Source of the DNA: Ferrimonas sp. YFM
GTDB taxonomy: Bacteria; Pseudomonadota; Gammaproteobacteria; Enterobacterales; Shewanellaceae
NCBI RefSeq assembly: GCF_030296015.1
Contig: NZ_AP027368.1
Coordinates: 558,001 to 622,000, forward strand
Direction of reading: 5' to 3'
DNA length: 64,000 bases
Part shown: positions 1 to 64,000 of the stretch, piece by piece
Numbering within the stretch: the first letter of the stretch is position 1
How the letters are laid out: the number at the start of each line of letters is the position of its first letter
Notes under the pieces: generated by a model
The model's input: only the letters and a program-made list of their open reading frames with translations
Told to the model about the DNA's origin: nothing
Database searches by the model: none
Made by a program: the position numbers and the translations under genes

Positions 1-2
1 GC

Positions 3-872
3 ATAGAGGATGAATGGTGTTATGACTGTGATACCACTGTGGGTTTGCAGCTGGACTCCAGATTCAACGATCACTGGCGGGCCTCGGCTCAGGTGGTGAA
101 GCGCCCTCGGGACAATTTTTCCAACCCTCAGTTTGAGTGGGGTTACCTCAGCTGGCAGGGAGAGCAGACTGAGATCCGCGCCGGTCGGCTCCGGATGCCA
201 CTGTTCCTGGCGTCTGACTACTACTATGTGGGCAACGCCTATCCCTGGGCCAGGCCACCGGTGGACCTGTATGACACCCTGTTGGGCATCACCGCCTTCA
301 ATGGTATCGATCTTATTTTTGAGATGAGCTTGAGCGATGAACTGGAGATGGCGGTGCACCCATACTACGGTGGGCACAATCACGAGACTGTCGATGTGGG
401 CGTGGCTAAGCTGAGGGTGGAGACCGATGTACAGACCGGCCTTAATCTGAGGCTGAATACCCCGGAACTGCTGTTTAACTTCTCCTACCTGCACACCGAG
501 TTCACCCTGGATGGGGTGGAAGACCGCATGGACATCTTCACCATTGGCGGTCGTTACGAGGGCGAGCTGTGGGAGTTCTGGGCTGAATTTGAGAAAGATA
601 ACATTCAGCACGGTGGCTACTTGGGGATTGTGATGAACCTGGACCTGTGGCGTCCCTACCTGATGGTGGCCCGAAACTGGGAAAGGTTGGAGTCGGTGAG
701 TTATATCGGTGGTGTTCGCTATGATCTTCAGCCGAACCTGTCGGTGAATCTGGAAGTGCAGTTGGCGGATGCCCTGGGTGACACCGCAGGGCAGTTCATA
801 CTGCCTCCCAAGCTGGTGGGGGAATCGACTCAGGCCGAGCTGGTGACCCTGATGCTCAGCTACAACTTTTAA
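3..872 (+). CDS. Outer-membrane porin-like beta-barrel protein, 3' part of gene
   Basis: The reading frame is open from the first bases of the window, so the gene starts upstream; the first GTG inside (position 39) is probably internal. The visible ~289 residues are rich in alternating polar/aromatic strands (for example YLSWQGEQTEIRAGRLRMP, LLFNFSYLHTEF) and end in a terminal Phe (LMLSYNF), the usual signature of an outer-membrane barrel recognised by BamA. The segment RAGRLRMPLFLASDYYYVGNAYPW resembles porins of Shewanella-type bacteria that have no assigned substrate. Transport role is inferred from fold only. It converges with fau, whose stop lies 3 bases away. Confidence 0.6.
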   Translation: MEDEWCYDCDTTVGLQLDSRFNDHWRASAQVVKRPRDNFSNPQFEWGYLSWQGEQTEIRAGRLRMPLFLASDYYYVGNAYPWARPPVDLYDTLLGITAFNGIDLIFEMSLSDELEMAVHPYYGGHNHETVDVGVAKLRVETDVQTGLNLRLNTPELLFNFSYLHTEFTLDGVEDRMDIFTIGGRYEGELWEFWAEFEKDNIQHGGYLGIVMNLDLWRPYLMVARNWERLESVSYIGGVRYDLQPNLSVNLEVQLADALGDTAGQFILPPKLVGESTQAELVTLMLSYNF

Positions 873-875
873 GTC

Positions 876-1454
876 TCAGCGGACGGTCAGCCAGCGTTTG
901 GGGGTGACTACCGCATCCAGGGGGATGTCCCAGGGCTCACGGTCCAGGCGCTCCAGCCGCTGAATCTCGTGGGCGCAGCCCACCAGCAGCGGCCTGGGGC
1001 TCTCTCCCGCCAGGTAGCGATCATAGTATCCGGCGCCCATGCCCAGACGGTTGCCCTGCTCGTCGAAGCCCACCAGGGGCATCAGCATCAGCTCAATCTG
1101 CTCCCTGTGGAGTATCTCACTCTCTGTCCAGGCCGGTTCGGCGATGCCGTACCTGTTGTTCACCATGGCGGTGTCGGGGGCGAAGCGCTGGAACAGGATC
1201 TGTTTAGGGTCACTGGGATCCATCACCGGCAGGACCAGGGTCTTGTGCTGCTGCCACAGCAGGCGTATCAGCGGCATCAGATTGGGTTCGCCATCATTGG
1301 CCAGGTAGAGCGCTATGGTCTTGGCCTGGGCAATCTCGGATTGGTTAATGAGAGTGTGGGCCAATGCCTGAGAGGCCTGACGTTGCTGTTCGGGGGAGAG
1401 GGCGCGGCGCTGCTGGCGAAGGTGCTGACGAAGTGCCTGGCGATCCTGGGGCAT
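876..1454 (-). CDS. fau: 5-formyltetrahydrofolate cyclo-ligase
   Basis: A 192-residue protein of the YgfA/MTHFS family, which converts 5-formyl-THF to 5,10-methenyl-THF using ATP in the cytoplasm. Visible family marks are the basic N-terminal helix (RQHLRQQRRALSPEQQ), the phosphate-binding glycine-rich stretch LGMGAGYYDRYL near residues 137-148, and the C-terminal DIPLDAVVTP. Length is normal for the family. It lies downstream of the 6S RNA genes on the same strand, the order seen in many gammaproteobacteria (zapA - ssrS - fau), where it may be read from the 6S transcript. The one-carbon role fits the nearby glycine cleavage genes. Confidence 0.93.
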   Translation of the reverse strand: MPQDRQALRQHLRQQRRALSPEQQRQASQALAHTLINQSEIAQAKTIALYLANDGEPNLMPLIRLLWQQHKTLVLPVMDPSDPKQILFQRFAPDTAMVNNRYGIAEPAWTESEILHREQIELMLMPLVGFDEQGNRLGMGAGYYDRYLAGESPRPLLVGCAHEIQRLERLDREPWDIPLDAVVTPKRWLTVR

Positions 1455-1511
1455 GGTTACTCATCCTGATGGTTAATCAGGATTAAAGGTACCGGAGATG
1501 GCAGGAGAGAG

Positions 1512-1698
1512 AAAGAGTGCTCCCCACAGATGTCGCTGCAGGTGTAAGCCCGTGAACCGTAGGTTCAGGGCGGGAACACTGCCTTCGCCGTAGGCTTCTC
1601 GGTACTTGCCGAGCATGCGCAGTAGCGCCGGAGAGTGAACCCTTGGTTAGTAGCATCGGCCAGGGACATAACCCGCTGACGAGCACCACAGGGAGCTT
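1512..1698 (-). ncRNA. ssrS: 6S RNA, distal tandem copy (copy A)
   Basis: Read on the minus strand this has the 6S RNA hallmarks: a closing stem (GCTCCC at the 5' end pairing with GGGAGC at the 3' end), and the conserved GCATGCTCGG (1609-1618) and CCGAGAAGCC (1593-1602) arms that form the apical stem next to the open bubble mimicking a promoter. 6S RNA sequesters sigma-70 RNA polymerase in stationary phase. The position between zapA and fau is the canonical ssrS locus. It differs from copy B at about 17 of 183 positions by hand alignment, without gaps. No good -10 hexamer is seen just before its 5' end, so it may depend on transcription from copy B. Confidence 0.85.
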
Positions 1699-1830
1699 GT
1701 AACTTTTCGGGACCGGGTCCCGGGACGGGGCGATTCTTTGTGACTCTGGGGTCGCAGGAACCGGTTTGCCGCCACTTTCGGCAGGTCACCTGAGTGACTT
1801 GCCACACCGGACTCCATGGAGTCACGGTGG

Positions 1831-2018
1831 AGAAGAGTGCTCCCCGCGGATGTCGCTGCGGGTGTAAGCCCGTGAACCGTAGGTTCAGGGCGGGAACACT
1901 GCCTGTGCCGTAGGCTTCTCGGTACCTGCCGAGCATGCGCAATAGCCCAAGGGAGTGAACCCTTTGTTGATAGCATCGGCCAGGGACATAACCCGCTGGC
2001 AAGCATCACAGGGAGCTC
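1831..2018 (-). ncRNA. ssrS: 6S RNA, proximal tandem copy (copy B)
   Basis: The second full-length 6S RNA, nearer zapA. It has the same closing stem, the same apical arms (CCGAGCATGC 1929-1938, GGCTTCTCGG 1913-1922 as read on the plus strand) and the same length as copy A. A TACAAT hexamer on the minus strand (2028-2023) lies about 6 bases before the predicted 5' end near 2017, a well-placed -10 box. After its 3' end a hairpin around 1803-1831 has no T-run, so transcription may continue into copy A. Open frames overlapping the two copies are artefacts. Confidence 0.88.
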
Positions 2019-2022
2019 AGTA

Positions 2023-2028
2023 ATTGTA
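2023..2028 (-). promoter_or_regulatory. -10 box of 6S RNA copy B
   Basis: TACAAT on the minus strand, 6 bases upstream of the predicted 5' end of copy B. No convincing -35 hexamer at the right distance. Confidence 0.45.
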
Positions 2029-2068
2029 GAGCGAAATACCGTTCGGTGCCTTGCTCTGTAATTCCAGA

Positions 2069-2407
2069 CTACTGCGAGTCTGAGTCGGACTCAACCGATT
2101 TTGGCTGCGTCACTTCACGTTTGCGCAAAGCCTGTTCAATGGCGTTTTCAAGTGCCTGAATTTTCTTCGATCTCTCCTGCATTTCCCGTTGAGTACGGGT
2201 CTCCAGGTTCATCAATTCATGGGTCAGGTTGAGGGCGGCCATCACCGCCAGCTGATCGATGGAGAGCAGGGCGTTGCGTTGTTTGAGCTCAAGAAAACGC
2301 TGGTTCAGCTGGTGCGCGACCTGCTGCAGGGTGGCCTCCTCCCCGGGGGGGCAGGCGATGGTATAGACCCGTTCGAGAAGCGTAATTTCTATGGTGTTTG
2401 AGCTCAT
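2069..2407 (-). CDS. zapA: Cell division protein ZapA
   Basis: A 112-residue protein starting MSSNTIEITLLERVYTIACP. It fits ZapA, the small cytoplasmic coiled-coil protein that bundles FtsZ and recruits ZapB. The N-terminal domain (residues 5-60) includes the PGEEATLQQVAHQLNQRF helix, followed by a long coiled coil (60-95) and an acidic tail. The open frame runs further upstream, but that extension lacks family similarity and crosses the divergent promoter region, so the ATG at 2407 is chosen. Next to it is the 6S RNA pair, as in most gammaproteobacteria. Confidence 0.93.
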   Translation of the reverse strand: MSSNTIEITLLERVYTIACPPGEEATLQQVAHQLNQRFLELKQRNALLSIDQLAVMAALNLTHELMNLETRTQREMQERSKKIQALENAIEQALRKREVTQPKSVESDSDSQ

Positions 2408-2639
2408 TCTGGGTTCCGCTGTTTTGGCCGGGTACGGACTATATGCCGGGAGGGCCGAATCTGCAAGGTGATGCCCCCTGTTATGCCTTATGGTTGGCCG
2501 GATCTCAATACGGCTGTAACACCTTGTATCAATGAATGAACAGCAGAAACTTCGGCCAGGATGACAGAGCAGGGAAGATATGGAGCACGACCTGTCGCCG
2601 TGATAGCATGAGCTCACTTCTACTGCGGGAATAGAACAG
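2408..2639. promoter_or_regulatory. Divergent promoter region between zapA and ygfB
   Basis: A 232-base spacer that must carry the outward promoters of the zapA/6S side and the ygfB-pepP-ubiH-ubiI side. No clear sigma-70 pair could be assigned by eye. Confidence 0.4.
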
Positions 2640-3200
2640 ATGAAATGCAACTCACCTTTACTGCTCAATAAGCTGGACGCGGCGTTGAATAAAGCGGGTC
2701 TGACCATGCTGCCCAGCGAATTCCACGGCTTGATGACCGGCCTGGTCTGCGGCGGCATTCGCCTGGACAAGCGTGGCTGGCAGGAGAGCTTCCTGGCCCT
2801 GGCCAACGAGGGGCAGCCGTTCGGCGATGAGCTGGAGAAGGTGATGAAGGAGGTCTATCGCTGCATCGATAAGAGCCTGTCTGAAGATCCCGAGGTGCCT
2901 TTTCAGCCGCTGCTTCCCGACGAAGATGAAGCCCTGGCGGTGCGCCTGGAATCCCTGATTGAGTGGATTCAGAGCTTCTTCCTGGGCCTGGCCCGGCTGC
3001 AGCCCACCTTTAATACGGTCGGAGGCGAATTGGGCGAGATGATCGGTGACCTGCGTGAGATCACCAACGTCGAGTTCGACGTAGAAGACAACGAAGAGAA
3101 TGAAGAGGGCTTCCGGGTGCTGGTGGAGCACGTGGTAGACACCTGCTGGAAGTGTTTGCTGGAGTTCGGCACTCTGCCCGGCGACAAAACCCTGCACTGA
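2640..3200 (+). CDS. ygfB: UPF0149 family protein YgfB
   Basis: A 186-residue acidic, all-helical protein of the YecA/YgfB family (UPF0149). Family marks are the N-terminal PSEFHGLMTGLVCGG (residues 27-41), the central SLIEWIQSFFLGL and the acidic VEDNEENEEGFRVLVEHV. Biochemical role is not established in general; in Pseudomonas a YgfB protein affects ampD expression, which may not apply here. The first gene of ygfB-pepP-ubiH-ubiI, with 26 bases to pepP, a conserved order in gammaproteobacteria. Confidence 0.9.
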   Translation: MKCNSPLLLNKLDAALNKAGLTMLPSEFHGLMTGLVCGGIRLDKRGWQESFLALANEGQPFGDELEKVMKEVYRCIDKSLSEDPEVPFQPLLPDEDEALAVRLESLIEWIQSFFLGLARLQPTFNTVGGELGEMIGDLREITNVEFDVEDNEENEEGFRVLVEHVVDTCWKCLLEFGTLPGDKTLH

Positions 3201-3226
3201 GAACAATAACCAAGGATTAGCGCCCA

Positions 3227-4528
3227 ATGGAGATTAAGGATTTCAAGGCACAGCGTCAGCAACTGATGGCCAGCCTGCCCGAAGGCAGTGTGGCCCTGCT
3301 GTTTGCCGCCCGGGAATGCACCCGTTCCAACGATACCGAGTACCACTTCCGTCAGAACAGCGACTTTTTCTACCTGACCGGCTTCAATGAGCCCGACGCC
3401 CTGCTGGTGTTGCGTCCCGGTCAGACGCCGGAGTCGGTGATCTTTGTCCGGCCCACCGACAAGCTGGCGGAGATCTGGCACGGTCGCCGCCTGGGGGTGG
3501 ATGCCGCCCCCGAGGCGCTGCAGCTGGATGCCGCATTCAGCGTGGAACAGATGGCAGAGCTGCTGCCGGACCTGGTCAATGGCGCCGATACCCTGGCCTG
3601 GCTGCCCGGCCAGGAGGGCTACAGCGACGAGGCGGTGTCCGCCCTGATGGCGACCCTGAGAGGCGGCTTCCGTCAAGGGCGTCGCGCCCCCACCCAGCAG
3701 CTGGACCTGCGTACCCAGCTGCATGAGATGCGTCTGCACAAGAGCGACGCCGAGGTGGCGGTGATGGCCCGCGCCGGTGAGATCAGCGCCAAGGCCCATG
3801 TGCGTGCCATGCAGGCCTGTCGTCCCGGCCTGTTTGAGTATCAGCTGGAGGCGGAGATCAACCATGAGTGCGCCATGCACGGCGCCCGCTTCATGGCCTA
3901 CAACTCCATCGTCGGTGGCGGCGACAACGCTTGCATCCTCCACTACACCGAGAACGAATCTCAGCTCAAGGACGGAGACCTGGTACTGATCGACGCCGGC
4001 TGTGAGCTCGAAGGCTACGCCGCCGACATCACCCGCACCTTCCCGGTCAATGGCCGCTTCTCCGAGGAGCAGAAGGCGATCTACGCCCTGGTTCTGGAGG
4101 CGGAAAAAACCGCCATCGCCATGATCAAGCCCGGTGTCTCCATCAAGGAGGCCAACGACCAGGTGCTGAAGATCATGGTATCCGGCCTGGTTGAGCTGGG
4201 ATTGCTCCAGGGTGAGGTGCAGGAACTGATTGAACAGGACGCCCACAAGGCGTTCTATATGCACGGCCTGGGCCACTGGATCGGCATCGACGTTCACGAT
4301 GTGGGTGACTACCACACCGCCGAACGCACCCGTCCCCTGGAGCCCGGCATGGTGCTGACCATTGAGCCCGGGCTCTACATCGGTCCCGACGCCGAGGTGG
4401 ATCCCAAGTGGCGCGGCATCGGCATCCGGGTGGAGGACGATGTGCTGGTCACCGAGGAGGGCCACCGGGTTCTGACCGGTGACGTGCCCAAGGAGATCGA
4501 CGAGATTGAGGCCCTGATGGCCGGGTAA
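3227..4528 (+). CDS. pepP: Xaa-Pro aminopeptidase (aminopeptidase P)
   Basis: A 433-residue cytoplasmic M24B peptidase that removes N-terminal residues before proline. The N-terminal creatinase-like domain spans ~1-170; the pita-bread domain has all metal ligands visible: Asp in LIDAGCELEGY, Asp in AADITRTF, His in HGLGHWIGIDVHDVG, Glu in LTIEPGLY and Glu in IRVEDDVLVT. These bind two Mn ions. Full length for the family (E. coli 441). It sits between ygfB and ubiH, with a 4-base gap to ubiH. Confidence 0.95.
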   Translation: MEIKDFKAQRQQLMASLPEGSVALLFAARECTRSNDTEYHFRQNSDFFYLTGFNEPDALLVLRPGQTPESVIFVRPTDKLAEIWHGRRLGVDAAPEALQLDAAFSVEQMAELLPDLVNGADTLAWLPGQEGYSDEAVSALMATLRGGFRQGRRAPTQQLDLRTQLHEMRLHKSDAEVAVMARAGEISAKAHVRAMQACRPGLFEYQLEAEINHECAMHGARFMAYNSIVGGGDNACILHYTENESQLKDGDLVLIDAGCELEGYAADITRTFPVNGRFSEEQKAIYALVLEAEKTAIAMIKPGVSIKEANDQVLKIMVSGLVELGLLQGEVQELIEQDAHKAFYMHGLGHWIGIDVHDVGDYHTAERTRPLEPGMVLTIEPGLYIGPDAEVDPKWRGIGIRVEDDVLVTEEGHRVLTGDVPKEIDEIEALMAG

Positions 4529-4532
4529 CCCC

Positions 4533-5738
4533 ATGGATCAGTTTGATATCGCCATCGTCGGCGGTGGCATGGCCGGTGCAACCCTGGCATTGGCCCTGGC
4601 AGGACAGCAGCAGGCTGGGCGGCGCTGGCGCATCGCCCTCATCGAGGCGCAGGTGCCCGACAGCGAGGCCCATCCCGGCTTCGACAGCCGGGCCATCGCC
4701 CTGGCCCATGGTTCGGTGGCCCGCTATCGACAGCTGGGATTGTGGAATGCCCTGGCACCCCATGCCGCACCCATTCACACCATCCACGTCAGCGATCGTG
4801 GCCACTGGGGCCAGGTGAAGATGACCGCCGCCGAGCAGGGGGTAGATGCCCTGGGACAGGTGGTGGAGCTGGAAAGGGTGGGCCCGGTGCTGCATCATGC
4901 CCTGGCACAGACCCAGGTGGTGCGCTTCTGTCCCGATGCCCTGGCAACCCTGGAGCAGCAGCCCGACGGCTGTCAACTGACCCTCGAGTCCGGCGCCCGG
5001 CTCAGTGCCAGACTGGTGGTGGCCGCCGACGGCGGCCCATCTCTGGTGAGGCAGCAGCTGAAGCTGCCGGTGAGTCGCAGCGACTATGGTCAGGTGGCGG
5101 TGATCACCAATGTGGAGCTGACCCGGGGCGGCGACATCGCCTATGAGCGCTTCACCGACGAGGGGCCCCTGGCCCTGCTGCCCATGACCGAGGGGCGCTA
5201 CTCCCTGGTGTGGGTGCGCCATGAGGAGCAGGCCGAAGCGCTGATGGCCCTGGAGGATGAGCCCTTCCGTCAGGCGCTGCAGCGGGCCTTTGGCTATCGT
5301 CTTGGGGAAGTCACCCGGGTGGGCAAGCGCTTCAGCTACCCCCTGGTGCTGCAGCGCATCGAGCGCCCCATCCATCACCGGGTGGCCCTCATTGGCAACG
5401 CCGCCCAGACCCTGCACCCCATTGCCGGGCAGGGGTTCAACCTGGGGATGCGCGATGCCCTGACCCTGGCGGACCGGTTGGCGCTGGCCCTGGCGCAGGG
5501 CGAGGACCCCGGCAGCTTTGCCCTGCTGGACGATTATGCCCAGGGGCGCAAACCGGACGTGGACCGCACCGTGGGACTGACCAACAGCCTGGTCAAACTG
5601 TTTTCCAATAACAATTTCCTGCTTCAGGTTGGTCGCAACCTGGGGCTTATCGCCATGGACCTGTTCCCCTCTCTGGGGCAGGAGATGGTGTCCCACACCA
5701 TGGGACAGGGATCCAAGAGAAGGAGCGAAAGGTGGTAA
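4533..5738 (+). CDS. ubiH: 2-octaprenyl-6-methoxyphenol hydroxylase
   Basis: A 401-residue FAD-dependent aromatic hydroxylase of ubiquinone biosynthesis, acting with other Ubi proteins in a cytoplasmic/membrane-associated complex. The Rossmann motif IAIVGGGMAGATLAL is at the N-terminus, a second FAD motif near RLVVAADGGPSLVR, and the C-terminal ALIGNAAQTLHPIAGQGFNLGMRDA, where the usual GD is GN. It overlaps ubiI by 7 bases, suggesting translational coupling. UbiH rather than UbiI is assigned by gene order and the first position after pepP. Confidence 0.92.
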   Translation: MDQFDIAIVGGGMAGATLALALAGQQQAGRRWRIALIEAQVPDSEAHPGFDSRAIALAHGSVARYRQLGLWNALAPHAAPIHTIHVSDRGHWGQVKMTAAEQGVDALGQVVELERVGPVLHHALAQTQVVRFCPDALATLEQQPDGCQLTLESGARLSARLVVAADGGPSLVRQQLKLPVSRSDYGQVAVITNVELTRGGDIAYERFTDEGPLALLPMTEGRYSLVWVRHEEQAEALMALEDEPFRQALQRAFGYRLGEVTRVGKRFSYPLVLQRIERPIHHRVALIGNAAQTLHPIAGQGFNLGMRDALTLADRLALALAQGEDPGSFALLDDYAQGRKPDVDRTVGLTNSLVKLFSNNNFLLQVGRNLGLIAMDLFPSLGQEMVSHTMGQGSKRRSERW

Positions 5739-6928
5739 CGGCACAATCGGTTCAGGTAGCCATCGTCGGCGGTGGCATGGTGGGGATGGCAACCGCCATC
5801 GGGCTGGCCAAGGCCGGCATCAGCGTCGCGGTCATCGACCGTGAAGAGCCCACCCCGGCCAGCGGCCCGGCGGACCTGAGGGTCAGCGCCATCAACCGCG
5901 CCAGTGAACTCTATCTGAGGCAGCTGGGCGCCTGGCCCCGCCTGCCCAAGGAGCGGGTCTCCCCCTACACCGGCATGCGGGTCTGGGACAAGGACAGCAT
6001 CGGTGTCATCGAGTTTGATGCCAGGGATTACCATCAGCCGGATCTCGGCCACATCATCGAGAATCGCTCCATCGCCTACGCCCTGTGGCAACAGGCCCAG
6101 AGTGAGCCCAAGATTCGCTGTTTTGTCGGCGCGCCGCAATCGGTGGCGTTCGGCGAGCAGGAAGCCTGGCTGACCCTGGCAGACGGCGCCATGCTCAGTG
6201 CCCGGTTGTTGGTGGCCGCCGACGGCGCCAACTCCTGGCTGCGTCAGCAGCTGAATGTCCCCCTGACCTTCCGCGATTACGGTCACCATGGCCTGGTGGC
6301 CACGGTGCAGAGCAGCCGCCCCCATGAGCGGGTGGCCCGTCAGGTGTTCCTGCCTCAGGGGCCCCTGGCGCTGCTGCCCCTGCCGGACGCCAACCAGTGC
6401 TCCATCGTCTGGTCCCTGCCACCGGAGCAGGCCCAGACGCTGACCGAGTGTGATGCCGAGACCTTCTGCCGCAAGATCAGCCTGGCCAGCGAAGGGGCCC
6501 TGGGCAAGATTGAGGTGGTCAGCGATCGTATGGCGATCCCCCTGACCATGCGTTATGCCCGTGACTTTGTCCTGCCCAGGCTGGCCCTGGTGGGGGATGC
6601 CGCCCACACCATCCACCCGCTGGCGGGCCAGGGGGTGAACCTGGGGCTGGCGGACAGCGAGCAGCTGGTGAGTGTCCTCAAGGAGGCCGCAGACCGTGGC
6701 TGGGACCTGGGGGATCTCAAGGTGCTGCAGCGTTACGCCCGCCCGCGCAAGGCGGCGGCCCAGGAGATGATTGCGGCGATGAGCGGCTTCAAGTGGTTGT
6801 TCTCAGGACAAGATCCTGTGAAAAAGGGGGTGCGCGACATAGGTCTGGCCCTGGTCAACCGCATGCCCGGTTTAAAGCAGAAGTTTATCGCCCAGGCACT
6901 AGGCATTGCTGCCTCAAACCTAAGGTGA
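5732..6928 (+). CDS. ubiI: Ubiquinone C5 hydroxylase (VisC/UbiI type)
   Basis: A 398-residue FAD monooxygenase paralogous to UbiH. It hydroxylates the C5 position of the ubiquinone ring under oxygen. FAD motifs: VAIVGGGMVGMATAIGL, LLVAADGANSWLRQQL and ALVGDAAHTIHPLAGQGVNLGLADSEQL. The start is the GTG at 5732, preceded by AAGGAG at 5720-5725; it overlaps the ubiH stop. Length matches E. coli UbiI (400). It ends the ygfB-pepP-ubiH-ubiI operon; 95 bases separate it from gcvT. Confidence 0.92.
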   Translation: MVTAQSVQVAIVGGGMVGMATAIGLAKAGISVAVIDREEPTPASGPADLRVSAINRASELYLRQLGAWPRLPKERVSPYTGMRVWDKDSIGVIEFDARDYHQPDLGHIIENRSIAYALWQQAQSEPKIRCFVGAPQSVAFGEQEAWLTLADGAMLSARLLVAADGANSWLRQQLNVPLTFRDYGHHGLVATVQSSRPHERVARQVFLPQGPLALLPLPDANQCSIVWSLPPEQAQTLTECDAETFCRKISLASEGALGKIEVVSDRMAIPLTMRYARDFVLPRLALVGDAAHTIHPLAGQGVNLGLADSEQLVSVLKEAADRGWDLGDLKVLQRYARPRKAAAQEMIAAMSGFKWLFSGQDPVKKGVRDIGLALVNRMPGLKQKFIAQALGIAASNLR

Positions 6929-7023
6929 TTTTGTATACAAACAGGCTGGGTTGGGTATAATGCGCCCAGCCCCTAAAATAGACCCTGATCACAAAAGGGC
7001 ATAAAGCCAGACAAGGAACACAA
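6929..7023 (+). promoter_or_regulatory. gcvTHP promoter region
   Basis: It contains a perfect TATAAT at 6956-6961 and a palindrome TTTGTATACAAA (6930-6941) overlapping the expected -35 region; TTGTAT at 6931-6936 gives a 19-base spacer. The palindrome could be an operator. The leader is too short for a tandem glycine riboswitch and no such fold is seen, so control is probably by protein (GcvA-like). Confidence 0.55.
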
Positions 7024-8118
7024 ATGGCGAATCAAACCGTACTCTACGCGAAGCACCTGGAGTCCAACGCCAAGATGGTGGATTTTCACGGCTGGGACAT
7101 GCCGATCCACTACGGCTCCCAGGTTGAGGAACATCATCAGGTCCGCACCGACGCCGGCATGTTCGATGTGTCTCACATGACCGTGGTAGACATCACCGGT
7201 GCCCAGGCACAACCCTTCCTGCGCAAGCTTCTGGCCAACGACGTGGCCAAACTCACCCAGCCCGGCAAAGCCCTCTACGGCGGCATGCTCAACGAGCAGG
7301 GTGGCGTCATTGACGATCTGATTACCTACTACCTGAACGACAACCACTACCGCATGGTGGTGAACTCTGCCACCCGGGAGAAAGACCTGGAGTGGATCTG
7401 TGCCCAGGCCCAGGGATTCGAGGTGTCCGTCACCGAGCTGCCGGAATTGGCGATGATCGCCGTTCAGGGCCCCAAGGCGGTGGAGCGCACCGCCACCGTG
7501 CTGGATGACGCCCAGCAGGCGGCGGTTGCCGGCATGAAACCCTTCTTCGGCGTGCAGGCGGGCGAGTTGTTTATCGCCACCACGGGCTACACCGGCGAAG
7601 CCGGCTATGAGATTATGGTGCCCCAGGACCAGGCGGCGGACCTTTGGGATAAGCTGCTGGCAGCCGGGGTAAAACCAGCTGGCCTTGGCGCCCGTGATAC
7701 TTTGCGTCTGGAAGCGGGCATGAACCTCTACGGCCAGGATATGGACGAGAGCGTCAACCCTCTGGCGGCCAACATGGGTTGGACCGTGGCCTGGGAGCCG
7801 GCGGATCGCGACTTCAACGGTCGCGAGGCCCTGGCCCGGATCAAGGCCGAGGGCACCGACAAGCTGGTAGGCCTGGTGATGACCGACAAGGGCGTGCTCC
7901 GTGGCGGTTTGAACGTCTTTTTCACCGATGCCGACGGCAAGGAACAGCAGGGGGTGATCACCTCCGGCAGCTTCTCGCCTACCCTGGGCTACTCCATCGC
8001 CATGGCGAGGGTACCCCGCAGCGTGGGCGAGGAGGTAGAAGTGGAGATGCGCAAGAAGCGGGTCACCGTCAAGGTAATCAAGCCCAGTTTCGTGCGTAAT
8101 GGCAAACAAGCCTTTTAA
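7024..8118 (+). CDS. gcvT: Glycine cleavage T protein (aminomethyltransferase)
   Basis: A 364-residue THF-dependent aminomethyltransferase, which releases ammonia and forms 5,10-methylene-THF from the aminomethyl group carried by GcvH. Family marks: the N-terminal [30 protein letters not shown], the folate-site segment [15 protein letters not shown], and [20 protein letters not shown] with the conserved Asp/Arg. The first gene of gcvT-gcvH-gcvP, 21 bases before gcvH. Length matches E. coli (364). Confidence 0.96.
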
Positions 8119-8139
8119 GAGATTGATGGGGAAACAACA

Positions 8140-8529
8140 ATGAGCAACATTCCATCCGAACTGAAGTACACCAGCTCCCACGAGTGGATCCGTCCCGAGG
8201 GTGACAACGAGTACACCATCGGCATCACCGAGCACGCCCAGGAGCTGCTGGGTGACATGGTGTTCGTGGACCTGCCTGACGTGGGCGACGAAGTAAACGC
8301 CGGCGACGACACCGCCGTGGCCGAGTCCGTTAAGGCGGCCTCCGATGTTTACTCCCCTCTGACCGGTGAGGTGGTGGCCATCAACGAGGAGCTGGAAGAC
8401 AGCCCTGAGCTGGTCAACAGCGACCCCTTCGGTGACGGTTGGCTGTTCCGCGTGCGCATCAGCGACGAGGCCGAGCTGGCCAACCTGCTGGATGCGGAAG
8501 GCTACCAGGCCGTCATCGACGACGAGTAA
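8140..8529 (+). CDS. gcvH: Glycine cleavage H protein
   Basis: A 129-residue lipoyl carrier of the glycine cleavage system. The lipoylated Lys is in [15 protein letters not shown] (about residue 65). The N-terminal [12 protein letters not shown] and C-terminal [15 protein letters not shown] follow the family. Preceded by a purine-rich GGGGAAACAACA ribosome-binding stretch. A hairpin terminator follows its stop before gcvP, so P protein may be set at a lower level than T and H. Confidence 0.96.
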
Positions 8530-8543
8530 CATACCGACTGATT

Positions 8544-8570
8544 AAAGCCCCCGCAGAGGGGCTTTTGTCT
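8544..8570 (+). terminator. Intrinsic terminator/attenuator between gcvH and gcvP
   Basis: Stem AAAGCCCC (8544-8551) and GGGGCTTT (8558-8565), loop of 6 bases, then a T-rich tail TTTTGTCTTCTT. It sits 14 bases after the gcvH stop inside an otherwise co-directional operon. Confidence 0.75.
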
Positions 8571-8624
8571 TCTTATCTGAGCCGCCCTGTACCCTGGACG
8601 CGGCATCACAAGGATTATTGGATA

Positions 8625-11504
<2,880 letters not shown>

Positions 11505-11528
11505 GGGCTGCACACTGCAGACAAGACA

Positions 11529-11557
11529 AAAAGCGAGCCGGATGGCTCGCTTTTTTT
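11529..11557. terminator. Bidirectional terminator after gcvP
   Basis: Stem AAAGCGAGCC / GGCTCGCTTT with a 4-base loop and a T7 tail on the plus strand and A-rich on the other side. It serves gcvP and the convergent cupin gene. Confidence 0.85.
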
Positions 11558-11564
11558 GTGGGGG

Positions 11565-12395
11565 TTATTTTGCAGTGCGTATCTGCACCTGGGCATCGCT
11601 GCGCAGGTAGATGAGGGTGTCGCTGTTGGTGATCAGGCTGTGGCGGGACTCTCCCAATGCGCCGAAGTAACTGCCTGGGCTCAAACGGGTCTGGGCCTGG
11701 GTGTTTGCTGGGCGATAACCGGGCTGGCCCTGGATGATCACGGCTCTGAGCTCATCGCCCTCGGAGCGCAGCTCCCCCTGAAAGCCTGCGGGCAGTTTCA
11801 ACAGGCTGCCCCTGAGTTGGCCCGGCTGGTTGGTTCCCCAGAGCAGGGCAATGCCGGCATCCTTGGCGGCAGTGCTGTTCCACTTCAGATCCGAGGCGCT
11901 CAGCCACACCAGGTTGGTGGCATCCACATTGACCGGCCGCTCGCCATTATCGAAGGCTTCACTGGCGGGTTTCACCAGGTAGGGGCCTTCGTCGATCTCT
12001 ATGTAGGCCAGGGTGTTGTTGCCCTTGGCGGCGGTGATGTGCACCTCGCCTTTGGGCTGGGTCCAGAAGGAGCCACTGGGCATCCACATTCTGGCGGCAT
12101 CGGGGTCGTCGTTATGGATAACACCACTGATCACCACGCCGCGATAGGAGACATTGTGGATATGGGGCGGTGATTGAAAACCGTCGGTGGGGCGCAGCAG
12201 GTAACCTGTGGCCTGGGAGCCGTTTCTGTCCCCCCACAGGGTGCCCGCCCCTGGGCTTTTGTCGCCGCGAGCGGGATTGAGGTGTTGCCACTCCACCTCG
12301 GACGCTGTCACCAGCTCATAGGTGGTGGCGTGGACTGGTGCTGCCAGGGTGGCAGTGGCCAGCGCCAGGGTGGAGAACAGGCTTATCTTGTGCAT
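11565..12395 (-). CDS. Secreted cupin protein, DUF4437-like
   Basis: A 276-residue protein with a signal peptide ([23 protein letters not shown], cleavage after AHA-like site near residue 23). Two tandem cupin-like units are suggested: residues ~30-150 with [22 protein letters not shown], and ~160-270 ending in [22 protein letters not shown] is a possible metal site. The frame is open further upstream, but the ATG at 12395 opens a clean signal peptide. Function unknown; DUF4437 proteins are secreted beta-barrel proteins often annotated as putative anti-sigma/cupin factors. It converges with gcvP and diverges from the Na/Pi gene. Confidence 0.7.
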
Positions 12396-12639
12396 AGGTG
12401 AGGCTGACGAATTCGGGAACAATTCCGTCAGCTTAAGAGCCAGTTGCCCCGGCGATAAGCCTGCATCAGACAGAATCACTTTCAACAACCTCCGGGGTAA
12501 TGGGGTCTTGTCATCAGGCATGGGTCCCGGCAGGGACATCTGTTCACAGAGACCACTCATCTTTGCTTCTGGTCAAAGGGTGAGCAGCCAAGAGCAACTA
12601 ACCTAATCTTAGAGGAAAACAGGCTTATGGACTGAGCTG

Positions 12640-14262
12640 ATGGGAAACTGGGTGGAGTTTGTCGCCGGGCTGGGGATCTTCCTCTATGCCATGCAGCGGC
12701 TGGAGAGCGCACTGGGCACCCTGGGGGAGCAGACCTTCCGCAGGGTGCTGCTCAGTGCTACCGATTCCACTGCAGGGTCTGTGGTCAGTGGCACCCTGGC
12801 CACCGCTGTGTTGCAGAGCAGTTCCATGGTGGGGCTGATGGTACTGGCGCTGGTGGGCAGTGGATTGCTGCCTCTGGCCAATGCCATCGGCATGATTGTC
12901 GGTGCCAATCTGGGGACCACAGTGACCGGCTGGCTGGTGACCCTGCTGGGGTTCAAGCTGTCGCTGACCACTATCGTGCTGCCGATGATGGGCGTGGGTG
13001 GTTTGGTCTACATCTGGGGCGAGGAGCGCAGCCGTCGCCGGGCCATCGGTTTGATACTCTTTGCCCTGGGCCTGCTGATCTTTGGTCTGGATACCATGAA
13101 GGGCAGTGTGGCCGACCTCAAGGGCAGTTTCCGCCCTCAGGATTACGCCCATCTTCACAGCATTGTCTTTGTCCTGGCCGGGGTGGCGTTCACCGCCGTC
13201 ATTCAGTCCAGCTCCGCCTGCATGCTGATCACTCTCAATGCCCTGAGCGCCGGCCTGGTGGAGCTGCCGGCGGCGGCGGCGATCATCATCGGAGCGGACT
13301 TGGGCACCACCATCACCATAGTCATTGGTGGGCTCAGAGGCAGTGACAATAAGCGCCGGGTGGCCGCCGCCCATGTGCTGTTCAATCTGGCCACCGCCGT
13401 CATGGCTTACCTGCTGATCTTGCCTGTTATCCAACCTCTCTATGCCTGGCTGGGGCTCACCGATCCCCTCTATGGTCTGGTGGCCTTCCACAGCCTGTTT
13501 AATCTTTTGGGGGTGGCTCTGGTGTACCCCTTCGTCGGTTGGCTGGCCAGGTGGCTTGAGCGCCTGTTCCAAGCTCCGGCGCCCCAGATGGACAGATTGA
13601 TGATGGACATTCCCCCTGACCAGGTCGCCATCGCTTCTCTGGCCATAGACAAGGCACTGAGAGAGTGCTGCCAGCTGGCCCTGAGGATCAACAACCGGGT
13701 TTTGAAACTGCCCATGCCCTCGGCTACCGAGTTGTCACCGGAGGCGGGGGCCCACACCACCTATGAGGAGGAGTATCAGGCGCTGACGGACAGGGCTGGC
13801 CAACTCAGTGCCTTTGTCCTGCAGGTGCTGGCCCATGCCGAGCCCAAGGAGAAGCCAGCATTGCTTACCGGTCTGAAGTTGCTGCGCCACATCGGTTACG
13901 CCACCAAGGCGGTGAAGGACATCAGGGAGGACCTGCATCAGGCCAAGGTGGCTGGCGACAGGTCCCTGATGCGGCTTAAGCGGGAACGTACCCTGCTGGA
14001 GCAGCCCAGGCTGGAACAGGTGGCGCTCTGGCTGGAGCCCAATGAGATGACGGCAGACAAAGAGGCTCTGCACCAGTTGCAGAGGCAGGCACTCCAGGAC
14101 CATCTGGCGTTTATTGACCGCATCTACGGCTGGATTCGTGAGGAGGAGATCCAAGGCGAGACCTTCATCGTTCTCACCAATCTGAGCAAGCACCTGCAGG
14201 ATATGCAGAAGCAGTGGGTGAGCTGCCTGGCGCTGCTGAATCACCCGTCAGAGCCAATGTAA
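12640..14262 (+). CDS. Na+/phosphate cotransporter family protein with PhoU-like tail
   Basis: A 540-residue inner-membrane protein. The N-terminal ~310 residues carry two inverted Na_Pi_cotrans repeats, each with the QSSS signature (AVLQSSSMVGL near residue 64; AVIQSSSACMLI near 188) and paired glycine-rich helices (ANLGTTVTGW; ADLGTTITI). Residues ~330-540 are a soluble helical domain resembling PhoU. This is the YjbB/NptA type that moves phosphate, in some species outward. It stands alone; no pho box recognised. Confidence 0.85.
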   Translation: MGNWVEFVAGLGIFLYAMQRLESALGTLGEQTFRRVLLSATDSTAGSVVSGTLATAVLQSSSMVGLMVLALVGSGLLPLANAIGMIVGANLGTTVTGWLVTLLGFKLSLTTIVLPMMGVGGLVYIWGEERSRRRAIGLILFALGLLIFGLDTMKGSVADLKGSFRPQDYAHLHSIVFVLAGVAFTAVIQSSSACMLITLNALSAGLVELPAAAAIIIGADLGTTITIVIGGLRGSDNKRRVAAAHVLFNLATAVMAYLLILPVIQPLYAWLGLTDPLYGLVAFHSLFNLLGVALVYPFVGWLARWLERLFQAPAPQMDRLMMDIPPDQVAIASLAIDKALRECCQLALRINNRVLKLPMPSATELSPEAGAHTTYEEEYQALTDRAGQLSAFVLQVLAHAEPKEKPALLTGLKLLRHIGYATKAVKDIREDLHQAKVAGDRSLMRLKRERTLLEQPRLEQVALWLEPNEMTADKEALHQLQRQALQDHLAFIDRIYGWIREEEIQGETFIVLTNLSKHLQDMQKQWVSCLALLNHPSEPM

Positions 14263-14624
14263 CTGATGTCATTACATTTGATTACATTGCGGGAATTCCG
14301 AATGCTGCATAATGTCTGGCCTTATCCACAAATGCACTCTTGCTGCAGCAGTGGATGGGAGAAGTCTGAGTCCTGAAGGTCTCAGGTTTCTGCAAATTCA
14401 TCGATTTTGGTGCCTGATGGGCACCGATTGATGGATTTTCCAATCAGTTTTTGAAGACCGTTCCCGCCAATCCCGACAGCGTCCGGTGGGTCCGGTCATT
14501 TTTTTGTCTGCGCTTTGACCTTCCATCCTGTTCAGCACGATCTCCGTTTCCATCCATGCAATCTGCAGTATGATGCCCACAGACAGTGCGTTCCCACTGA
14601 GACTGTAACTCGGGTGCCCTCATC
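14263..14624. other. 362-base intergenic region upstream of LysR gene
   Basis: Contains a hairpin GGTGCC-TGAT-GGGCACC (near 14410-14426) without a T-run, a T7 run at 14499-14505 that could end the upstream transcript, and TATGAT at 14569-14574 with a weak TTTCCA 16 bases before it, a possible promoter for the LysR gene. Nothing coding seen. Confidence 0.4.
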
Positions 14625-15539
14625 ATGAACAAGCAGATTAAATACGATGCCTATCAGATGATCCTGTTTGATGCGGTGGCATCGACGGGCAACTTCACCA
14701 AGGCCGCAGAGCGGCTTGATGTCTCTATCTCCCATGTGAGTAAACAGGTGAAGGACCTGGAGCAGAGGCTGGGAGTAAAGCTGATCAAGGTGAACTCCAG
14801 GCATCTGACCCTGACCCGTGAAGGGGCCATGTACGCCGAGTCGTGTAAACAGGTGGTCAGCATGATGAAGCAGGCCTCGGACCAGGTTGTGGATTGCCGA
14901 AATGAAGTCAGTGGCCGGGTGCGCATCGCCATGTCCCACTCCTTGGGGGCCCGATACATACAATCCATTGCTGAGCGGCTGCACAGAGACCATCCGGGTC
15001 TGACACTGGAGGTGACTCTGGGGGATTGTCGGGTGGACATGCTTGAAGATGATGTCGATCTGTGGTTTACCACCAGCAATGAGATCACCCCTGGCTACAT
15101 CGCTCAAAGGTTGTGTGACATCCGCTTCCTGCTGTTGGCCTCCCGGGAGTACCTGACCCGGCACCCAGCTCCTCGTCATCCTCGCGATCTTAAGGGGCAC
15201 AACTGCATTACCTATCAGAGCAAAACCCGGGATTACCACCTCTGGTCCTTTAGTCAGGCTGAGCAGCGCCATGAGGTAGAGGTGAGCGGCAACTTTGTCA
15301 TCGACAGCGCCGAAGTGATTCTGGATGCGGTGGTCGCCGGTATGGGCATAGGTTACATCGCCGATTATCTGCTGCTCAAGCAGCCGGGGGCGGAGAAGCT
15401 GGTCACCCTGCTCGATGACTGGAAGGCCGATCAGACGATGCCGGTGTACGCCGTCTACCCATCACGCAATGCCCTGCCCAATAGGTTGAAGGCGGTGATC
15501 GAGGTGGTCAGGGCACACCTGAACACCTCCCCTGACTGA
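14625..15539 (+). CDS. LysR-family transcriptional regulator
   Basis: A 304-residue regulator: winged HTH at residues 8-68 (MILFDAVASTGNFTKAAERLDVSISHVSKQVKDLEQRLGVKLI), linker helix, then a periplasmic-binding-like effector domain (~95-295). Typical length. The neighbours are a Na/Pi transporter and, 185 bases downstream, uridine phosphorylase on the same strand; no divergent partner gene, so its target is unknown. Effector not predictable. Confidence 0.88.
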   Translation: MNKQIKYDAYQMILFDAVASTGNFTKAAERLDVSISHVSKQVKDLEQRLGVKLIKVNSRHLTLTREGAMYAESCKQVVSMMKQASDQVVDCRNEVSGRVRIAMSHSLGARYIQSIAERLHRDHPGLTLEVTLGDCRVDMLEDDVDLWFTTSNEITPGYIAQRLCDIRFLLLASREYLTRHPAPRHPRDLKGHNCITYQSKTRDYHLWSFSQAEQRHEVEVSGNFVIDSAEVILDAVVAGMGIGYIADYLLLKQPGAEKLVTLLDDWKADQTMPVYAVYPSRNALPNRLKAVIEVVRAHLNTSPD

Positions 15540-15575
15540 TTTCACTTCACTCTTTCAATAATGCGTTCTGCCTCG

Positions 15576-15598
15576 GCGGGAAAAGCAGCTTTTCCCGC
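15576..15598. repeat. Perfect inverted repeat downstream of LysR gene
   Basis: Arms GCGGGAAAAGC and GCTTTTCCCGC flank one base. It can form a hairpin but lacks a T-run, so it may be a weak terminator or an operator in the udp leader. Confidence 0.5.
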
Positions 15599-15723
15599 TG
15601 GATCTGTTTGCCCCCAGCTCTCACCGATACCATGACTCCATGTCTGGAGACTGCCGATACAACAGCAGCTTCCGGTTGTTTAGTTATTGTTTTTAAAAAG
15701 CTTTGTTGAGCTGGAGGCCTGGT

Positions 15724-16503
15724 ATGACTGTGGTAAATAAGGATGAGAAGACCAAGGGGATCCGCCAATACCATATCGGTATGGTGGAGGGAGATGTGGC
15801 GGAATACGTCCTGCTCCCGGGAGACCCGTTCCGCACCGACATCATCGCCAACTACCTTGAGGACGCCAAGCTGGTGGCCCACAAGCGGGAGCACAAGACC
15901 TACACCGGATACTACAAAGGGGTGAGGGTTTCGGTGACCTCCACCGGTATGGGCTGTCCCTCTACCGCCATCGCCGCCGAGGAGCTGGCGAACATCGGTG
16001 CCAAGGTGTTTATTCGTCTGGGGAGCTGTGCGGCGCTGCAAGATGAGATCAACATTGGCGATCTTGTGGTGACCACAGGGGCGATGAAAAACGAGGGCAC
16101 CTCCAAGTTCTACGTGCCCGACAACTTTCCCGCCATTGCCGATCTGGAGGTGACCGCCGGGCTGATTGAGGTGGCCAAAGAGTACTGCGCCGGTAAGGCG
16201 CCGGAGGTGCACTGGGGAATCACCTCCACCGACGACTCCTTCTATGGCGAAAGCCCGGAGTGGATTCAAAAGCTCATCGACCTTGGGCTGAAGAATATTG
16301 AGATGGAAGCCTCTGCCCTGTTTACCGTGTGTCACCGTCGTGGGCTGCGCGGGGCCACCATCTGCGCCGTGGCGGCTAACCACAAACGGGCGGAAAACTT
16401 CTGGGGCAAACGCAACATCCCTCTTGAGCAGGGAATCGAGCTGGAGACAGAGGTCGCTCTGGAGACCATCTATCGCCTGCATCAAGCCGGTCTGGCGCTG
16501 TAA
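15724..16503 (+). CDS. udp: Uridine phosphorylase
   Basis: A 259-residue nucleoside phosphorylase that splits uridine to uracil and ribose-1-phosphate in the cytoplasm. Marks: the N-terminal LLPGDPFRTDIIANYL phosphate-site motif, STGMGCPSTAIAAEEL, RLGSCAALQDEINIGDLVVTTGA and the ribose-site IEMEASALFTV. The ATG at 15724 is preceded by CTGGAGG at 15711-15717; an upstream in-frame TTG at 15703 is less likely. Single gene between two hairpins. Confidence 0.93.
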   Translation: MTVVNKDEKTKGIRQYHIGMVEGDVAEYVLLPGDPFRTDIIANYLEDAKLVAHKREHKTYTGYYKGVRVSVTSTGMGCPSTAIAAEELANIGAKVFIRLGSCAALQDEINIGDLVVTTGAMKNEGTSKFYVPDNFPAIADLEVTAGLIEVAKEYCAGKAPEVHWGITSTDDSFYGESPEWIQKLIDLGLKNIEMEASALFTVCHRRGLRGATICAVAANHKRAENFWGKRNIPLEQGIELETEVALETIYRLHQAGLAL

Positions 16504-16509
16504 CCCTGG

Positions 16510-16535
16510 GCGGGAGAGCACTCTCCCGCTTGCTG
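16510..16535 (+). terminator. Terminator after udp
   Basis: Stem GCGGGAGAG (16510-16518) and CTCTCCCGC (16521-16529) with a 2-base loop; the following tail is only moderately T-rich (TTGCTGATTC). Confidence 0.55.
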
Positions 16536-16560
16536 ATTCACCCTGCTTGAGGATTAGACC

Positions 16561-16791
16561 ATGAGTGTGGAGCTACTGGGGTACCTGGGCTCAGCCCTGA
16601 TCACCGTGTCGCTGTTGTCGGCCAATGTCTATTTTCTAAGAACCTTCAACTCTATCGGGTGCCTCATCATGGCGGGCTATGGCCTGGCCATCGAGGCCTA
16701 TCCGGTGACCCTGATGAACGTCATCTGCGTGGTGATCAATCTGGCCCAGATGGTCAAAACCCGGCGAGCATCCAGTCGCCGGGCGGTATGA
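16561..16791 (+). CDS. Small inner-membrane protein (paralogue 1)
   Basis: A 76-residue protein with three predicted membrane segments: ~5-22 (LLGYLGSALITVSLLSANV), ~30-45 (SIGCLIMAGYGLAI) and ~50-67 (TLMNVICVVINLAQM), then a basic tail. It resembles the small CBU_0592/YgjV-like membrane proteins; function unknown. A clear paralogue is at 37577-37819, sharing the G-YGxAIxAYPVxLxN core. Preceded by TTGAGGATTAGACC. Confidence 0.75.
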   Translation: MSVELLGYLGSALITVSLLSANVYFLRTFNSIGCLIMAGYGLAIEAYPVTLMNVICVVINLAQMVKTRRASSRRAV

Positions 16792-16803
16792 GCCTCTGAG
16801 GGG

Positions 16804-17775
16804 TCAGCCCCGGCCGTGGGGGCGATCCAGATCCAGCTGGGGGCCCTCGGGCACTACTTGGGTGGGGTTGATCATGGTGTGGCTGAAGTAGTAGTGGCGC
16901 TTGATGTGGTACAGGTCCACGGTGTCGGCAATGCCCGGCTGCTGGTAGAGCTCCCTCAGGTAGCCTGACAGGTTGGGGTAGTCGGCGATCCGCTGCTTGT
17001 TGCACTTGAAGTGCCCCACATACACCGCATCGAAGCGCACCAGAGTGGTAAACAGCCGCCAGTCTGCTTCTGTGAGGCTGTCGCCGGTCAGGTAGCGGTT
17101 GTCGGCCAGCCGGCTGTCCAGCTGATCCAGGGCGTCAAACAGGTTGGCATAGGCTTCACTGTAGGCCTCCTGGCTGGTGGCAAAGCCTGCCCGGTAAACC
17201 CCGTTGTTGATGGTCGGATAGATGAAGTCGTTCATCTCATCGATGACTGGCCGCAGCGATGGCGGATAGAGATCCAGGGTGTTGCCGGTAATGTCGTTGA
17301 ACGCCGAGTTCAGCATGCGGATGATCTCCGACGACTCATTGCTGACGATGCGGTTTTGCTGTTTGTCCCAGAGTACGGGCACGGTCACCCGGCCTGAGTA
17401 GCTGGGGTTGTTTCTGGTGTAGACCTGATGCATGAAGTCGAAGCCGAACAGGTGGTCTCCGCTGCTGCCTCGCTCGGTGTCGAAGCTCCATCCCTGTTCC
17501 AGCATGTCCGGGCTCACCACGGAGACGCTGATGTGATCCTCCAGCCCCATGAGTTTGCGGTAGATCAGGGTGCGGTGTGCCCAGGGACAGGCCAGGGACA
17601 CGTAGAGGTGGTAGCGGCCGGACTCCGCCTTGAAGCCCCCTTCACCGCTGGGACCTGGGGCGCCGTCGGCGGTGATCCAGTTTCTCAGCTGGGCTTCCTC
17701 ACGCTGGAATTTGCCCTTGGTGTCTTCGGTTTCGTACCAGACGTCCTGCCAAACGCCGTCCACTAATCGTCCCAT
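16804..17775 (-). CDS. yqjG: Glutathionyl-hydroquinone reductase
   Basis: A 323-residue xi-class GST, which reduces glutathionylated quinols in the cytoplasm. The catalytic Cys is in SLACPWAHRTLIYRKLMGLE (about residue 62). The C-terminal helical domain includes DSLTEADWRLFTTLVRFDAVYVGHFKCN, typical of this class. It sits 1 base after the pirin gene on the same strand, so the two form an operon; in E. coli yqjG and the pirin yhaK are linked to the LysR regulator YhaJ. Confidence 0.92.
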   Translation of the reverse strand: MGRLVDGVWQDVWYETEDTKGKFQREEAQLRNWITADGAPGPSGEGGFKAESGRYHLYVSLACPWAHRTLIYRKLMGLEDHISVSVVSPDMLEQGWSFDTERGSSGDHLFGFDFMHQVYTRNNPSYSGRVTVPVLWDKQQNRIVSNESSEIIRMLNSAFNDITGNTLDLYPPSLRPVIDEMNDFIYPTINNGVYRAGFATSQEAYSEAYANLFDALDQLDSRLADNRYLTGDSLTEADWRLFTTLVRFDAVYVGHFKCNKQRIADYPNLSGYLRELYQQPGIADTVDLYHIKRHYYFSHTMINPTQVVPEGPQLDLDRPHGRG

Positions 17776-17776
17776 G

Positions 17777-18607
17777 TCAGTCTCCTATGGTGCCGAATTT
17801 GCCTGATTGATAGTCCTTCACTGCCTGACGGATCTCCGCTTCGGTGTTCATTACGAAGGGACCCATGTGGACAATCTCCTCCTTGATACGGTTGCCGGAG
17901 AAGATCAGTGCCCCACCGCCTTGTTCACTGCTGAGTTCCAACGGGGCACCAGGGTCGGCAAGCAGCAGGTGACCGGCGCCGTAGCCATTGATCTGGCCTC
18001 TATGAATATAGATAAACAGCTGCTCATGGTGGCCCCGGTCCAGATTGGCGCTGCCACCTGGGGAGAGGCGGAGATCGGCGACCGAAGCCTGCCCCGCCAG
18101 TTCCTCAATGGGTGAGATAGCCTGTTGCCCCTCCATCTCCCACTCTCCTGCCAGGGCGCGCAGTAATGCCCCCTGGCTGCCTTGAATCTCAGGAATCCCC
18201 TGGGCGACCGAATCCTGATAACGGGCAGGGCGAAGCTTGTCTTTGGCGGGCATGTTCACCCAGATCTGGAAGCCATGCATGCCCCCTGCACCGGATACCG
18301 GCATCTCGGAGTGCACCACGCCAAATCCGGTGCTCATCCACTGTACGTGTCCCGGGCCAATCACCTTGCGATTGCCCATCTGGTCTCTGTGCTCAAAGCC
18401 GCCGTCGATGATGTAGGTGAAGGTCTCTATGCCCCGGTGCGGGTGGGGAGGGAAGCCTCCCATGTAGTCCGCTTCGTTATCGGATTTGAGCTCATCAATC
18501 ATCAGGAAGGGGTCCAGTATCTGACCGCTGAAGTCAGCCACCCGGGAGATGTTGACGCCATCGCCATCCTGGGTGGCAACGCTTGTGGCGAGATTAAGAA
18601 TCTTCAT
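17777..18607 (-). CDS. Pirin family protein
   Basis: A 276-residue bicupin. The N-terminal cupin has the metal-binding PPHPHRGIETFTYIIDG and the STGFGVVHSEMP segment (His/His/His/Glu ligands); the C-terminal cupin is degenerate. Homologues are redox-sensitive or have quercetin dioxygenase activity. The ATG at 18607 (MKILNLATSV) is chosen over the longer frame because it is preceded by TAGGAGCGACC and starts the conserved fold. First gene of the pirin-yqjG operon, with a candidate LysR box upstream. Confidence 0.88.
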   Translation of the reverse strand: MKILNLATSVATQDGDGVNISRVADFSGQILDPFLMIDELKSDNEADYMGGFPPHPHRGIETFTYIIDGGFEHRDQMGNRKVIGPGHVQWMSTGFGVVHSEMPVSGAGGMHGFQIWVNMPAKDKLRPARYQDSVAQGIPEIQGSQGALLRALAGEWEMEGQQAISPIEELAGQASVADLRLSPGGSANLDRGHHEQLFIYIHRGQINGYGAGHLLLADPGAPLELSSEQGGGALIFSGNRIKEEIVHMGPFVMNTEAEIRQAVKDYQSGKFGTIGD

Positions 18608-19104
18608 GGTCGCTCCTAAAGAGTTTTGATGATCCAACCCTAGCAGGAGCCTTGGGGCACAACTATCGCAAAGATCTGGCCACTAGATTCTAAAAAATAG
18701 AAAGAATGCCGCTGTTGAGCCGGAGTTTGTACTGCAATGAGGGACTAAGCCGGGAGTTGAACGGCCTAATATTCGAATTTTACGAACGCCCGGCAGAGTG
18801 CCGAGCCAAAGAGATGGCAGAGTGCAGTCGTTAGCGGCAAAAATAAATCATAAATGCTGAAAATGAATTTAACATTTGCTGCCGGTGCAATCTACCACAA
18901 CTCTCCTTAGGCTTACATCTGCTGAATCATATGTTCTGCCAGTGGTCGGCTGTGCAGAGGATTTCATCGGTCTACGCAGATTGGCGCGGAGTAATCCCCA
19001 AGTTTGGTGCGCCCTGGGGAAGTTGATATGGGTCACCAAATTTAAGTCATTGTTTCTCTTAACATGTCTCTGACCATTTGGATGGTTATCCCTTTGTTGG
19101 AGAA
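18608..19104. other. 497-base divergent intergenic region
   Basis: Lies between pirin (minus) and decaheme 1 (plus). It holds the LysR-type box and AT-rich stretches (AAAAATAAATCATAAATG near 18840; AATTTAAGTCATTG near 19038) likely to include the cytochrome promoter. No start-bearing frame of credible composition. Confidence 0.4.
18687..18707. promoter_or_regulatory. Candidate LysR-type operator upstream of pirin-yqjG
   Basis: ATTCT and AGAAT separated by 11 bases (T-N11-A form), about 80 bases upstream of the pirin start. A YhaJ-like LysR protein is a plausible binder by analogy with E. coli, but this is inference. Confidence 0.4.
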
Positions 19105-21405
19105 ATGATGATGAAACTAACAACTAAAACTCCGCTGGCATTGATGCTGGCCTCTGCGCTGATGATGAGCGGCTGCAGTGACGGTGACGATGGCAAGGAT
19201 GGTGCGCCGGGAGAACCAGGTGCCCCGGGTACGCCCGGTGAACCAGGCTTGCCTGCAGGCTCCTTTGTCGATACGGCCAACAGCCCTGCGGACCTGGTCT
19301 ACACCATAGCCCCCACCGATGTGGTGATTGAACCCGGTAAACCTTTCGCGGTGAAGTTCACCGTGACCGGCAAGAATACCAAGGGTGACGACGTGCCCTT
19401 CGTGGGCCTGGATAAGATCGCCCTCTACCTGACCGAGCAGGTTGCCAACGAGTCCAATACCGGTGCGCCCTACCAGTGGATCAACCATGGTGTGGCCACC
19501 GAGTTTGGCTCCTCCCTGTATTGTTCCCCCACCGGAGCGACCACGGATCGCAGAGGCAATGAGGTTCAGGCCTGTACTCTGACCGAAGATGAAGCCAATC
19601 CTGGCAGCTACTCCCTGACCTGGGAGCACGACGGCGATGCCCCGCTGATCTGGGCTGACGCCGACATCAACAACCTGCACCGTCTGATGATCCGCTCCTA
19701 CAACATCGTCGATGACCAGGGAGTGGGGCTGTCGGACAAGGTACTGACCCCGCCCATGGACTATGTCCCGGCTACCGGGGAGTTGGCCGAGTCGGAGAAA
19801 GATATCGTCAGCAGCAACGCCTGTATCCGCTGCCACGGTGAGAAGGAGGGATGGATAGAGAACATCCACGCCCATCACAACTACCAGCGGGTGGAGAACT
19901 GCGTTTCCTGCCACAACGTACAGATCAACCTGCCCGACAGTGAAAACGGTGTGGCCGACGACAATGGTGACATCAAGGGGTTCAACCCCAACTTTGCCCC
20001 CATGGTTCACCGTCTGCACGCTGGCCACCACATCGAGGATGCCCTGCTGGGTGAAGCCAAGGAGATGTTTGGTGAGATCGGCTTCCCAGCGGACATGAGT
20101 GAATGTTCTGTCTGTCACGACAATGGCGCCGGCTGGGCGGTGAACATCTACGCTGACGCCTGTCAGGCCTGTCACATCGATGTGAACTTCGAGACCGGTG
20201 AAAACCATGCAGGCATCGTTCCTCAGGACGACAGCGTCTGCGCCGGTTGCCACGGTGCCGGAGCCCTGAGCCCCATGGAAGCCCATAATGTGGGCGGCCG
20301 CATCGCGTCCGAGTCTGCCTTCGAGATTGTCCTCTCCAGCATCGCCATCGATGATGCCAGCGGCGATCTGACCCTGGTGTTCGACACCACCGCCCGTCTG
20401 GGTGACGGAGTGACCCTGACCGATGCCATCCTGCGGGACGACATCATGTTTGGTCAGATTGAAGCGGACGGCATCTTCAACCAGTCCGGCACCATCAACC
20501 TGCTGGACGGTGTGGAGTCCAACGGCAGTTACACCGTGACCGTGCCTGGCCGCACCGAACTGGTGGGCAACAGCGCCTACTTCGTGCCTGACTTTGCCAT
20601 CTGCACCGACGGTGCCGACCTGATGGCCTGCGCCGACGTGGAGCTCAAGGTGTCCGCCACCATGGCGCCCACCTACTGGAACTTCGCCAATGCCGACGGC
20701 AGTGATTATGTTGCGCCCCGCATCGAGAGAGACAACGTCTCCATCGATGAGGCTACCTGTAACAACTGTCACGATAACCTGACCTGGGTGAAGCTGCCCC
20801 ACAATCATGGTGCCAATCAGTTCACCACCTGCGTCAGTTGCCACAGCCCCAAGGATGGCTTCACCGGCTCTTTCCACAGCCAGGTCAGCGCCATTGGCAA
20901 AGACGCCGACGGCAATGATGTGGCCGTGGACGTGAAACCCGGAGAGTTCTACAACCGTGATCTGATGACCGTGGCCCACCGCTACCACAGTGGTGAATGG
21001 CATGTGACCGGTGCTCACGGCGTCTTCCGCCGGGTGGACGATCAGGGCGTCATCGGTGATCTCAATGGTTACCCAGATGTTCAGAGCGACTGTCAGGCCT
21101 GTCACAAGGCGGACGTGAGCCTGTTCACCGCCAATGGCACCCTGGCCTCGGGCAAGGACTCCATTGCCATCACCAAGGACTTCGGCTCCACCTATGGCTA
21201 CATCTCTCCGGTCTCCGAGAGCTGCCGTAGCTGCCACGTTCACAATACCGATGCCGCCAAGGCCCACTTCGTTGCCAATGGCGCGACGCTCACCGATGAG
21301 CCCGCTGCCACTACCGCCGACGTGAGCATTGAGAGCTGCGGTGTGTGTCATGCCGAGGGTAAGACTTACGGCATAGATTCAGTGCACAGCGGTCCTGCGC
21401 ACTAG
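19105..21405 (+). CDS. OmcA/MtrC-family decaheme c-type cytochrome lipoprotein 1
   Basis: A 766-residue lipoprotein (lipobox LMMSGC, Cys24) with exactly ten CXXCH sites: CIRCH, CVSCH, CSVCH, CQACH, CAGCH, CNNCH, CVSCH, CQACH, CRSCH, CGVCH. The arrangement of five hemes, a beta domain (~390-540), then five hemes matches the OmcA/MtrC family, which reduces metals or shuttles outside the outer membrane. Directly after the lipid Cys come eight Gly-X-Y triplets (GDD GKD GAP GEP GAP GTP GEP GLP), a collagen-like linker. ATG at 19105 follows TTGGAGAA; two further ATGs follow in frame. A LysR gene lies downstream. Confidence 0.92.
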   Translation: MMMKLTTKTPLALMLASALMMSGCSDGDDGKDGAPGEPGAPGTPGEPGLPAGSFVDTANSPADLVYTIAPTDVVIEPGKPFAVKFTVTGKNTKGDDVPFVGLDKIALYLTEQVANESNTGAPYQWINHGVATEFGSSLYCSPTGATTDRRGNEVQACTLTEDEANPGSYSLTWEHDGDAPLIWADADINNLHRLMIRSYNIVDDQGVGLSDKVLTPPMDYVPATGELAESEKDIVSSNACIRCHGEKEGWIENIHAHHNYQRVENCVSCHNVQINLPDSENGVADDNGDIKGFNPNFAPMVHRLHAGHHIEDALLGEAKEMFGEIGFPADMSECSVCHDNGAGWAVNIYADACQACHIDVNFETGENHAGIVPQDDSVCAGCHGAGALSPMEAHNVGGRIASESAFEIVLSSIAIDDASGDLTLVFDTTARLGDGVTLTDAILRDDIMFGQIEADGIFNQSGTINLLDGVESNGSYTVTVPGRTELVGNSAYFVPDFAICTDGADLMACADVELKVSATMAPTYWNFANADGSDYVAPRIERDNVSIDEATCNNCHDNLTWVKLPHNHGANQFTTCVSCHSPKDGFTGSFHSQVSAIGKDADGNDVAVDVKPGEFYNRDLMTVAHRYHSGEWHVTGAHGVFRRVDDQGVIGDLNGYPDVQSDCQACHKADVSLFTANGTLASGKDSIAITKDFGSTYGYISPVSESCRSCHVHNTDAAKAHFVANGATLTDEPAATTADVSIESCGVCHAEGKTYGIDSVHSGPAH

Positions 21406-21435
21406 CGTTTGCATTTCCCTGCAACGCACCAAGCC

Positions 21436-21460
21436 AAAGCGCCTTCGGGCGCTTTTTTTT
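21436..21460 (+). terminator. Terminator after decaheme 1
   Basis: Stem AAAGCGCC (21436-21443) and GGCGCTTT (21448-21455) with a TTCG tetraloop and a run of eight T. Confidence 0.9.
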
Positions 21461-21598
21461 GGTGCAATAAAGATCATGAATAATAAAGGAAAATAAAGTT
21501 CTGCTTAGTGTTATGAGTGACTGCATTTCCGTGACGGATCTCCGTAAAGCCCGCCAAGGGATCGCCTATATTAGCTTTTTCGGATGTCGGGGAAATCG

Positions 21599-22552
21599 AT
21601 GAAGCGGCTCAATGATGTGAGTATCTTTTCGTTCCAGGTGTTTGTGCTTGTCTATGAGTCTCTGAACTCCATGACGGTGGCTCAGGCCCTGAATGTGCCT
21701 GCCTCGAAAGTGAGCCGAATCCTGAATCAGCTGCGTCATGCCCTGGACGATCCCCTGTTTCACCGGAAACAGTATGGTTTTGAGCCCAGTGAGATGGCCG
21801 TGCGTATCTACCCCGAGATGAAGCGGGTGCTGGAGCTGGCTGAGCAGGCCTGTTCTCTGGACCTGGATGAACACAGCCGAATCAAGAGGGAGGTGTGCAT
21901 CGCCGCACCGTCCGGTCTCAGGGTGGGCCTGTCACTGTACTTGAACAAGCTGGCGGAACAGCACAACCAGAGTTGCACCTTCGTGGTTAAGCCCACGAAC
22001 TACTACGTGGAGCGCGATATCCGTCAGGGGGAGATCGATCTCAGCATTTCCAACGAAGCCTCGGTGGCGGACGGGGTCAACAGCCGATTCATCACCCAGT
22101 CCAACTCGGTGTTTGTGGTGGGCTGTCAGCACCACCCCATATGGCAGGTGGATGAAGACAATATGCTGGAGGAGATCATCCGCTTCCCCTTCGTGGTCAA
22201 TGGCATTCCTGCCTTTAACGACAGGATCGATCCCCTTGAGGTCTATGCCCGGGATCTGGGCCGTGAGCTTAAGATTGAGGCCAGGGTGTGCGACATTGCC
22301 GAGTTGGCCAACCAACTCCTGGACACCCAGTCACTCTCCTTTGTCGGCGGGCTGCCGGCGGTCACCTTGCTGCAGCGGATAGAGGGGATAAGGGTACAAC
22401 GCCTTCCTCCCGGGCAGATGGAGTTGCTTCATGGTCGCATGGGGGCCCCTAACCATTTCCTGCTCAGCTCTTCGCGCCAGCACAGTTACCCGGAGTGGCT
22501 GATTGACGCGATTTTTGACTATGTTTCCGACTCTGTGGTGCTGCCAGATTAA
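21599..22552 (+). CDS. LysR-family regulator next to decaheme 1
   Basis: A 317-residue regulator with winged HTH at residues 8-68 (FQVFVLVYESLNSMTVAQALNVPASKVSRILNQLRHALDDPLF) and an effector domain to the C-terminus. It is a close paralogue of the protein at 34111-35079: both share RHALDDPLF-RKQYGFEPSEMA and AFNDRIDPLEVYA. ATG 21599 is chosen (CGGGGA spaced 5-8 bases upstream); an in-frame ATG at 21584 overlaps the same site. Placement suggests it senses an electron acceptor or controls the cytochrome, which is inference. Confidence 0.85.
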   Translation: MKRLNDVSIFSFQVFVLVYESLNSMTVAQALNVPASKVSRILNQLRHALDDPLFHRKQYGFEPSEMAVRIYPEMKRVLELAEQACSLDLDEHSRIKREVCIAAPSGLRVGLSLYLNKLAEQHNQSCTFVVKPTNYYVERDIRQGEIDLSISNEASVADGVNSRFITQSNSVFVVGCQHHPIWQVDEDNMLEEIIRFPFVVNGIPAFNDRIDPLEVYARDLGRELKIEARVCDIAELANQLLDTQSLSFVGGLPAVTLLQRIEGIRVQRLPPGQMELLHGRMGAPNHFLLSSSRQHSYPEWLIDAIFDYVSDSVVLPD

Positions 22553-22928
22553 ATCTTGAGAGAATTGAGTTTGTTACTGGGTGAGAGTATTAACTCTATT
22601 CTGGGGGAGGATCTTTTTATGCTCCCACCGGATGATTGGGGGAGTGCATCGAGGCGCTGGTTAATTAATTAAATAATATGAAAAACTCGAATTCTGGCCG
22701 CCATCTTCCGCATCAGTGCTGGTTATTTATGTCTTGTAAGTTGTTCTAAATCCTGTTTTTAGATTTGCTTTCACCCCTTCTCATTCACGCCATTCATGCT
22801 ACATTCGGCACTCTCAACGTTCGTCTTCATATGTGAAATTTTCGCATTTCTATTTGGCTGGGGTGCGGCTCGGTTGTGGGATTTCTTATTCGAAAGGCAC
22901 GTCAGTTGTCCGAGAAAATTCGTTAAAG
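22553..22928. other. AT-rich 376-base intergenic region
   Basis: Clearly more AT-rich than flanking genes (TTAATTAATTAAATAATATGAAAAAC near 22660-22685). It contains AGAGTATTAACTCT, an imperfect palindrome near 22586. Likely promoter for the downstream pair; nothing coding seen. Confidence 0.4.
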
Positions 22929-23450
22929 ATGATAAATATGAATAGCATGTGGAAACGTTTTGCCTCAGTTGTATTGGCCTTTTCTCTGACTTCTCTGGCG
23001 TCGGCTGCAGAGCTTGACCTGCCTCAGGGGCAGGTTTTGTTGACCATCAGTGGCAAGATAGCGCGAACCAATGCAGCTGGGGAGGCTCGACTCGATCGAC
23101 CGATGTTGGCTCAGCTGCCTCAAAGCAGCGTGACCACCCTGACCCCCTGGACGGAGAAGCCGCATAAATATGAAGGGGTGCTGCTGACCGATCTGCTGCA
23201 CTATCTCGGAGCCTCAGGTCAGCGAATCAAAGCCCGTGCACTCAATGATTACTTTACCTACCTCGACTTATCGGAGCTGGCACACTACCCCCTGCTGCTG
23301 GCGACCCATGTGGATGGCAAACAGATGCGGGTCAGGGATAAGGGGCCCATCTGGCTGGTGCTGCCTTTGACCGATTTCCCGGAGCTGGATGAGGTGAAGT
23401 TTCATGAAAAGATGATCTGGCAACTTCGCTACCTGGAAGTGCTTGAATGA
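22929..23450 (+). CDS. Periplasmic protein with oxidoreductase molybdopterin-binding-type fold
   Basis: About 173 residues with a signal peptide (MWKRFASVVLAFSLTSLASAAEL). The mature part resembles the molybdopterin-binding domain of sulfite-oxidase-like proteins: YEGVLLTDLLHYLGASGQRIKARALNDYFTYLDLSEL and the late RDKGPIWLVLPLTDFPEL. The conserved Cys that ligands Mo in true enzymes is absent, so it is more likely a sensor or binding protein than an enzyme. Starts at 22929, 22938 and 22947 are all possible. It overlaps the next gene by 4 bases (ATGA), so it is translationally coupled to a GGDEF-EAL protein. Confidence 0.72.
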   Translation: MINMNSMWKRFASVVLAFSLTSLASAAELDLPQGQVLLTISGKIARTNAAGEARLDRPMLAQLPQSSVTTLTPWTEKPHKYEGVLLTDLLHYLGASGQRIKARALNDYFTYLDLSELAHYPLLLATHVDGKQMRVRDKGPIWLVLPLTDFPELDEVKFHEKMIWQLRYLEVLE

Positions 23451-25342
23451 AGAGATTTAAGCTGCTGGTGCTCACCTGTGTGGTGCTGCTGTTTGCCTTC
23501 AGCTCGGTCATTAGCAGTCAGCGCCACAGTCAGATGACCAATCTGCTCTCCCTCTCCATGAAGACGGTCAGCTGGTCTGCCGCGGAGCTGGAGATGGAAC
23601 TGATCAGGCTGCAGCATGCGTTTCGGCGGGTTGCCCTGTCCGATCTGCCCGCCGATGAGGCCAGGCTGAGATTTGAGATCTTCTGGAGTCGGGTTGAGGT
23701 ATTGGCAGTCGGGGAGGAGGCCCGGGACTTCAGGGGCCACCCTGGGGTCGAACAACTGCTTCAGGAGCTGCGGGCATCCCTGACCCGCATGGATTCACAG
23801 GTTATGGCTCTCTCCGACGGGGATGTGAGCGCTCTGGAGCTGCTGACACAGCTGGCGCCTATGGAGGAGCAGGTGCGGCAGCTGAATGTGCGCAGCTTCT
23901 CCGGGGACAGGGCTCTGTTCAGTCTCAAGCGGGTGTTTGACCTTCAGTATGAGGCCAACATCTATCTGCTTGGGCTCCTGCTCAGTGGCGCGTTTCTGGT
24001 GATCCTGGTGATCCGTGAGAGCCGCAACAATCGTCGACAGGCGCTGCACGACAGTCTTACCAACCTGCCTAATCGCAATCTGTTTCAGAAACGCCTCGAG
24101 CTGGCAATCTCCAAAGGGAGGCGGAAACAGCACAAGGTCGCCGTTTATATGATGGACATGAACGGATTCAAGGAGATCAACGACCAACTGGGACATGCCG
24201 CCGGGGATCAGTTGTTGCGGGAGGTGGCGGCCCGACTGAAAAACTCCATTGGCAAGGGGGAGCTGGTGGCCAGGCTCGGGGGTGATGAGTTTGGCGTGCT
24301 TCAGCAGGGGGTAACGGGAAGGGATCAGGCCCTGGTGTTTGCCCGGCAGCTGGCGGCGGAGATCAACACGCCGGTGACCATTCTGGGGCAGCGGATCTCC
24401 CCCAGGCTCAGCATAGGCATCAGCCTGTTTCCTGAGGATGCCCTTCAGCCCGACAAACTGCTCAACAATGCGGACACCGCCATGTACGCCGCCAAGAACG
24501 AGGAGATGTGTTGCCGTCTGTTCGAGCAGGAGATGGAGAACAGGGCCTTGCGCAAGCGGATCCTCGCCGAGGATCTGAAGCGTGCCATTGCCCAGGACCA
24601 ATTGCAGCAGTTGTATCAACCCATAGTGTCTGTAGTGGACCGGCGGGTGATCCTGGTCGAGGCACTGCTGCGCTGGCGCCACCCTGTCTATGGGGATATT
24701 TCGCCGCTGGAGGTGGTGGCCCTCGCCGAGCAGTCTGGGTTGGCGGAGTCTCTCAATTTCTGGGTGATGACCAAGGCCTGTCATCAGAATATGGCCTGGC
24801 GATGCGAGGGCCTGAATCCGCCCCAGGTGTCGGTCAATATCTCACCCATGATGTACAGCCGATATGACCTGGTGGCCATGGTGGAGCGGGTGCTGGCCGA
24901 GACCGGTCTGCCGGCGGAGCAGCTGGTGATCGAGGTGACTGAAGACACCACCATGCAGGACATTGAATCCTCGCCGCAGATTCTGTCCCGGCTCAGGGGG
25001 CTGGGAGTGGAGCTGGCACTGGATGATTTTGGTACAGGGCACTCCTCTCTAAGTCATCTGAAAAAAATGCCATTTCAGAAGCTTAAGATAGATAAGAGCT
25101 TCGTCAGAGAGCTGGAAGCATCCCCGAGAGACGTGGAGCTGATCAGAGCCATCATCCATATGGCCCATGGTCTCGGAATGCAGGTGGTGGCCGAGGGCAT
25201 CGAAGAGTACAGCAGCTTCCGCCAGTTGAGCCAGCAGGGGTGTGAATATGCCCAAGGTTATCTGCTGTATAAGCCATTGCCCAGTGGTGAGATAGGGCAG
25301 ATATTGAGCAGTGATGCCTCCGTTGAGCTGTTGCAGAGCTAG
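23447..25342 (+). CDS. Membrane GGDEF-EAL protein (c-di-GMP turnover)
   Basis: A 631-residue protein: TM1 ~5-23, periplasmic region ~25-170, TM2 ~175-195 (LLGLLLSGAFLVILVI), GGDEF domain with intact RLGGDEFGVL (residues 276-285), and EAL domain with intact VEALLRW (E405), VTEDTT, LDDFGTGHSSL, KIDKSFV, AEGIEE and QGYLLYKPLP. Both cyclase and phosphodiesterase sites look competent. The upstream coupled gene encodes a periplasmic molybdopterin-fold protein, a likely ligand-binding partner for the periplasmic loop. The signal sensed is unknown. Confidence 0.9.
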   Translation: MKRFKLLVLTCVVLLFAFSSVISSQRHSQMTNLLSLSMKTVSWSAAELEMELIRLQHAFRRVALSDLPADEARLRFEIFWSRVEVLAVGEEARDFRGHPGVEQLLQELRASLTRMDSQVMALSDGDVSALELLTQLAPMEEQVRQLNVRSFSGDRALFSLKRVFDLQYEANIYLLGLLLSGAFLVILVIRESRNNRRQALHDSLTNLPNRNLFQKRLELAISKGRRKQHKVAVYMMDMNGFKEINDQLGHAAGDQLLREVAARLKNSIGKGELVARLGGDEFGVLQQGVTGRDQALVFARQLAAEINTPVTILGQRISPRLSIGISLFPEDALQPDKLLNNADTAMYAAKNEEMCCRLFEQEMENRALRKRILAEDLKRAIAQDQLQQLYQPIVSVVDRRVILVEALLRWRHPVYGDISPLEVVALAEQSGLAESLNFWVMTKACHQNMAWRCEGLNPPQVSVNISPMMYSRYDLVAMVERVLAETGLPAEQLVIEVTEDTTMQDIESSPQILSRLRGLGVELALDDFGTGHSSLSHLKKMPFQKLKIDKSFVRELEASPRDVELIRAIIHMAHGLGMQVVAEGIEEYSSFRQLSQQGCEYAQGYLLYKPLPSGEIGQILSSDASVELLQS

Positions 25343-25538
25343 CGGCGAAAGGCGGAAATTCCCGCCTCTGACTGGAAATGAGAGCGATTCTGACTTATAC
25401 CGGAGTAAAGGCACTAGTTTTACGGCGACCGCTTCCGTTCGTGCCTTCCCATTTCACACGTTCGGCCAGTCAGGCGGTCGCCAACCCTCTTCCCCTTGGG
25501 CTAGAATGTCTCCCCCTGACTGAAAACGCATCTCACCA

Positions 25539-26327
25539 ATGACCCAACTGGATGAACGCTATCGGCTGCTCCGGGCCGCTGATGAAACCCATTTCCATAC
25601 CTGCTTCTATTGTGGCTGTATCGCCACCGAGCATGACTTTGCGCCACCACAGGCTCATTGGGGGGCGTTCGAGCATCACCGCCAAGCGGCGGACAACCTG
25701 CAGGTTCCGGCTTGCAAGGAGTGCGTCAGCCTGTTGAAGGGCTGCACCATGGGATTGCTGCAGCAGCGCCGTGATGTGGCTCAGGCCAAGCTGGCTGCCA
25801 AGTACAAAAAGGCGATCAATGTCTATCTGCGCTGGAGCCAGGAGGAGGTGGCGGATCTCGATCGCTCGCTCAAGCACAGCATTGCCGCCGGCCTGACCCT
25901 GGGTGAGGAATCCCACCGGCGGGCAAATTATCCGGGGTTTACCTATGAGGTGGACGGCAGTCGCGTGACTGTGGAGCAGGCGGTCAGCCAGCCTGTGGTG
26001 GTGTTTGGTCAGCGCTTCGAGGGGATTAAGGCCGCTCTGGAGCACTCTGCCAAGGCGTATGGCATCAGCCAGGGCAAGCTGGCGCAGGGGTTGGAGCAGC
26101 ACAACGATAACCTGGAGGCGGTGATCCTCTCTGTGCAACAGCAGCAACAGAAACAGCTGGAGACGCGCCAGATGAACCGCCTCTGTGGCGAGTTTGCCAA
26201 GAGCCATAACCAGTCCCGGCGCTATGTGGTCAATGCGGTGCAGCGTTATCTGGACCGGGACGACAGGCTGACGGTGGCTGAGGCCCTGGAGAAGCTCTAT
26301 GAGGAGCGGGTCCGTCACTTTAGCTGA
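25539..26327 (+). CDS. Putative zinc-finger/HNH-like protein of unknown function
   Basis: A 262-residue soluble protein. Near the N-terminus, CFYCGC (residues 22-27), EHDFAPPQ (31-38) and PACKECVSLLKG (57-68) recall the CxxC...DH...CxxCN plan of HNH nucleases, but the DH order is inverted and the closing Asn is missing, so nuclease activity is doubtful. The rest is helical, including a Gln-rich coil (QQQQQKQLETRQ ~190-201). I do not recognise a named family. Flanked by AT-rich spacers; no operon partner. Confidence 0.55.
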   Translation: MTQLDERYRLLRAADETHFHTCFYCGCIATEHDFAPPQAHWGAFEHHRQAADNLQVPACKECVSLLKGCTMGLLQQRRDVAQAKLAAKYKKAINVYLRWSQEEVADLDRSLKHSIAAGLTLGEESHRRANYPGFTYEVDGSRVTVEQAVSQPVVVFGQRFEGIKAALEHSAKAYGISQGKLAQGLEQHNDNLEAVILSVQQQQQKQLETRQMNRLCGEFAKSHNQSRRYVVNAVQRYLDRDDRLTVAEALEKLYEERVRHFS

Positions 26328-26589
26328 CCCTCTCTTCACACAAGTGTATTGTTTTATTTACTTTCAAACATACTGTCATCGTATGTAAGGGAATTTATTT
26401 TTCCGCCCCTGATCCAAAATTATATTTCTTAGCTGTTTTATTCTTCGCGCAAATTAGTTTCTTGGCAGTTATTTGCCAAGTCACATATGCACTCATCCTT
26501 ATCTTGTTAAGTTAATTCATTGTTTGTCTCTGGTGATCAATTTGATTTGGTTTGAGCATGAATTAACTTTTGGTTGTTGAAGGGTAAAT
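26328..26589. other. AT-rich intergenic region before the VirK-like gene
   Basis: 262 bases, strongly AT-rich (TTAAGTTAATTCATTG near 26508). It probably contains the promoter of the next gene. No coding frame. Confidence 0.35.
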
Positions 26590-27525
26590 ATGCAATCGAA
26601 TGACAAAGTGAGCTTTGTCAGGGAGCTCTATTCTCTGGCCAACGACATTCACGGCGATCAGGGCGCCCTGCGCCGTCTGTTCCGTACAACCTCATTTATG
26701 ACCTGGGGCTTCATGCACTCCAAAGGAATAAGGCAACTCTCCTCGCTGCTGAGGTGTGAGGCGCTGACTCCGGTGATTCGGCTCAATCCCAAGGTGATTC
26801 AGAAGCCCTTTAAACCCTATGTTTGCCGCAGCTGGAATAAAAGGCGAAGGATGGCCGAGGTGGCCAGCCACTTCCAGCTTCTTTCTCAACTTTTCCCAAA
26901 CACCATTGATCAGGTTTATACCTATAAAAAGGTTAAGCTCCTCCAGATCAATGATGAGGATGGAAATACTTATAACCTCTATATTGAGCAGGGGCACAAT
27001 AAAGAGGGAAGTCTGGGTATTGCCTTAAGGGATGCCAATGATATTGGCGTATTCTCCTCTACGTTCAGTCTGTCATCACGGCAGAACGGCAGCTTGTATG
27101 TGGGTGCCGTGCAGGGACCGTCGAGTAAGGTTGAGGGCAGGGAGAAAGTGATTCGCTCCCTGACCAAGGCGATGCATGGCCTCCGCCCCAAGGCGCTGAT
27201 CGTCGAGCTGCTGCTGATGCTGGCCCGGGAGTTTCAGCTTGCCAATGTCTACGGGGTCTCCAACCGCGGTCACATCTATCAGAGTCTTAGGTACCTGGGG
27301 CGTAAAAAGCGCGGCAAGGTGAGTTTCGATTACGACACCCTTTGGCTGGAGCATGGCGCCGAGCCGGTGGACCCCTATCTTTATGCCCTGCCGTTGACCC
27401 TGCCTCGTAAGGAGGTGGCGGAGCTCAAACGCAGTAAGCGCCGGCTCTATACTAAACGTTACCAATGGCTGGATGAGCTTGAAACCGAGTTTCGCAGCAA
27501 CCTCAAGGCACTGATGGTGCATTGA
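26590..27525 (+). CDS. VirK/YbjX family protein (DUF535)
   Basis: A 311-residue protein of the DUF535 family. Marks include RPFKPYVCRSWN-like KPFKPYVCRSWNKRRRM, the central GSLGIALRDANDIGVFSSTFSL, VGAVQGPSS and GLRPKALIVELLLMLAREF, then YQSLRYLGRKKRGKVSFDYD. VirK in Shigella and YbjX relatives are linked to surface protein maturation or antimicrobial peptide resistance; the role here is not known. Single gene with its own terminator. Confidence 0.85.
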   Translation: MQSNDKVSFVRELYSLANDIHGDQGALRRLFRTTSFMTWGFMHSKGIRQLSSLLRCEALTPVIRLNPKVIQKPFKPYVCRSWNKRRRMAEVASHFQLLSQLFPNTIDQVYTYKKVKLLQINDEDGNTYNLYIEQGHNKEGSLGIALRDANDIGVFSSTFSLSSRQNGSLYVGAVQGPSSKVEGREKVIRSLTKAMHGLRPKALIVELLLMLAREFQLANVYGVSNRGHIYQSLRYLGRKKRGKVSFDYDTLWLEHGAEPVDPYLYALPLTLPRKEVAELKRSKRRLYTKRYQWLDELETEFRSNLKALMVH

Positions 27526-27542
27526 TGGCGCGGCGGCAGGAG

Positions 27543-27566
27543 AAGGAGGCCCAGGCCTCCTTTTTC
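27543..27566 (+). terminator. Terminator after VirK-like gene
   Basis: Stem AAGGAGGC / GCCTCCTT around CCAG, with a T5 tail. Confidence 0.75.
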
Positions 27567-27576
27567 ATTCAAGGGA

Positions 27577-29019
27577 CTATGGACAGCATTCGCAGGTGGC
27601 GAAGAGGCCATGTCCCTTAACCCCTCCGGTCCATTTTCCTGGGGTGCAGACTGCATTGCACATGGTGATGGAGCCTCCATCCACGGGTACGTTGCCTTTG
27701 TAATTTGGCTTGGGACAGATAGGCGATGGGGGGGCATCGATATCCTTGACGATGTCGTCAAAGATGTGGCTCATGAAAGCCGAAGGTGAGGTGTTGCTTT
27801 TTGTGCCACTGTAATTGTGGCACTCAAAGCAGTTCATCGTTCCTTTACCCCAAGGGGCGTCTCGTTGGAACTGCGTTTCCATCACGGTATTGGCCAACTG
27901 CAAAGAACCACGTTGATTATCCGGGGTGGAGTCTTTCTCGACATCGGATACCCAAAGTGCTCCCACGACAAAGTAGTTTTTCCAAACTTGCAGTGACTCT
28001 GGTGTGCCTTGTTGGGCAAAGATGGAGTCTTCTCCGCCAATGTAGCTGTTGAGTTTATTCACAAGCTGGGTATTGAGACTGTAATCGCGATCATCTGGCT
28101 TGCTGGCATGAGCATATCCCTGACAGATTTCGGTACGCAGACCTGTCTTGGTCAGGCCGGCGGCTTTGACGGTCTGGTTAAACTGACAATCTGAAGGCGT
28201 CTGAGCACAGGAGGCACTGGTAAAAGACCAGGGCCCTCCGGTTACTGTTGGGCCCAAGTCATCGCACAAGGGGTTGTTGTCTTGATGCTCTAATGTCACC
28301 CACACCATTTCGGGATGATTATCAGCGCTGATGGCCAGATGAAGTCCCACCAGCCCCAGGGTCAGAGTCTGGGTTCGTTCAACACTGTTTTCTGCGATTA
28401 CCGCCTGCATCACATAGTAGTTTCCGCTGTTGGCTTCATCGTCACCGAGAATACGCCAGGCGGTCTTCATCTCCAGTGTGCCCCCGGGAAAGTTGGGCTG
28501 ACTCTGTATCTTCGTTACATCACAGAGGTTTTGGCTGAAACGGATCTCATACAGAACAATATTGCCGTTCTGGTCATAGATCGCGTCTGCGAATGCCTGG
28601 TCAATGCGCTCTGGCAGGACGAAGGGAGAGCTGTCCTTCATCGACTTCATTGAGCGGACCATTAGGGCGTTGGCCGGGTAGCTATCGTCGCAGGAGTTCG
28701 TGCCTCGGGTTTCAAGTAAAGGGAAGAGTGACTGATCCTGCCAGCGTGGTTCATCGAACTTGTCCTGACTCACAGGGGACACCAGGTATCTCATCCAATC
28801 CCAGGAGAACTGGTAAAACTCGCAGAATTCCGGCTCTCCTGTCGTAGGGTTATTGGCGACAACAAGAGGTGGGTATCCTTGAGTCGGAGATTGATTCCAC
28901 CATTGCCCCTGAACTTGGAAGTTACACTCTTTGACTTGCAGGTTGTCCGGATAATCGCTGTCGGCCAATGCGCTCCATGAGGCCAAAACTGCGATACACA
29001 GCAGATAGATTCTATTCAT
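27577..29019 (-). CDS. Secreted protein with one CXXCH motif and Cys-rich tail
   Basis: A 480-residue protein with signal peptide (MNRIYLLCIAVLASWSALA). It has a single heme-type site, NCFECHNYSG near residue 399, suggesting a monoheme c-type protein. The C-terminal ~30 residues (TMCNAVCTPGKW ... ATCECCP) are Cys-rich and resemble the short mannan-binding-like domain seen in some Pseudomonas secreted proteins, so the protein may join a carbohydrate-binding tail to a heme. I do not recognise the 1-390 region. A long AT-moderate spacer with terminator follows the divergent side. Confidence 0.6.
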   Translation of the reverse strand: MNRIYLLCIAVLASWSALADSDYPDNLQVKECNFQVQGQWWNQSPTQGYPPLVVANNPTTGEPEFCEFYQFSWDWMRYLVSPVSQDKFDEPRWQDQSLFPLLETRGTNSCDDSYPANALMVRSMKSMKDSSPFVLPERIDQAFADAIYDQNGNIVLYEIRFSQNLCDVTKIQSQPNFPGGTLEMKTAWRILGDDEANSGNYYVMQAVIAENSVERTQTLTLGLVGLHLAISADNHPEMVWVTLEHQDNNPLCDDLGPTVTGGPWSFTSASCAQTPSDCQFNQTVKAAGLTKTGLRTEICQGYAHASKPDDRDYSLNTQLVNKLNSYIGGEDSIFAQQGTPESLQVWKNYFVVGALWVSDVEKDSTPDNQRGSLQLANTVMETQFQRDAPWGKGTMNCFECHNYSGTKSNTSPSAFMSHIFDDIVKDIDAPPSPICPKPNYKGNVPVDGGSITMCNAVCTPGKWTGGVKGHGLFATCECCP

Positions 29020-29199
29020 TGCTCTAATCCTTTAAAGCGAAGGAAGGTGCAGTGATCTCGATGTTTTCTAATGAGTTGCACTTTTCAGATTAGGATTTGA
29101 TCTGAAATAAAGCTTCAGAGGAGCAGGCGTTGGCTTGTAGGCAAAGTTATATGGCGTGAAGGGGAGTAAGACCGGAGTGCCTGTAAGTCTTGAAAAGAA

Positions 29200-29220
29200 T
29201 CGGGGCTCAATAAGCCCCGA
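29200..29220 (-). terminator. Terminator after M14 peptidase gene
   Basis: Inverted repeat TCGGGGCT / AGCCCCGA with a 5-base loop, followed on the minus strand by TTCTTTTC. Confidence 0.65.
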
Positions 29221-29226
29221 CTTCAT

Positions 29227-30150
29227 CTAGCGTTCAGTGTTTAGAATGAACCTAAGTCCACCGCATACGGCGGCCACCTGAGCCTGATTACACTCCTGCG
29301 GGGTGGCTGTGGGGCTGTCTGGATAGACTTCGGTGGTGGTGACGTAACGGGCGTCACTGAGGCCGGCGCACAGCCCCAGTTCCTTGGTGGGGTAGTTGAT
29401 GACACCTTCCTGCTGCAGCGGCGCGCCGATGATATTGCCTTGATCGTCTGGGGGCGCAATGTGGGTCACCTGACGGACAGCGTCGATCATCGCTTTTTGA
29501 AATTCAGGCTGAGGCTGATCGCTGTCCCCCACCAAATAGAAGCCGTCGGGAATGACTCCGGGCTCAAAGGGCTTGCCGTCACGGGCGGCGAGGGCGGGGC
29601 GGAACTCCTCCTCATCGCTGTCGGTGGTTTCATGAAGGTCAAAGTGTGCCAGGGGGACGGTGCCCACGGAACTGACCAGCGCCATCAGGGCGGCCGCTTC
29701 CTCTGAGGGACTGTCCGGATAGAAGGAGCGGTTGGGATCCACAGCCTGAGGGTTCCAGCGGTTGATCACCTCATAACCCCAGGGGCTGACGCAGGGGGCA
29801 ATCAGGAAGTTGAACTGCCCCTCGAAGCTGGCGGCCTGGGTGTTTGCAAAGGCGAGGGCGCCGTGGACGCCGGAGGTTTCGTAACCATGGACACCGCCGG
29901 TGACCAGTACCACAGGCTTGCCGTCCTTCCAGTTACGGCTTTTCAGGGCGAGCAGCGGATAGCGCGCCGGGTCAAGGCTGAGGGCGCCGTATTGCACCAG
30001 TTCGAACTTCTGCTGCAGCAAAGTGATCTTGCTGACCACCTCCTCCTGATAGCTGCGTTTGCGGCTGATGTTCGCCAGCCACTGTTCTTTATGGGCCTGG
30101 GTCCAGGGTTGGCCTGGGGTGCCTATGGGGTAGAAGGGGGTAAGACTCAT
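29227..30150 (-). CDS. M14-family zinc carboxypeptidase-like protein
   Basis: A 307-residue protein without signal peptide. Zn ligands His and Glu are in GGVHGYETSG (about residues 86-95); AHFDLHETTD supplies the third His. The later TTEVYPDS could hold the catalytic Glu. This is the M14/aspartoacylase-like deacylase fold. Start MSLTPFYPIG at 30150 follows CAGGGAGCAAC; the longer frame upstream overlaps the YdhR gene. Substrate unknown. Confidence 0.82.
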   Translation of the reverse strand: MSLTPFYPIGTPGQPWTQAHKEQWLANISRKRSYQEEVVSKITLLQQKFELVQYGALSLDPARYPLLALKSRNWKDGKPVVLVTGGVHGYETSGVHGALAFANTQAASFEGQFNFLIAPCVSPWGYEVINRWNPQAVDPNRSFYPDSPSEEAAALMALVSSVGTVPLAHFDLHETTDSDEEEFRPALAARDGKPFEPGVIPDGFYLVGDSDQPQPEFQKAMIDAVRQVTHIAPPDDQGNIIGAPLQQEGVINYPTKELGLCAGLSDARYVTTTEVYPDSPTATPQECNQAQVAAVCGGLRFILNTER

Positions 30151-30221
30151 GTTGCTCCCTGTCTCGGGTTCCTTTGAAGGCTCCAGTATAGAGACAGAGA
30201 GGCAACCGGGGTAGCCCATCC

Positions 30222-30524
30222 CTACAGGGGGGCTCCGTTGATGGCGGACAGGGGCGCGTTTACGGAAAACAGTTTTCCGTTTACCGGGCCTATGCCCCAT
30301 TGGGTCAACCTGGCGGTGTGCATCTCCAGATAGGCCCGGGCACTGGCTTCATCCTCAAACAGATAGATGCCACCGGCCTCACCGCTTTCCGGGTTCTCTG
30401 TCCAGATCTTCCATACCATTCCCGGCTCCTGATTGATCGATTCGGCCAGCTCTTTCATCTGTTCGCTCATGGCCTGTCCCATGGGGCCCTGATAGGGGAA
30501 GTCGACTTGCAACATGGTTTTCAT
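30222..30524 (-). CDS. YdhR-family putative monooxygenase
   Basis: A 100-residue dimeric ferredoxin-like (ABM-type) protein. Family marks: [15 protein letters not shown], the central [25 protein letters not shown] and [12 protein letters not shown]. YdhR proteins are small enzymes of uncertain substrate, linked to aromatic compound metabolism. Divergent from the LysR gene 93 bases away, a classic regulator-target layout. GGAGACCCC precedes the start. Confidence 0.88.
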
Positions 30525-30617
30525 AAGGGGTCTCCTCTTGGTGAGACTCCATATTATTGGTCTAAAAAATCATGATAAAGTGCAAAATATAGAGCCAATG
30601 TGTAGAAGATATAGACC

Positions 30618-31529
30618 ATGAAGCTGAAAACGACGCTGGAGCAATGGCTGACCCTGATAGAGGTGGAGCAGGCAGGCAGCATACAGGGGGCGGCTCAGGC
30701 ATTGAACAAGAGCCACACGACCCTTATCTATGCCCTGCGCAAGCTGGAACAGCAGCTGGGCATGGAGCTGATCCGGGTGGAGCAGCGACGTTCTGTGTTG
30801 ACCGATCAGGCCAGATCCTTGTTGAGGCGGGCGGTGCCTATGGTGGAGCAGGCCAGGACCCTGGAAGCGGTCAGCAGGCAAATGGCCCAGGGGGTGGAGT
30901 CGGAGATCACCCTGACGGTGGATCATCTCTGTAGTCGTCAGTGGTTGATGGAGCCGTTGTCGCGGTTTTTCGAGGCGTTTAGAGGAACGTCGGTACAGAT
31001 ACGTGAAACCTCTCTGTCAGCTACCGAACGGGCAGTGACCCAGCGTCAGGCGGATGTGGCCATCATCACCCTGCCCATAGAGAACCATCTGAGTGACCCC
31101 TTTGCCGTGGTGACCATGGTGCCGGTGGTGGCGCACAGCCATCCCCTGGCGCAGCAGAGTTCGGTGACCGTGGAGGAGTTGATCAGCCACACCCAGATCG
31201 TGGTTCGAGATCTGGGGCAGGGGGATCCCAGTGAACACCAGGATGTGGGGTGGCTGCGCTCGCAGCTCAGGGTGACGGTGGACAACTTCGATCATGCCTG
31301 GGATGCGGTCAGAGCCGGAATCGGTTTCTGCAGAATGCCGGCCCATCGGCTGCCTCAGGGGAAGCCATCTGAGGTGGTGCCGCTGACTCTGGAGGGAGGC
31401 GGCAGCTATCAGGTGCCCCTGAACCTTTGCTTGCCTAAAGGCGAGCAGACCGGGGTTGCGGCGCGGGCGCTGTACGCCATGTTGCTGGAACAGGCTCAGC
31501 AGCCATCCTTTGAGGGTAAGTATTTCTGA
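30618..31529 (+). CDS. LysR-family regulator divergent from ydhR
   Basis: A 303-residue regulator; HTH in LTLIEVEQAGSIQGAAQALNKSHTTLIYALRKLEQQLG (residues 12-50), effector domain ~90-295. The shared 93-base region carries GGTCTA (30559-30564) and TATAGACC (30610-30617), half-sites that could form a loop operator. Likely regulator of the ydhR homologue by arrangement. Confidence 0.87.
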   Translation: MKLKTTLEQWLTLIEVEQAGSIQGAAQALNKSHTTLIYALRKLEQQLGMELIRVEQRRSVLTDQARSLLRRAVPMVEQARTLEAVSRQMAQGVESEITLTVDHLCSRQWLMEPLSRFFEAFRGTSVQIRETSLSATERAVTQRQADVAIITLPIENHLSDPFAVVTMVPVVAHSHPLAQQSSVTVEELISHTQIVVRDLGQGDPSEHQDVGWLRSQLRVTVDNFDHAWDAVRAGIGFCRMPAHRLPQGKPSEVVPLTLEGGGSYQVPLNLCLPKGEQTGVAARALYAMLLEQAQQPSFEGKYF

Positions 31530-31614
31530 CGCTCAGCGACGAGTGAATCTGCCAGAGCCCCATTAAGCTCATTTCAGGATCTTAGTGAAATATGTGCTTT
31601 ATTTGGTGGTTATT

Positions 31615-31938
31615 ATGGGGATTTCATGGTTGTTTTTGATCTTGGCAGTGGCCACAGAGGTGGCGGGTACCAGTATGATGAGCGTCATGGATGATGGCGT
31701 TGCCAAATACCTGAGCCTCTATCTGCTGATCGGCTGTTCCTACTTTTTCCTGGCCAGGGCGGCGCGGCGCATCGCAATCGGGGTGGCCTATGCGGTGTGG
31801 GAGGGGGCCGGCCTGGCACTGATCACCCTGTTTTCTGTGGTGGCACTGGGACAGACAGTGACCCTGCCGGTAGCGCTGGGCCTGGGCGGTTGCCTGTTGG
31901 GATTGGTGATGGTCAACCTGGGGGAGGTGACCTCATGA
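31615..31938 (+). CDS. mdtJ: SMR-family efflux protein, MdtJ type
   Basis: A 107-residue four-helix small multidrug resistance protein. The essential membrane Glu is in LAVATEVAGTSMM (Glu15). With the next gene it forms the heterodimer MdtJI, known in E. coli to export spermidine. The ATG at 31615 gives the family's usual length; an upstream GTG at 31585, preceded by AGGA, would add 10 residues and is possible. It overlaps mdtI by ATGA. Confidence 0.82.
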   Translation: MGISWLFLILAVATEVAGTSMMSVMDDGVAKYLSLYLLIGCSYFFLARAARRIAIGVAYAVWEGAGLALITLFSVVALGQTVTLPVALGLGGCLLGLVMVNLGEVTS

Positions 31939-32249
31939 GCCCCTTTACTCTGGTGGTCGTCGCCGCGCTGCTGGACATAGGTGCCAACTTCTGTGCGACA
32001 CGCTCTGACGGCTTTGCCCGGCGCAGCTGGGCGGTGGCGACTCTGCTGTTGATCTTTTCCGCCTTTACCCTGCTGGCCCAAGCCGTTCAGGGCATGGATC
32101 TGGCCGTGGCCTATGCCAGCTGGGGCGCCATGGGAATTATCGGCACCGCTGTGGTGGGCAGGTTGCTGCTCGGCCAGAAACTCAAGCCTGTGGGCTGGTG
32201 TGGCATCGCCCTGATGACCGCGTCTGTGTTGTTGATGAAGCTGGGATGA
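31935..32249 (+). CDS. mdtI: SMR-family efflux protein, MdtI type
   Basis: A 104-residue four-helix SMR protein resembling MdtI (NFCATRSDGFARRSW, LLAQAVQGMDLAVAYASWGAMGI, LLLGQKL). At the place of the usual membrane Glu it has Asp (ALLDIGANF, Asp14). The Glu/Asp pairing across the two subunits may alter proton or polyamine coupling. Start overlaps the mdtJ stop by ATGA; a LysR gene follows after 16 bases. Confidence 0.85.
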   Translation: MSPFTLVVVAALLDIGANFCATRSDGFARRSWAVATLLLIFSAFTLLAQAVQGMDLAVAYASWGAMGIIGTAVVGRLLLGQKLKPVGWCGIALMTASVLLMKLG

Positions 32250-32265
32250 ATGATGAGGAGAAGGA

Positions 32266-33141
32266 ATGAACACCCAACAGGTATTGCACTTCACCCTGGC
32301 CGCCCGGCTGGGGTCTCTGGCCCGTGCAGGCGCCGAGCTGGGGCAGAGTCGCAGTGCTGTGAGCATGTCGATTTCGGCGCTGGAAGATCAACTTGGGGTC
32401 AGCCTGTTCCACCGCTCTGGTAATGCCATCACCCTGACTCAGATTGGGGAGGCGTTGCTGGAGGATTGTGAACGCCTGCTGGCCATGGAGAAGCGGATAA
32501 GCCGCAGGTGCCAGCTGTTTCATCAAACCGGTGAACACAGGCTGTGTATCGCCCGGGATGATGCCCTGCCAGAGTCTCTCTGGCAGGAGATTCTGATCGA
32601 GGTAAAGCGGACCTATCCCGGCCTCAGCCTGGTGGTGGTTCTGGCCACGCCCGGCGAGTTGCCCCAGCAGGTTGCTTCCGGAGCGGTGGATCTTGGCTTT
32701 GGCGTCTCCTTGCCAAGCCACCCGGAGGTGCGCCGCTGGAGCCTGGGCGAGATCAGGCTGCAGCTGGTGAGTGATGGCTCTCATCCCCTGGCTGCTCAGA
32801 AGGCGCTGACCCAGGAGGACTTGGCCCTCAATACTCAGGTCACCCTGGCCAGTGCCGGGCTGAGCGGGGTGGACACTGCCCACAGGCTCAGCAGCGACTT
32901 CCTGGGATTGTCCAGCTTCGAACAGATTCGGGACATGGTGCAGCAAGGGGTGGGGTGGGCTTGGTTACCCTCACCGCTGCTCAGCGCCAGGCTGAGACGG
33001 GAATCTCTCAAGGTATTGGACTGCCAGCCAAACCAGCAGTGGCAAAGCTATCAGGTGTGTTGTCGTCAGCAGGCCAGCCTTGGGGTGGTGAGCGAGAGCC
33101 TGTGCGACAGACTCTCGAGTTCTTTGGCGCAATACCGTTAG
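32266..33141 (+). CDS. LysR-family regulator after mdtJI
   Basis: A 291-residue regulator; HTH LAARLGSLARAGAELGQSRSAVSMSISALEDQLGVSLFHR (residues 10-50). Preceded by AGGAGAAGGA, 16 bases after mdtI, so it is probably cotranscribed. It may regulate mdtJI. Its stop overlaps, by 4 bases, the stop of the convergent LysR gene at 33138. Confidence 0.87.
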   Translation: MNTQQVLHFTLAARLGSLARAGAELGQSRSAVSMSISALEDQLGVSLFHRSGNAITLTQIGEALLEDCERLLAMEKRISRRCQLFHQTGEHRLCIARDDALPESLWQEILIEVKRTYPGLSLVVVLATPGELPQQVASGAVDLGFGVSLPSHPEVRRWSLGEIRLQLVSDGSHPLAAQKALTQEDLALNTQVTLASAGLSGVDTAHRLSSDFLGLSSFEQIRDMVQQGVGWAWLPSPLLSARLRRESLKVLDCQPNQQWQSYQVCCRQQASLGVVSESLCDRLSSSLAQYR

Positions 33142-34106
33142 CTGGCCAGTCCCAATGCCTGACGTATGTGCTGCTCGAGGATCTGTTGCAGCCAGAAGGG
33201 GGTGGTGACCCTGCCGTCACTGTCATGCCTGAGCCACAGGTAGATGGTTTTCGGGGTCTTGTAGCTCACCAGCTCATCGAACTGTTCGGAGCTGAGCTGA
33301 ATCGCCTTAAGGCCCTTAAACTCCTTGAAGAAGTTGGCGCAGGAGTCGAATTCCAGGACGGACAGGGCGTCGGATTCTTGCAGGGAGTGGGCTACGGCCC
33401 CCATATCCGAGGCGATGGAGTCCAGCTTGAAGGGCACCCCCTTGCGGCGGCAGTAGAACTTCATCGGCGACTGGCTGTTGGGGTAACAGCTGTTGCCATA
33501 GAGGATCTGCGGGTGACGGGCTATCTCCTCCAGTACCGGATTGTTCCACACCGGGTGGTTTTCCCTGGCCACCAGGAATACCTTCTTGGGGGAGGCGATC
33601 GCCTTGGAGATCACCCCATCACGCTCAGCCGGGGTAAAGCTGAGTACCGCATCGGTTCGGTTGGCCGCCAGATCATCCAGGCTGGAGTCGTTGAACATCC
33701 GCAGGTGAACACTGTGGGGGTCATCATGGGTGTCCGACGCGTGCCGCACCTTCTGAATCAGGTTGATCGCCAATTGAGGCGGTGTGGCGATATGCAAGTT
33801 CTTGTGCTGATCCATCTCCTGAAAATGGCTGATGGCTGCCACAGACTCTGACTCGCCTAAGAGCCGGCTGAGGATGGGGTAAAGGCGGCAGGAGAGCGGA
33901 GTGGGCTCGAATCCATGCTGACGCCGAATAAACAGCGGATCGGAGAACGACTGCCTTAGGGCATTCAGGCTGCGGCTGATCTTTGATGGCGGCACGTCCA
34001 GGATGCTGGCGACGGCGATGGAGTTGCCGTGCTGGAACACCAGGCAAAATACCCGGATGACAAAGAGGTTGATGTCTCTCAGTTTATCTATGTTGGTTGC
34101 TGGCAC
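33138..34106 (-). CDS. LysR-family regulator (cytochrome-associated subfamily)
   Basis: About 322 residues starting VPATNIDKLRDINLFVIRVF. The GTG at 34106 is chosen: AGGAG lies 8 bases upstream and the first conserved HTH residues follow (VASILDVPPSKISRSLNALRQSFSDPLFIRRQHGFEP). It belongs with the proteins at 21599, 34111 and 57055 by the DPLF-RRQ-GFE signature. It follows 34111-35079 after 4 bases, so two LysR genes form an operon, an unusual arrangement. Confidence 0.82.
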   Translation of the reverse strand: MPATNIDKLRDINLFVIRVFCLVFQHGNSIAVASILDVPPSKISRSLNALRQSFSDPLFIRRQHGFEPTPLSCRLYPILSRLLGESESVAAISHFQEMDQHKNLHIATPPQLAINLIQKVRHASDTHDDPHSVHLRMFNDSSLDDLAANRTDAVLSFTPAERDGVISKAIASPKKVFLVARENHPVWNNPVLEEIARHPQILYGNSCYPNSQSPMKFYCRRKGVPFKLDSIASDMGAVAHSLQESDALSVLEFDSCANFFKEFKGLKAIQLSSEQFDELVSYKTPKTIYLWLRHDSDGRVTTPFWLQQILEQHIRQALGLAS

Positions 34107-34110
34107 TCTG

Positions 34111-35079
34111 TTACTCCTCCTCGCCGGGTTCAGGCAAGACCACCGCGCTGGTGACAAATTCGCTGATGGCCGGCAGCAACCATTCGGGCAGGTTGCGTCC
34201 TCGGGGCGGGCTCAGCAGGAAGTAGCTGGGCACCCCCATGCGCTGGTGCAGCAGGTCAAATTGATCCTGTGGCAGTCGGCGCACCTTGATGTCCGACATG
34301 CGATCCAGGAATTCGGCGGCGTACTTCTGGCCTACGAAAGTCAGGCTGGATGAGTTGTCCAACTGGTCCGCCAGCTCCGTCAGGCCGCTGACCTTAACCT
34401 CCACCTCCAGGCTGCGATGGATGTCATTGGCGTACACCTCAAGGGGGTCGATGCGATCGTTGAAGGCGGGGCAGTCCGCCACAATGAAGGGGTAATCGAT
34501 GATCTCCGCCAGCTGTGGTTTCACAGAGCGTTGCCAGATGGGGTGATCATTGCCGCCGGCGACATAGAGGCCGGTTCCCTTGGTAACGAATTCGCTCTTC
34601 ACCCCTTCGGAGCTGCTGGATTCAAAGGAGATGGCCACGTCCACATTGCCATGCTGGATCTCACTGTCCACATGGTGATTGATGGGCTTGACGATAAAGG
34701 TGAAGTGCTGGCCATGCTGCTGGGCATGTTTCTGCAGGCTTCGGGACAGCTTGACGCACAATCCGGTGGGACAGGCGATGGTCAGTTCCTGTTTCAGCCT
34801 GTTGTTGTCGTCCATGTCTACGGTGCATGCCTGGCCCGCCAGCTCCAGGATCTTCTTCATCTCAGGATAGATGCGAGTGGCCATCTCACTGGGTTCGAAC
34901 CCGTACTGCTTACGGTAAAACAGCGGATCATCCAGGGCATGGCGGAGGCTGTTGAGGCAGCGGCTGATCTTGGAGGCGGGCACATTCAGGGTTTGGGCAA
35001 CACTGAGCGAGTTCAGTGACTCATATACGAGCACAAACACCTGGAATGAGAAAATATTGATGTCTTTGAGTCTGTCCAT
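34111..35079 (-). CDS. LysR-family regulator (close paralogue of 21599-22552)
   Basis: About 322 residues, starting MDRLKDINIFSFQVFVLVYESLNS; HTH SVAQTLNVPASKISRCLNSLRHALDDPLFYRKQ. The match to the LysR next to decaheme 1 runs the whole length, including PHPIWQ-like DHPIWQ and the AFNDRIDPLEVYA block. Upstream ATGs at 35091 and 35106 are possible but the homologue begins here. Its ligand is unknown. Confidence 0.82.
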   Translation of the reverse strand: MDRLKDINIFSFQVFVLVYESLNSLSVAQTLNVPASKISRCLNSLRHALDDPLFYRKQYGFEPSEMATRIYPEMKKILELAGQACTVDMDDNNRLKQELTIACPTGLCVKLSRSLQKHAQQHGQHFTFIVKPINHHVDSEIQHGNVDVAISFESSSSEGVKSEFVTKGTGLYVAGGNDHPIWQRSVKPQLAEIIDYPFIVADCPAFNDRIDPLEVYANDIHRSLEVEVKVSGLTELADQLDNSSSLTFVGQKYAAEFLDRMSDIKVRRLPQDQFDLLHQRMGVPSYFLLSPPRGRNLPEWLLPAISEFVTSAVVLPEPGEEE

Positions 35080-35391
35080 CACCGGGCCCATATCGGTTTT
35101 GTGCAACTATACGGTATTGCACATATGGGTTTCCTGATACAAATCACAGAACCGTATCGAATTCTGTACTTTCTTTATTGTTAAACAGGCTAAAACTAGC
35201 CATAAGTGACTGATTTTTTGATTCTTGCAATAAGTGAAATTGATGCTGGTTAGGGATATGTTCAATATATCAGTTGAATCCTCAAACATATTTCAGGTCG
35301 TTTTCGGCCGCATCCTCAATATTCCTGAACTCAAAAGAGTCGCGCCAGAACGCTACTTGGAATAAGGGTCGACGCTACTTCTTTGTATTTA
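35080..35391. other. 312-base intergenic region
   Basis: Between the LysR operon and the EAL gene, both on the minus strand. It is AT-rich with TTGTTAAACAGG and a repeated CGCTACTT (35350s and 35370s). It likely holds the LysR promoter and the end of the EAL transcript. No clear terminator found. Confidence 0.35.
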
Positions 35392-37362
35392 TTATGCTTC
35401 TTGGAGAGCATCCGATTTGGTCGTCTGACAGAGCTTCTGGGTAAACTGATCCGCAGGCTCTGGACGGGAGAACAGGAAGCCCTGAACCAGATCACACTGC
35501 TTGTCTTGCAGCACCTGATACTCCGCCTCGGTTTCCACCCCTTCGGCCACCACCTTGAGTCCGCCCTGATGGGCCAGGGCCAGAATCATATCTACGATGG
35601 CGGCGTTGTCCTGAATCCTGTCCAGGTTGGAGACGAAGGCGCGATCGATCTTCAGGGTGTCGATTGGCAGGCGTTTGAGATAGGAGAGGGAGGAGTAGCC
35701 GGTGCCAAAGTCATCCATGGCGATGGTGACGCCACTGGCTTTGAGCTCCTTCATGGTGTCCACCACTCTCTGAGGATCGCTGGCGGCCACCTCTTCGGTG
35801 ATCTCCAGTTCCAGCAGTCCGGGGGTGATGCGGTGGCGTGCCACGGTTTTGGCCACCAGCTGAGGGAAGCCACTGTCCTGAAACTGCTGGGCGGAGACGT
35901 TGACCGCCACGGGGCAGGTGGTGATGCCCCTGGCCTGCCATTGCGCCAACTGGCGGCAAGCCTCATTCAGTACCCAGTTGCCCAGCGGCATGATCAGGCC
36001 AGACTGCTCGGCCACGGGAATGAACTCCCCTGGGCTGACCAGCTCACCGTTTCGGCGCCAGCGTATCAGCGCTTCTGCCCCGGCCACCTGGGCACCGTTG
36101 GCGGTCACTTTGGCCTGGTAGAAAAGCTCAAACTCATCGTCTCTGAGCGCATTACGCAGGGCGCTTTCGGTTGCCAGCCAGCGCTGGGTTCGGGCGGTCA
36201 GTTCGGCGTCGTAGAAGCGGTAGATACGTCCAGGCTCCACCAGGGCGTGAATGGCGGCATCGGCGTTGCGCATCAGCCTGTCGCTGTCTGAACCATCTTG
36301 GGGGTAGCGGGTGATGCCAATCTTGACGCTCAGGTTGAGCAGGCGGTCACCGATGCAGAAGGGGTCATCGGACATGGTGGACAGGGAGCAGGCCAGTTGC
36401 TTGAGGTGCTCGGGCTCGTTGCTGCAGGTCAGTTGCACCGCCCAGGTGTCATCATTGTAGCGGTAGAGAATGGCGTCACAGGGGCTGAGGCGCAGCTTTT
36501 CCTGAATCCACTTGCCGATGTGTTGTATCACTTCGCCGCCGAAGGCGTGACCATAGGTGCCGGTGATCAGCGGGTAGCGTTCCAGCTTGAGCAACACCAG
36601 GGCACCGCTCTCTCCCTCCTGCTGGGTCTGTTGCAGTGCCTCTTCCAGGGAGCGGCGGTTGGGCAGGCCGGTCAGGCTGTCGTAGAAGGCAAAGCGGAAC
36701 AGCTGGTCCCTGTCCTTCAGTCTTGAGTAGAGGGCGACAAGAACGAAGAGGGAGACCACCACTATGGCGATGGTAAAGCCGGACAGCAGTTGAGCCAGGC
36801 GATCTACCTCGGTCAGGGCGGATTCGCTGTCCTGCATGGTCACCATGCGGATGTTGGCCTGCCACAGGTCCAGTTGTCCCTGGGCTTCGACGGCGGCGGC
36901 CTGAGCGTCGGACAGGTGTTCTCTCAGCCTGTCCCAGTCACTGTCGGGGCGGGCCATCTCCCGGTCGAAGTTGTTGGCATGCAGCTGCAGTTTGGTGAGG
37001 GTGGCGCGCAGAGCCAGTGCGTCCTGGCGACTGATGCCCAGCTTTATCAGGTAATCGATGCTGTGGTCTATCTTCTCATCTTCGAAGCGGCTGCCTGAGA
37101 GATAGGCATCCCGTTCTGTGGTGGCGTAGTAGAGATAGAGCTGGTTGACCCTGTTGCTCAGGGCCCGCTGCAGGAATCCGATGGTTTCCAGCTCAGGGAT
37201 GTGGCGCTCCACCATCTCCCGGGAGTCCTCCTGAACCATGAAGCCGGTCTTGACGCTGAGCCAGCTCATGGAGGCCAACATGGCAGTAACCAGGAGAAAC
37301 GCGGCAAACATCCATTTGGCCATGTGCTTCGATCCCAGCTTGGGTGTTCCTGTCTGCGCCAT
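35392..37362 (-). CDS. Membrane c-di-GMP phosphodiesterase with degenerate GGDEF
   Basis: A 656-residue protein: TM1 ~18-40, periplasmic helical region ~45-195 (four-helix-bundle-like), TM2 ~197-215, GGDEF-like domain in which the active-site motif is NDDTW rather than GGDEF, then a complete EAL domain (AEALIRW, LEITEEVA, MDDFGTGYSSL, KIDRAFV, AEGVET, QGFLFSRP). So it most likely only degrades c-di-GMP, perhaps with a regulatory GGDEF-like domain. Single gene. Confidence 0.9.
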   Translation of the reverse strand: MAQTGTPKLGSKHMAKWMFAAFLLVTAMLASMSWLSVKTGFMVQEDSREMVERHIPELETIGFLQRALSNRVNQLYLYYATTERDAYLSGSRFEDEKIDHSIDYLIKLGISRQDALALRATLTKLQLHANNFDREMARPDSDWDRLREHLSDAQAAAVEAQGQLDLWQANIRMVTMQDSESALTEVDRLAQLLSGFTIAIVVVSLFVLVALYSRLKDRDQLFRFAFYDSLTGLPNRRSLEEALQQTQQEGESGALVLLKLERYPLITGTYGHAFGGEVIQHIGKWIQEKLRLSPCDAILYRYNDDTWAVQLTCSNEPEHLKQLACSLSTMSDDPFCIGDRLLNLSVKIGITRYPQDGSDSDRLMRNADAAIHALVEPGRIYRFYDAELTARTQRWLATESALRNALRDDEFELFYQAKVTANGAQVAGAEALIRWRRNGELVSPGEFIPVAEQSGLIMPLGNWVLNEACRQLAQWQARGITTCPVAVNVSAQQFQDSGFPQLVAKTVARHRITPGLLELEITEEVAASDPQRVVDTMKELKASGVTIAMDDFGTGYSSLSYLKRLPIDTLKIDRAFVSNLDRIQDNAAIVDMILALAHQGGLKVVAEGVETEAEYQVLQDKQCDLVQGFLFSRPEPADQFTQKLCQTTKSDALQEA

Positions 37363-37576
37363 CCGGCTGTATCCCTGAATTCCATCGGAAGCGGCAGTGT
37401 ATCAAATTCATCATTTGTTAACCCTATTTCATTGGTTAACATGCATTTAATAATCACTAAAAGGTTCGAAACACCAATCAGATAGGGGATGCGATCTGGT
37501 AGGACCATTATGGCGGGCCGGACTGACTAACCCTGGTCCCGGGACTACACTGGGAGGGACGACTGGAGGGAGAAGC

Positions 37577-37819
37577 ATGGAACTGCACTGGATATGGGAT
37601 TGGGTTGGCTACGCCGCGTCCATCGTGGTGGCGATTTCACTGACCATGGCGGACATCAAGAAGCTGAGGTGGTGGAACCTGCTTGGGGCCGCCCTGTTCG
37701 TGCTGTACGGCTGGGCCATTGCCGCCTACCCGGTGATGCTGGTCAATGCCTTTATTGTGATCATCGATGCCTACTACCTGGTGAAGATCTATCGTCACGA
37801 GGCGGAGGAGGAGAGCTGA
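37577..37819 (+). CDS. Small inner-membrane protein (paralogue 2)
   Basis: An 80-residue protein with two or three membrane segments (WVGYAASIVVAISL, LLGAALFVLYGWAIAAYPV, LVNAFIVIIDAYYLV). It resembles the protein at 16561-16791 along the whole length. GGAGGGAGAAGC precedes the start. Function unknown. Converges with the AraC gene 3 bases away. Confidence 0.72.
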   Translation: MELHWIWDWVGYAASIVVAISLTMADIKKLRWWNLLGAALFVLYGWAIAAYPVMLVNAFIVIIDAYYLVKIYRHEAEEES

Positions 37820-37822
37820 AGA

Positions 37823-38704
37823 TCAGGTTTCCTGCTCTCGCTTGAAGGCTGCCGGGGTTTTGCCTGTGTGGCGTTTGAAGTACTTGATGAAGTGGGTGAT
37901 GTCGTCAAACCCCAGTTGGAAGGCGGCGTCCTGGACCGACAGCCCATCCATGGCCAGCTTGCGCTTGATCTCCAGGATAATCCGAAAATCGATCAGCTGC
38001 TTGGCGGTGTGGCCGCAGCAGGTTTTACATAGCTGGTTCAAACATTTGTAGCTGCTGTGCATCAACTGGGCGTACTGGCTGGCTTCCCGAATTTCGCTGT
38101 AATGCTTATCCACCAGCCGCAGGAACTCCCCGAAGCGCTCCTTCTGATGTTCACTCAGGTGGATAAGGTGACTCTCCCTCTGCTTGGTCAGTTTGAGCAG
38201 CATGGCCGACAGCAGCAGCTGCACTATGACGCCGCTGTCCGGTCCTTCGCTCAGGGCCCGGGTCATTTCGGTCAGCATTGCCCGGCAACTTTCATTCAAC
38301 TCCTCGGAGAGATGAAGCACCGGAAACGCGCTCAGGCTTTGATGCACAGGGACAAAGTAGGAGGTGCGGATGTTGGCAGAGCTGGCGGAGAAGAACTCCC
38401 GGGTCATCAGCACCAGCTTGCCCTGGATCTTCCTCTCTTTGTCGAACCCGTGTATCTGCTCTTTATTGAGGAAGATGATGCAGTCCGGCTCATACTGATA
38501 GGAGTGGAAATCGATAAAGTGCTCCCCCTCCCCCTGCTCCACAAAGATAAGGCAGAAGTGACTGACCCTGTGGGGCTGATAGGGGTTGGCGCCCTGGGCA
38601 CAGATGTCCTGGAGAAACTCCTCGAGGTCCAGTATGTCCATGCCTGTCTTACGAAGCCTGGGGCTGTCGTAGGTGATTTGGGGAATGTCGTCGATTCTAT
38701 CCAT
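37823..38704 (-). CDS. AraC-family regulator, cassette 1
   Basis: A 293-residue protein with N-terminal cupin-like sensor (~20-120, including EHFIDFHSYQYEPDCIIFLNKEQIHGF) and C-terminal AraC HTH (~195-290). It is colinear, without gaps, with the AraC protein at 40665-41546. Cys at 51, 140, 226, 229 and 230 are kept in both; three of them form LNQLCKTCCGHTAKQL inside the first HTH. It lies right after octaheme 1 and is separated from it by a terminator. Confidence 0.87.
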   Translation of the reverse strand: MDRIDDIPQITYDSPRLRKTGMDILDLEEFLQDICAQGANPYQPHRVSHFCLIFVEQGEGEHFIDFHSYQYEPDCIIFLNKEQIHGFDKERKIQGKLVLMTREFFSASSANIRTSYFVPVHQSLSAFPVLHLSEELNESCRAMLTEMTRALSEGPDSGVIVQLLLSAMLLKLTKQRESHLIHLSEHQKERFGEFLRLVDKHYSEIREASQYAQLMHSSYKCLNQLCKTCCGHTAKQLIDFRIILEIKRKLAMDGLSVQDAAFQLGFDDITHFIKYFKRHTGKTPAAFKREQET

Positions 38705-38773
38705 TAGTCGGCTTCTCGCGAGGGTCCGCTACAGTGTCTGTGCAAAAGCCCGAAGGCTTGTTGTTGAAAAAAG

Positions 38774-38800
38774 AGGTGTCAGCCTGATTCGCTGACACCT
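38774..38800 (-). terminator. Terminator after octaheme 1
   Basis: Inverted repeat AGGTGTCAGC (38774-38783) and GCTGACACCT (38791-38800), 7-base loop, followed on the minus strand by a T-run (CTTTTTTC). It separates octaheme 1 from the AraC gene. Confidence 0.8.
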
Positions 38801-38816
38801 CCCGGAGCAGGGTACC

Positions 38817-40430
38817 TTAGAGGTGCACTTGTTTCATCTTAGCGGCTCGGGCGTCATAGTCCTCGGTATGGCAGCCCTGACAAGAGTCGGCGGGGCGCAA
38901 CCAGGGCTGACTGTACTGGCCATCCTCGGAGTAGTGGTGACCATCCTCGGAAGGCGCGGAGATGTCGACCTTGAACAGGTGTGACTGACTGGGCATATGA
39001 CAACTGGTGCAGTCTGTGCTGCCGTGGATCATGGCCGCCATGCCGTTGCCGCCTTCGGCGTTGGCAAACTCCATCTGGTGGCAGTCGGTGCACGCCTTCT
39101 TCAAGGCCCCTTCGTGTCCTGGCTTATCCCTGAAGTGCGTGGACATATGGCTCTCATGGCAGGTGTTACAGTGCATGTTGCGCTTCTTGCCCTGGGCCAC
39201 ACCGGTATCCGGATCGTATCCCATCATGGTGTCGGCCGCGACACGACCACCGCGTCCACCTCGGCCACCCGCGCCTTTGGCAACCAGGCCGCCGACCGCA
39301 TCAGTACCGCCAAAGGTTTCGGTGTAATGGGTCAGGTATTCGGGGTAGGACTTGTCGCCACCATGGGTGTGGCATTCCACACAGGCCACCGCTTGGCCAA
39401 AGGCCTGATCCTCAGCTGTCATCTGTGCCACAGTACGAGGCTCGGCCAGGCGGGTAATGTTGCTGCTGGATGGAGCCATGATGTGGTCGCTGCCGGCGCC
39501 GTGGCAGGATTCGCACTGGACGCCGGGCTGTTCGAAGGTGCCCAGGATCCCCTCCATGCCATCCTGATGGTGGGGGTTGCGATCATCGCCCTCTTCGGAG
39601 GTGAAATCCTTCCAGCCTGTGGTATGACAGCGGCCGCAATAGAAGGGGGCTCGCTCTGGGCCGAGGTTGTCTCCCCAGGACCACATCTCATAGACGTAAC
39701 CATCTTCGTCGAGCTTGCCGATTACCTTGTCGCCGGTGTAGCGGTAGCCATCCAGGTCCAGCCACATCACCTGTTTCTTATAGCCGCCAATGACGTAGGA
39801 GACATCCTCATAGCTTTCCGGGGCACCGCTCGGGTTGACCACACCTTCGAGCATCTCCAGTGCACCAATGATGTTGGTGTAGGGGTACTCGGGCATCTGA
39901 CCGTCGACCACTTTATTAAGTTTGAAGGGATGGCCGGATGTCAGGAAACTCTCCTTGTTGCTGTGGCAGGTGAGGCAGGCTTGGCTGCCCACATAGCTCA
40001 GCTGAACCACAGGCTCGGCCTGAATGGAGAGGGTAAGGGTGGAGGTGGCTTCACCGCCTTTGCCATCGGTAATCAGGTAGGTGAACTTGGCTTCTCCGGC
40101 CTGTTCTGGTTCAAACACAGCCTTGTTGTCCTCGATGGAGACGCTGCCGCTTCCCTCGGTCAGATCGATCCGGGTCAGGGTCAGGGGGTCACCATCGGCG
40201 TCGGTGTCGTTGGCCAGCAGGTCTATGGTGACTGGCGTGCCAACGGTGGCTTCGGCGGTGTCCGGATTGGCGACCGGGGCCGTATTTGCCGCCGGGGGCG
40301 GCGGAGGTGGAGGCGTCACGGACGCCTCGTTGTTGTCATCGCTGCCGCAGGCGGTCAGCATGCTGAGCAGCATGGCCGCTGTCAGCGTCTTCAAGGGCGC
40401 ATGGTGCGCGGTGGGGTTCATCATCATCAT
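38817..40430 (-). CDS. Octaheme c-type cytochrome lipoprotein 1
   Basis: A 537-residue lipoprotein (lipobox MLTAC) with a proline linker (seven Pro), an Ig/cadherin-like domain (~45-145; NDTDADGDPLTL), and eight CXXCH sites: CLTCH, CGRCH, CESCH, CVECH, CNTCH, CTDCH, CTSCH, CQGCH. The start is among four consecutive ATG codons at 40430-40419, behind AGGGAA. Predicted exposed on the outer membrane or in the periplasm as an electron carrier or terminal reductase; substrate unknown. Paralogous over the whole length to 41648-43258. Confidence 0.88.
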   Translation of the reverse strand: MMMMNPTAHHAPLKTLTAAMLLSMLTACGSDDNNEASVTPPPPPPPAANTAPVANPDTAEATVGTPVTIDLLANDTDADGDPLTLTRIDLTEGSGSVSIEDNKAVFEPEQAGEAKFTYLITDGKGGEATSTLTLSIQAEPVVQLSYVGSQACLTCHSNKESFLTSGHPFKLNKVVDGQMPEYPYTNIIGALEMLEGVVNPSGAPESYEDVSYVIGGYKKQVMWLDLDGYRYTGDKVIGKLDEDGYVYEMWSWGDNLGPERAPFYCGRCHTTGWKDFTSEEGDDRNPHHQDGMEGILGTFEQPGVQCESCHGAGSDHIMAPSSSNITRLAEPRTVAQMTAEDQAFGQAVACVECHTHGGDKSYPEYLTHYTETFGGTDAVGGLVAKGAGGRGGRGGRVAADTMMGYDPDTGVAQGKKRNMHCNTCHESHMSTHFRDKPGHEGALKKACTDCHQMEFANAEGGNGMAAMIHGSTDCTSCHMPSQSHLFKVDISAPSEDGHHYSEDGQYSQPWLRPADSCQGCHTEDYDARAAKMKQVHL

Positions 40431-40490
40431 TTCCCTGTAGTAGGTAACACGGTGGAACCTGTATGGGCAGGGACCAACAGGAACCGGGCT

Positions 40491-40585
40491 GTGCAATAGG
40501 GAAAGTAATGGTGAACTCACCAAGGAAACAGGTCGGAAAAGTCTCGAAAATTGCCGTTAATGTACCTTGTGACGGGAATGTGATC
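40491..40585 (-). promoter_or_regulatory. Conserved regulatory block upstream of octaheme 1
   Basis: Plus-strand landmarks: GAAAGTAATG (40501), AAACAGGT (40526), TGTACCT (40561), TGTGATC (40579). The same four blocks at the same offsets (0, 25, 60, 78) occur before octaheme 2, while intervening bases differ. These are likely protein-binding sites; the AraC proteins or CRP (TGTGATC half-site) are candidates. Confidence 0.65.
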
Positions 40586-40664
40586 GCCGCCGTCCTTGAG
40601 GCGGAGCCGGATCTCAAAATACACCTCTTCAAAACCGGTTAGGCTTGTTGAAGCGGGGTGGGCG

Positions 40665-41546
40665 CTAAAACTCATTGTCCCGTTTAAAGGCGGCCGGAGT
40701 CTGTCCGGTCAGCCGCTTGAAGTATTTGTTCAGGTAGCTGCTGTCTTCGAAGCTGAGATCCGAGGCGGTCTCCTGAGTCGACAACCCATCCATCACCAGC
40801 TTGCGCTTGATCTCCAGTATGGTGCGGAAGTCGATCAGCTGCTTGGCGGTCTGGCCGCAGCAGCTCTTACACAGTTGATTGAGGCTCTTGTAGCTGGTGT
40901 GCATCCACTGGGCGTACTGACTGGCTTCCCGGGCCTCGATGTAGTGTTGCTCCACCAGGTTGAGAAACTGGCCGAAGCGCTCCTTTTGTTGCTCACTCAA
41001 ATGAGCCAGATGACTCTTGCGTTGCCGGCCCAGCTTGACCAGCAGGGCGATAAACAGCAGCTGGACCACCAACTCATCATCGGCGCCCTCCTGTTGAGCG
41101 AGGCTGACTTCCTTGAGAAGGGCGTGACAACTGTGATTCAGTTGGGGAGACAGCTGAAGAACCGGTGAGGAGGCCCGGTTCAGGTGGGTGGGAATGAAGT
41201 AGGAGGTGCGAATATTGGCCGCACTCTTGGCAAAGAAGGCGGGGGTCATGTTGATCATCTTGCCCTGGGGACGGTCACTGGCGTCGAATGCGTGCACCTG
41301 ATTGGGGTTGATGAAGATGACACTGCCGGAATCATAGGGGTAGCGCTCAAAGTCGATCAGGTGCTCCCCCTGACCCTCGGTGATGTAGAGGAAGCAGTAG
41401 TATTTCACCCTGTGGGGCTTATAAGGGTCAAAGTGGTAGTGTTTCAGCCTGCTTCGAAACAGCTCGAGGTCGAGTATCTCGATGCCGGACTCCTCTATGG
41501 AGGGGGGGCGATAGCTGACGTCGGGAATGGGATCGCTGTTGTCCAC
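40665..41546 (-). CDS. AraC-family regulator, cassette 2
   Basis: A 293-residue protein colinear with the AraC protein of cassette 1: sensor domain with EHLIDFERYPYDSGSVIFINPNQVHAF, C-terminal AraC HTH ending YLNKYFKRLTGQTPAAFKRD. It keeps Cys 51, 140, 226, 229 and 230 (LNQLCKSCCGQTAKQL). It follows octaheme 2 after two hairpins and is 235 bases before octaheme 1, which it could control. Confidence 0.87.
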   Translation of the reverse strand: MDNSDPIPDVSYRPPSIEESGIEILDLELFRSRLKHYHFDPYKPHRVKYYCFLYITEGQGEHLIDFERYPYDSGSVIFINPNQVHAFDASDRPQGKMINMTPAFFAKSAANIRTSYFIPTHLNRASSPVLQLSPQLNHSCHALLKEVSLAQQEGADDELVVQLLFIALLVKLGRQRKSHLAHLSEQQKERFGQFLNLVEQHYIEAREASQYAQWMHTSYKSLNQLCKSCCGQTAKQLIDFRTILEIKRKLVMDGLSTQETASDLSFEDSSYLNKYFKRLTGQTPAAFKRDNEF

Positions 41547-41579
41547 GGGATCTCCTGTTAAAGCCTGCCGTTCAATGAT

Positions 41580-41643
41580 GACACCTCCATCAGGAGGTGT
41601 CAGTAAGCTTATGGAAAGCCGGCGACCATGGTCGCCGGCCTTT
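41580..41643 (-). terminator. Two hairpins between octaheme 2 and AraC 2
   Basis: First GACACCTCC / GGAGGTGTC (41580-41601, 4-base loop), second AAAGCCGGCGAC / GTCGCCGGCCTTT (41615-41643, loop CATG). The T-runs are weak, so they may be terminator or RNA-stability structures. The GACACCT element recurs in the octaheme 1 terminator. Confidence 0.6.
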
Positions 41644-41647
41644 GGCT

Positions 41648-43258
41648 TTAGTTGTGGATGGTGCCGATGCGGACAGCCCGCTCGTCGTAGTCCTCCTCGT
41701 GACAGCCTGAGCAGCTGTCGTAAGCACGCAGCCAGGGTTTCACGTAGTCACCGTCCGCCGAGAAGTGCCTTGGGTCATCCTTGGCCCCCTCGAGATCGAT
41801 CTTGAACATGTGCGAGTCCGAGCCCCCGGGCATGTGGCAATCGAGGCAGGTGGCGGTGAACTCGTGGGCCGCAGCGGCGATGTCGCTGCCCGGAGCGTTA
41901 TTGAACTCCTGGGTATGACAGTCGGTACACTGGCGCACCATGGCGTTTTCGTGGCCGGGTTTATCCATATTGACTTTGGACTGATGCGGGTTGTGGCAGG
42001 TTGAGCAGGTGAAGCCCTTCTTCTTGCCCATGGCCTCGCCGGTGTCCGGATCGGTGCCCAGCAGTTCCGTTGCCGCCTGACGACCACCCCGGCCATCACG
42101 ACGGCCTTCGGGGCCAAAGCCGGTCATCACCTTCAGCCGCGCTTCCAGGCTGTCGCCGCCAAACTCCTGGTTATGAGGCGACACGTAGTCTGGATAGCGC
42201 CTTACTGCATCATCGGTGCTATGACACTCGGCGCAGGCGATAGGCTTGCCGAAGCCCATATCCTCTGCCAGGAAATCGTTGGTGGAGCGTGCCTCGGCCA
42301 CCTTGACGATGTTGTCTTTGGAAGGCTTTTGAATGTGGGCAAGGCCGGCGCCGTGACAGGCTTCGCACTGAATGCCGGTGAGGGCGAAGGTGCCGCCCAT
42401 GCCAGGCATGTCATCCTGGCGGTTGAGGTTGCGGTTGTCGTGGCTGCCCTCGGTGTAGTCCCTCCAGCCTGTGGTGTGGCAGCGACCGCAGTAATCGAAG
42501 CCGTGGGAGTCGGGAGCATCGTTGGCACTGTAGGGGAAGGCATAGGGTACCTGCCCCCCTTTGGGCGCCACGCCGACACCGGCCTTGTCGCCCGAGAAGA
42601 TGTAACCATTTTGGTCGATGAACATGGCGCTGCGCATGTAGCCACCAATCACGTAGCTGATGTCCTCCCAGCCATTGGGGTTACCCAGGGTATTGTGCAC
42701 ATCCAGCAGGTCTAGGGCACCGGAGATGGAGGTGAAGGGGTAAATGGGCTCTTCACCGTTCACCTTGGTCAGCTTAAAGTTGTGGCCCGTCTCCAGGTAG
42801 CTCTTCTTGTCGGTATGGCATGAGAGACAGGCCTCTGAGCCCACGTAGCTTAGCGCCTGGGCAGCGACGGAGATGGTCACCGTGGAACTGGCGTGGCCGC
42901 CGTTGCCGTCGCTGATGCTGTAGTTGAGGATGGTGGTCCCCACCTCCAGAGGCTCGAAGCGGATGCGGTTGCCATCAATGGTGGCGACACCCCGGCCGTC
43001 GAACAGGGTAACGGTTTCCAGGGTGAGTTCATCGCCGTCGGCATCGGTGTCGTTGGCCAGAGCATCAATCATGCTGGGGCTGCCCATGGTGGCGCTGGCG
43101 TCCACAGGGTTGGCAACAGGAGTCGTGTTTCCGGGGGGAGTCGGGTCCCCGCCATTGTTATTGTCGTTATCGCCGCCACAGGCGCTCAGCAGGCTGAGCA
43201 GCATGGCTGCGGTCAGTGTTTTGAGGGGCGCATTGAGCGCGTAGAGTTTCATCATCAT
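41648..43258 (-). CDS. Octaheme c-type cytochrome lipoprotein 2
   Basis: A 536-residue lipoprotein (lipobox LLSAC) with Asn/Gly/Pro linker, Ig/cadherin-like domain (NDTDADGDELTL) and eight CXXCH sites: CLSCH, CGRCH, CEACH, CAECH, CSTCH, CTDCH, CLDCH, CSGCH. The order and spacing follow octaheme 1. The ATG at 43258 after AAAGGGAA is chosen, followed by two more ATGs. Probably an outer-surface or periplasmic electron carrier with a different acceptor from octaheme 1. Confidence 0.88.
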   Translation of the reverse strand: MMMKLYALNAPLKTLTAAMLLSLLSACGGDNDNNNGGDPTPPGNTTPVANPVDASATMGSPSMIDALANDTDADGDELTLETVTLFDGRGVATIDGNRIRFEPLEVGTTILNYSISDGNGGHASSTVTISVAAQALSYVGSEACLSCHTDKKSYLETGHNFKLTKVNGEEPIYPFTSISGALDLLDVHNTLGNPNGWEDISYVIGGYMRSAMFIDQNGYIFSGDKAGVGVAPKGGQVPYAFPYSANDAPDSHGFDYCGRCHTTGWRDYTEGSHDNRNLNRQDDMPGMGGTFALTGIQCEACHGAGLAHIQKPSKDNIVKVAEARSTNDFLAEDMGFGKPIACAECHSTDDAVRRYPDYVSPHNQEFGGDSLEARLKVMTGFGPEGRRDGRGGRQAATELLGTDPDTGEAMGKKKGFTCSTCHNPHQSKVNMDKPGHENAMVRQCTDCHTQEFNNAPGSDIAAAAHEFTATCLDCHMPGGSDSHMFKIDLEGAKDDPRHFSADGDYVKPWLRAYDSCSGCHEEDYDERAVRIGTIHN

Positions 43259-43320
43259 TTCCCTTTGGTAGGTGACACAGTCTGGTGCCGAGGCGGAGTG
43301 GATGCCTGGGCAAAAAGGTT

Positions 43321-43416
43321 TGTGCACCTGTGAAAGTAATGCTGAAACCGGGGACAAAACAGGTAACAAAAAGCCGCAAACAGGCCGATTGTGTACCTGA
43401 GTTTGAGAGTGTGATC
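43321..43416 (-). promoter_or_regulatory. Conserved regulatory block upstream of octaheme 2
   Basis: Plus-strand landmarks: GAAAGTAATG-like GAAAGTAATG (43332), AAACAGGT (43357), TGTACCT (43392), TGTGATC (43410). Offsets match those at octaheme 1 exactly. A second TGTGATC follows at 43433-43439, 23 bases beyond, making a direct repeat not present in the other copy. Confidence 0.65.
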
Positions 43417-43544
43417 CTGGCAGCCCGGGAGCTGTGATCAGGCTCAAAATCAGCCTGGTCCCGGGTCAGTTCCGTGACGGGGACCTAGGCATAAGATGGA
43501 GTACCCTCGCGGGAGACTTTTTGTTGGCTAGAGGGGGGAGTCGC

Positions 43545-44165
43545 TTATTCAGGCTGCTGAAAGCGCCCTTGCCTCAGGAAGAGATCCGTCTGTCTGGCGA
43601 CCTCGGAGGAGAACAGCATGGAGGTGTGGCTGTGGGGCAGAATGATGTGGTCGTGAAACCCCTCCAGCCGGGTTTCCTCAACCAGTACCGTACCGTCGGT
43701 ATCCGACTCTTCGTTGGGCAGGAGCAGTCGGCCCACGCCGATGCCGGCGTTGCCCGCCAGGCTGCCAAGCTCTGCCGAGCCTTGATAGTGGTCGTTGGGG
43801 TTGGTCAGCAGTCCATGCTGATGGGCATTGCCCATGACGCCCTCCAGCTTCCACTGGGCCAGGCGGCGGGCGATGGCGGCGCCCTTGTGCGGTGAACCCA
43901 GGGTGACGATGCGCGAGCCTTCGGGGAGCTCCATCTGTTCGGCATAACGTCGCGCCAACACCCCGCCGAGGCTGTGTCCCACCAGAAACTGGGGCTCTCC
44001 CGGACGTGACAGGGCCGACAGGCGCTCAAACAACAGCCCGGCATCAATGGCCAGGCTGTTGTAACTGAACCCCTCAATTTGCCAGCCCAGGTTGCTTAGC
44101 TGGGCGGCAAGGGGCCGCATGATGGTGTGGTGCATATACAGTCCATGTAGCATCACCAACTGCAT
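43545..44165 (-). CDS. Alpha/beta-hydrolase (lipase-like)
   Basis: A 206-residue hydrolase with the nucleophile elbow VGHSLGGVLAR (Ser near residue 81) and LVMLHGLYMHH oxyanion-side motif. A later HDHIILPHSHTSML supplies the catalytic His. Similar proteins in Pseudoalteromonas/Shewanella are annotated as alpha/beta hydrolases of unknown substrate. No signal peptide. TAAGGATCAGAGAATT precedes the start. Confidence 0.82.
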   Translation of the reverse strand: MQLVMLHGLYMHHTIMRPLAAQLSNLGWQIEGFSYNSLAIDAGLLFERLSALSRPGEPQFLVGHSLGGVLARRYAEQMELPEGSRIVTLGSPHKGAAIARRLAQWKLEGVMGNAHQHGLLTNPNDHYQGSAELGSLAGNAGIGVGRLLLPNEESDTDGTVLVEETRLEGFHDHIILPHSHTSMLFSSEVARQTDLFLRQGRFQQPE

Positions 44166-44206
44166 AATTCTCTGATCCTTAAATGAGGCCGGGGCCTCAG
44201 CATACC

Positions 44207-44491
44207 CTATTTATTCTGGGAGCGGATCATACTCAGGGTTTCACCCTTGGGCTTGTTGCCGTAGAAGTTGTTGTAGTTCAACAGGTCGATGGCATCGTTG
44301 CCGGTGACGGGGCATTGACGCTCCTTCTTCATGTCGGCGCTGTTCTTGATGCGCTTACCCTGTGCATCGTAACAGTGGGTGGCAGAGTTTGCATTTGCGT
44401 ATGCCGGGCCCGGATAGCCGCCGCCGCCGCCGCCGCCAGTGGCCATGGCTGCGCCGCTGAAAACCAGAGTTACCAATAACAGTGACTTCAT
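44207..44491 (-). CDS. Small secreted glycine-rich protein
   Basis: A 94-residue protein with a signal peptide (MKSLLLVTLVFSGAAMA), then a run of seven glycines encoded by a (GCC)n-type trinucleotide repeat (on plus strand, near 44415-44440), and a mature domain with two Cys (THCYDAQ, RQCPVTG), possibly a disulfide. The family is not recognised. AGAAGC precedes the start. Confidence 0.6.
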   Translation of the reverse strand: MKSLLLVTLVFSGAAMATGGGGGGGYPGPAYANANSATHCYDAQGKRIKNSADMKKERQCPVTGNDAIDLLNYNNFYGNKPKGETLSMIRSQNK

Positions 44492-44724
44492 AGTGCTTCT
44501 CCATTTGCTACCTCATTCTTCAGGGTAGACCGGATCGCTCCTGTATGTATTTCAACCTTTAGCTCAAATCCTCAATCGATAAAAGCGAATACAGGGATGC
44601 ATTTTGCTCGTTTTATTAAATTGATGGTGGGGTCCACAATTGATTTTGTCGATTAACGGAGGGGTTATGTGGCAAGGCCTCTATGAGTGGATTGAGTGGC
44701 GCTGTGGCGCCCAGGAGCAGAATC

Positions 44725-46182
44725 ATGAGCAAACGACTGACCGCACAGAACGGCGCACCCATCGCCGATGATCAAAATAGCCAAAGCTTTGGTGCTCGGG
44801 GCCCGGTGGCTTTGCAGGATTGGCACCTGATTGAAAAGTTGGCTCATTTCAACCGAGAGCGGATTCCCGAGCGGGTGGTTCACGCCAAGGGAAGCGGCGC
44901 CTACGGCACCTTTACCCTGACCCGGGACATGTCTGAGTTTACCCTGGCGGACCACTTCAATGGGGTGGGAAAGCAGACCGAAGTGGTGGTGCGTTTCTCC
45001 ACCGTTGGGGGAGAGTCGGGCAGTGCCGATGCGGAGCGCGATCCCCGGGGATTTGCGGTGCGTTTTTACACCGAAAATGGTAACCACGACATAGTTGGTA
45101 ACAATACTCCGGTGTTTTTCCTGCGAGACGGCATCAAGTTTCCCGATTTCATCCATACCCAGAAGCGTCACCCGGTGACCAACCTGAAAGACCCGGAAGC
45201 GATGTGGGACTTCTGGTCTCTCAACCCTGAGGCATTACACCAGGTCACTATCCTGATGTCGGACCGGGGGATTCCTGCCAGCTACCGACACATGAACGGC
45301 TATGGCTCTCACACCTTCTCATTGTGGAACGACAAGGGAGAACGCTTCTGGGTGAAGTTCCACTTCAAGACCCGCCAAGGGATCCAGAATCTCAGCAATG
45401 AGCAGGCGGACAAATTAAAGGGAATAGACCCGGACCATGCCCAGCGTGATCTCTATGGTGCCATCGCCGACGGTGACTTCCCCAGCTGGACCCTCTATCT
45501 GCAGGTGATGCCGGAGCTGGACGCGGAGCAGTACCAGATCAACCCCTTCGATCTGACCAAGGTGTGGCCCCACAAGGACTATCCGCTGATTGAGGTGGGC
45601 ATTCTGGAGCTGAACCGCAACCCGCAGAACTATTTCAATGAGGTGGAGCAGGCGGCCTTTGCCCCGTCCAATCTGGTGCCCGGGGTGGGCGCGTCTCCGG
45701 ATAAGATGTTGCAGGCGCGGCTGTTTGCCTACGCCGACGCCCAGCGTTACCGGGTCGGGGCCAACTACAACCAGCTGCCGGTGAACTGCCCCCATGCGGC
45801 CCAGGCCAACCACTATCAGAGAGCCGGAGCCATGGCGGGAACAGGCTGCCCCTACCATGGTGATGCCAAGGAGAGTGGCGTGAGCTATGGGCCCAACAGC
45901 CAGGGAGGTCCGGAGCAGCAGCCGCAGTTTGCCGAGCCGCCATTGAAGATCAGCGGAGATCTGGACAGGTACGATCGCTTTGCTGAAGAGAACTTTGCCC
46001 AGGCCGGCGATCTCTACCGACTGATGAGCGATAGCCAACGTCAGGCCCTGGCGGACACCATCGCCGCCACCCTGAGTCAGGCCAGTGATTCGGTGCAGCA
46101 GCGGATGCTGGCCCATTTCTATCAGGCGGATGAGGAGTATGGTCAGCGGGTGGCCCGGGCCATCGAGGCGGTTAAAGCCTGA
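44725..46182 (+). CDS. katA: Catalase (monofunctional heme)
   Basis: A 485-residue clade-3-like small-subunit catalase. Visible: active-site His in [18 protein letters not shown], distal Asn in [21 protein letters not shown], proximal heme Tyr in [23 protein letters not shown]. No signal peptide. The ATG at 44725 behind CCAGGAGCAG is chosen over an upstream in-frame ATG at 44683. It removes H2O2; no OxyR site was identified by eye. The symbol is generic. Confidence 0.93.
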
Positions 46183-46514
46183 CCGAACCCGGTTTACCCT
46201 GTGGAAACTGTGATCGCCGTCTCTTGTTGAGGCGGCGTTGCCATTGCTAGTCTGATGGCTCGGCCTGACGCCGAGCCACTTATTTTTCAGGTAGAGATGA
46301 TGCTGTACTCCATCGTTTTTATCGCTCGATTTTGCCAGCCTCAATGGCAAGGTGGAGCGTAAACTAACTCGCTGACCATGCCATTGGGGCTAATTGAACC
46401 GACAGTTGTCGGGATTCAATTGGCAAGGTGGTGTGTCTCTTCCTGCTCCCCCTCCTGTTCAATCTCCCGACCACTGTCTAGCGTTTTTACTGACAACACC
46501 GGGATGACTTAACT
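46183..46514. other. 332-base intergenic region with terminator
   Basis: Inverted repeat TGGCTCGGC / GCCGAGCCA at 46256-46278, then TTATTTTTC, a likely terminator for the catalase gene. Downstream there are two similar tracts, ATGGCAAGGTGG (46343-46355) and TTGGCAAGGTGG (46420-46433), before the permease start. Confidence 0.55.
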
Positions 46515-47690
46515 TTGAACACCAAACTCGTAGGCGCCACCCTCATCGTGGCCGGCACCAGCATCGGCGCCGGCATGCTGGCACTGCCCATCGCCGTGGC
46601 CAATATCGGCTTCTGGCCCGCCATTGCGCTGATGCTGCTGATCTGGGGCCTCTCCGGCTATACCGCCCTGTTGCTGACCGAAGCCAACCTGGCCACAGGT
46701 CGTGGCCTCAACTTTCACCGGATGATGGGAGAGAGTCTGGGGCGGGGCGGTCAGCTGCTGTGCTCCGCCAGTTTCCTGGCCCTGCTCTATGCCCTGACGG
46801 CCGCCTATCTCACAGGTGGCGCGTCGTTGGTGGCCCTCAAGGCCAAGAGCCTGTTGGCGGTGGAACTGGGGGGCAGCAGTGCCACCCTGATCTTCGCTTG
46901 CACCCTGGGGTTGGTGGCGGCCTTTGGGGTGCGTTACGTGGATCTGCTGACCCGGGGGCTGTTCAGCCTGAAGATGGTGGCCCTGGCGATTCTGGTGGTG
47001 TTGCTGTTGCCCCAGGTGGAGATGCATAACCTGGCTCCGGCGCTTTCCGATCAGGGGCAGGGCAGCCTGCTGATGGCGGCACTGCCGTTGATCTTTACCT
47101 CTTTCGGCTTCCATGTGTGCATCCCTCCTCTGGTGGATTACCTCGAGGGTGATGTTCGCTCACTGCGCAAGGTGTTCCTGATGGGCAGCGCCCTGCCGCT
47201 GCTGTGCTATACCCTGTGGCTGCTGGCGGTATTCGGTCCTCTGGGGCAGGCGCAGCTGGCGAGCCTGGCTCAGGGGGACAGCCTGGCCAACCTGGTGAAT
47301 GCCATCGCCACCCTCACCGGTTCCAGCAGCATCGCCACCCTGGTGACCCTGTTTGCCGATCTGGCTCTGGTCACCTCCTTCATCGGGGTGACCTTGAGCC
47401 TGTTCGAGTACCTGGCGGAGCTGCGTCAGGGCCAAGGCGGCCGGGTCGGCACCTGGCTGATCACCTTTGTTCCCCCTCTGGTGCTGGCGCTGGCGCTGCC
47501 GGAGGGGTTCATTGCCGTGCTGGGGTTTGCGGCGGTGCCGTTGGCGGTGCTGATCGTCTTTCTGCCGGTGGCGGCGGTGCTGAAGCTGCGCGACAGTGTT
47601 GACGCTCCCTACCGGGTAGCGGGCGGCACACCGGCATTGATTCTGGCGACACTGTTGGGAGCGCTCATCGTTCTGGCCCAGTTGATGTGA
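46515..47690 (+). CDS. Aromatic amino acid permease (TyrP/Mtr type)
   Basis: A 391-residue transporter with ~11 membrane segments. The N-terminal VGATLIVAGTSIGAGMLALPIAVA matches the HAAAP family (tyrosine/tryptophan proton symporters), and LTSFGFHVCIPPLVDYLEGDVRSLRKVFLMGS-like text is typical. Start TTG at 46515 (46515-46517) is the first in-frame start before the conserved region; the next ATG is inside the first helix. No TyrR box could be assigned. Confidence 0.85.
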   Translation: MNTKLVGATLIVAGTSIGAGMLALPIAVANIGFWPAIALMLLIWGLSGYTALLLTEANLATGRGLNFHRMMGESLGRGGQLLCSASFLALLYALTAAYLTGGASLVALKAKSLLAVELGGSSATLIFACTLGLVAAFGVRYVDLLTRGLFSLKMVALAILVVLLLPQVEMHNLAPALSDQGQGSLLMAALPLIFTSFGFHVCIPPLVDYLEGDVRSLRKVFLMGSALPLLCYTLWLLAVFGPLGQAQLASLAQGDSLANLVNAIATLTGSSSIATLVTLFADLALVTSFIGVTLSLFEYLAELRQGQGGRVGTWLITFVPPLVLALALPEGFIAVLGFAAVPLAVLIVFLPVAAVLKLRDSVDAPYRVAGGTPALILATLLGALIVLAQLM

Positions 47691-47889
47691 GGCCTTGTTA
47701 GTCTATTCGCTGGATTATGAACCTGATTTCCCGCCAAATTGCTTCATGATGTTACAGCGAGGTTATTCCGCACAATCGCTTGTGATAGAGTGTTCCGGAC
47801 TATTCTGGCGGCAGGTGAGCCTGCCGCCACCCACCCTAAAGGATCATCCGTCCGTGTATTAAGAGACGGAATCTGAGAAGGAAACAGCA

Positions 47890-50049
47890 ATGAGAGCTTG
47901 GTTAACCGCGGCAGTGGTAGCACTGCCGCTGACGGCGCTTGCCGACGAGGGCATGTGGCAGCCCTATCAAATCCCCTCCCTGGAGGACAAACTGACGAAG
48001 ATGGGCCTGGAGATCGACGCCAAGTCCATGGCGGATCTGGGTGCCTTCCCCATGAACGCCATCATCAACTTCGGTGGCTGTACCGCCTCTTTCGTCTCTC
48101 CCGATGGCCTGGTGGTGACCAACCACCACTGTGGTTATGGCGCCATCCAGTACCACTCCACTCCGGAAGACAACATCCTGGAGAACGGCTTCCTGGCCAA
48201 GACCCGCTCTGAAGAGAAAGAGCCGGTACCTGGCTACAAGATCTGGGCCACCGAGTCCATGGTCGACGTCACCGACAAGGTGTTGTCCGGCACCAAGTCG
48301 GCCAAGAACGGCGAGGAGTACTACAACACCATCGAGAACAACACCAAAGCCCTGGTGGCCGAGTGTGAAGTGAGCGATGACTACCGTTGTGACGTGTACA
48401 ACTTCCACCGCGGCGCCCAGTACTTCCTGATCAAGGAGCTGGAGATCCGTGACGTGCGTCTGGTGTACACCCCCTCCATGTCCGTGGGCAAGTACGGCGG
48501 CGACATCGACAACTGGATGTGGCCCCGTCACACCGGCGACTACTCCTTCTTCCGCGCTTACGTGGGTAAAGACGGTCGTCCCGCTGACTACAGCGAAGAG
48601 AACGTGCCCTTCCAGCCCGAGCGTTTCCTCAAGGTTTCTGCCAAGGGTGTTGAGAACGGTGACTTCGTGATGGTGGCGGGCTACCCAGGCCGCACCAACC
48701 GCTACCGCACCGCCGAAGAGGTTCAGACCTACTTCGAAGCGATCTACCCCAAGTCCAAGGTGGCTCGTGAGGAGATCATCGACCTGATCAAGGCGACCTC
48801 TGCCGAAGGCAGCGACGCCCGCATCAAGTACGAGAGCACCCTGGCCAGCCTGGCTAACTACGCCAAAAACTTCCAGTCCATGATCGAGGGCTATGCCAAG
48901 ACCGGCATCCTGGCCAAGAAGATGGGCGAAGAGAAGGCACTGCTGGATTGGATCAACAGCGACAGCAAGCGTGCCAAGCAGTATGGCGACGTAATCAACC
49001 AGCTGAACGCGCTGATCGAAGAGGATCACGCCCACCTGGATCGCGACATCATCCTGGGTTACCTGCGCTACAACCAGATGACCAGCATCGCTGCCCGTCT
49101 GTATCGCCTGTCCCAGGAAAAGCAGAAGCCTGATCTGGAGCGCGAGCCTGGCTATCAGGAGCGTGACTGGGATGGCATCAAGGCCGCCATGCAGCGTGTA
49201 GACCGTCGTTACGACGTCGAGGTGGACAAGGCTATCCTGGCCCTGCAACTGGGCAAGTACGCTCAGCTGCCCGCGTCCGAGCACCTGGAAGATCTGGACC
49301 GTGTATTTGGCCTGACCGGCAAGTTCGACGCCGACGCGCTGAAGAGCAAGCTGGACTCCATGTACGCCACCACCGACCTGGGCAAGGCGGACACCCGCCT
49401 GGCGTGGCTGGACAAGACTCCTGAAGAGTTCCAGGCCAGCAACGACCCCTTCATCCGCTACGCCGTCGCCACTTACGACGCCAAGATGAAGCGTGAGAAG
49501 GAAGCCAAGGACCTGTCCGGTCGCCTGCTGCAGGTTCGCCCTGACTACATGAACGCCATCATCGCCTACAACGAGAGCCTGGGTCTGCCGGTTTACGCCG
49601 ACGCCAACTCCAGCCTGCGTCTGACCTTCGGCACCGTGGTGCCTTACTCTCCGCAGGATGGCCTGGTCGCCGTACCTTTCACCACCCTGGAAGGCCTGGC
49701 CGCCAAGGCAACCGGTGAAGCGCCTTTCCACGCCTCTGAGAAGCAACTTCAGCTGATCAAGGACAAGGTCTACGGCCCCTACAAGCAGGAGTCCCTGGGC
49801 AGCGTGCCGGTGAACTTCCTGACCAACCTGGATTCCACAGGTGGTAACTCCGGCTCCCCAACCATGAACGGTCGTGGCGAGCTGGTGGGTCTGCTGTTTG
49901 ACGGTGTGTATGAGTCCATCACCGCCGACTGGAGCTACAACAACGACCTGAGCCGTTCCATTCACGTGGACAGCCGCTACATGCTGTGGGTGATGAAGTA
50001 CCTGGACGGTGCCGACAACCTGCTGGAAGAGATGGAAGTGGTTGAGTAA
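47890..50049 (+). CDS. S46-family dipeptidyl-peptidase (DPP7-like)
   Basis: A 719-residue exported peptidase with signal peptide MRAWLTAAVVALPLTALA. Triad: His in VVTNHHCGYGAI, Asp in GGDIDNWMWPRHTGDY, Ser in DSTGGNSGSPTMNG. In this family Gly versus Arg near FD-G/R separates DPP7 from DPP11; here LLFDGVYESI has Gly, pointing to DPP7-like cleavage of hydrophobic P1. Codon use is strongly biased to GAC/CTG/GGT-type codons, suggesting high expression. Periplasmic peptide use as nutrient is likely. Start behind AGAAGGAAACAGCA. Confidence 0.93.
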   Translation: MRAWLTAAVVALPLTALADEGMWQPYQIPSLEDKLTKMGLEIDAKSMADLGAFPMNAIINFGGCTASFVSPDGLVVTNHHCGYGAIQYHSTPEDNILENGFLAKTRSEEKEPVPGYKIWATESMVDVTDKVLSGTKSAKNGEEYYNTIENNTKALVAECEVSDDYRCDVYNFHRGAQYFLIKELEIRDVRLVYTPSMSVGKYGGDIDNWMWPRHTGDYSFFRAYVGKDGRPADYSEENVPFQPERFLKVSAKGVENGDFVMVAGYPGRTNRYRTAEEVQTYFEAIYPKSKVAREEIIDLIKATSAEGSDARIKYESTLASLANYAKNFQSMIEGYAKTGILAKKMGEEKALLDWINSDSKRAKQYGDVINQLNALIEEDHAHLDRDIILGYLRYNQMTSIAARLYRLSQEKQKPDLEREPGYQERDWDGIKAAMQRVDRRYDVEVDKAILALQLGKYAQLPASEHLEDLDRVFGLTGKFDADALKSKLDSMYATTDLGKADTRLAWLDKTPEEFQASNDPFIRYAVATYDAKMKREKEAKDLSGRLLQVRPDYMNAIIAYNESLGLPVYADANSSLRLTFGTVVPYSPQDGLVAVPFTTLEGLAAKATGEAPFHASEKQLQLIKDKVYGPYKQESLGSVPVNFLTNLDSTGGNSGSPTMNGRGELVGLLFDGVYESITADWSYNNDLSRSIHVDSRYMLWVMKYLDGADNLLEEMEVVE

Positions 50050-50064
50050 ACCCGCCTCTCCTTG

Positions 50065-50094
50065 AAAAACGCCCCGCTTTGCGGGGCGTTTTTG
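50065..50094 (+). terminator. Terminator after S46 peptidase
   Basis: Stem AAAACGCCCCGC / GCGGGGCGTTTT with TTT loop and T-run. Confidence 0.93.
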
Positions 50095-50177
50095 TTGGTG
50101 GGGTAGGAAGAGAAGCGGGAAAGGGTGGATTACATCTTGCCAAGGCATATGGGAATTTCATAAGCTAAGTGTCTGAC

Positions 50178-50252
50178 GCGGCTATCGTATAATGGCCATT
50201 ACCCGAGCTTCCCAAGCTCGTGATGAGGGTTCGATTCCCTCTAGCCGCTCCA
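50178..50252 (+). tRNA. tRNA-Gly (anticodon CCC)
   Basis: Acceptor arms GCGGCTA (50178-50184) and TAGCCGC (50242-50248), discriminator T and encoded CCA (50250-50252). Anticodon arm GAGC-TTCCCAA-GCTC with CCC at 50211-50213; T-arm GAGGG-TTCGATT-CCCTC. Followed by a strong terminator. Confidence 0.95.
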
Positions 50253-50262
50253 AGATTCCCGT

Positions 50263-50291
50263 AAAAAACCGGCTCAATGAGCCGGTTTTTT
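50263..50291. terminator. Bidirectional terminator between tRNA-Gly and apbE
   Basis: Stem AACCGGCTC / GAGCCGGTT, AAT loop, flanked by A6 and T6, so it works in both directions. Confidence 0.92.
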
Positions 50292-50303
50292 AGTTTCTGT
50301 GTT

Positions 50304-51329
50304 TTACTTTTCATCCAGAATCTTCTGCAGTGCCGGACTGAAGCGACTGACCGGGCCCGTGGGGCCGCGCTCCACCAGCATCACCGCCAGGTCCAGCTCT
50401 CTGGCCAGAGAGAGGGCTTTGGCCGGAGTCAGCACCATCATGGCGGTGGCGTAGCCATCGGCGACGGCGCAGCTGGGGTGGAGCACGGTCACCGACAGGG
50501 GGCCGGAGGTGGCCGGAAAACCGGTGCGCGGGTCGATGATGTGTCCCAGGGTCTGGCCCTGGGCCTGTATTGCGGTGACGTAGTTGCCCGAGGTGGCCAT
50601 GGCCATGTCGGTCAGTGGCACTACCTGCTGAAACTCCAGGCTCAGTTTTTCGGGACGGGTGACCGCCACCTGCCAGCGCCTTCCCTGGGGCGAGTGGCCC
50701 CGACTGCGAAGCTCACCGCCCACTTCCACCAGGAAGTGCCTGATGTCCATCTGCATCATGGCCTCGGCGATGAGATCCACCCCATAGCCTTTGGCAATGG
50801 CAGAGGGGTTGAGCTCCAATCCCTGAATGGTCTTGATGAACCTGCCCTCTCTTAGCTGAAATCCTTCCATGCCGGTCCTGCTGCGTACCCGCTCCAGTTG
50901 TCCCAGGGTTTTATGACTCAAGTCCCTGGGGCGCACTCCAAATCCCCAGAACTCGATGACCGGGCCCAAGGTGATGTCCAGGGCACCATCCGTCTGTCTG
51001 TGTATGCGCTTGGCCAGGCTCAGCACCCGCACCGTCTCTTTCGATACGCCAATGGACTGGCCAACCGGTGCGCGGTTGAGGGCGACAACTTCGGAGTCTT
51101 GGCGAAACACCGACAGGGTGTTGTTGATTCTCTCCAGCTGGCGCTCGACCCGGTGCAGCACCTGGGCCGGATTTTGTTCCGGACTCTGCTGTTGCCAGCG
51201 GATGCTGTAGCTGGTGCCCATGGTATTGCCATGCAGCTGACGCACAGGGCTGCTGGCGGATGCACTGAGGCTCAGCAGCATCAACACCAGCCAAAGGGGA
51301 GTGAGCAGAGAGTGAGAAGATGGGGTCAT
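50304..51329 (-). CDS. apbE: FAD:protein FMN transferase
   Basis: A 341-residue periplasmic flavin transferase with signal peptide (LLTPLWLVLMLLSLSASAS). It attaches FMN covalently to Ser/Thr of target proteins. Marks: GNTMGTSYSIRW, ALDITLGPVIEFWGFG, LNPSAIAKGYGVDLIAEAM, EVGGELRSRGHSPQGRRW and IIDPRTGFPATSG near the metal site. Start 51329 is behind CTGGAGGCCAAC. The upstream gene encodes a protein with the flavinylation motif DGISGAT, its evident target. Confidence 0.93.
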   Translation of the reverse strand: MTPSSHSLLTPLWLVLMLLSLSASASSPVRQLHGNTMGTSYSIRWQQQSPEQNPAQVLHRVERQLERINNTLSVFRQDSEVVALNRAPVGQSIGVSKETVRVLSLAKRIHRQTDGALDITLGPVIEFWGFGVRPRDLSHKTLGQLERVRSRTGMEGFQLREGRFIKTIQGLELNPSAIAKGYGVDLIAEAMMQMDIRHFLVEVGGELRSRGHSPQGRRWQVAVTRPEKLSLEFQQVVPLTDMAMATSGNYVTAIQAQGQTLGHIIDPRTGFPATSGPLSVTVLHPSCAVADGYATAMMVLTPAKALSLARELDLAVMLVERGPTGPVSRFSPALQKILDEK

Positions 51330-51389
51330 GTTGGCCTCCAGAAAAAAGCCGGCCGCAAGGGCCGGCAACAAGGGGCGGAATCCTTCCCC

Positions 51390-53141
<1,752 letters not shown>

Positions 53142-53157
53142 TCAGTAGTCCTCTCGA

Positions 53158-53904
53158 TCAGAAGCTGAAGCCAACGGCCAGGCCGTACTCGATGCCATCG
53201 TTGGGCGTGGCCCCCCAGCTGTCGAACTGGGTCAGATGCAGCTTGGTGTAGACGCCATCTCCCAGGCTGGTTTTCAGGGTGGTGATGATCTGGTGGCCGT
53301 AGCTGTCGTAGCCCAGGGTGCTCTGGTGCTCGTCGTCCCGGCCGAACTGACCCTCGTAGTTGATGCTGAGGGAGTGTTTGAGGCCCAGGAACTGCAGCGG
53401 ATAGCGCGCATTGATCACCGCGGCGCCCCCGGTCAGGCCGTCGAAGCTGGCGTTGGTGGGGCTGAAGGAGGCGGCGGAGTAGTTCACCCCCAATCCGGCA
53501 TTAATGAACAGCTGGCCATATTTACGGTTGGTGGTGAAACCCAGGTAGAGGTTGTCCTCCATCACGGTGCGGTTGGAGGAGAGGAAGTTCTGCAACCACC
53601 AGTTGTAGGCGGAGTCGCCAATCTGTTTGTCGACGATGGCCAGGGATTTAACCGTCAGTTTGCCGTCGGCGCCATGTTGGGCGTCTTTGACTTCACCGGG
53701 GTTTTCCAGTTTCACGTAGGCGAACAGGGTGCCCCAGTCTGCTTTGTTGAAATGGCTCAGCTTCAGAAACGGCTGGTCATAGGCGCCGCGATTATCATCC
53801 TTGGTGTCTGAGGTGTAGGCCTTGTAGCCGATGTCCAAAGAGGTGGCGGAGAGGGCCGGGGTGGCAACCAGGGCGATGGTTGCCGCCAGGAGTTTGAGTT
53901 TCAT
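53158..53904 (-). CDS. OmpK/Tsx-family outer-membrane channel
   Basis: A 248-residue beta-barrel with signal peptide (MKLKLLAATIALVATPALSA) and terminal Phe (YGLAVGFSF). Strand-rich text such as NWWLQNFLSSNRTVMEDNLYLGF and ending DSWGATPNDGIEYG fits the OmpK/nucleoside-specific channel family. It begins the urdA-apbE operon (16 bases before urdA), so it may admit urocanate or another substrate. Upstream, TGTGA-N6-TCGCG (53961-53976) is a weak CRP-like site. Confidence 0.82.
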   Translation of the reverse strand: MKLKLLAATIALVATPALSATSLDIGYKAYTSDTKDDNRGAYDQPFLKLSHFNKADWGTLFAYVKLENPGEVKDAQHGADGKLTVKSLAIVDKQIGDSAYNWWLQNFLSSNRTVMEDNLYLGFTTNRKYGQLFINAGLGVNYSAASFSPTNASFDGLTGGAAVINARYPLQFLGLKHSLSINYEGQFGRDDEHQSTLGYDSYGHQIITTLKTSLGDGVYTKLHLTQFDSWGATPNDGIEYGLAVGFSF

Positions 53905-54166
53905 AATAAGTGTCCCCTTATAATTGACGGAGACAGAATAACTATTGGCTCAGGGATTAATGTGAGTTGGTTCGCGCTGATTTTTAAGTGAAATATAACT
54001 CTGTGGCTTTAGGAAGTAATGGAAAAAGGTTTATAAATTTCACCTGGATGCTGTGGGGTAATTAACACAATCGGCCGAACTTTAGAGGTCTTTTCCCCGA
54101 CAGATAAACTCAATGTCAAATGCGCGTCAAAACATCCGATGGCTTCGACATTATTTTCACCAAAAT

Positions 54167-54198
54167 AAAAAATGGCGACCGGGTAGGCCGCCATTTTT
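54167..54198 (-). terminator. Terminator after histidine kinase gene
   Basis: Stem AAAAATGGCG / CGCCATTTTT with 11-base loop, T-run on the minus strand. Confidence 0.8.
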
Positions 54199-54201
54199 CT
54201 G

Positions 54202-55413
54202 CTAGGACTGTATCTGCAGTCTGGCGCAAAAATGCCCCTGCTCCCTCGATGTATTGAACTGCCATCCCAGCTGTTTGGCCAATCGCCTGACCAGCATCAG
54301 TCCCAGGCCAAAACCGCTGTGATTGTCTTCGCTGGTGGGATTGCTGATGGTTATCGACTCCCCCTGCTGGCGAATCACCACTCCCTGGGCACCGTGTTCC
54401 ATGGCGTTGCGGATCAGGTTATTGAGCATGATGGCCAGGGGCTCTTTCAGAAGCCGGAGCCGGGTGTCGTCCCTTTCGATGTCGATGTGCGTCAGATAGC
54501 CCTGAGCCTGACGTTGGCCTGAAACCACCTCTTCCAGCAGCTGCCCAAGCTCGACCTCCTCCTCATCAAGGGGGCTGCACTCCTCATTGGTGAGCCACAG
54601 CAGGGTCTCGGTGATCGATTTCATCTGGGCTGTGGCCTGACTGGCGTGCAGGGTGGGGCCGCTGAGCTGCCCCTGCTGGAGGTTGAGGATCTCAAAGGAG
54701 GATTGGCAGATGGCGATGGGGGTGCGCAGCTCGTGGCTGGCAAAGCGAAGGAAACTGAGTTCCCTCTGCTGTGCCTCCTGAAGTTTTTTCAGGGAGTTAT
54801 CCAGGGCGTCCACGATGGACTGCAGTTCGGCGTAGCACTGTTTGGGGAAGCTGAATGGCTTCATGTTCTGCCAGTCGTGCTGTTTGATGGCGCGGCTGAT
54901 CTGGTGCACCGGGGTGATCACCTGGTTTTGCATGTAGAACGCCAGGCTGGCGACCACGAAGAAGGTCATGGTGATCAGCAGCAGTATGGCGGTCATGTTT
55001 TTGGGGGCGAACACCAGGTCGTGGGTGGCGTCGTACCTGAGCCAGATGAAGTAGGTCTGGCCATCGCTGCCCTGGTAATTCATCAGGGCATCGATGTAGG
55101 CACCGTCATCGTGATGATGGAGTACCCCCTGCTCTGGCATCGGTCGCTTGTTGTCGTTGAGTTGTTTCGCCAGTTCCGGAACCTCTGACCAGCGCCGGTA
55201 GACCCTGAGGTTCTGTGTTTCATAGGGCTGGTCAGTCAGCTGAAACCACTGCTGCGCGGCCTGCCCGGCGTTGGTCATGGTGATCTCATGCATGGAAAAC
55301 ATGCCGGTGCACATCATGCACAGGGGGATGATGCTGTTGATGGCCAGGGTCAGAACCAGAAACCCGATGCCATAGAGCTGATAGGTGCGCTTGAGGCTGA
55401 GCTTACGCGCCAT
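54202..55413 (-). CDS. Membrane sensor histidine kinase
   Basis: A 403-residue kinase: TM1 ~14-38, periplasmic sensor ~40-138, TM2 ~140-161, HAMP-like linker, phospho-accepting His227 in RFASHELRTPIAI, N-box NNLIRNAMEHGA and G-box GFGLGLMLV. Between them the usual DxGxG is replaced by TISNPTSEDNHSG, as in some QseC/PhoQ-like kinases. It overlaps the response regulator by 11 bases. Last gene of the LuxR - regulator - kinase operon, ahead of a terminator. Confidence 0.9.
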   Translation of the reverse strand: MARKLSLKRTYQLYGIGFLVLTLAINSIIPLCMMCTGMFSMHEITMTNAGQAAQQWFQLTDQPYETQNLRVYRRWSEVPELAKQLNDNKRPMPEQGVLHHHDDGAYIDALMNYQGSDGQTYFIWLRYDATHDLVFAPKNMTAILLLITMTFFVVASLAFYMQNQVITPVHQISRAIKQHDWQNMKPFSFPKQCYAELQSIVDALDNSLKKLQEAQQRELSFLRFASHELRTPIAICQSSFEILNLQQGQLSGPTLHASQATAQMKSITETLLWLTNEECSPLDEEEVELGQLLEEVVSGQRQAQGYLTHIDIERDDTRLRLLKEPLAIMLNNLIRNAMEHGAQGVVIRQQGESITISNPTSEDNHSGFGLGLMLVRRLAKQLGWQFNTSREQGHFCARLQIQS

Positions 55414-56077
55414 CTGTGGTGCTCCTCAGGCTGAGTCCGACACCTCTGACGGTGTGCAGCAACTTGGTCTCGAAGGGTTTGTCTACCACCCGGCGCAACA
55501 GGTGCAGATGACTGCGCAGGCTGTCGCTGTCCGGCGGACTGTCTGGCCACAGGGTGCGCTCTATCTCTTCACGCTCGACGATCTCCGGGCTGCGCCTGGC
55601 CAGCAGAGAGAGAATCTGCCAGCCAGTTTTGGAAAGATTCAGGGGTTGGCCCTGGCGGTGGGCGCTGTGGCGGGCAAAGTCGATCTCCAGGTCACCGAGT
55701 TTGAGTGTCTTGGGGGCCGGGCGCCTCTGGGAGATCACCTTCAGCCTGGCCACCAGCTCCTCCATGGCGAAGGGCTTGACCAGGTAGTCGTCGGCACCGG
55801 CATCGAAGCCGTCGAGCCTGTCGTTGAGGCTGCCCCGGGCCGTCAGCATGATTACCGGCGTATTGATGCACTGCTGCTGCCAGCGCCGGCAGGCGGTGAC
55901 GCCATCGCCATCCGGCAGGTTCAGATCCAGGATGATGGCATCGAAGTGGTGGTGAGACAGGCGTTGTTCTGCCCGCTCCAGGGTGTCGGCAAAATCACAC
56001 TCTATCTCCCTAAGTTCCAGATAATGTAGGATGTTTTTTGCCAATAGGTGATTGTCTTCGACCAGGAGTACCAACAT
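55403..56077 (-). CDS. OmpR-family response regulator
   Basis: A 224-residue regulator with receiver domain (phospho-Asp51 in IILDLNLPDGDG; LTAR and YLVKPF switch residues) and winged-HTH (~125-220; SRSLRSHLHLLRRVVDKPF-type recognition). The partner kinase overlaps it by 11 bases. It begins 3 bases after the LuxR-type gene. Target unknown; urdA operon and the downstream genes are candidates only by position. Confidence 0.9.
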   Translation of the reverse strand: MLVLLVEDNHLLAKNILHYLELREIECDFADTLERAEQRLSHHHFDAIILDLNLPDGDGVTACRRWQQQCINTPVIMLTARGSLNDRLDGFDAGADDYLVKPFAMEELVARLKVISQRRPAPKTLKLGDLEIDFARHSAHRQGQPLNLSKTGWQILSLLARRSPEIVEREEIERTLWPDSPPDSDSLRSHLHLLRRVVDKPFETKLLHTVRGVGLSLRSTTDGA

Positions 56078-56080
56078 ATT

Positions 56081-56836
56081 TCAGAACAACTCAAATTGGT
56101 GGGCGATATGAATCAGGTTGGCTCGATTGGCCGCCCCAAGCTTATTTCTCAACGACTCCATATGATATTCCACTCCTCGAGCGGTAATGTGGAGCCGCTC
56201 GGCAATTTCGTGATTATGAAATCCCAGTGCCGCCATTTTCAGCACTTCGATGGCGGTCGGATTAAATAACCGGCTTTGCCGATAGGGGTTAAACGAGGTG
56301 CGATGACTGTCCAACAGCAGAGCCTGCCCCTGCCTGAGGGTTTGCTCCAACTCCTCTTTTGTCGTCGAGTCCCTTTGCTGGGTGCTGAGCAGGATGAAGC
56401 GTCCACTCCAGGCACTCAGGCCAAAACTGGGCAGTGGCCAGCTCAGTACCGAGGTGACATCGTGGTTGAGGAAGAGCCGGGCTGCCTGAGGGGCAACAGC
56501 GGGATCCAAGCAGTAGCGATGAGGGGAGGAGAGATCCAGACTTTGTTCGAAGTTTGGGTCCTGGCGCGCCACCCGGGACAGGTAGAGGCGTTGCAGGCTC
56601 TGAACCTGGCTGGAGGACGCCAGAGTCGCCACCGGACGACGTAGGGCTGCCGGGGTAAACAGCTGGCTTCGGCAGGGGGCGTTATAATTTTGCCTGGCAT
56701 GATGGGGAATCCCCTGATACCAGAATCCGGAGAAGCCCAATGGCAGAATCATGGCTCTGAGGTGCTGACGGAGCTGGTCCAGGCTGGGCGGCATCGGGCG
56801 CTCCTGCCGCTGGGCAGGAGTTTGGACGGCGTGCAT
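56081..56836 (-). CDS. LuxR-type HTH regulator
   Basis: A 251-residue protein with an N-terminal sensor-like domain (~10-170, not recognised in detail, roughly the size of an autoinducer-binding domain) and a C-terminal GerE/LuxR HTH (FNPTAIEVLKMAALGFHNHEIAERLHITARGVEYHMESLRNKLGAANRANLIHIA). The ATG at 56836 behind GGGGGAAGATC is chosen. No luxI gene is nearby, so it may be an orphan or non-quorum sensor. It precedes a two-component pair with a 3-base gap, so the three are one operon. Confidence 0.78.
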   Translation of the reverse strand: MHAVQTPAQRQERPMPPSLDQLRQHLRAMILPLGFSGFWYQGIPHHARQNYNAPCRSQLFTPAALRRPVATLASSSQVQSLQRLYLSRVARQDPNFEQSLDLSSPHRYCLDPAVAPQAARLFLNHDVTSVLSWPLPSFGLSAWSGRFILLSTQQRDSTTKEELEQTLRQGQALLLDSHRTSFNPYRQSRLFNPTAIEVLKMAALGFHNHEIAERLHITARGVEYHMESLRNKLGAANRANLIHIAHQFELF

Positions 56837-57032
56837 GATCTTCCCCCTTTCACTGTGATTGATCACAGACTCTACGACTTGAGGTGTCGCTGGAAAAGCG
56901 GTGTAAACCGGAAGCGATAGCACCTCGGCAAAAGCGAAAATCCGGGTGAGAAAGTCAGTTTTTTTGACGAGATTTTGATGTTGGCTGCGCTAGCATGGTG
57001 AAGCCCTTGCACCTCGCACAGGGGAAGAAAAT

Positions 57033-57056
57033 GGCCGTCCGATGGGCGGCCTTTTT
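57033..57056 (-). terminator. Hairpin overlapping the stop of the double-HTH LysR gene
   Basis: GGCCGTCC (57033-57040) and GGGCGGCC (57044-57051) with a 3-base loop. On the minus strand it follows TAAAAA and is followed by ATTTTC. A near-identical hairpin lies at 60929-60956. Confidence 0.6.
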
Positions 57057-58269
57057 ATTGGTGTGCTTCCAGTATGTAGTTTTCCAGGCAGCGTTGCAGC
57101 CAGGGCGGCGTGGCCAACCTTCCCTGGGCGTCCTGCTTCAGCCACAGATAGGTACTGGGGGGGCTGAAATGATCCAGCACCTGTTTGTCTTGCTGGTAAC
57201 CCATCTTTTGCGTCCTAAGTCCCTTGAACTGCTCCAGATAGTCGACGGCAGAGCGGATGCCGACAATGATCACTCCTTCGCTGTTCAGCAGCAGGTGGGC
57301 CGCGCAGCCGAGGTCGGGAACCGTGGCCAGTTCATCCTGCAGTTTTCCTCTGGAGCGGGCGTAACAGGCCAGGGGGGACTGGTTGTCAGGGAAGGGCAGG
57401 GAAGCCAGTTTCACCAGGGGGTATCTGATCAGCTGCTCAGGGCAGGGATTCTCCCAAACCGGGTGGTCTTCTTTGGCTACCAGGTAGCCGGCTCGAATCT
57501 GGATCACCTTCTTCGTGTATATCCCATCTCGCGCAGCTGGCTCGAAGGCGATTACCGCGTCGGCTTCATTGCTGATCAGTCGCTGGGCGCTCTCCTTGTT
57601 CCAGTACTCCATCTTCAGGGTCAGCTGGGTCTGGTGGCGTTTGGCAGCCTGGTGCAACGCCAGGGGCAAAGACATGGCGATCTGAGGGACGGTGATGATG
57701 GTCAGGCTAGCGCTGCTTCCATCTTGCAGGGCCTCTCCGGTTCCGCAGGCTTCTTCGGCCAACATCACCAGTTGGCGCATCAGGGGATAGAGGTGGTGAG
57801 CCGCCTCTGTGGGCTGCATACCCCCCTGTTGGCGGTTGAACAGCGGGTCTTTCAGGGCCAGCCTCAGCCCCTTGAGCTTGCGGTTGAGCTTGGATGTGGT
57901 CATCTCCAGCTGCTCTGCCAGCTGGGCGATGCCTTTGCCATTGTAGAGCTGGCAGAAGAGATCCAGGCTGGAGAGGCTGAGTTTAAGCAGGTTGTCTGCC
58001 AGGCTGGTAAAGCTGGGATGTTGTTGCCAAAGCTGCTGCATTCGCTTGAATACCGGATAGAGCTGTTCGGCTACCTGACTGCGTTCAAAACCTGGCTGGC
58101 GCCTGATGAACAGGGGGTCGTCCAGGCAGTCTCTCAATGAGTTCAGTCCCCGGCTGATGGCCGCCGGTGTGGTTGCCAGGGTGGTGGCCACCTCCTTGGC
58201 GTTGAGGCGCTCATACACTTCCACGAAGAGGTTTATCTGGAAGAGGGTGCAGTGTTGCAACTTGTTCAC
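57055..58269 (-). CDS. LysR-type regulator with two tandem winged-HTH domains
   Basis: A 404-residue protein, ~100 longer than usual LysR. Residues 11-75 form one HTH (LFVEVYERLNAKEVATTLATT ... DPLFIRRQPGFERSQ) and residues 102-165 a second HTH of the same design (LFCQLYNGKGIAQLAEQLEMT ... DPLFNRQQGGMQPTE). Each ends in the LysR dimer helix (EQLYPVFKRM; HHLYPLMRQL). A full effector domain follows (~185-400). This looks like internal duplication rather than a frameshift. It is divergent from decaheme 2 (403 bases), so it is its likely regulator. Confidence 0.85.
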   Translation of the reverse strand: MNKLQHCTLFQINLFVEVYERLNAKEVATTLATTPAAISRGLNSLRDCLDDPLFIRRQPGFERSQVAEQLYPVFKRMQQLWQQHPSFTSLADNLLKLSLSSLDLFCQLYNGKGIAQLAEQLEMTTSKLNRKLKGLRLALKDPLFNRQQGGMQPTEAAHHLYPLMRQLVMLAEEACGTGEALQDGSSASLTIITVPQIAMSLPLALHQAAKRHQTQLTLKMEYWNKESAQRLISNEADAVIAFEPAARDGIYTKKVIQIRAGYLVAKEDHPVWENPCPEQLIRYPLVKLASLPFPDNQSPLACYARSRGKLQDELATVPDLGCAAHLLLNSEGVIIVGIRSAVDYLEQFKGLRTQKMGYQQDKQVLDHFSPPSTYLWLKQDAQGRLATPPWLQRCLENYILEAHQ

Positions 58270-58672
58270 GGTTCCGATCCCTGAGTAAGACTCGAGCTAA
58301 TCTACCCAGCTTCAAGAAGGTTGGCGATTGTCACCTGTTCGAAAATGAGCCTCCCTCACTGTCGCCATCGTGTTTCGTGATCCCGTCCACGTCCGAACCT
58401 GACATTCGAGGCGATTCCGAGAATTGCAAATGCCGACTTTGGTTAATTCGCAAAATCAAACTTGGTGAAAGCTCCGAAAAATATTGAAAAAGCCGAGGTG
58501 TTTGCCTGAAACCTTCATGTCTGCCGGCCCGGGGCCTCTGCTCCAGGGCGCCCCGTAGCGAAATCCTCTTTTTGCGTCGCTCTGCTCAAGGGTGATGGCG
58601 GTCAATTCCCGGAGTGGTCCGGATACCTACCATGGCTGCGACCACAGTGATGATGGTTTTACGGAGATGATA
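58270..58672. other. Divergent control region, LysR / decaheme 2
   Basis: 403 bases. It includes an AT-rich centre (AATTCGCAAAATCAAAC near 58445; AAAAATATTGAAAAAG near 58480), a GC-rich inverted stretch (GGCCCGGGGCC near 58530), and the ribosome-binding GGAG at 58663-58666. Operator half-sites for the LysR protein are expected but not assigned. Confidence 0.4.
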
Positions 58673-60868
58673 ATGATGAAAACACCTAAGGCGCCGTTGG
58701 CGCTGTTGATGGCGTCGGCTCTGATGATGGGCGGTTGCGGGGATGGCGATGACGGCAAGGATGGGCAGCCCGGTCAGCCAGGGCAACCGGGCGATCCAGG
58801 TGCGCCCGGCAGCGTTGGCCTGCATATCGATATGGCTCAGGAGGCCATTGCCGAGATCAAGGGAGCAAGCTACGCAGAGGGTATTATTACCGTCGGGTTT
58901 GAGCTGACCAACGCCCAGGGGGTGGGTCTGTTTGGACTCGATGGCAGCAACCCCTACCACGACTTCCGCTTTTCCGTGGCGCAGCTGGCGGTAGAGGATG
59001 ACCTCAAGCAGTGGCAGTCACTGCTGAATGAGGCCACCAATGAGGCTGGTACCACTTTTGAGCAGGGGTTTGAGAAGCTAAAGGATTGTCCGGATTGCCT
59101 CCAGGACAACAGAGATGGCAGCTACAGCTACCGTTTCCATACCGACCTGTCTCAGTGGCAGGATCCGGCGGGCGTCGTTTTCGATCCGGCTCTGACCCAG
59201 AGACTGGCCATCGAGATGCAGTTCGAGTATGACTCCGGCCATGAACTGGCTGAGAATGCTCACTATGATTGGATCCCCTCCAGCGGAACCCAGGAAGGAG
59301 TGGAGACCCGGGAACTGCTGTTGATGGACACCTGTTATACCTGCCATCAGCCCGATAGCTTAAAGGCCCATGGTGGCCGGCGTCTGGATCTGGAAAACTG
59401 TCAGTCCTGTCACAATGGGCTGGTGTCCGATCCCGAGGGCGTGTCTGTCGAGCTGGGGCATATGGTTCACGCCATCCACATGGGACCGAATCGTCAGGGT
59501 AAGGATGAGCAGGGGAATGTGGTGCCCATGCCCTACACGGTTTCCGGCTATCACGGCCCACACGCCTTCGATTACCCGGCGTTTCCCACCAAGCCTTTCA
59601 TGGACTGCACCGCCTGTCACACCGGAAACGAGTCCCTGGCCGATGCCGACCTGTGGTTGAAGGATGCCAACGCCAATGCCTGCATCGGCTGTCATACCGA
59701 CAGCCCCGTGCAGCACAACTCCGACAAGAATCCGCAGCTGACCTGTACCGATTGCCACAGTGGCGTAGACCACCGCAAGCACGGTGCGCCCTATGACGCT
59801 GCGGCGGGATACTCGGTGACTGTGTCCAACATCGTGGTCAACGCCGAGAATCTGCTGGAGATGGACATTCAGGTCGTCGATGCCGACGGCAACCTGGTCA
59901 CCATCGATGAGATCTACCAGCAGGGGTATTCCAACCCCTATGTGGTGGTGAGCTGGGATGTGGACAAGGACTATCCCGAGCAGCGGGTGACCCTTGAGGG
60001 AGAGGGTTTCAGCGAGGGGACGACTTATGAGCACCGTCGTTTCAGCCTCAAGGGCGACGGTTCCACCACCTACGCCGATGGCACCTTCCACCTGACCACT
60101 GAGAAGGTCAAGCGCGGCACCACCTATACCCTGGACCTGCCAGCCGATATCGCTCAAAAGACTCTGGAGGTCCTGCCGTTGGTGAAGGTGTGCTTCGAGG
60201 ACAACAGTGCGGTTCGCACCGACTGCGTCAGCGAGGGTGCCTATCCGGCCTATGTTCAGAGTGAGCCGGTTCGCATCATCCTGGGTGACAGCGAGTCCCA
60301 GGTGCCGTCGCGCCGTGCCATCATCGACCAGGCGAGCTGTTTCGGTTGCCACTCCAAGGAGTTCTACCACGACTCCAACGGTGTCAACTGCATCGCCTGC
60401 CACACCAACGACAAGAAGTTGGTGGACGTGGAGGTGGATCACCAGCCCACCGGCTATCTGAAGTCCTCCAGCTTCATGTACAAAGCCCATAAGGCCGAGG
60501 GGCATGATAACGGCCATGGTGGCAGTGGCACTCTGCTGAAGACCGACTGCATGACCTGCCACTCTGCCGAGCAGGGCTGGGGTGGTCTGGCTTATGGTTT
60601 CGAACTGGGGCGCAACGCTGGCAGCGCCCTGGCGGTGCCCAGCACCGTCAAGGAGAAGGATGTGGCCGAGACCTGGTATGCCTCTCCTGACGTGGGTGCC
60701 TGCATGAGTTGCCATCAGAAGTACCTGTCCGATGCCGCCATGTCTCACATGATCAGCAACGGTGGTTACTTCGGTGACGACAAGGCCCAGGCTCAGGCGG
60801 CTCAGGAAGCCTGCGCCGTGTGCCACACCCCTGAGAAGGTGATGGCTCACCATGGGCACAAGCTCTAA
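58673..60868 (+). CDS. OmcA/MtrC-family decaheme c-type cytochrome lipoprotein 2
   Basis: A 731-residue lipoprotein (lipobox LMMGGC, Cys22) with ten CXXCH sites: CYTCH, CQSCH, CTACH, CIGCH, CTDCH, CFGCH, CIACH, CMTCH, CMSCH, CAVCH. A beta domain lies between the two five-heme blocks (~405-560). Eight Gly-X-Y triplets follow the lipid Cys (GDD GKD GQP GQP GQP GDP GAP GSV). ATG 58673 is chosen because GGAG is 6 bases upstream; an ATG at 58667 abuts it. Divergent from the double-HTH LysR. Confidence 0.92.
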   Translation: MMKTPKAPLALLMASALMMGGCGDGDDGKDGQPGQPGQPGDPGAPGSVGLHIDMAQEAIAEIKGASYAEGIITVGFELTNAQGVGLFGLDGSNPYHDFRFSVAQLAVEDDLKQWQSLLNEATNEAGTTFEQGFEKLKDCPDCLQDNRDGSYSYRFHTDLSQWQDPAGVVFDPALTQRLAIEMQFEYDSGHELAENAHYDWIPSSGTQEGVETRELLLMDTCYTCHQPDSLKAHGGRRLDLENCQSCHNGLVSDPEGVSVELGHMVHAIHMGPNRQGKDEQGNVVPMPYTVSGYHGPHAFDYPAFPTKPFMDCTACHTGNESLADADLWLKDANANACIGCHTDSPVQHNSDKNPQLTCTDCHSGVDHRKHGAPYDAAAGYSVTVSNIVVNAENLLEMDIQVVDADGNLVTIDEIYQQGYSNPYVVVSWDVDKDYPEQRVTLEGEGFSEGTTYEHRRFSLKGDGSTTYADGTFHLTTEKVKRGTTYTLDLPADIAQKTLEVLPLVKVCFEDNSAVRTDCVSEGAYPAYVQSEPVRIILGDSESQVPSRRAIIDQASCFGCHSKEFYHDSNGVNCIACHTNDKKLVDVEVDHQPTGYLKSSSFMYKAHKAEGHDNGHGGSGTLLKTDCMTCHSAEQGWGGLAYGFELGRNAGSALAVPSTVKEKDVAETWYASPDVGACMSCHQKYLSDAAMSHMISNGGYFGDDKAQAQAAQEACAVCHTPEKVMAHHGHKL

Positions 60869-60892
60869 GTATCATCATTACTTTCAGTGACC

Positions 60893-60920
60893 CAAAGCGC
60901 CCAATAGGGCGCTTTTTTTG
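60893..60920 (+). terminator. Terminator after decaheme 2
   Basis: AAAGCGCCC / GGGCGCTTT with AATA loop and T7. Confidence 0.92.
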
Positions 60921-60928
60921 CGCCATAA

Positions 60929-60956
60929 AAAAGGCCGCCCGATGGGCGGCCTTTTC
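60929..60956 (-). terminator. Terminator after menB
   Basis: GGCCGCCC / GGGCGGCC with GAT loop; on the minus strand it precedes TTTTTT. Nearly the same hairpin as at 57033. Confidence 0.85.
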
Positions 60957-60967
60957 GTCGATGTTGC

Positions 60968-61870
<903 letters not shown>

Positions 61871-61906
61871 AGGGTGTTCCTTGTATTTTCGTTGGCCAAA
61901 AGTTTA

Positions 61907-62172
61907 GGGCCTGTTGAACTTTGCTGAGTCGTCTTGCGCCAACATTTGGCTGTTGTGAAGCCAATTGGATTGGTCTTCATTTGGTCTGGATGAGCTGTTG
62001 GCAATGTCGTTGCGCCCTTCGGGGCCGGCCTGACGGCAGCCACTCTGCGTTGTTCGATTTTGACGTAGAACCACTATGCCTGCAATCGAACGCCTTGATT
62101 GGCCACCGTCACTCTCGGCCAAGCCCTCGCACCAAAGATCATCAGACCCTAGGCCTAAAGCTCAGCAGGGTC
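61907..62172. mobile_element. Candidate MITE-like element
   Basis: A 266-base noncoding stretch with imperfect terminal inverted repeats: GGGCCTGTTGAACTTT (61907-61922) against the reverse complement of 62157-62172 (12 of 16 match). No transposase frame. The inner CTGCGTTGTTCGATTTTGACG with downstream AATCGAACGCC recalls short interspersed repeats in Shewanella-like genomes. A target duplication was not seen. It separates menB from mutT. Confidence 0.4.
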
Positions 62173-62178
62173 AATGGC

Positions 62179-62583
62179 TCAGGTCTTGGGGAGTGATCCC
62201 TGTTCATGGATTAGCGCCTGCAGCAGCGGCAGGTCTGCCGGAGCCAGGGTGGTCAGGTCCACCTTATCAGGTTCAACCCACAGGTAGCGGTCGTGGCTGC
62301 CGGTCAGTTGGATAGGCTGAGGGCGCCACTGACAATAGTAACCATGCAGTCTGACCCCCTTGCTGCCGTAATGGTGCTCCGAGGTGCCCAGGTGGTGGCC
62401 AACCTGCTGCTCGATGCACAGCTCCTCTTTCAGCTCCCGTGCCAGGGCCTGCTCCAGGGACTCGCCGGGTTCGCACTTGCCACCGGGAAACTCCCACAGG
62501 CCTCCCTGGCTGCCGTCGGGGTGGCGACGACATAACAACAGCTTGTCCTGATGGACGATCAGGGCACAGGCGACTTCCAGCAT
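62179..62583 (-). CDS. mutT: 8-oxo-dGTP diphosphatase (MutT-type Nudix)
   Basis: A 134-residue Nudix hydrolase. The Nudix box is GGKCEPGESLEQALARELKEEL (G-x5-E-x7-REL-x-EE-x-G-like). The N-terminal VACALIVHQDKLLLCRRHPDGSQGGLWEFPGGK matches MutT. Start MLEVACAL at 62583; the longer upstream frame has no support. It sanitises oxidised nucleotides. Confidence 0.88.
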   Translation of the reverse strand: MLEVACALIVHQDKLLLCRRHPDGSQGGLWEFPGGKCEPGESLEQALARELKEELCIEQQVGHHLGTSEHHYGSKGVRLHGYYCQWRPQPIQLTGSHDRYLWVEPDKVDLTTLAPADLPLLQALIHEQGSLPKT

Positions 62584-62736
62584 GGGGACTCCTTCAGAAA
62601 AACGAGGATTCAGTGTGCGGATTTCCGAGGCGAATGCAAGGGATTGCTCTCTTCTGAAAAAATGTGATCTGGGATACACTTTTTCCGTGGATTCAATAGT
62701 CTTCCGTGGGGAGACCGAGTAAGGAGTGCTGGCACT

Positions 62737-63087
62737 ATGCCGAGAGAGGAGAAGGATCTGAGCCGTCCCTGGCTCAAAGGGTGGATCGCCCTTATCTATG
62801 TTCCCCTGGGAATTCAGATGATGTTCTGGATGATGGCTCTGGGGCTGGTGGACTTCAGCCTGCCCGAGTCCGTCGGGGCAGTGCCCATTACCCTGGTGAA
62901 CTACTATGTGTCGATAACCATACTGCTTTACCCGGCGTTCTTTCTCTACGGGTTGTTCTTCTCCCTGCATCAGAATCGCTGTGGCCTTGCCGCCCCCAAA
63001 GTCATGCTGGCCAGCCTCATCCCCTTCCTCAGTGCCGCGCCCTATCTGCTGGTGGGGGAGATAGGTGCCTATTTCGGTGGAAACTGA
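62737..63087 (+). CDS. Small integral membrane protein of unknown function
   Basis: A 116-residue protein with three membrane segments (~15-38 WIALIYVPLGIQMMFWMMALGL; ~50-78 ITLVNYYVSITILLYPAFFLYGLFF; ~90-112 VMLASLIPFLSAAPYLLVGEIGA). Family not recognised. Encoded alone, 102 bases before fre. Confidence 0.65.
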   Translation: MPREEKDLSRPWLKGWIALIYVPLGIQMMFWMMALGLVDFSLPESVGAVPITLVNYYVSITILLYPAFFLYGLFFSLHQNRCGLAAPKVMLASLIPFLSAAPYLLVGEIGAYFGGN

Positions 63088-63188
63088 CCATCAAGCGGGG
63101 AGTTTGATCACACTGTGGCCTGCATTGGCTGGGCCAACCTTTCTCCTGGGTTTAGACTGCGATTGCTTACCCTAGAAACGAGGTTTCC

Positions 63189-63935
63189 ATGAACGCTACC
63201 ATCGCCACTGTTGTCAGCGCCAAGCTGGTCAATCAGGATGTCTATCACGTACGCCTGCGTCCTCACAGCCCCATGGCTGCGCGAGCGGGTCAGTATGTGG
63301 AGGTTTGTCTGGATAACGGTTGGTGCGTTCCCTACTCCATGGCCAATGACCCTCAGCCAGGTGGCGAGCTGGAGATGTACATTCAGCACTTCCCCGAAGG
63401 CAAAGCCTGTGATCAGGTAATCAAAACCCTGACCAGCCGCACCGAGGTGCCCATTCTGGTGGATGGTGAGATTGTCTATGAGCAGGAGTGGGACAAGGAT
63501 CCTCTTATTGTGCTCAGTGCCGGCTGTGGCATCAGTCAGTCTCGCAGCGTGATTGAGCACCGTCTGGCCAGCAGCAGTGCTCAGCCCATCTATCTGTGCT
63601 GGGGAGGACGGGATGAAAGCGAACTGTTCGAGCTGCCGCAACTGCAGCAGTGGCTGAATGATCGCCGCTTTATGGCGGACCTGGCCCTGGAAAACCCTCC
63701 CGAAGGCTGGAGCAACAGTCAGGGCTATGTGGTTGACGTGGCGCTGCAACGCCTGACCTGGATGACCCCTCTTGAGCGGCAGCGTGCCCGGGTGGTGCTC
63801 ACCGGTTCGCCCACCATGGTGGATGCTTCTATGGCAAGGCTGGTTCAGGCGGGCTTCCGTCGTGAACGCTTGCTGGCGGATCAGGACTTTTATACTCCAA
63901 GAACCCTGGAGCCCCTGACCGCAGAGGTTGTTTAG
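63189..63935 (+). CDS. fre: NAD(P)H-flavin reductase
   Basis: A 248-residue oxidoreductase of the ferredoxin-NADP reductase fold that reduces free flavins with NAD(P)H. Marks: RAGQYVEVCL, flavin-site PYSMANDP, nucleotide-site VLSAGCGISQSRSVIEH and the C-terminal RRERLLADQDF. In some gammaproteobacteria fre follows ubiD; the preceding gene here is unrelated. The start ATG at 63189 behind AACGAGGTTTCC. Confidence 0.9.
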   Translation: MNATIATVVSAKLVNQDVYHVRLRPHSPMAARAGQYVEVCLDNGWCVPYSMANDPQPGGELEMYIQHFPEGKACDQVIKTLTSRTEVPILVDGEIVYEQEWDKDPLIVLSAGCGISQSRSVIEHRLASSSAQPIYLCWGGRDESELFELPQLQQWLNDRRFMADLALENPPEGWSNSQGYVVDVALQRLTWMTPLERQRARVVLTGSPTMVDASMARLVQAGFRRERLLADQDFYTPRTLEPLTAEVV

Positions 63936-63961
63936 CCAGTTAGGGCCAGCTCATTGATTTT

Positions 63962-63987
63962 TAAGGGACGCATCAGCGTCCCTTTTT
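63962..63987 (+). terminator. Terminator after fre
   Basis: AAGGGACGC / GCGTCCCTT with ATCA loop and T5. Confidence 0.85.
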
Positions 63988-64000
63988 CGTTTTTCTGCTA

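Follow-up and report, generated by a model that had tools for sequence, protein, structure and literature searches.

The window, by which we mean the whole 64-kb stretch of Ferrimonas DNA that was analysed, holds two full-length 6S RNA genes and one tRNA as its matches above the Rfam gathering scores. The two 6S genes form a tandem pair on the minus strand, where the order is zapA, copy B, a 139-nt spacer, copy A and the 5-formyltetrahydrofolate cyclo-ligase (5-FCL) gene. 6S RNA is a small RNA that restrains the main RNA polymerase; as a family, it binds the sigma-70 holoenzyme and serves as a template for product RNAs (pRNAs). Its gene, ssrS, is usually located between zapA and fau in gammaproteobacteria.

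876..1454, minus strand: 5-FCL gene, fau/ygfA (Pfam PF01812, E 4.2e-46)
1517..1697, minus strand: 6S RNA gene, copy A, downstream (RF00013, 96.6 bits, full model)
1837..2017, minus strand: 6S RNA gene, copy B, upstream (RF00013, 101.3 bits, full model)
2069..2407, minus strand: zapA (Pfam PF05164, E 5.4e-21)

Both copies match the RF00013 model from position 1 to 187 of 187 (cmscan), copy B at 2017-1837 with an E value of 3.2e-19 and copy A at 1697-1517 with 4.1e-18, and both score above the curated gathering score of 46.4 bits. The initial annotation, which had placed two tandem 6S genes at the ssrS locus, is borne out by these full-length covariance-model matches and by the Pfam matches of ZapA and 5-FCL on either side. 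Across the whole 4.66 Mb genome, a single contig, copies A and B are the sole 6S matches at E values up to 0.001, and no Rfam family besides 6S was found in window positions 1440-2110 up to an E value of 1. Open frames of 120 and 145 amino acids cross the 6S genes (window 1565-2009, minus strand).

Judged by their sequences, both copies appear to have the family traits of 6S RNA, namely the closing stem, the central bubble, the apical arm and the pRNA template. The predicted template, running from T43 back to position 20, is identical in copies A and B over its 24 nt; we take the start at T43 and the template role of GTCCCTGGCCGATGCT to be as in E. coli. This template core, GTCCCTGGCCGATGCT, is present in all 20 6S copies of the genus. 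When the Rfam 6S structure is laid over these 20 copies, 92.2% of cells are paired (0/500 shuffles) and 54 cells are changed on both sides (0/500 shuffles). The count of 11 pairs with both sides changed is less unusual (32/500 shuffles), and that of 41 further pair types is not unusual (308/500 shuffles).

Distribution and origin of the second copy

Two 6S matches were found in 6 of the 14 Ferrimonas genomes and one in the other 8. In all six two-copy genomes, the copies are adjacent, with spacers of 105 to 220 nt. The two-copy genomes are the window genome (G000), F. futtsuensis DSM 18154 (G005), F. sediminicola (G009), G006, G010 and G013, and the single-copy genomes include F. aestuarii (G001), F. 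marina (G008), F. senticii (G011) and the F. balearica strains (G003, G004). Of 56 named contigs retrieved by way of the neighbouring pepP gene, 54 have a single copy and two, from F. futtsuensis and F. sediminicola, have a pair. The initial annotation had regarded the absence of copy A from close relatives, together with decayed pairing, as evidence against it; this does not apply to the closest species sampled, F. futtsuensis and F. sediminicola, since each of them has copy A, while F. aestuarii and others are without it. A contig titled Marinobacter nauticus DP3N21-5 (NZ_JAHVJZ010000008.1, L125) carries a pepP 72% identical to that of the window and a Ferrimonas-like 6S RNA; its genome (G012) groups with the F. 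balearica strains in the tree, and the record is probably mislabelled.

Three draws extended the search beyond the genus to 864 genomes, comprising 138 from the family, a further 361 from the order and a further 365 from the class. In the large draws, scoring was confined to the top 6 or 15 candidates of each genome, and second copies may be missed as a consequence. At least 21 of the 864 have two or more 6S matches (G112, G367, G430 and 18 of the class draw), and several of these matches fall below the family cut-off. A tandem arrangement was seen in two of the 864, G367 and G430; each of the remaining 19 has its matches on separate contigs or widely spaced. The two tandem pairs (G367:C9:37488-37998 and G430:C64:15155-15556), with spacers of 123 and 48 nt, belong to one family (f3) of the same order. 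G112 was rejected as a tandem case, since its second match, of 49.1 bits, lies on another of about 1060 contigs. Dispersed 6S-like matches occur in family f68 of the class draw, in G553 (5), G693 (3) and G799 (2); 3 of these 10 are above the family cut-off, and they may represent either genuine additional 6S RNAs or chance matches.

A species tree was built from six neighbouring proteins (2761 columns; one protein is without the three outgroups). The window genome, F. futtsuensis and F. sediminicola form clade I, and G006 and G010 form clade II; all five are two-copy genomes. The two clades are joined with a support of 87, and the single-copy F. aestuarii adjoins them. G013, the sixth two-copy genome, is placed elsewhere, beside the single-copy G007 and F. 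senticii, and parsimony therefore requires at least two duplications in the genus. The 6S copies themselves cluster by clade and not by position. In the AU test, one old duplication without conversion is rejected (p ~1e-7), and the by-clade tree and the tree with paralogs within each clade receive 0.62 and 0.23, respectively. From the clustering and this rejection, clades I and II may represent either separate duplications or a single duplication that was homogenised.

Clade I has 31 variable columns. Four of them, situated in the centre and the apical arm, are shared within species; three, all in the closing stem, separate the copies in each of the three species; a further four do so in two species only, and the remainder are single or mixed changes. 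In sequence, some clade I sites thus look homogenised within species. Clade II has 12 copy-specific and 2 species-specific columns out of 21 variable ones. The copies differ persistently, but unalike in clades I and II. The downstream copy of G006 and G010 is closer to the single copy of F. aestuarii than the upstream copy is.

The spacers were also compared with their own upstream 260 nt, against mononucleotide shuffles. The spacers of clade II are homologous to the zapA end and the promoter region (G006 and G010, 0/300 each), and so is the G013 spacer (0/300). This comparison revealed no homology for the clade I spacers (G000, 50/300; G005, 189/300; G009, 109/300).

Fold and conservation of the two copies

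In a direct comparison, copies A and B differ at 17 of 181 positions with zero gaps and are about 91% identical. Positions 66-76 and 112-113 are among those where the two copies of the window can be told apart. The initial alignment by hand gave about 17 differences and no gaps, but overstated the length as 183. The 17 differences touch nine base pairs of the Rfam structure, five in the closing stem and four in the apical arm. All five touched closing-stem pairs still pair, through C-G/U-G, A-U/G-U or G-C/G-U exchanges; the chance of this is 0.07 for random transitions and 0.0004 for any random substitution. Of the four in the apical arm, one is kept, one is gained in copy A and two are broken in copy A. 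The earlier statement that the terminal-stem changes preserve pairing, sometimes by G-U, agrees with the five closing-stem pairs.

Copy A of the window has nine G-U and five broken pairs, and copy B has seven and four. Compared with shuffled sequences, the copy A fold has a z score of -2.42, with 6/200 shuffles folding as well, and the copy B fold has one of -4.67, with 0/200. These pair counts and predicted folds would favour a slight weakening of copy A. In clade I (three genomes), Watson-Crick and G-U pairs number 36 and 9 for copy 2 and 39 and 7 for copy 1; the fold energies are -75.6, -77.7 and -76.0 kcal/mol for copy 2 and -82.5, -85.3 and -79.4 kcal/mol for copy 1. The ranking is inverted in clade II, with -72.2 and -72.3 kcal/mol for the upstream copy and -74.9 and -78.9 kcal/mol for the downstream one. 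Two outer closing-stem pairs are lost in the upstream copy of both G006 and G010 (L057, L061).

The initial annotation had suggested a division of labour between the copies. In such a case, they would be distinct isoforms, the weaker fold and closing stem of copy A altering polymerase binding, release, stability or timing. The lower Watson-Crick count, the additional G-U pairs and the weaker fold of copy 2 in all three clade I genomes are in line with this, as are the closing-stem location of the three columns that follow the copy in every clade I species and the excess of copy-specific columns in clade II. In Legionella pneumophila, 6S2 and ssrS are expressed differently (PMC3048289). However, the pRNA template is identical in the two copies, RpoD gives one PF04546 match in each of the 14 genus genomes, the copies group by clade with signs of conversion, and the sites shared within species occupy the centre and the apical arm in clade I. 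Moreover, since the weaker copy in clade II is the upstream one, no common rule for isoforms emerges. We consider the division of labour doubtful. A second sigma-70 factor as the reason for two 6S copies was rejected on the same single PF04546 match per genome.

In the pairwise comparison of the window genome with F. futtsuensis, 2/181 positions of copy A are changed, against 28/137 in the spacer (p 1.8e-9); copy B shows 8/180 changes plus one gap, and the 60-nt stretch following copy A shows 25/60. In clade II, both copies differ at 6/183 each and the spacer at 22/138 (p 8.8e-5). Copy A is not decaying, and both copies are conserved as RNA and better than the spacer, which agrees with the initial proposal that both seem to be maintained under selection. 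Conversion from copy B could, nevertheless, make copy A look constrained. A neutral duplicate would have no effect, with copy A untranscribed and its similarity kept by conversion only. The eight genus genomes without a second copy, the mosaic sites, the lack of a clear copy A promoter (below) and the copy A fold, which stands out less from shuffles than that of copy B, would all fit such a duplicate. It is hard to reconcile with the retention of the second copy by every one of the five genomes sampled in these two clades (I and II), the low divergence of copy A relative to the spacer, the covarying spacer hairpins described below, and the clade II copies, which are distinct yet both conserved. 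We regard neutrality as quite improbable.

Promoter-like sites and the predicted spacer hairpin chain

Two promoter-like sites precede copy B.

2023..2052, minus strand: proximal promoter-like site of copy B, AAGGCA-18-TACAAT (8/12 consensus positions)
2066..2094, minus strand: distal promoter-like site of copy B, TTGAGT-17-TAGTCT, overlapping the zapA stop (pattern in 14/14)

The proximal site, with its TACAAT -10 box at 2028-2023, matches 8/12 consensus positions in the aligned register, a score reached by 51/2000 shuffles. It scores 8/12 in the three clade I genomes and 7 or 8 of 12 in 10 of the 14 first copies of the genus. The distal pattern, TTGANN-17-TANNNT, lies at -52 to -58 in all 14 first copies. 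Since its score of 7/12 is at chance level for one sequence (a best-of-range score of at least 7 occurs in 1821/2000 shuffles), the argument for it is its fixed place and spacing, and the overlap with zapA may help conserve it. A threshold consensus promoter scan was discarded as evidence, as it found 0 sites even for copy B.

For copy A, no -10 box was found in the aligned register, where the score is 5/12 in the three clade I genomes (reached by 1043/2000 shuffles), and no hexamer in this register is common to the three species. The initial observation of a well-placed TACAAT for copy B and no obvious -10 box for copy A thus agrees with the aligned-register scores of 8/12 and 5/12. The F. 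futtsuensis spacer contains a 7/12 candidate with its -10 at -41, and the other two clade I genomes have no equal-scoring counterpart. A -35/-10-like stretch scoring 6/12 persists before the second copies of clade II. In G013 (L064:1861-2440), the first copy is without a good proximal -10 (5/12), and the second copy keeps both promoter-like sites (8/12 and 7/12).

Copy A might have its own promoter invisible to these scans, such as a stress sigma promoter, which would place it under independent control. The scans covered the sigma-70 consensus only, and the sites before the second copies of clade II and G013 are compatible with this idea. In clade I, on the other hand, the three species share no hexamer in the aligned register before copy A, and a hairpin recurs there instead. 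We consider a separate copy A promoter unlikely.

The predicted structure of the spacer is a chain of hairpins.

1698..1836, minus strand: 139-nt spacer, predicted hairpin chain (fold z -3.37, 0/200 shuffles)
1805..1829, minus strand: hairpin 1 (10 pairs, 3 changed on both sides across three species; 93.3% of cells paired)
1779..1804, minus strand: hairpin 2, predicted in three species (65.4% of cells paired, 2 pairs changed on both sides)
1724..1773, minus strand: hairpin 3, outer stem GGCGG/CCGUC (5 outer pairs invariant in two species, the third gapped)
1708..1722, minus strand: hairpin 4, just 5' of copy A (6 pairs; predicted fold)
1698..1707, minus strand: AAAAGUUACA, unpaired in the predicted fold, putative processing site before copy A

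Folded separately, the three clade I spacers give a like order of hairpins, with z scores of -3.37, -3.08 and -3.23 (0/200 shuffles each), while up to 42% of their aligned bases differ. When pairs are counted on their alignment with the stems of the window fold, 85.9% of cells pair, compared with 26-51% in slid controls. Six of 30 pairs are changed on both sides (3/500 shuffles), a result from only three sequences, for a structure derived from one of them; further pair types are not unusual (116/500 shuffles). The low pairing of hairpin 2 is read as an alignment out of register. In hairpin 4, one C-G of the window genome is U-A in F. futtsuensis; the third species is gapped and predicted to fold alike. 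The clade II spacers are little structured (z -0.85 and -1.83; 40/200 and 11/200 shuffles), and the hairpin linker is therefore not general.

The preservation of structure while the sequence changes suggests that the clade I spacer is made as RNA, and hence as part of a B-spacer-A transcript. The common precursor that the initial annotation had envisaged for copy A accordingly appears likely in clade I, judging from this predicted and covarying structure. In the minimum-energy fold of the 561-nt precursor, copy B pairs with copy A in place of two separate 6S folds. Folding during transcription, together with the linker, could prevent this pairing.

A probable common precursor and a proposed effect on 6S RNA dosage

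The explanation that we think probable is a tandem ssrS duplication in this branch of the genus that gave two working 6S genes, expressed as one B-spacer-A transcript that is cut in two, with dosage as the main effect. Both copies would be transcribed together from the promoters upstream of copy B, and the hairpin chain would help separate the two 6S folds. Single-stranded stretches in the spacer would be exposed to a nuclease such as RNase E, releasing two RNAs. RNase E prefers unpaired A/U-rich sites, according to a study of the Bacillus cereus group (PMC7726162), and AAAAGUUACA, the 10 nt between the last hairpin and copy A, is a place of this kind, being predicted as unpaired and A/U-rich; processing there is inferred. 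The chief gain would be a higher yield of 6S RNA from each transcript, and the copies may be kept alike partly by gene conversion. Dosage is a likelier gain than a division of labour because of the identical pRNA template, the single RpoD match per genome and the homogenisation within species.

We give little credence to a more elaborate arrangement, in which a strong-stem isoform (B) and a weak-stem isoform (A) would be produced in a fixed ratio with the spacer as a dedicated processing element, and in which the paired fold of copies B and A could be a regulated inactive state. If this were true, weak-stem A would release RNA polymerase at a different rate, and one promoter region would set a two-speed response.

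The precursor and dosage explanation can be compared with known systems. In the B. cereus group, two 6S genes, ssrSA and ssrSB, also lie in tandem on one strand, and their co-transcription was shown experimentally in B. thuringiensis; the sequence before the second gene is without promoter activity, and growth was not significantly affected when only the second gene was deleted (PMC7726162). In the window, copy A scores 5/12 in the aligned register of the sigma-70 consensus, as in shuffles, and may likewise be without a promoter of its own. In that group, however, only 21 nt separate the genes (+1 to +193 and +215 to +398), whereas the spacer in the window is 139 nt with predicted hairpins, and the copies of the window, about 91% identical, belong to another phylum and another genomic place. 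The "new regulatory layer" for sigma-70 polymerase proposed in the initial annotation is weakened by this published precedent of tandem co-transcribed 6S genes. L. pneumophila is likewise a gammaproteobacterium with two 6S RNAs, ssrS and 6S2 (PMC3048289), but its pair is distal, not tandem (PMC4211561), and differently expressed (PMC3048289). Bacillus subtilis also has 6S-1 and 6S-2 in one genome, but their genes are distal, their expression is distinct and, according to preliminary reports, so are their regulons (PMC4211561). With the ssrS of RF00013, the Ferrimonas genes share sequence, fold and neighbour genes, and differ in being two copies and not one.

No earlier report of a 6S RNA or other small RNA in Ferrimonas was found in the literature searched, a scope outside which the main survey lies (Wehner 2014, PMC4615782). 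On the sequence evidence, what seems new is the occurrence of near-identical tandem 6S copies in a gammaproteobacterium, apparently arisen more than once, and, in one clade, a copy A without a recognisable promoter behind a putatively covarying hairpin linker. 6S RNA is usually single in the class, and its doubling at least twice within one genus, beside single-copy relatives, makes Ferrimonas a natural experiment on 6S dosage. The promoterless-looking second copy behind a hairpin linker may offer a way to study how two 6S RNAs are obtained from one transcript without cross-folding.
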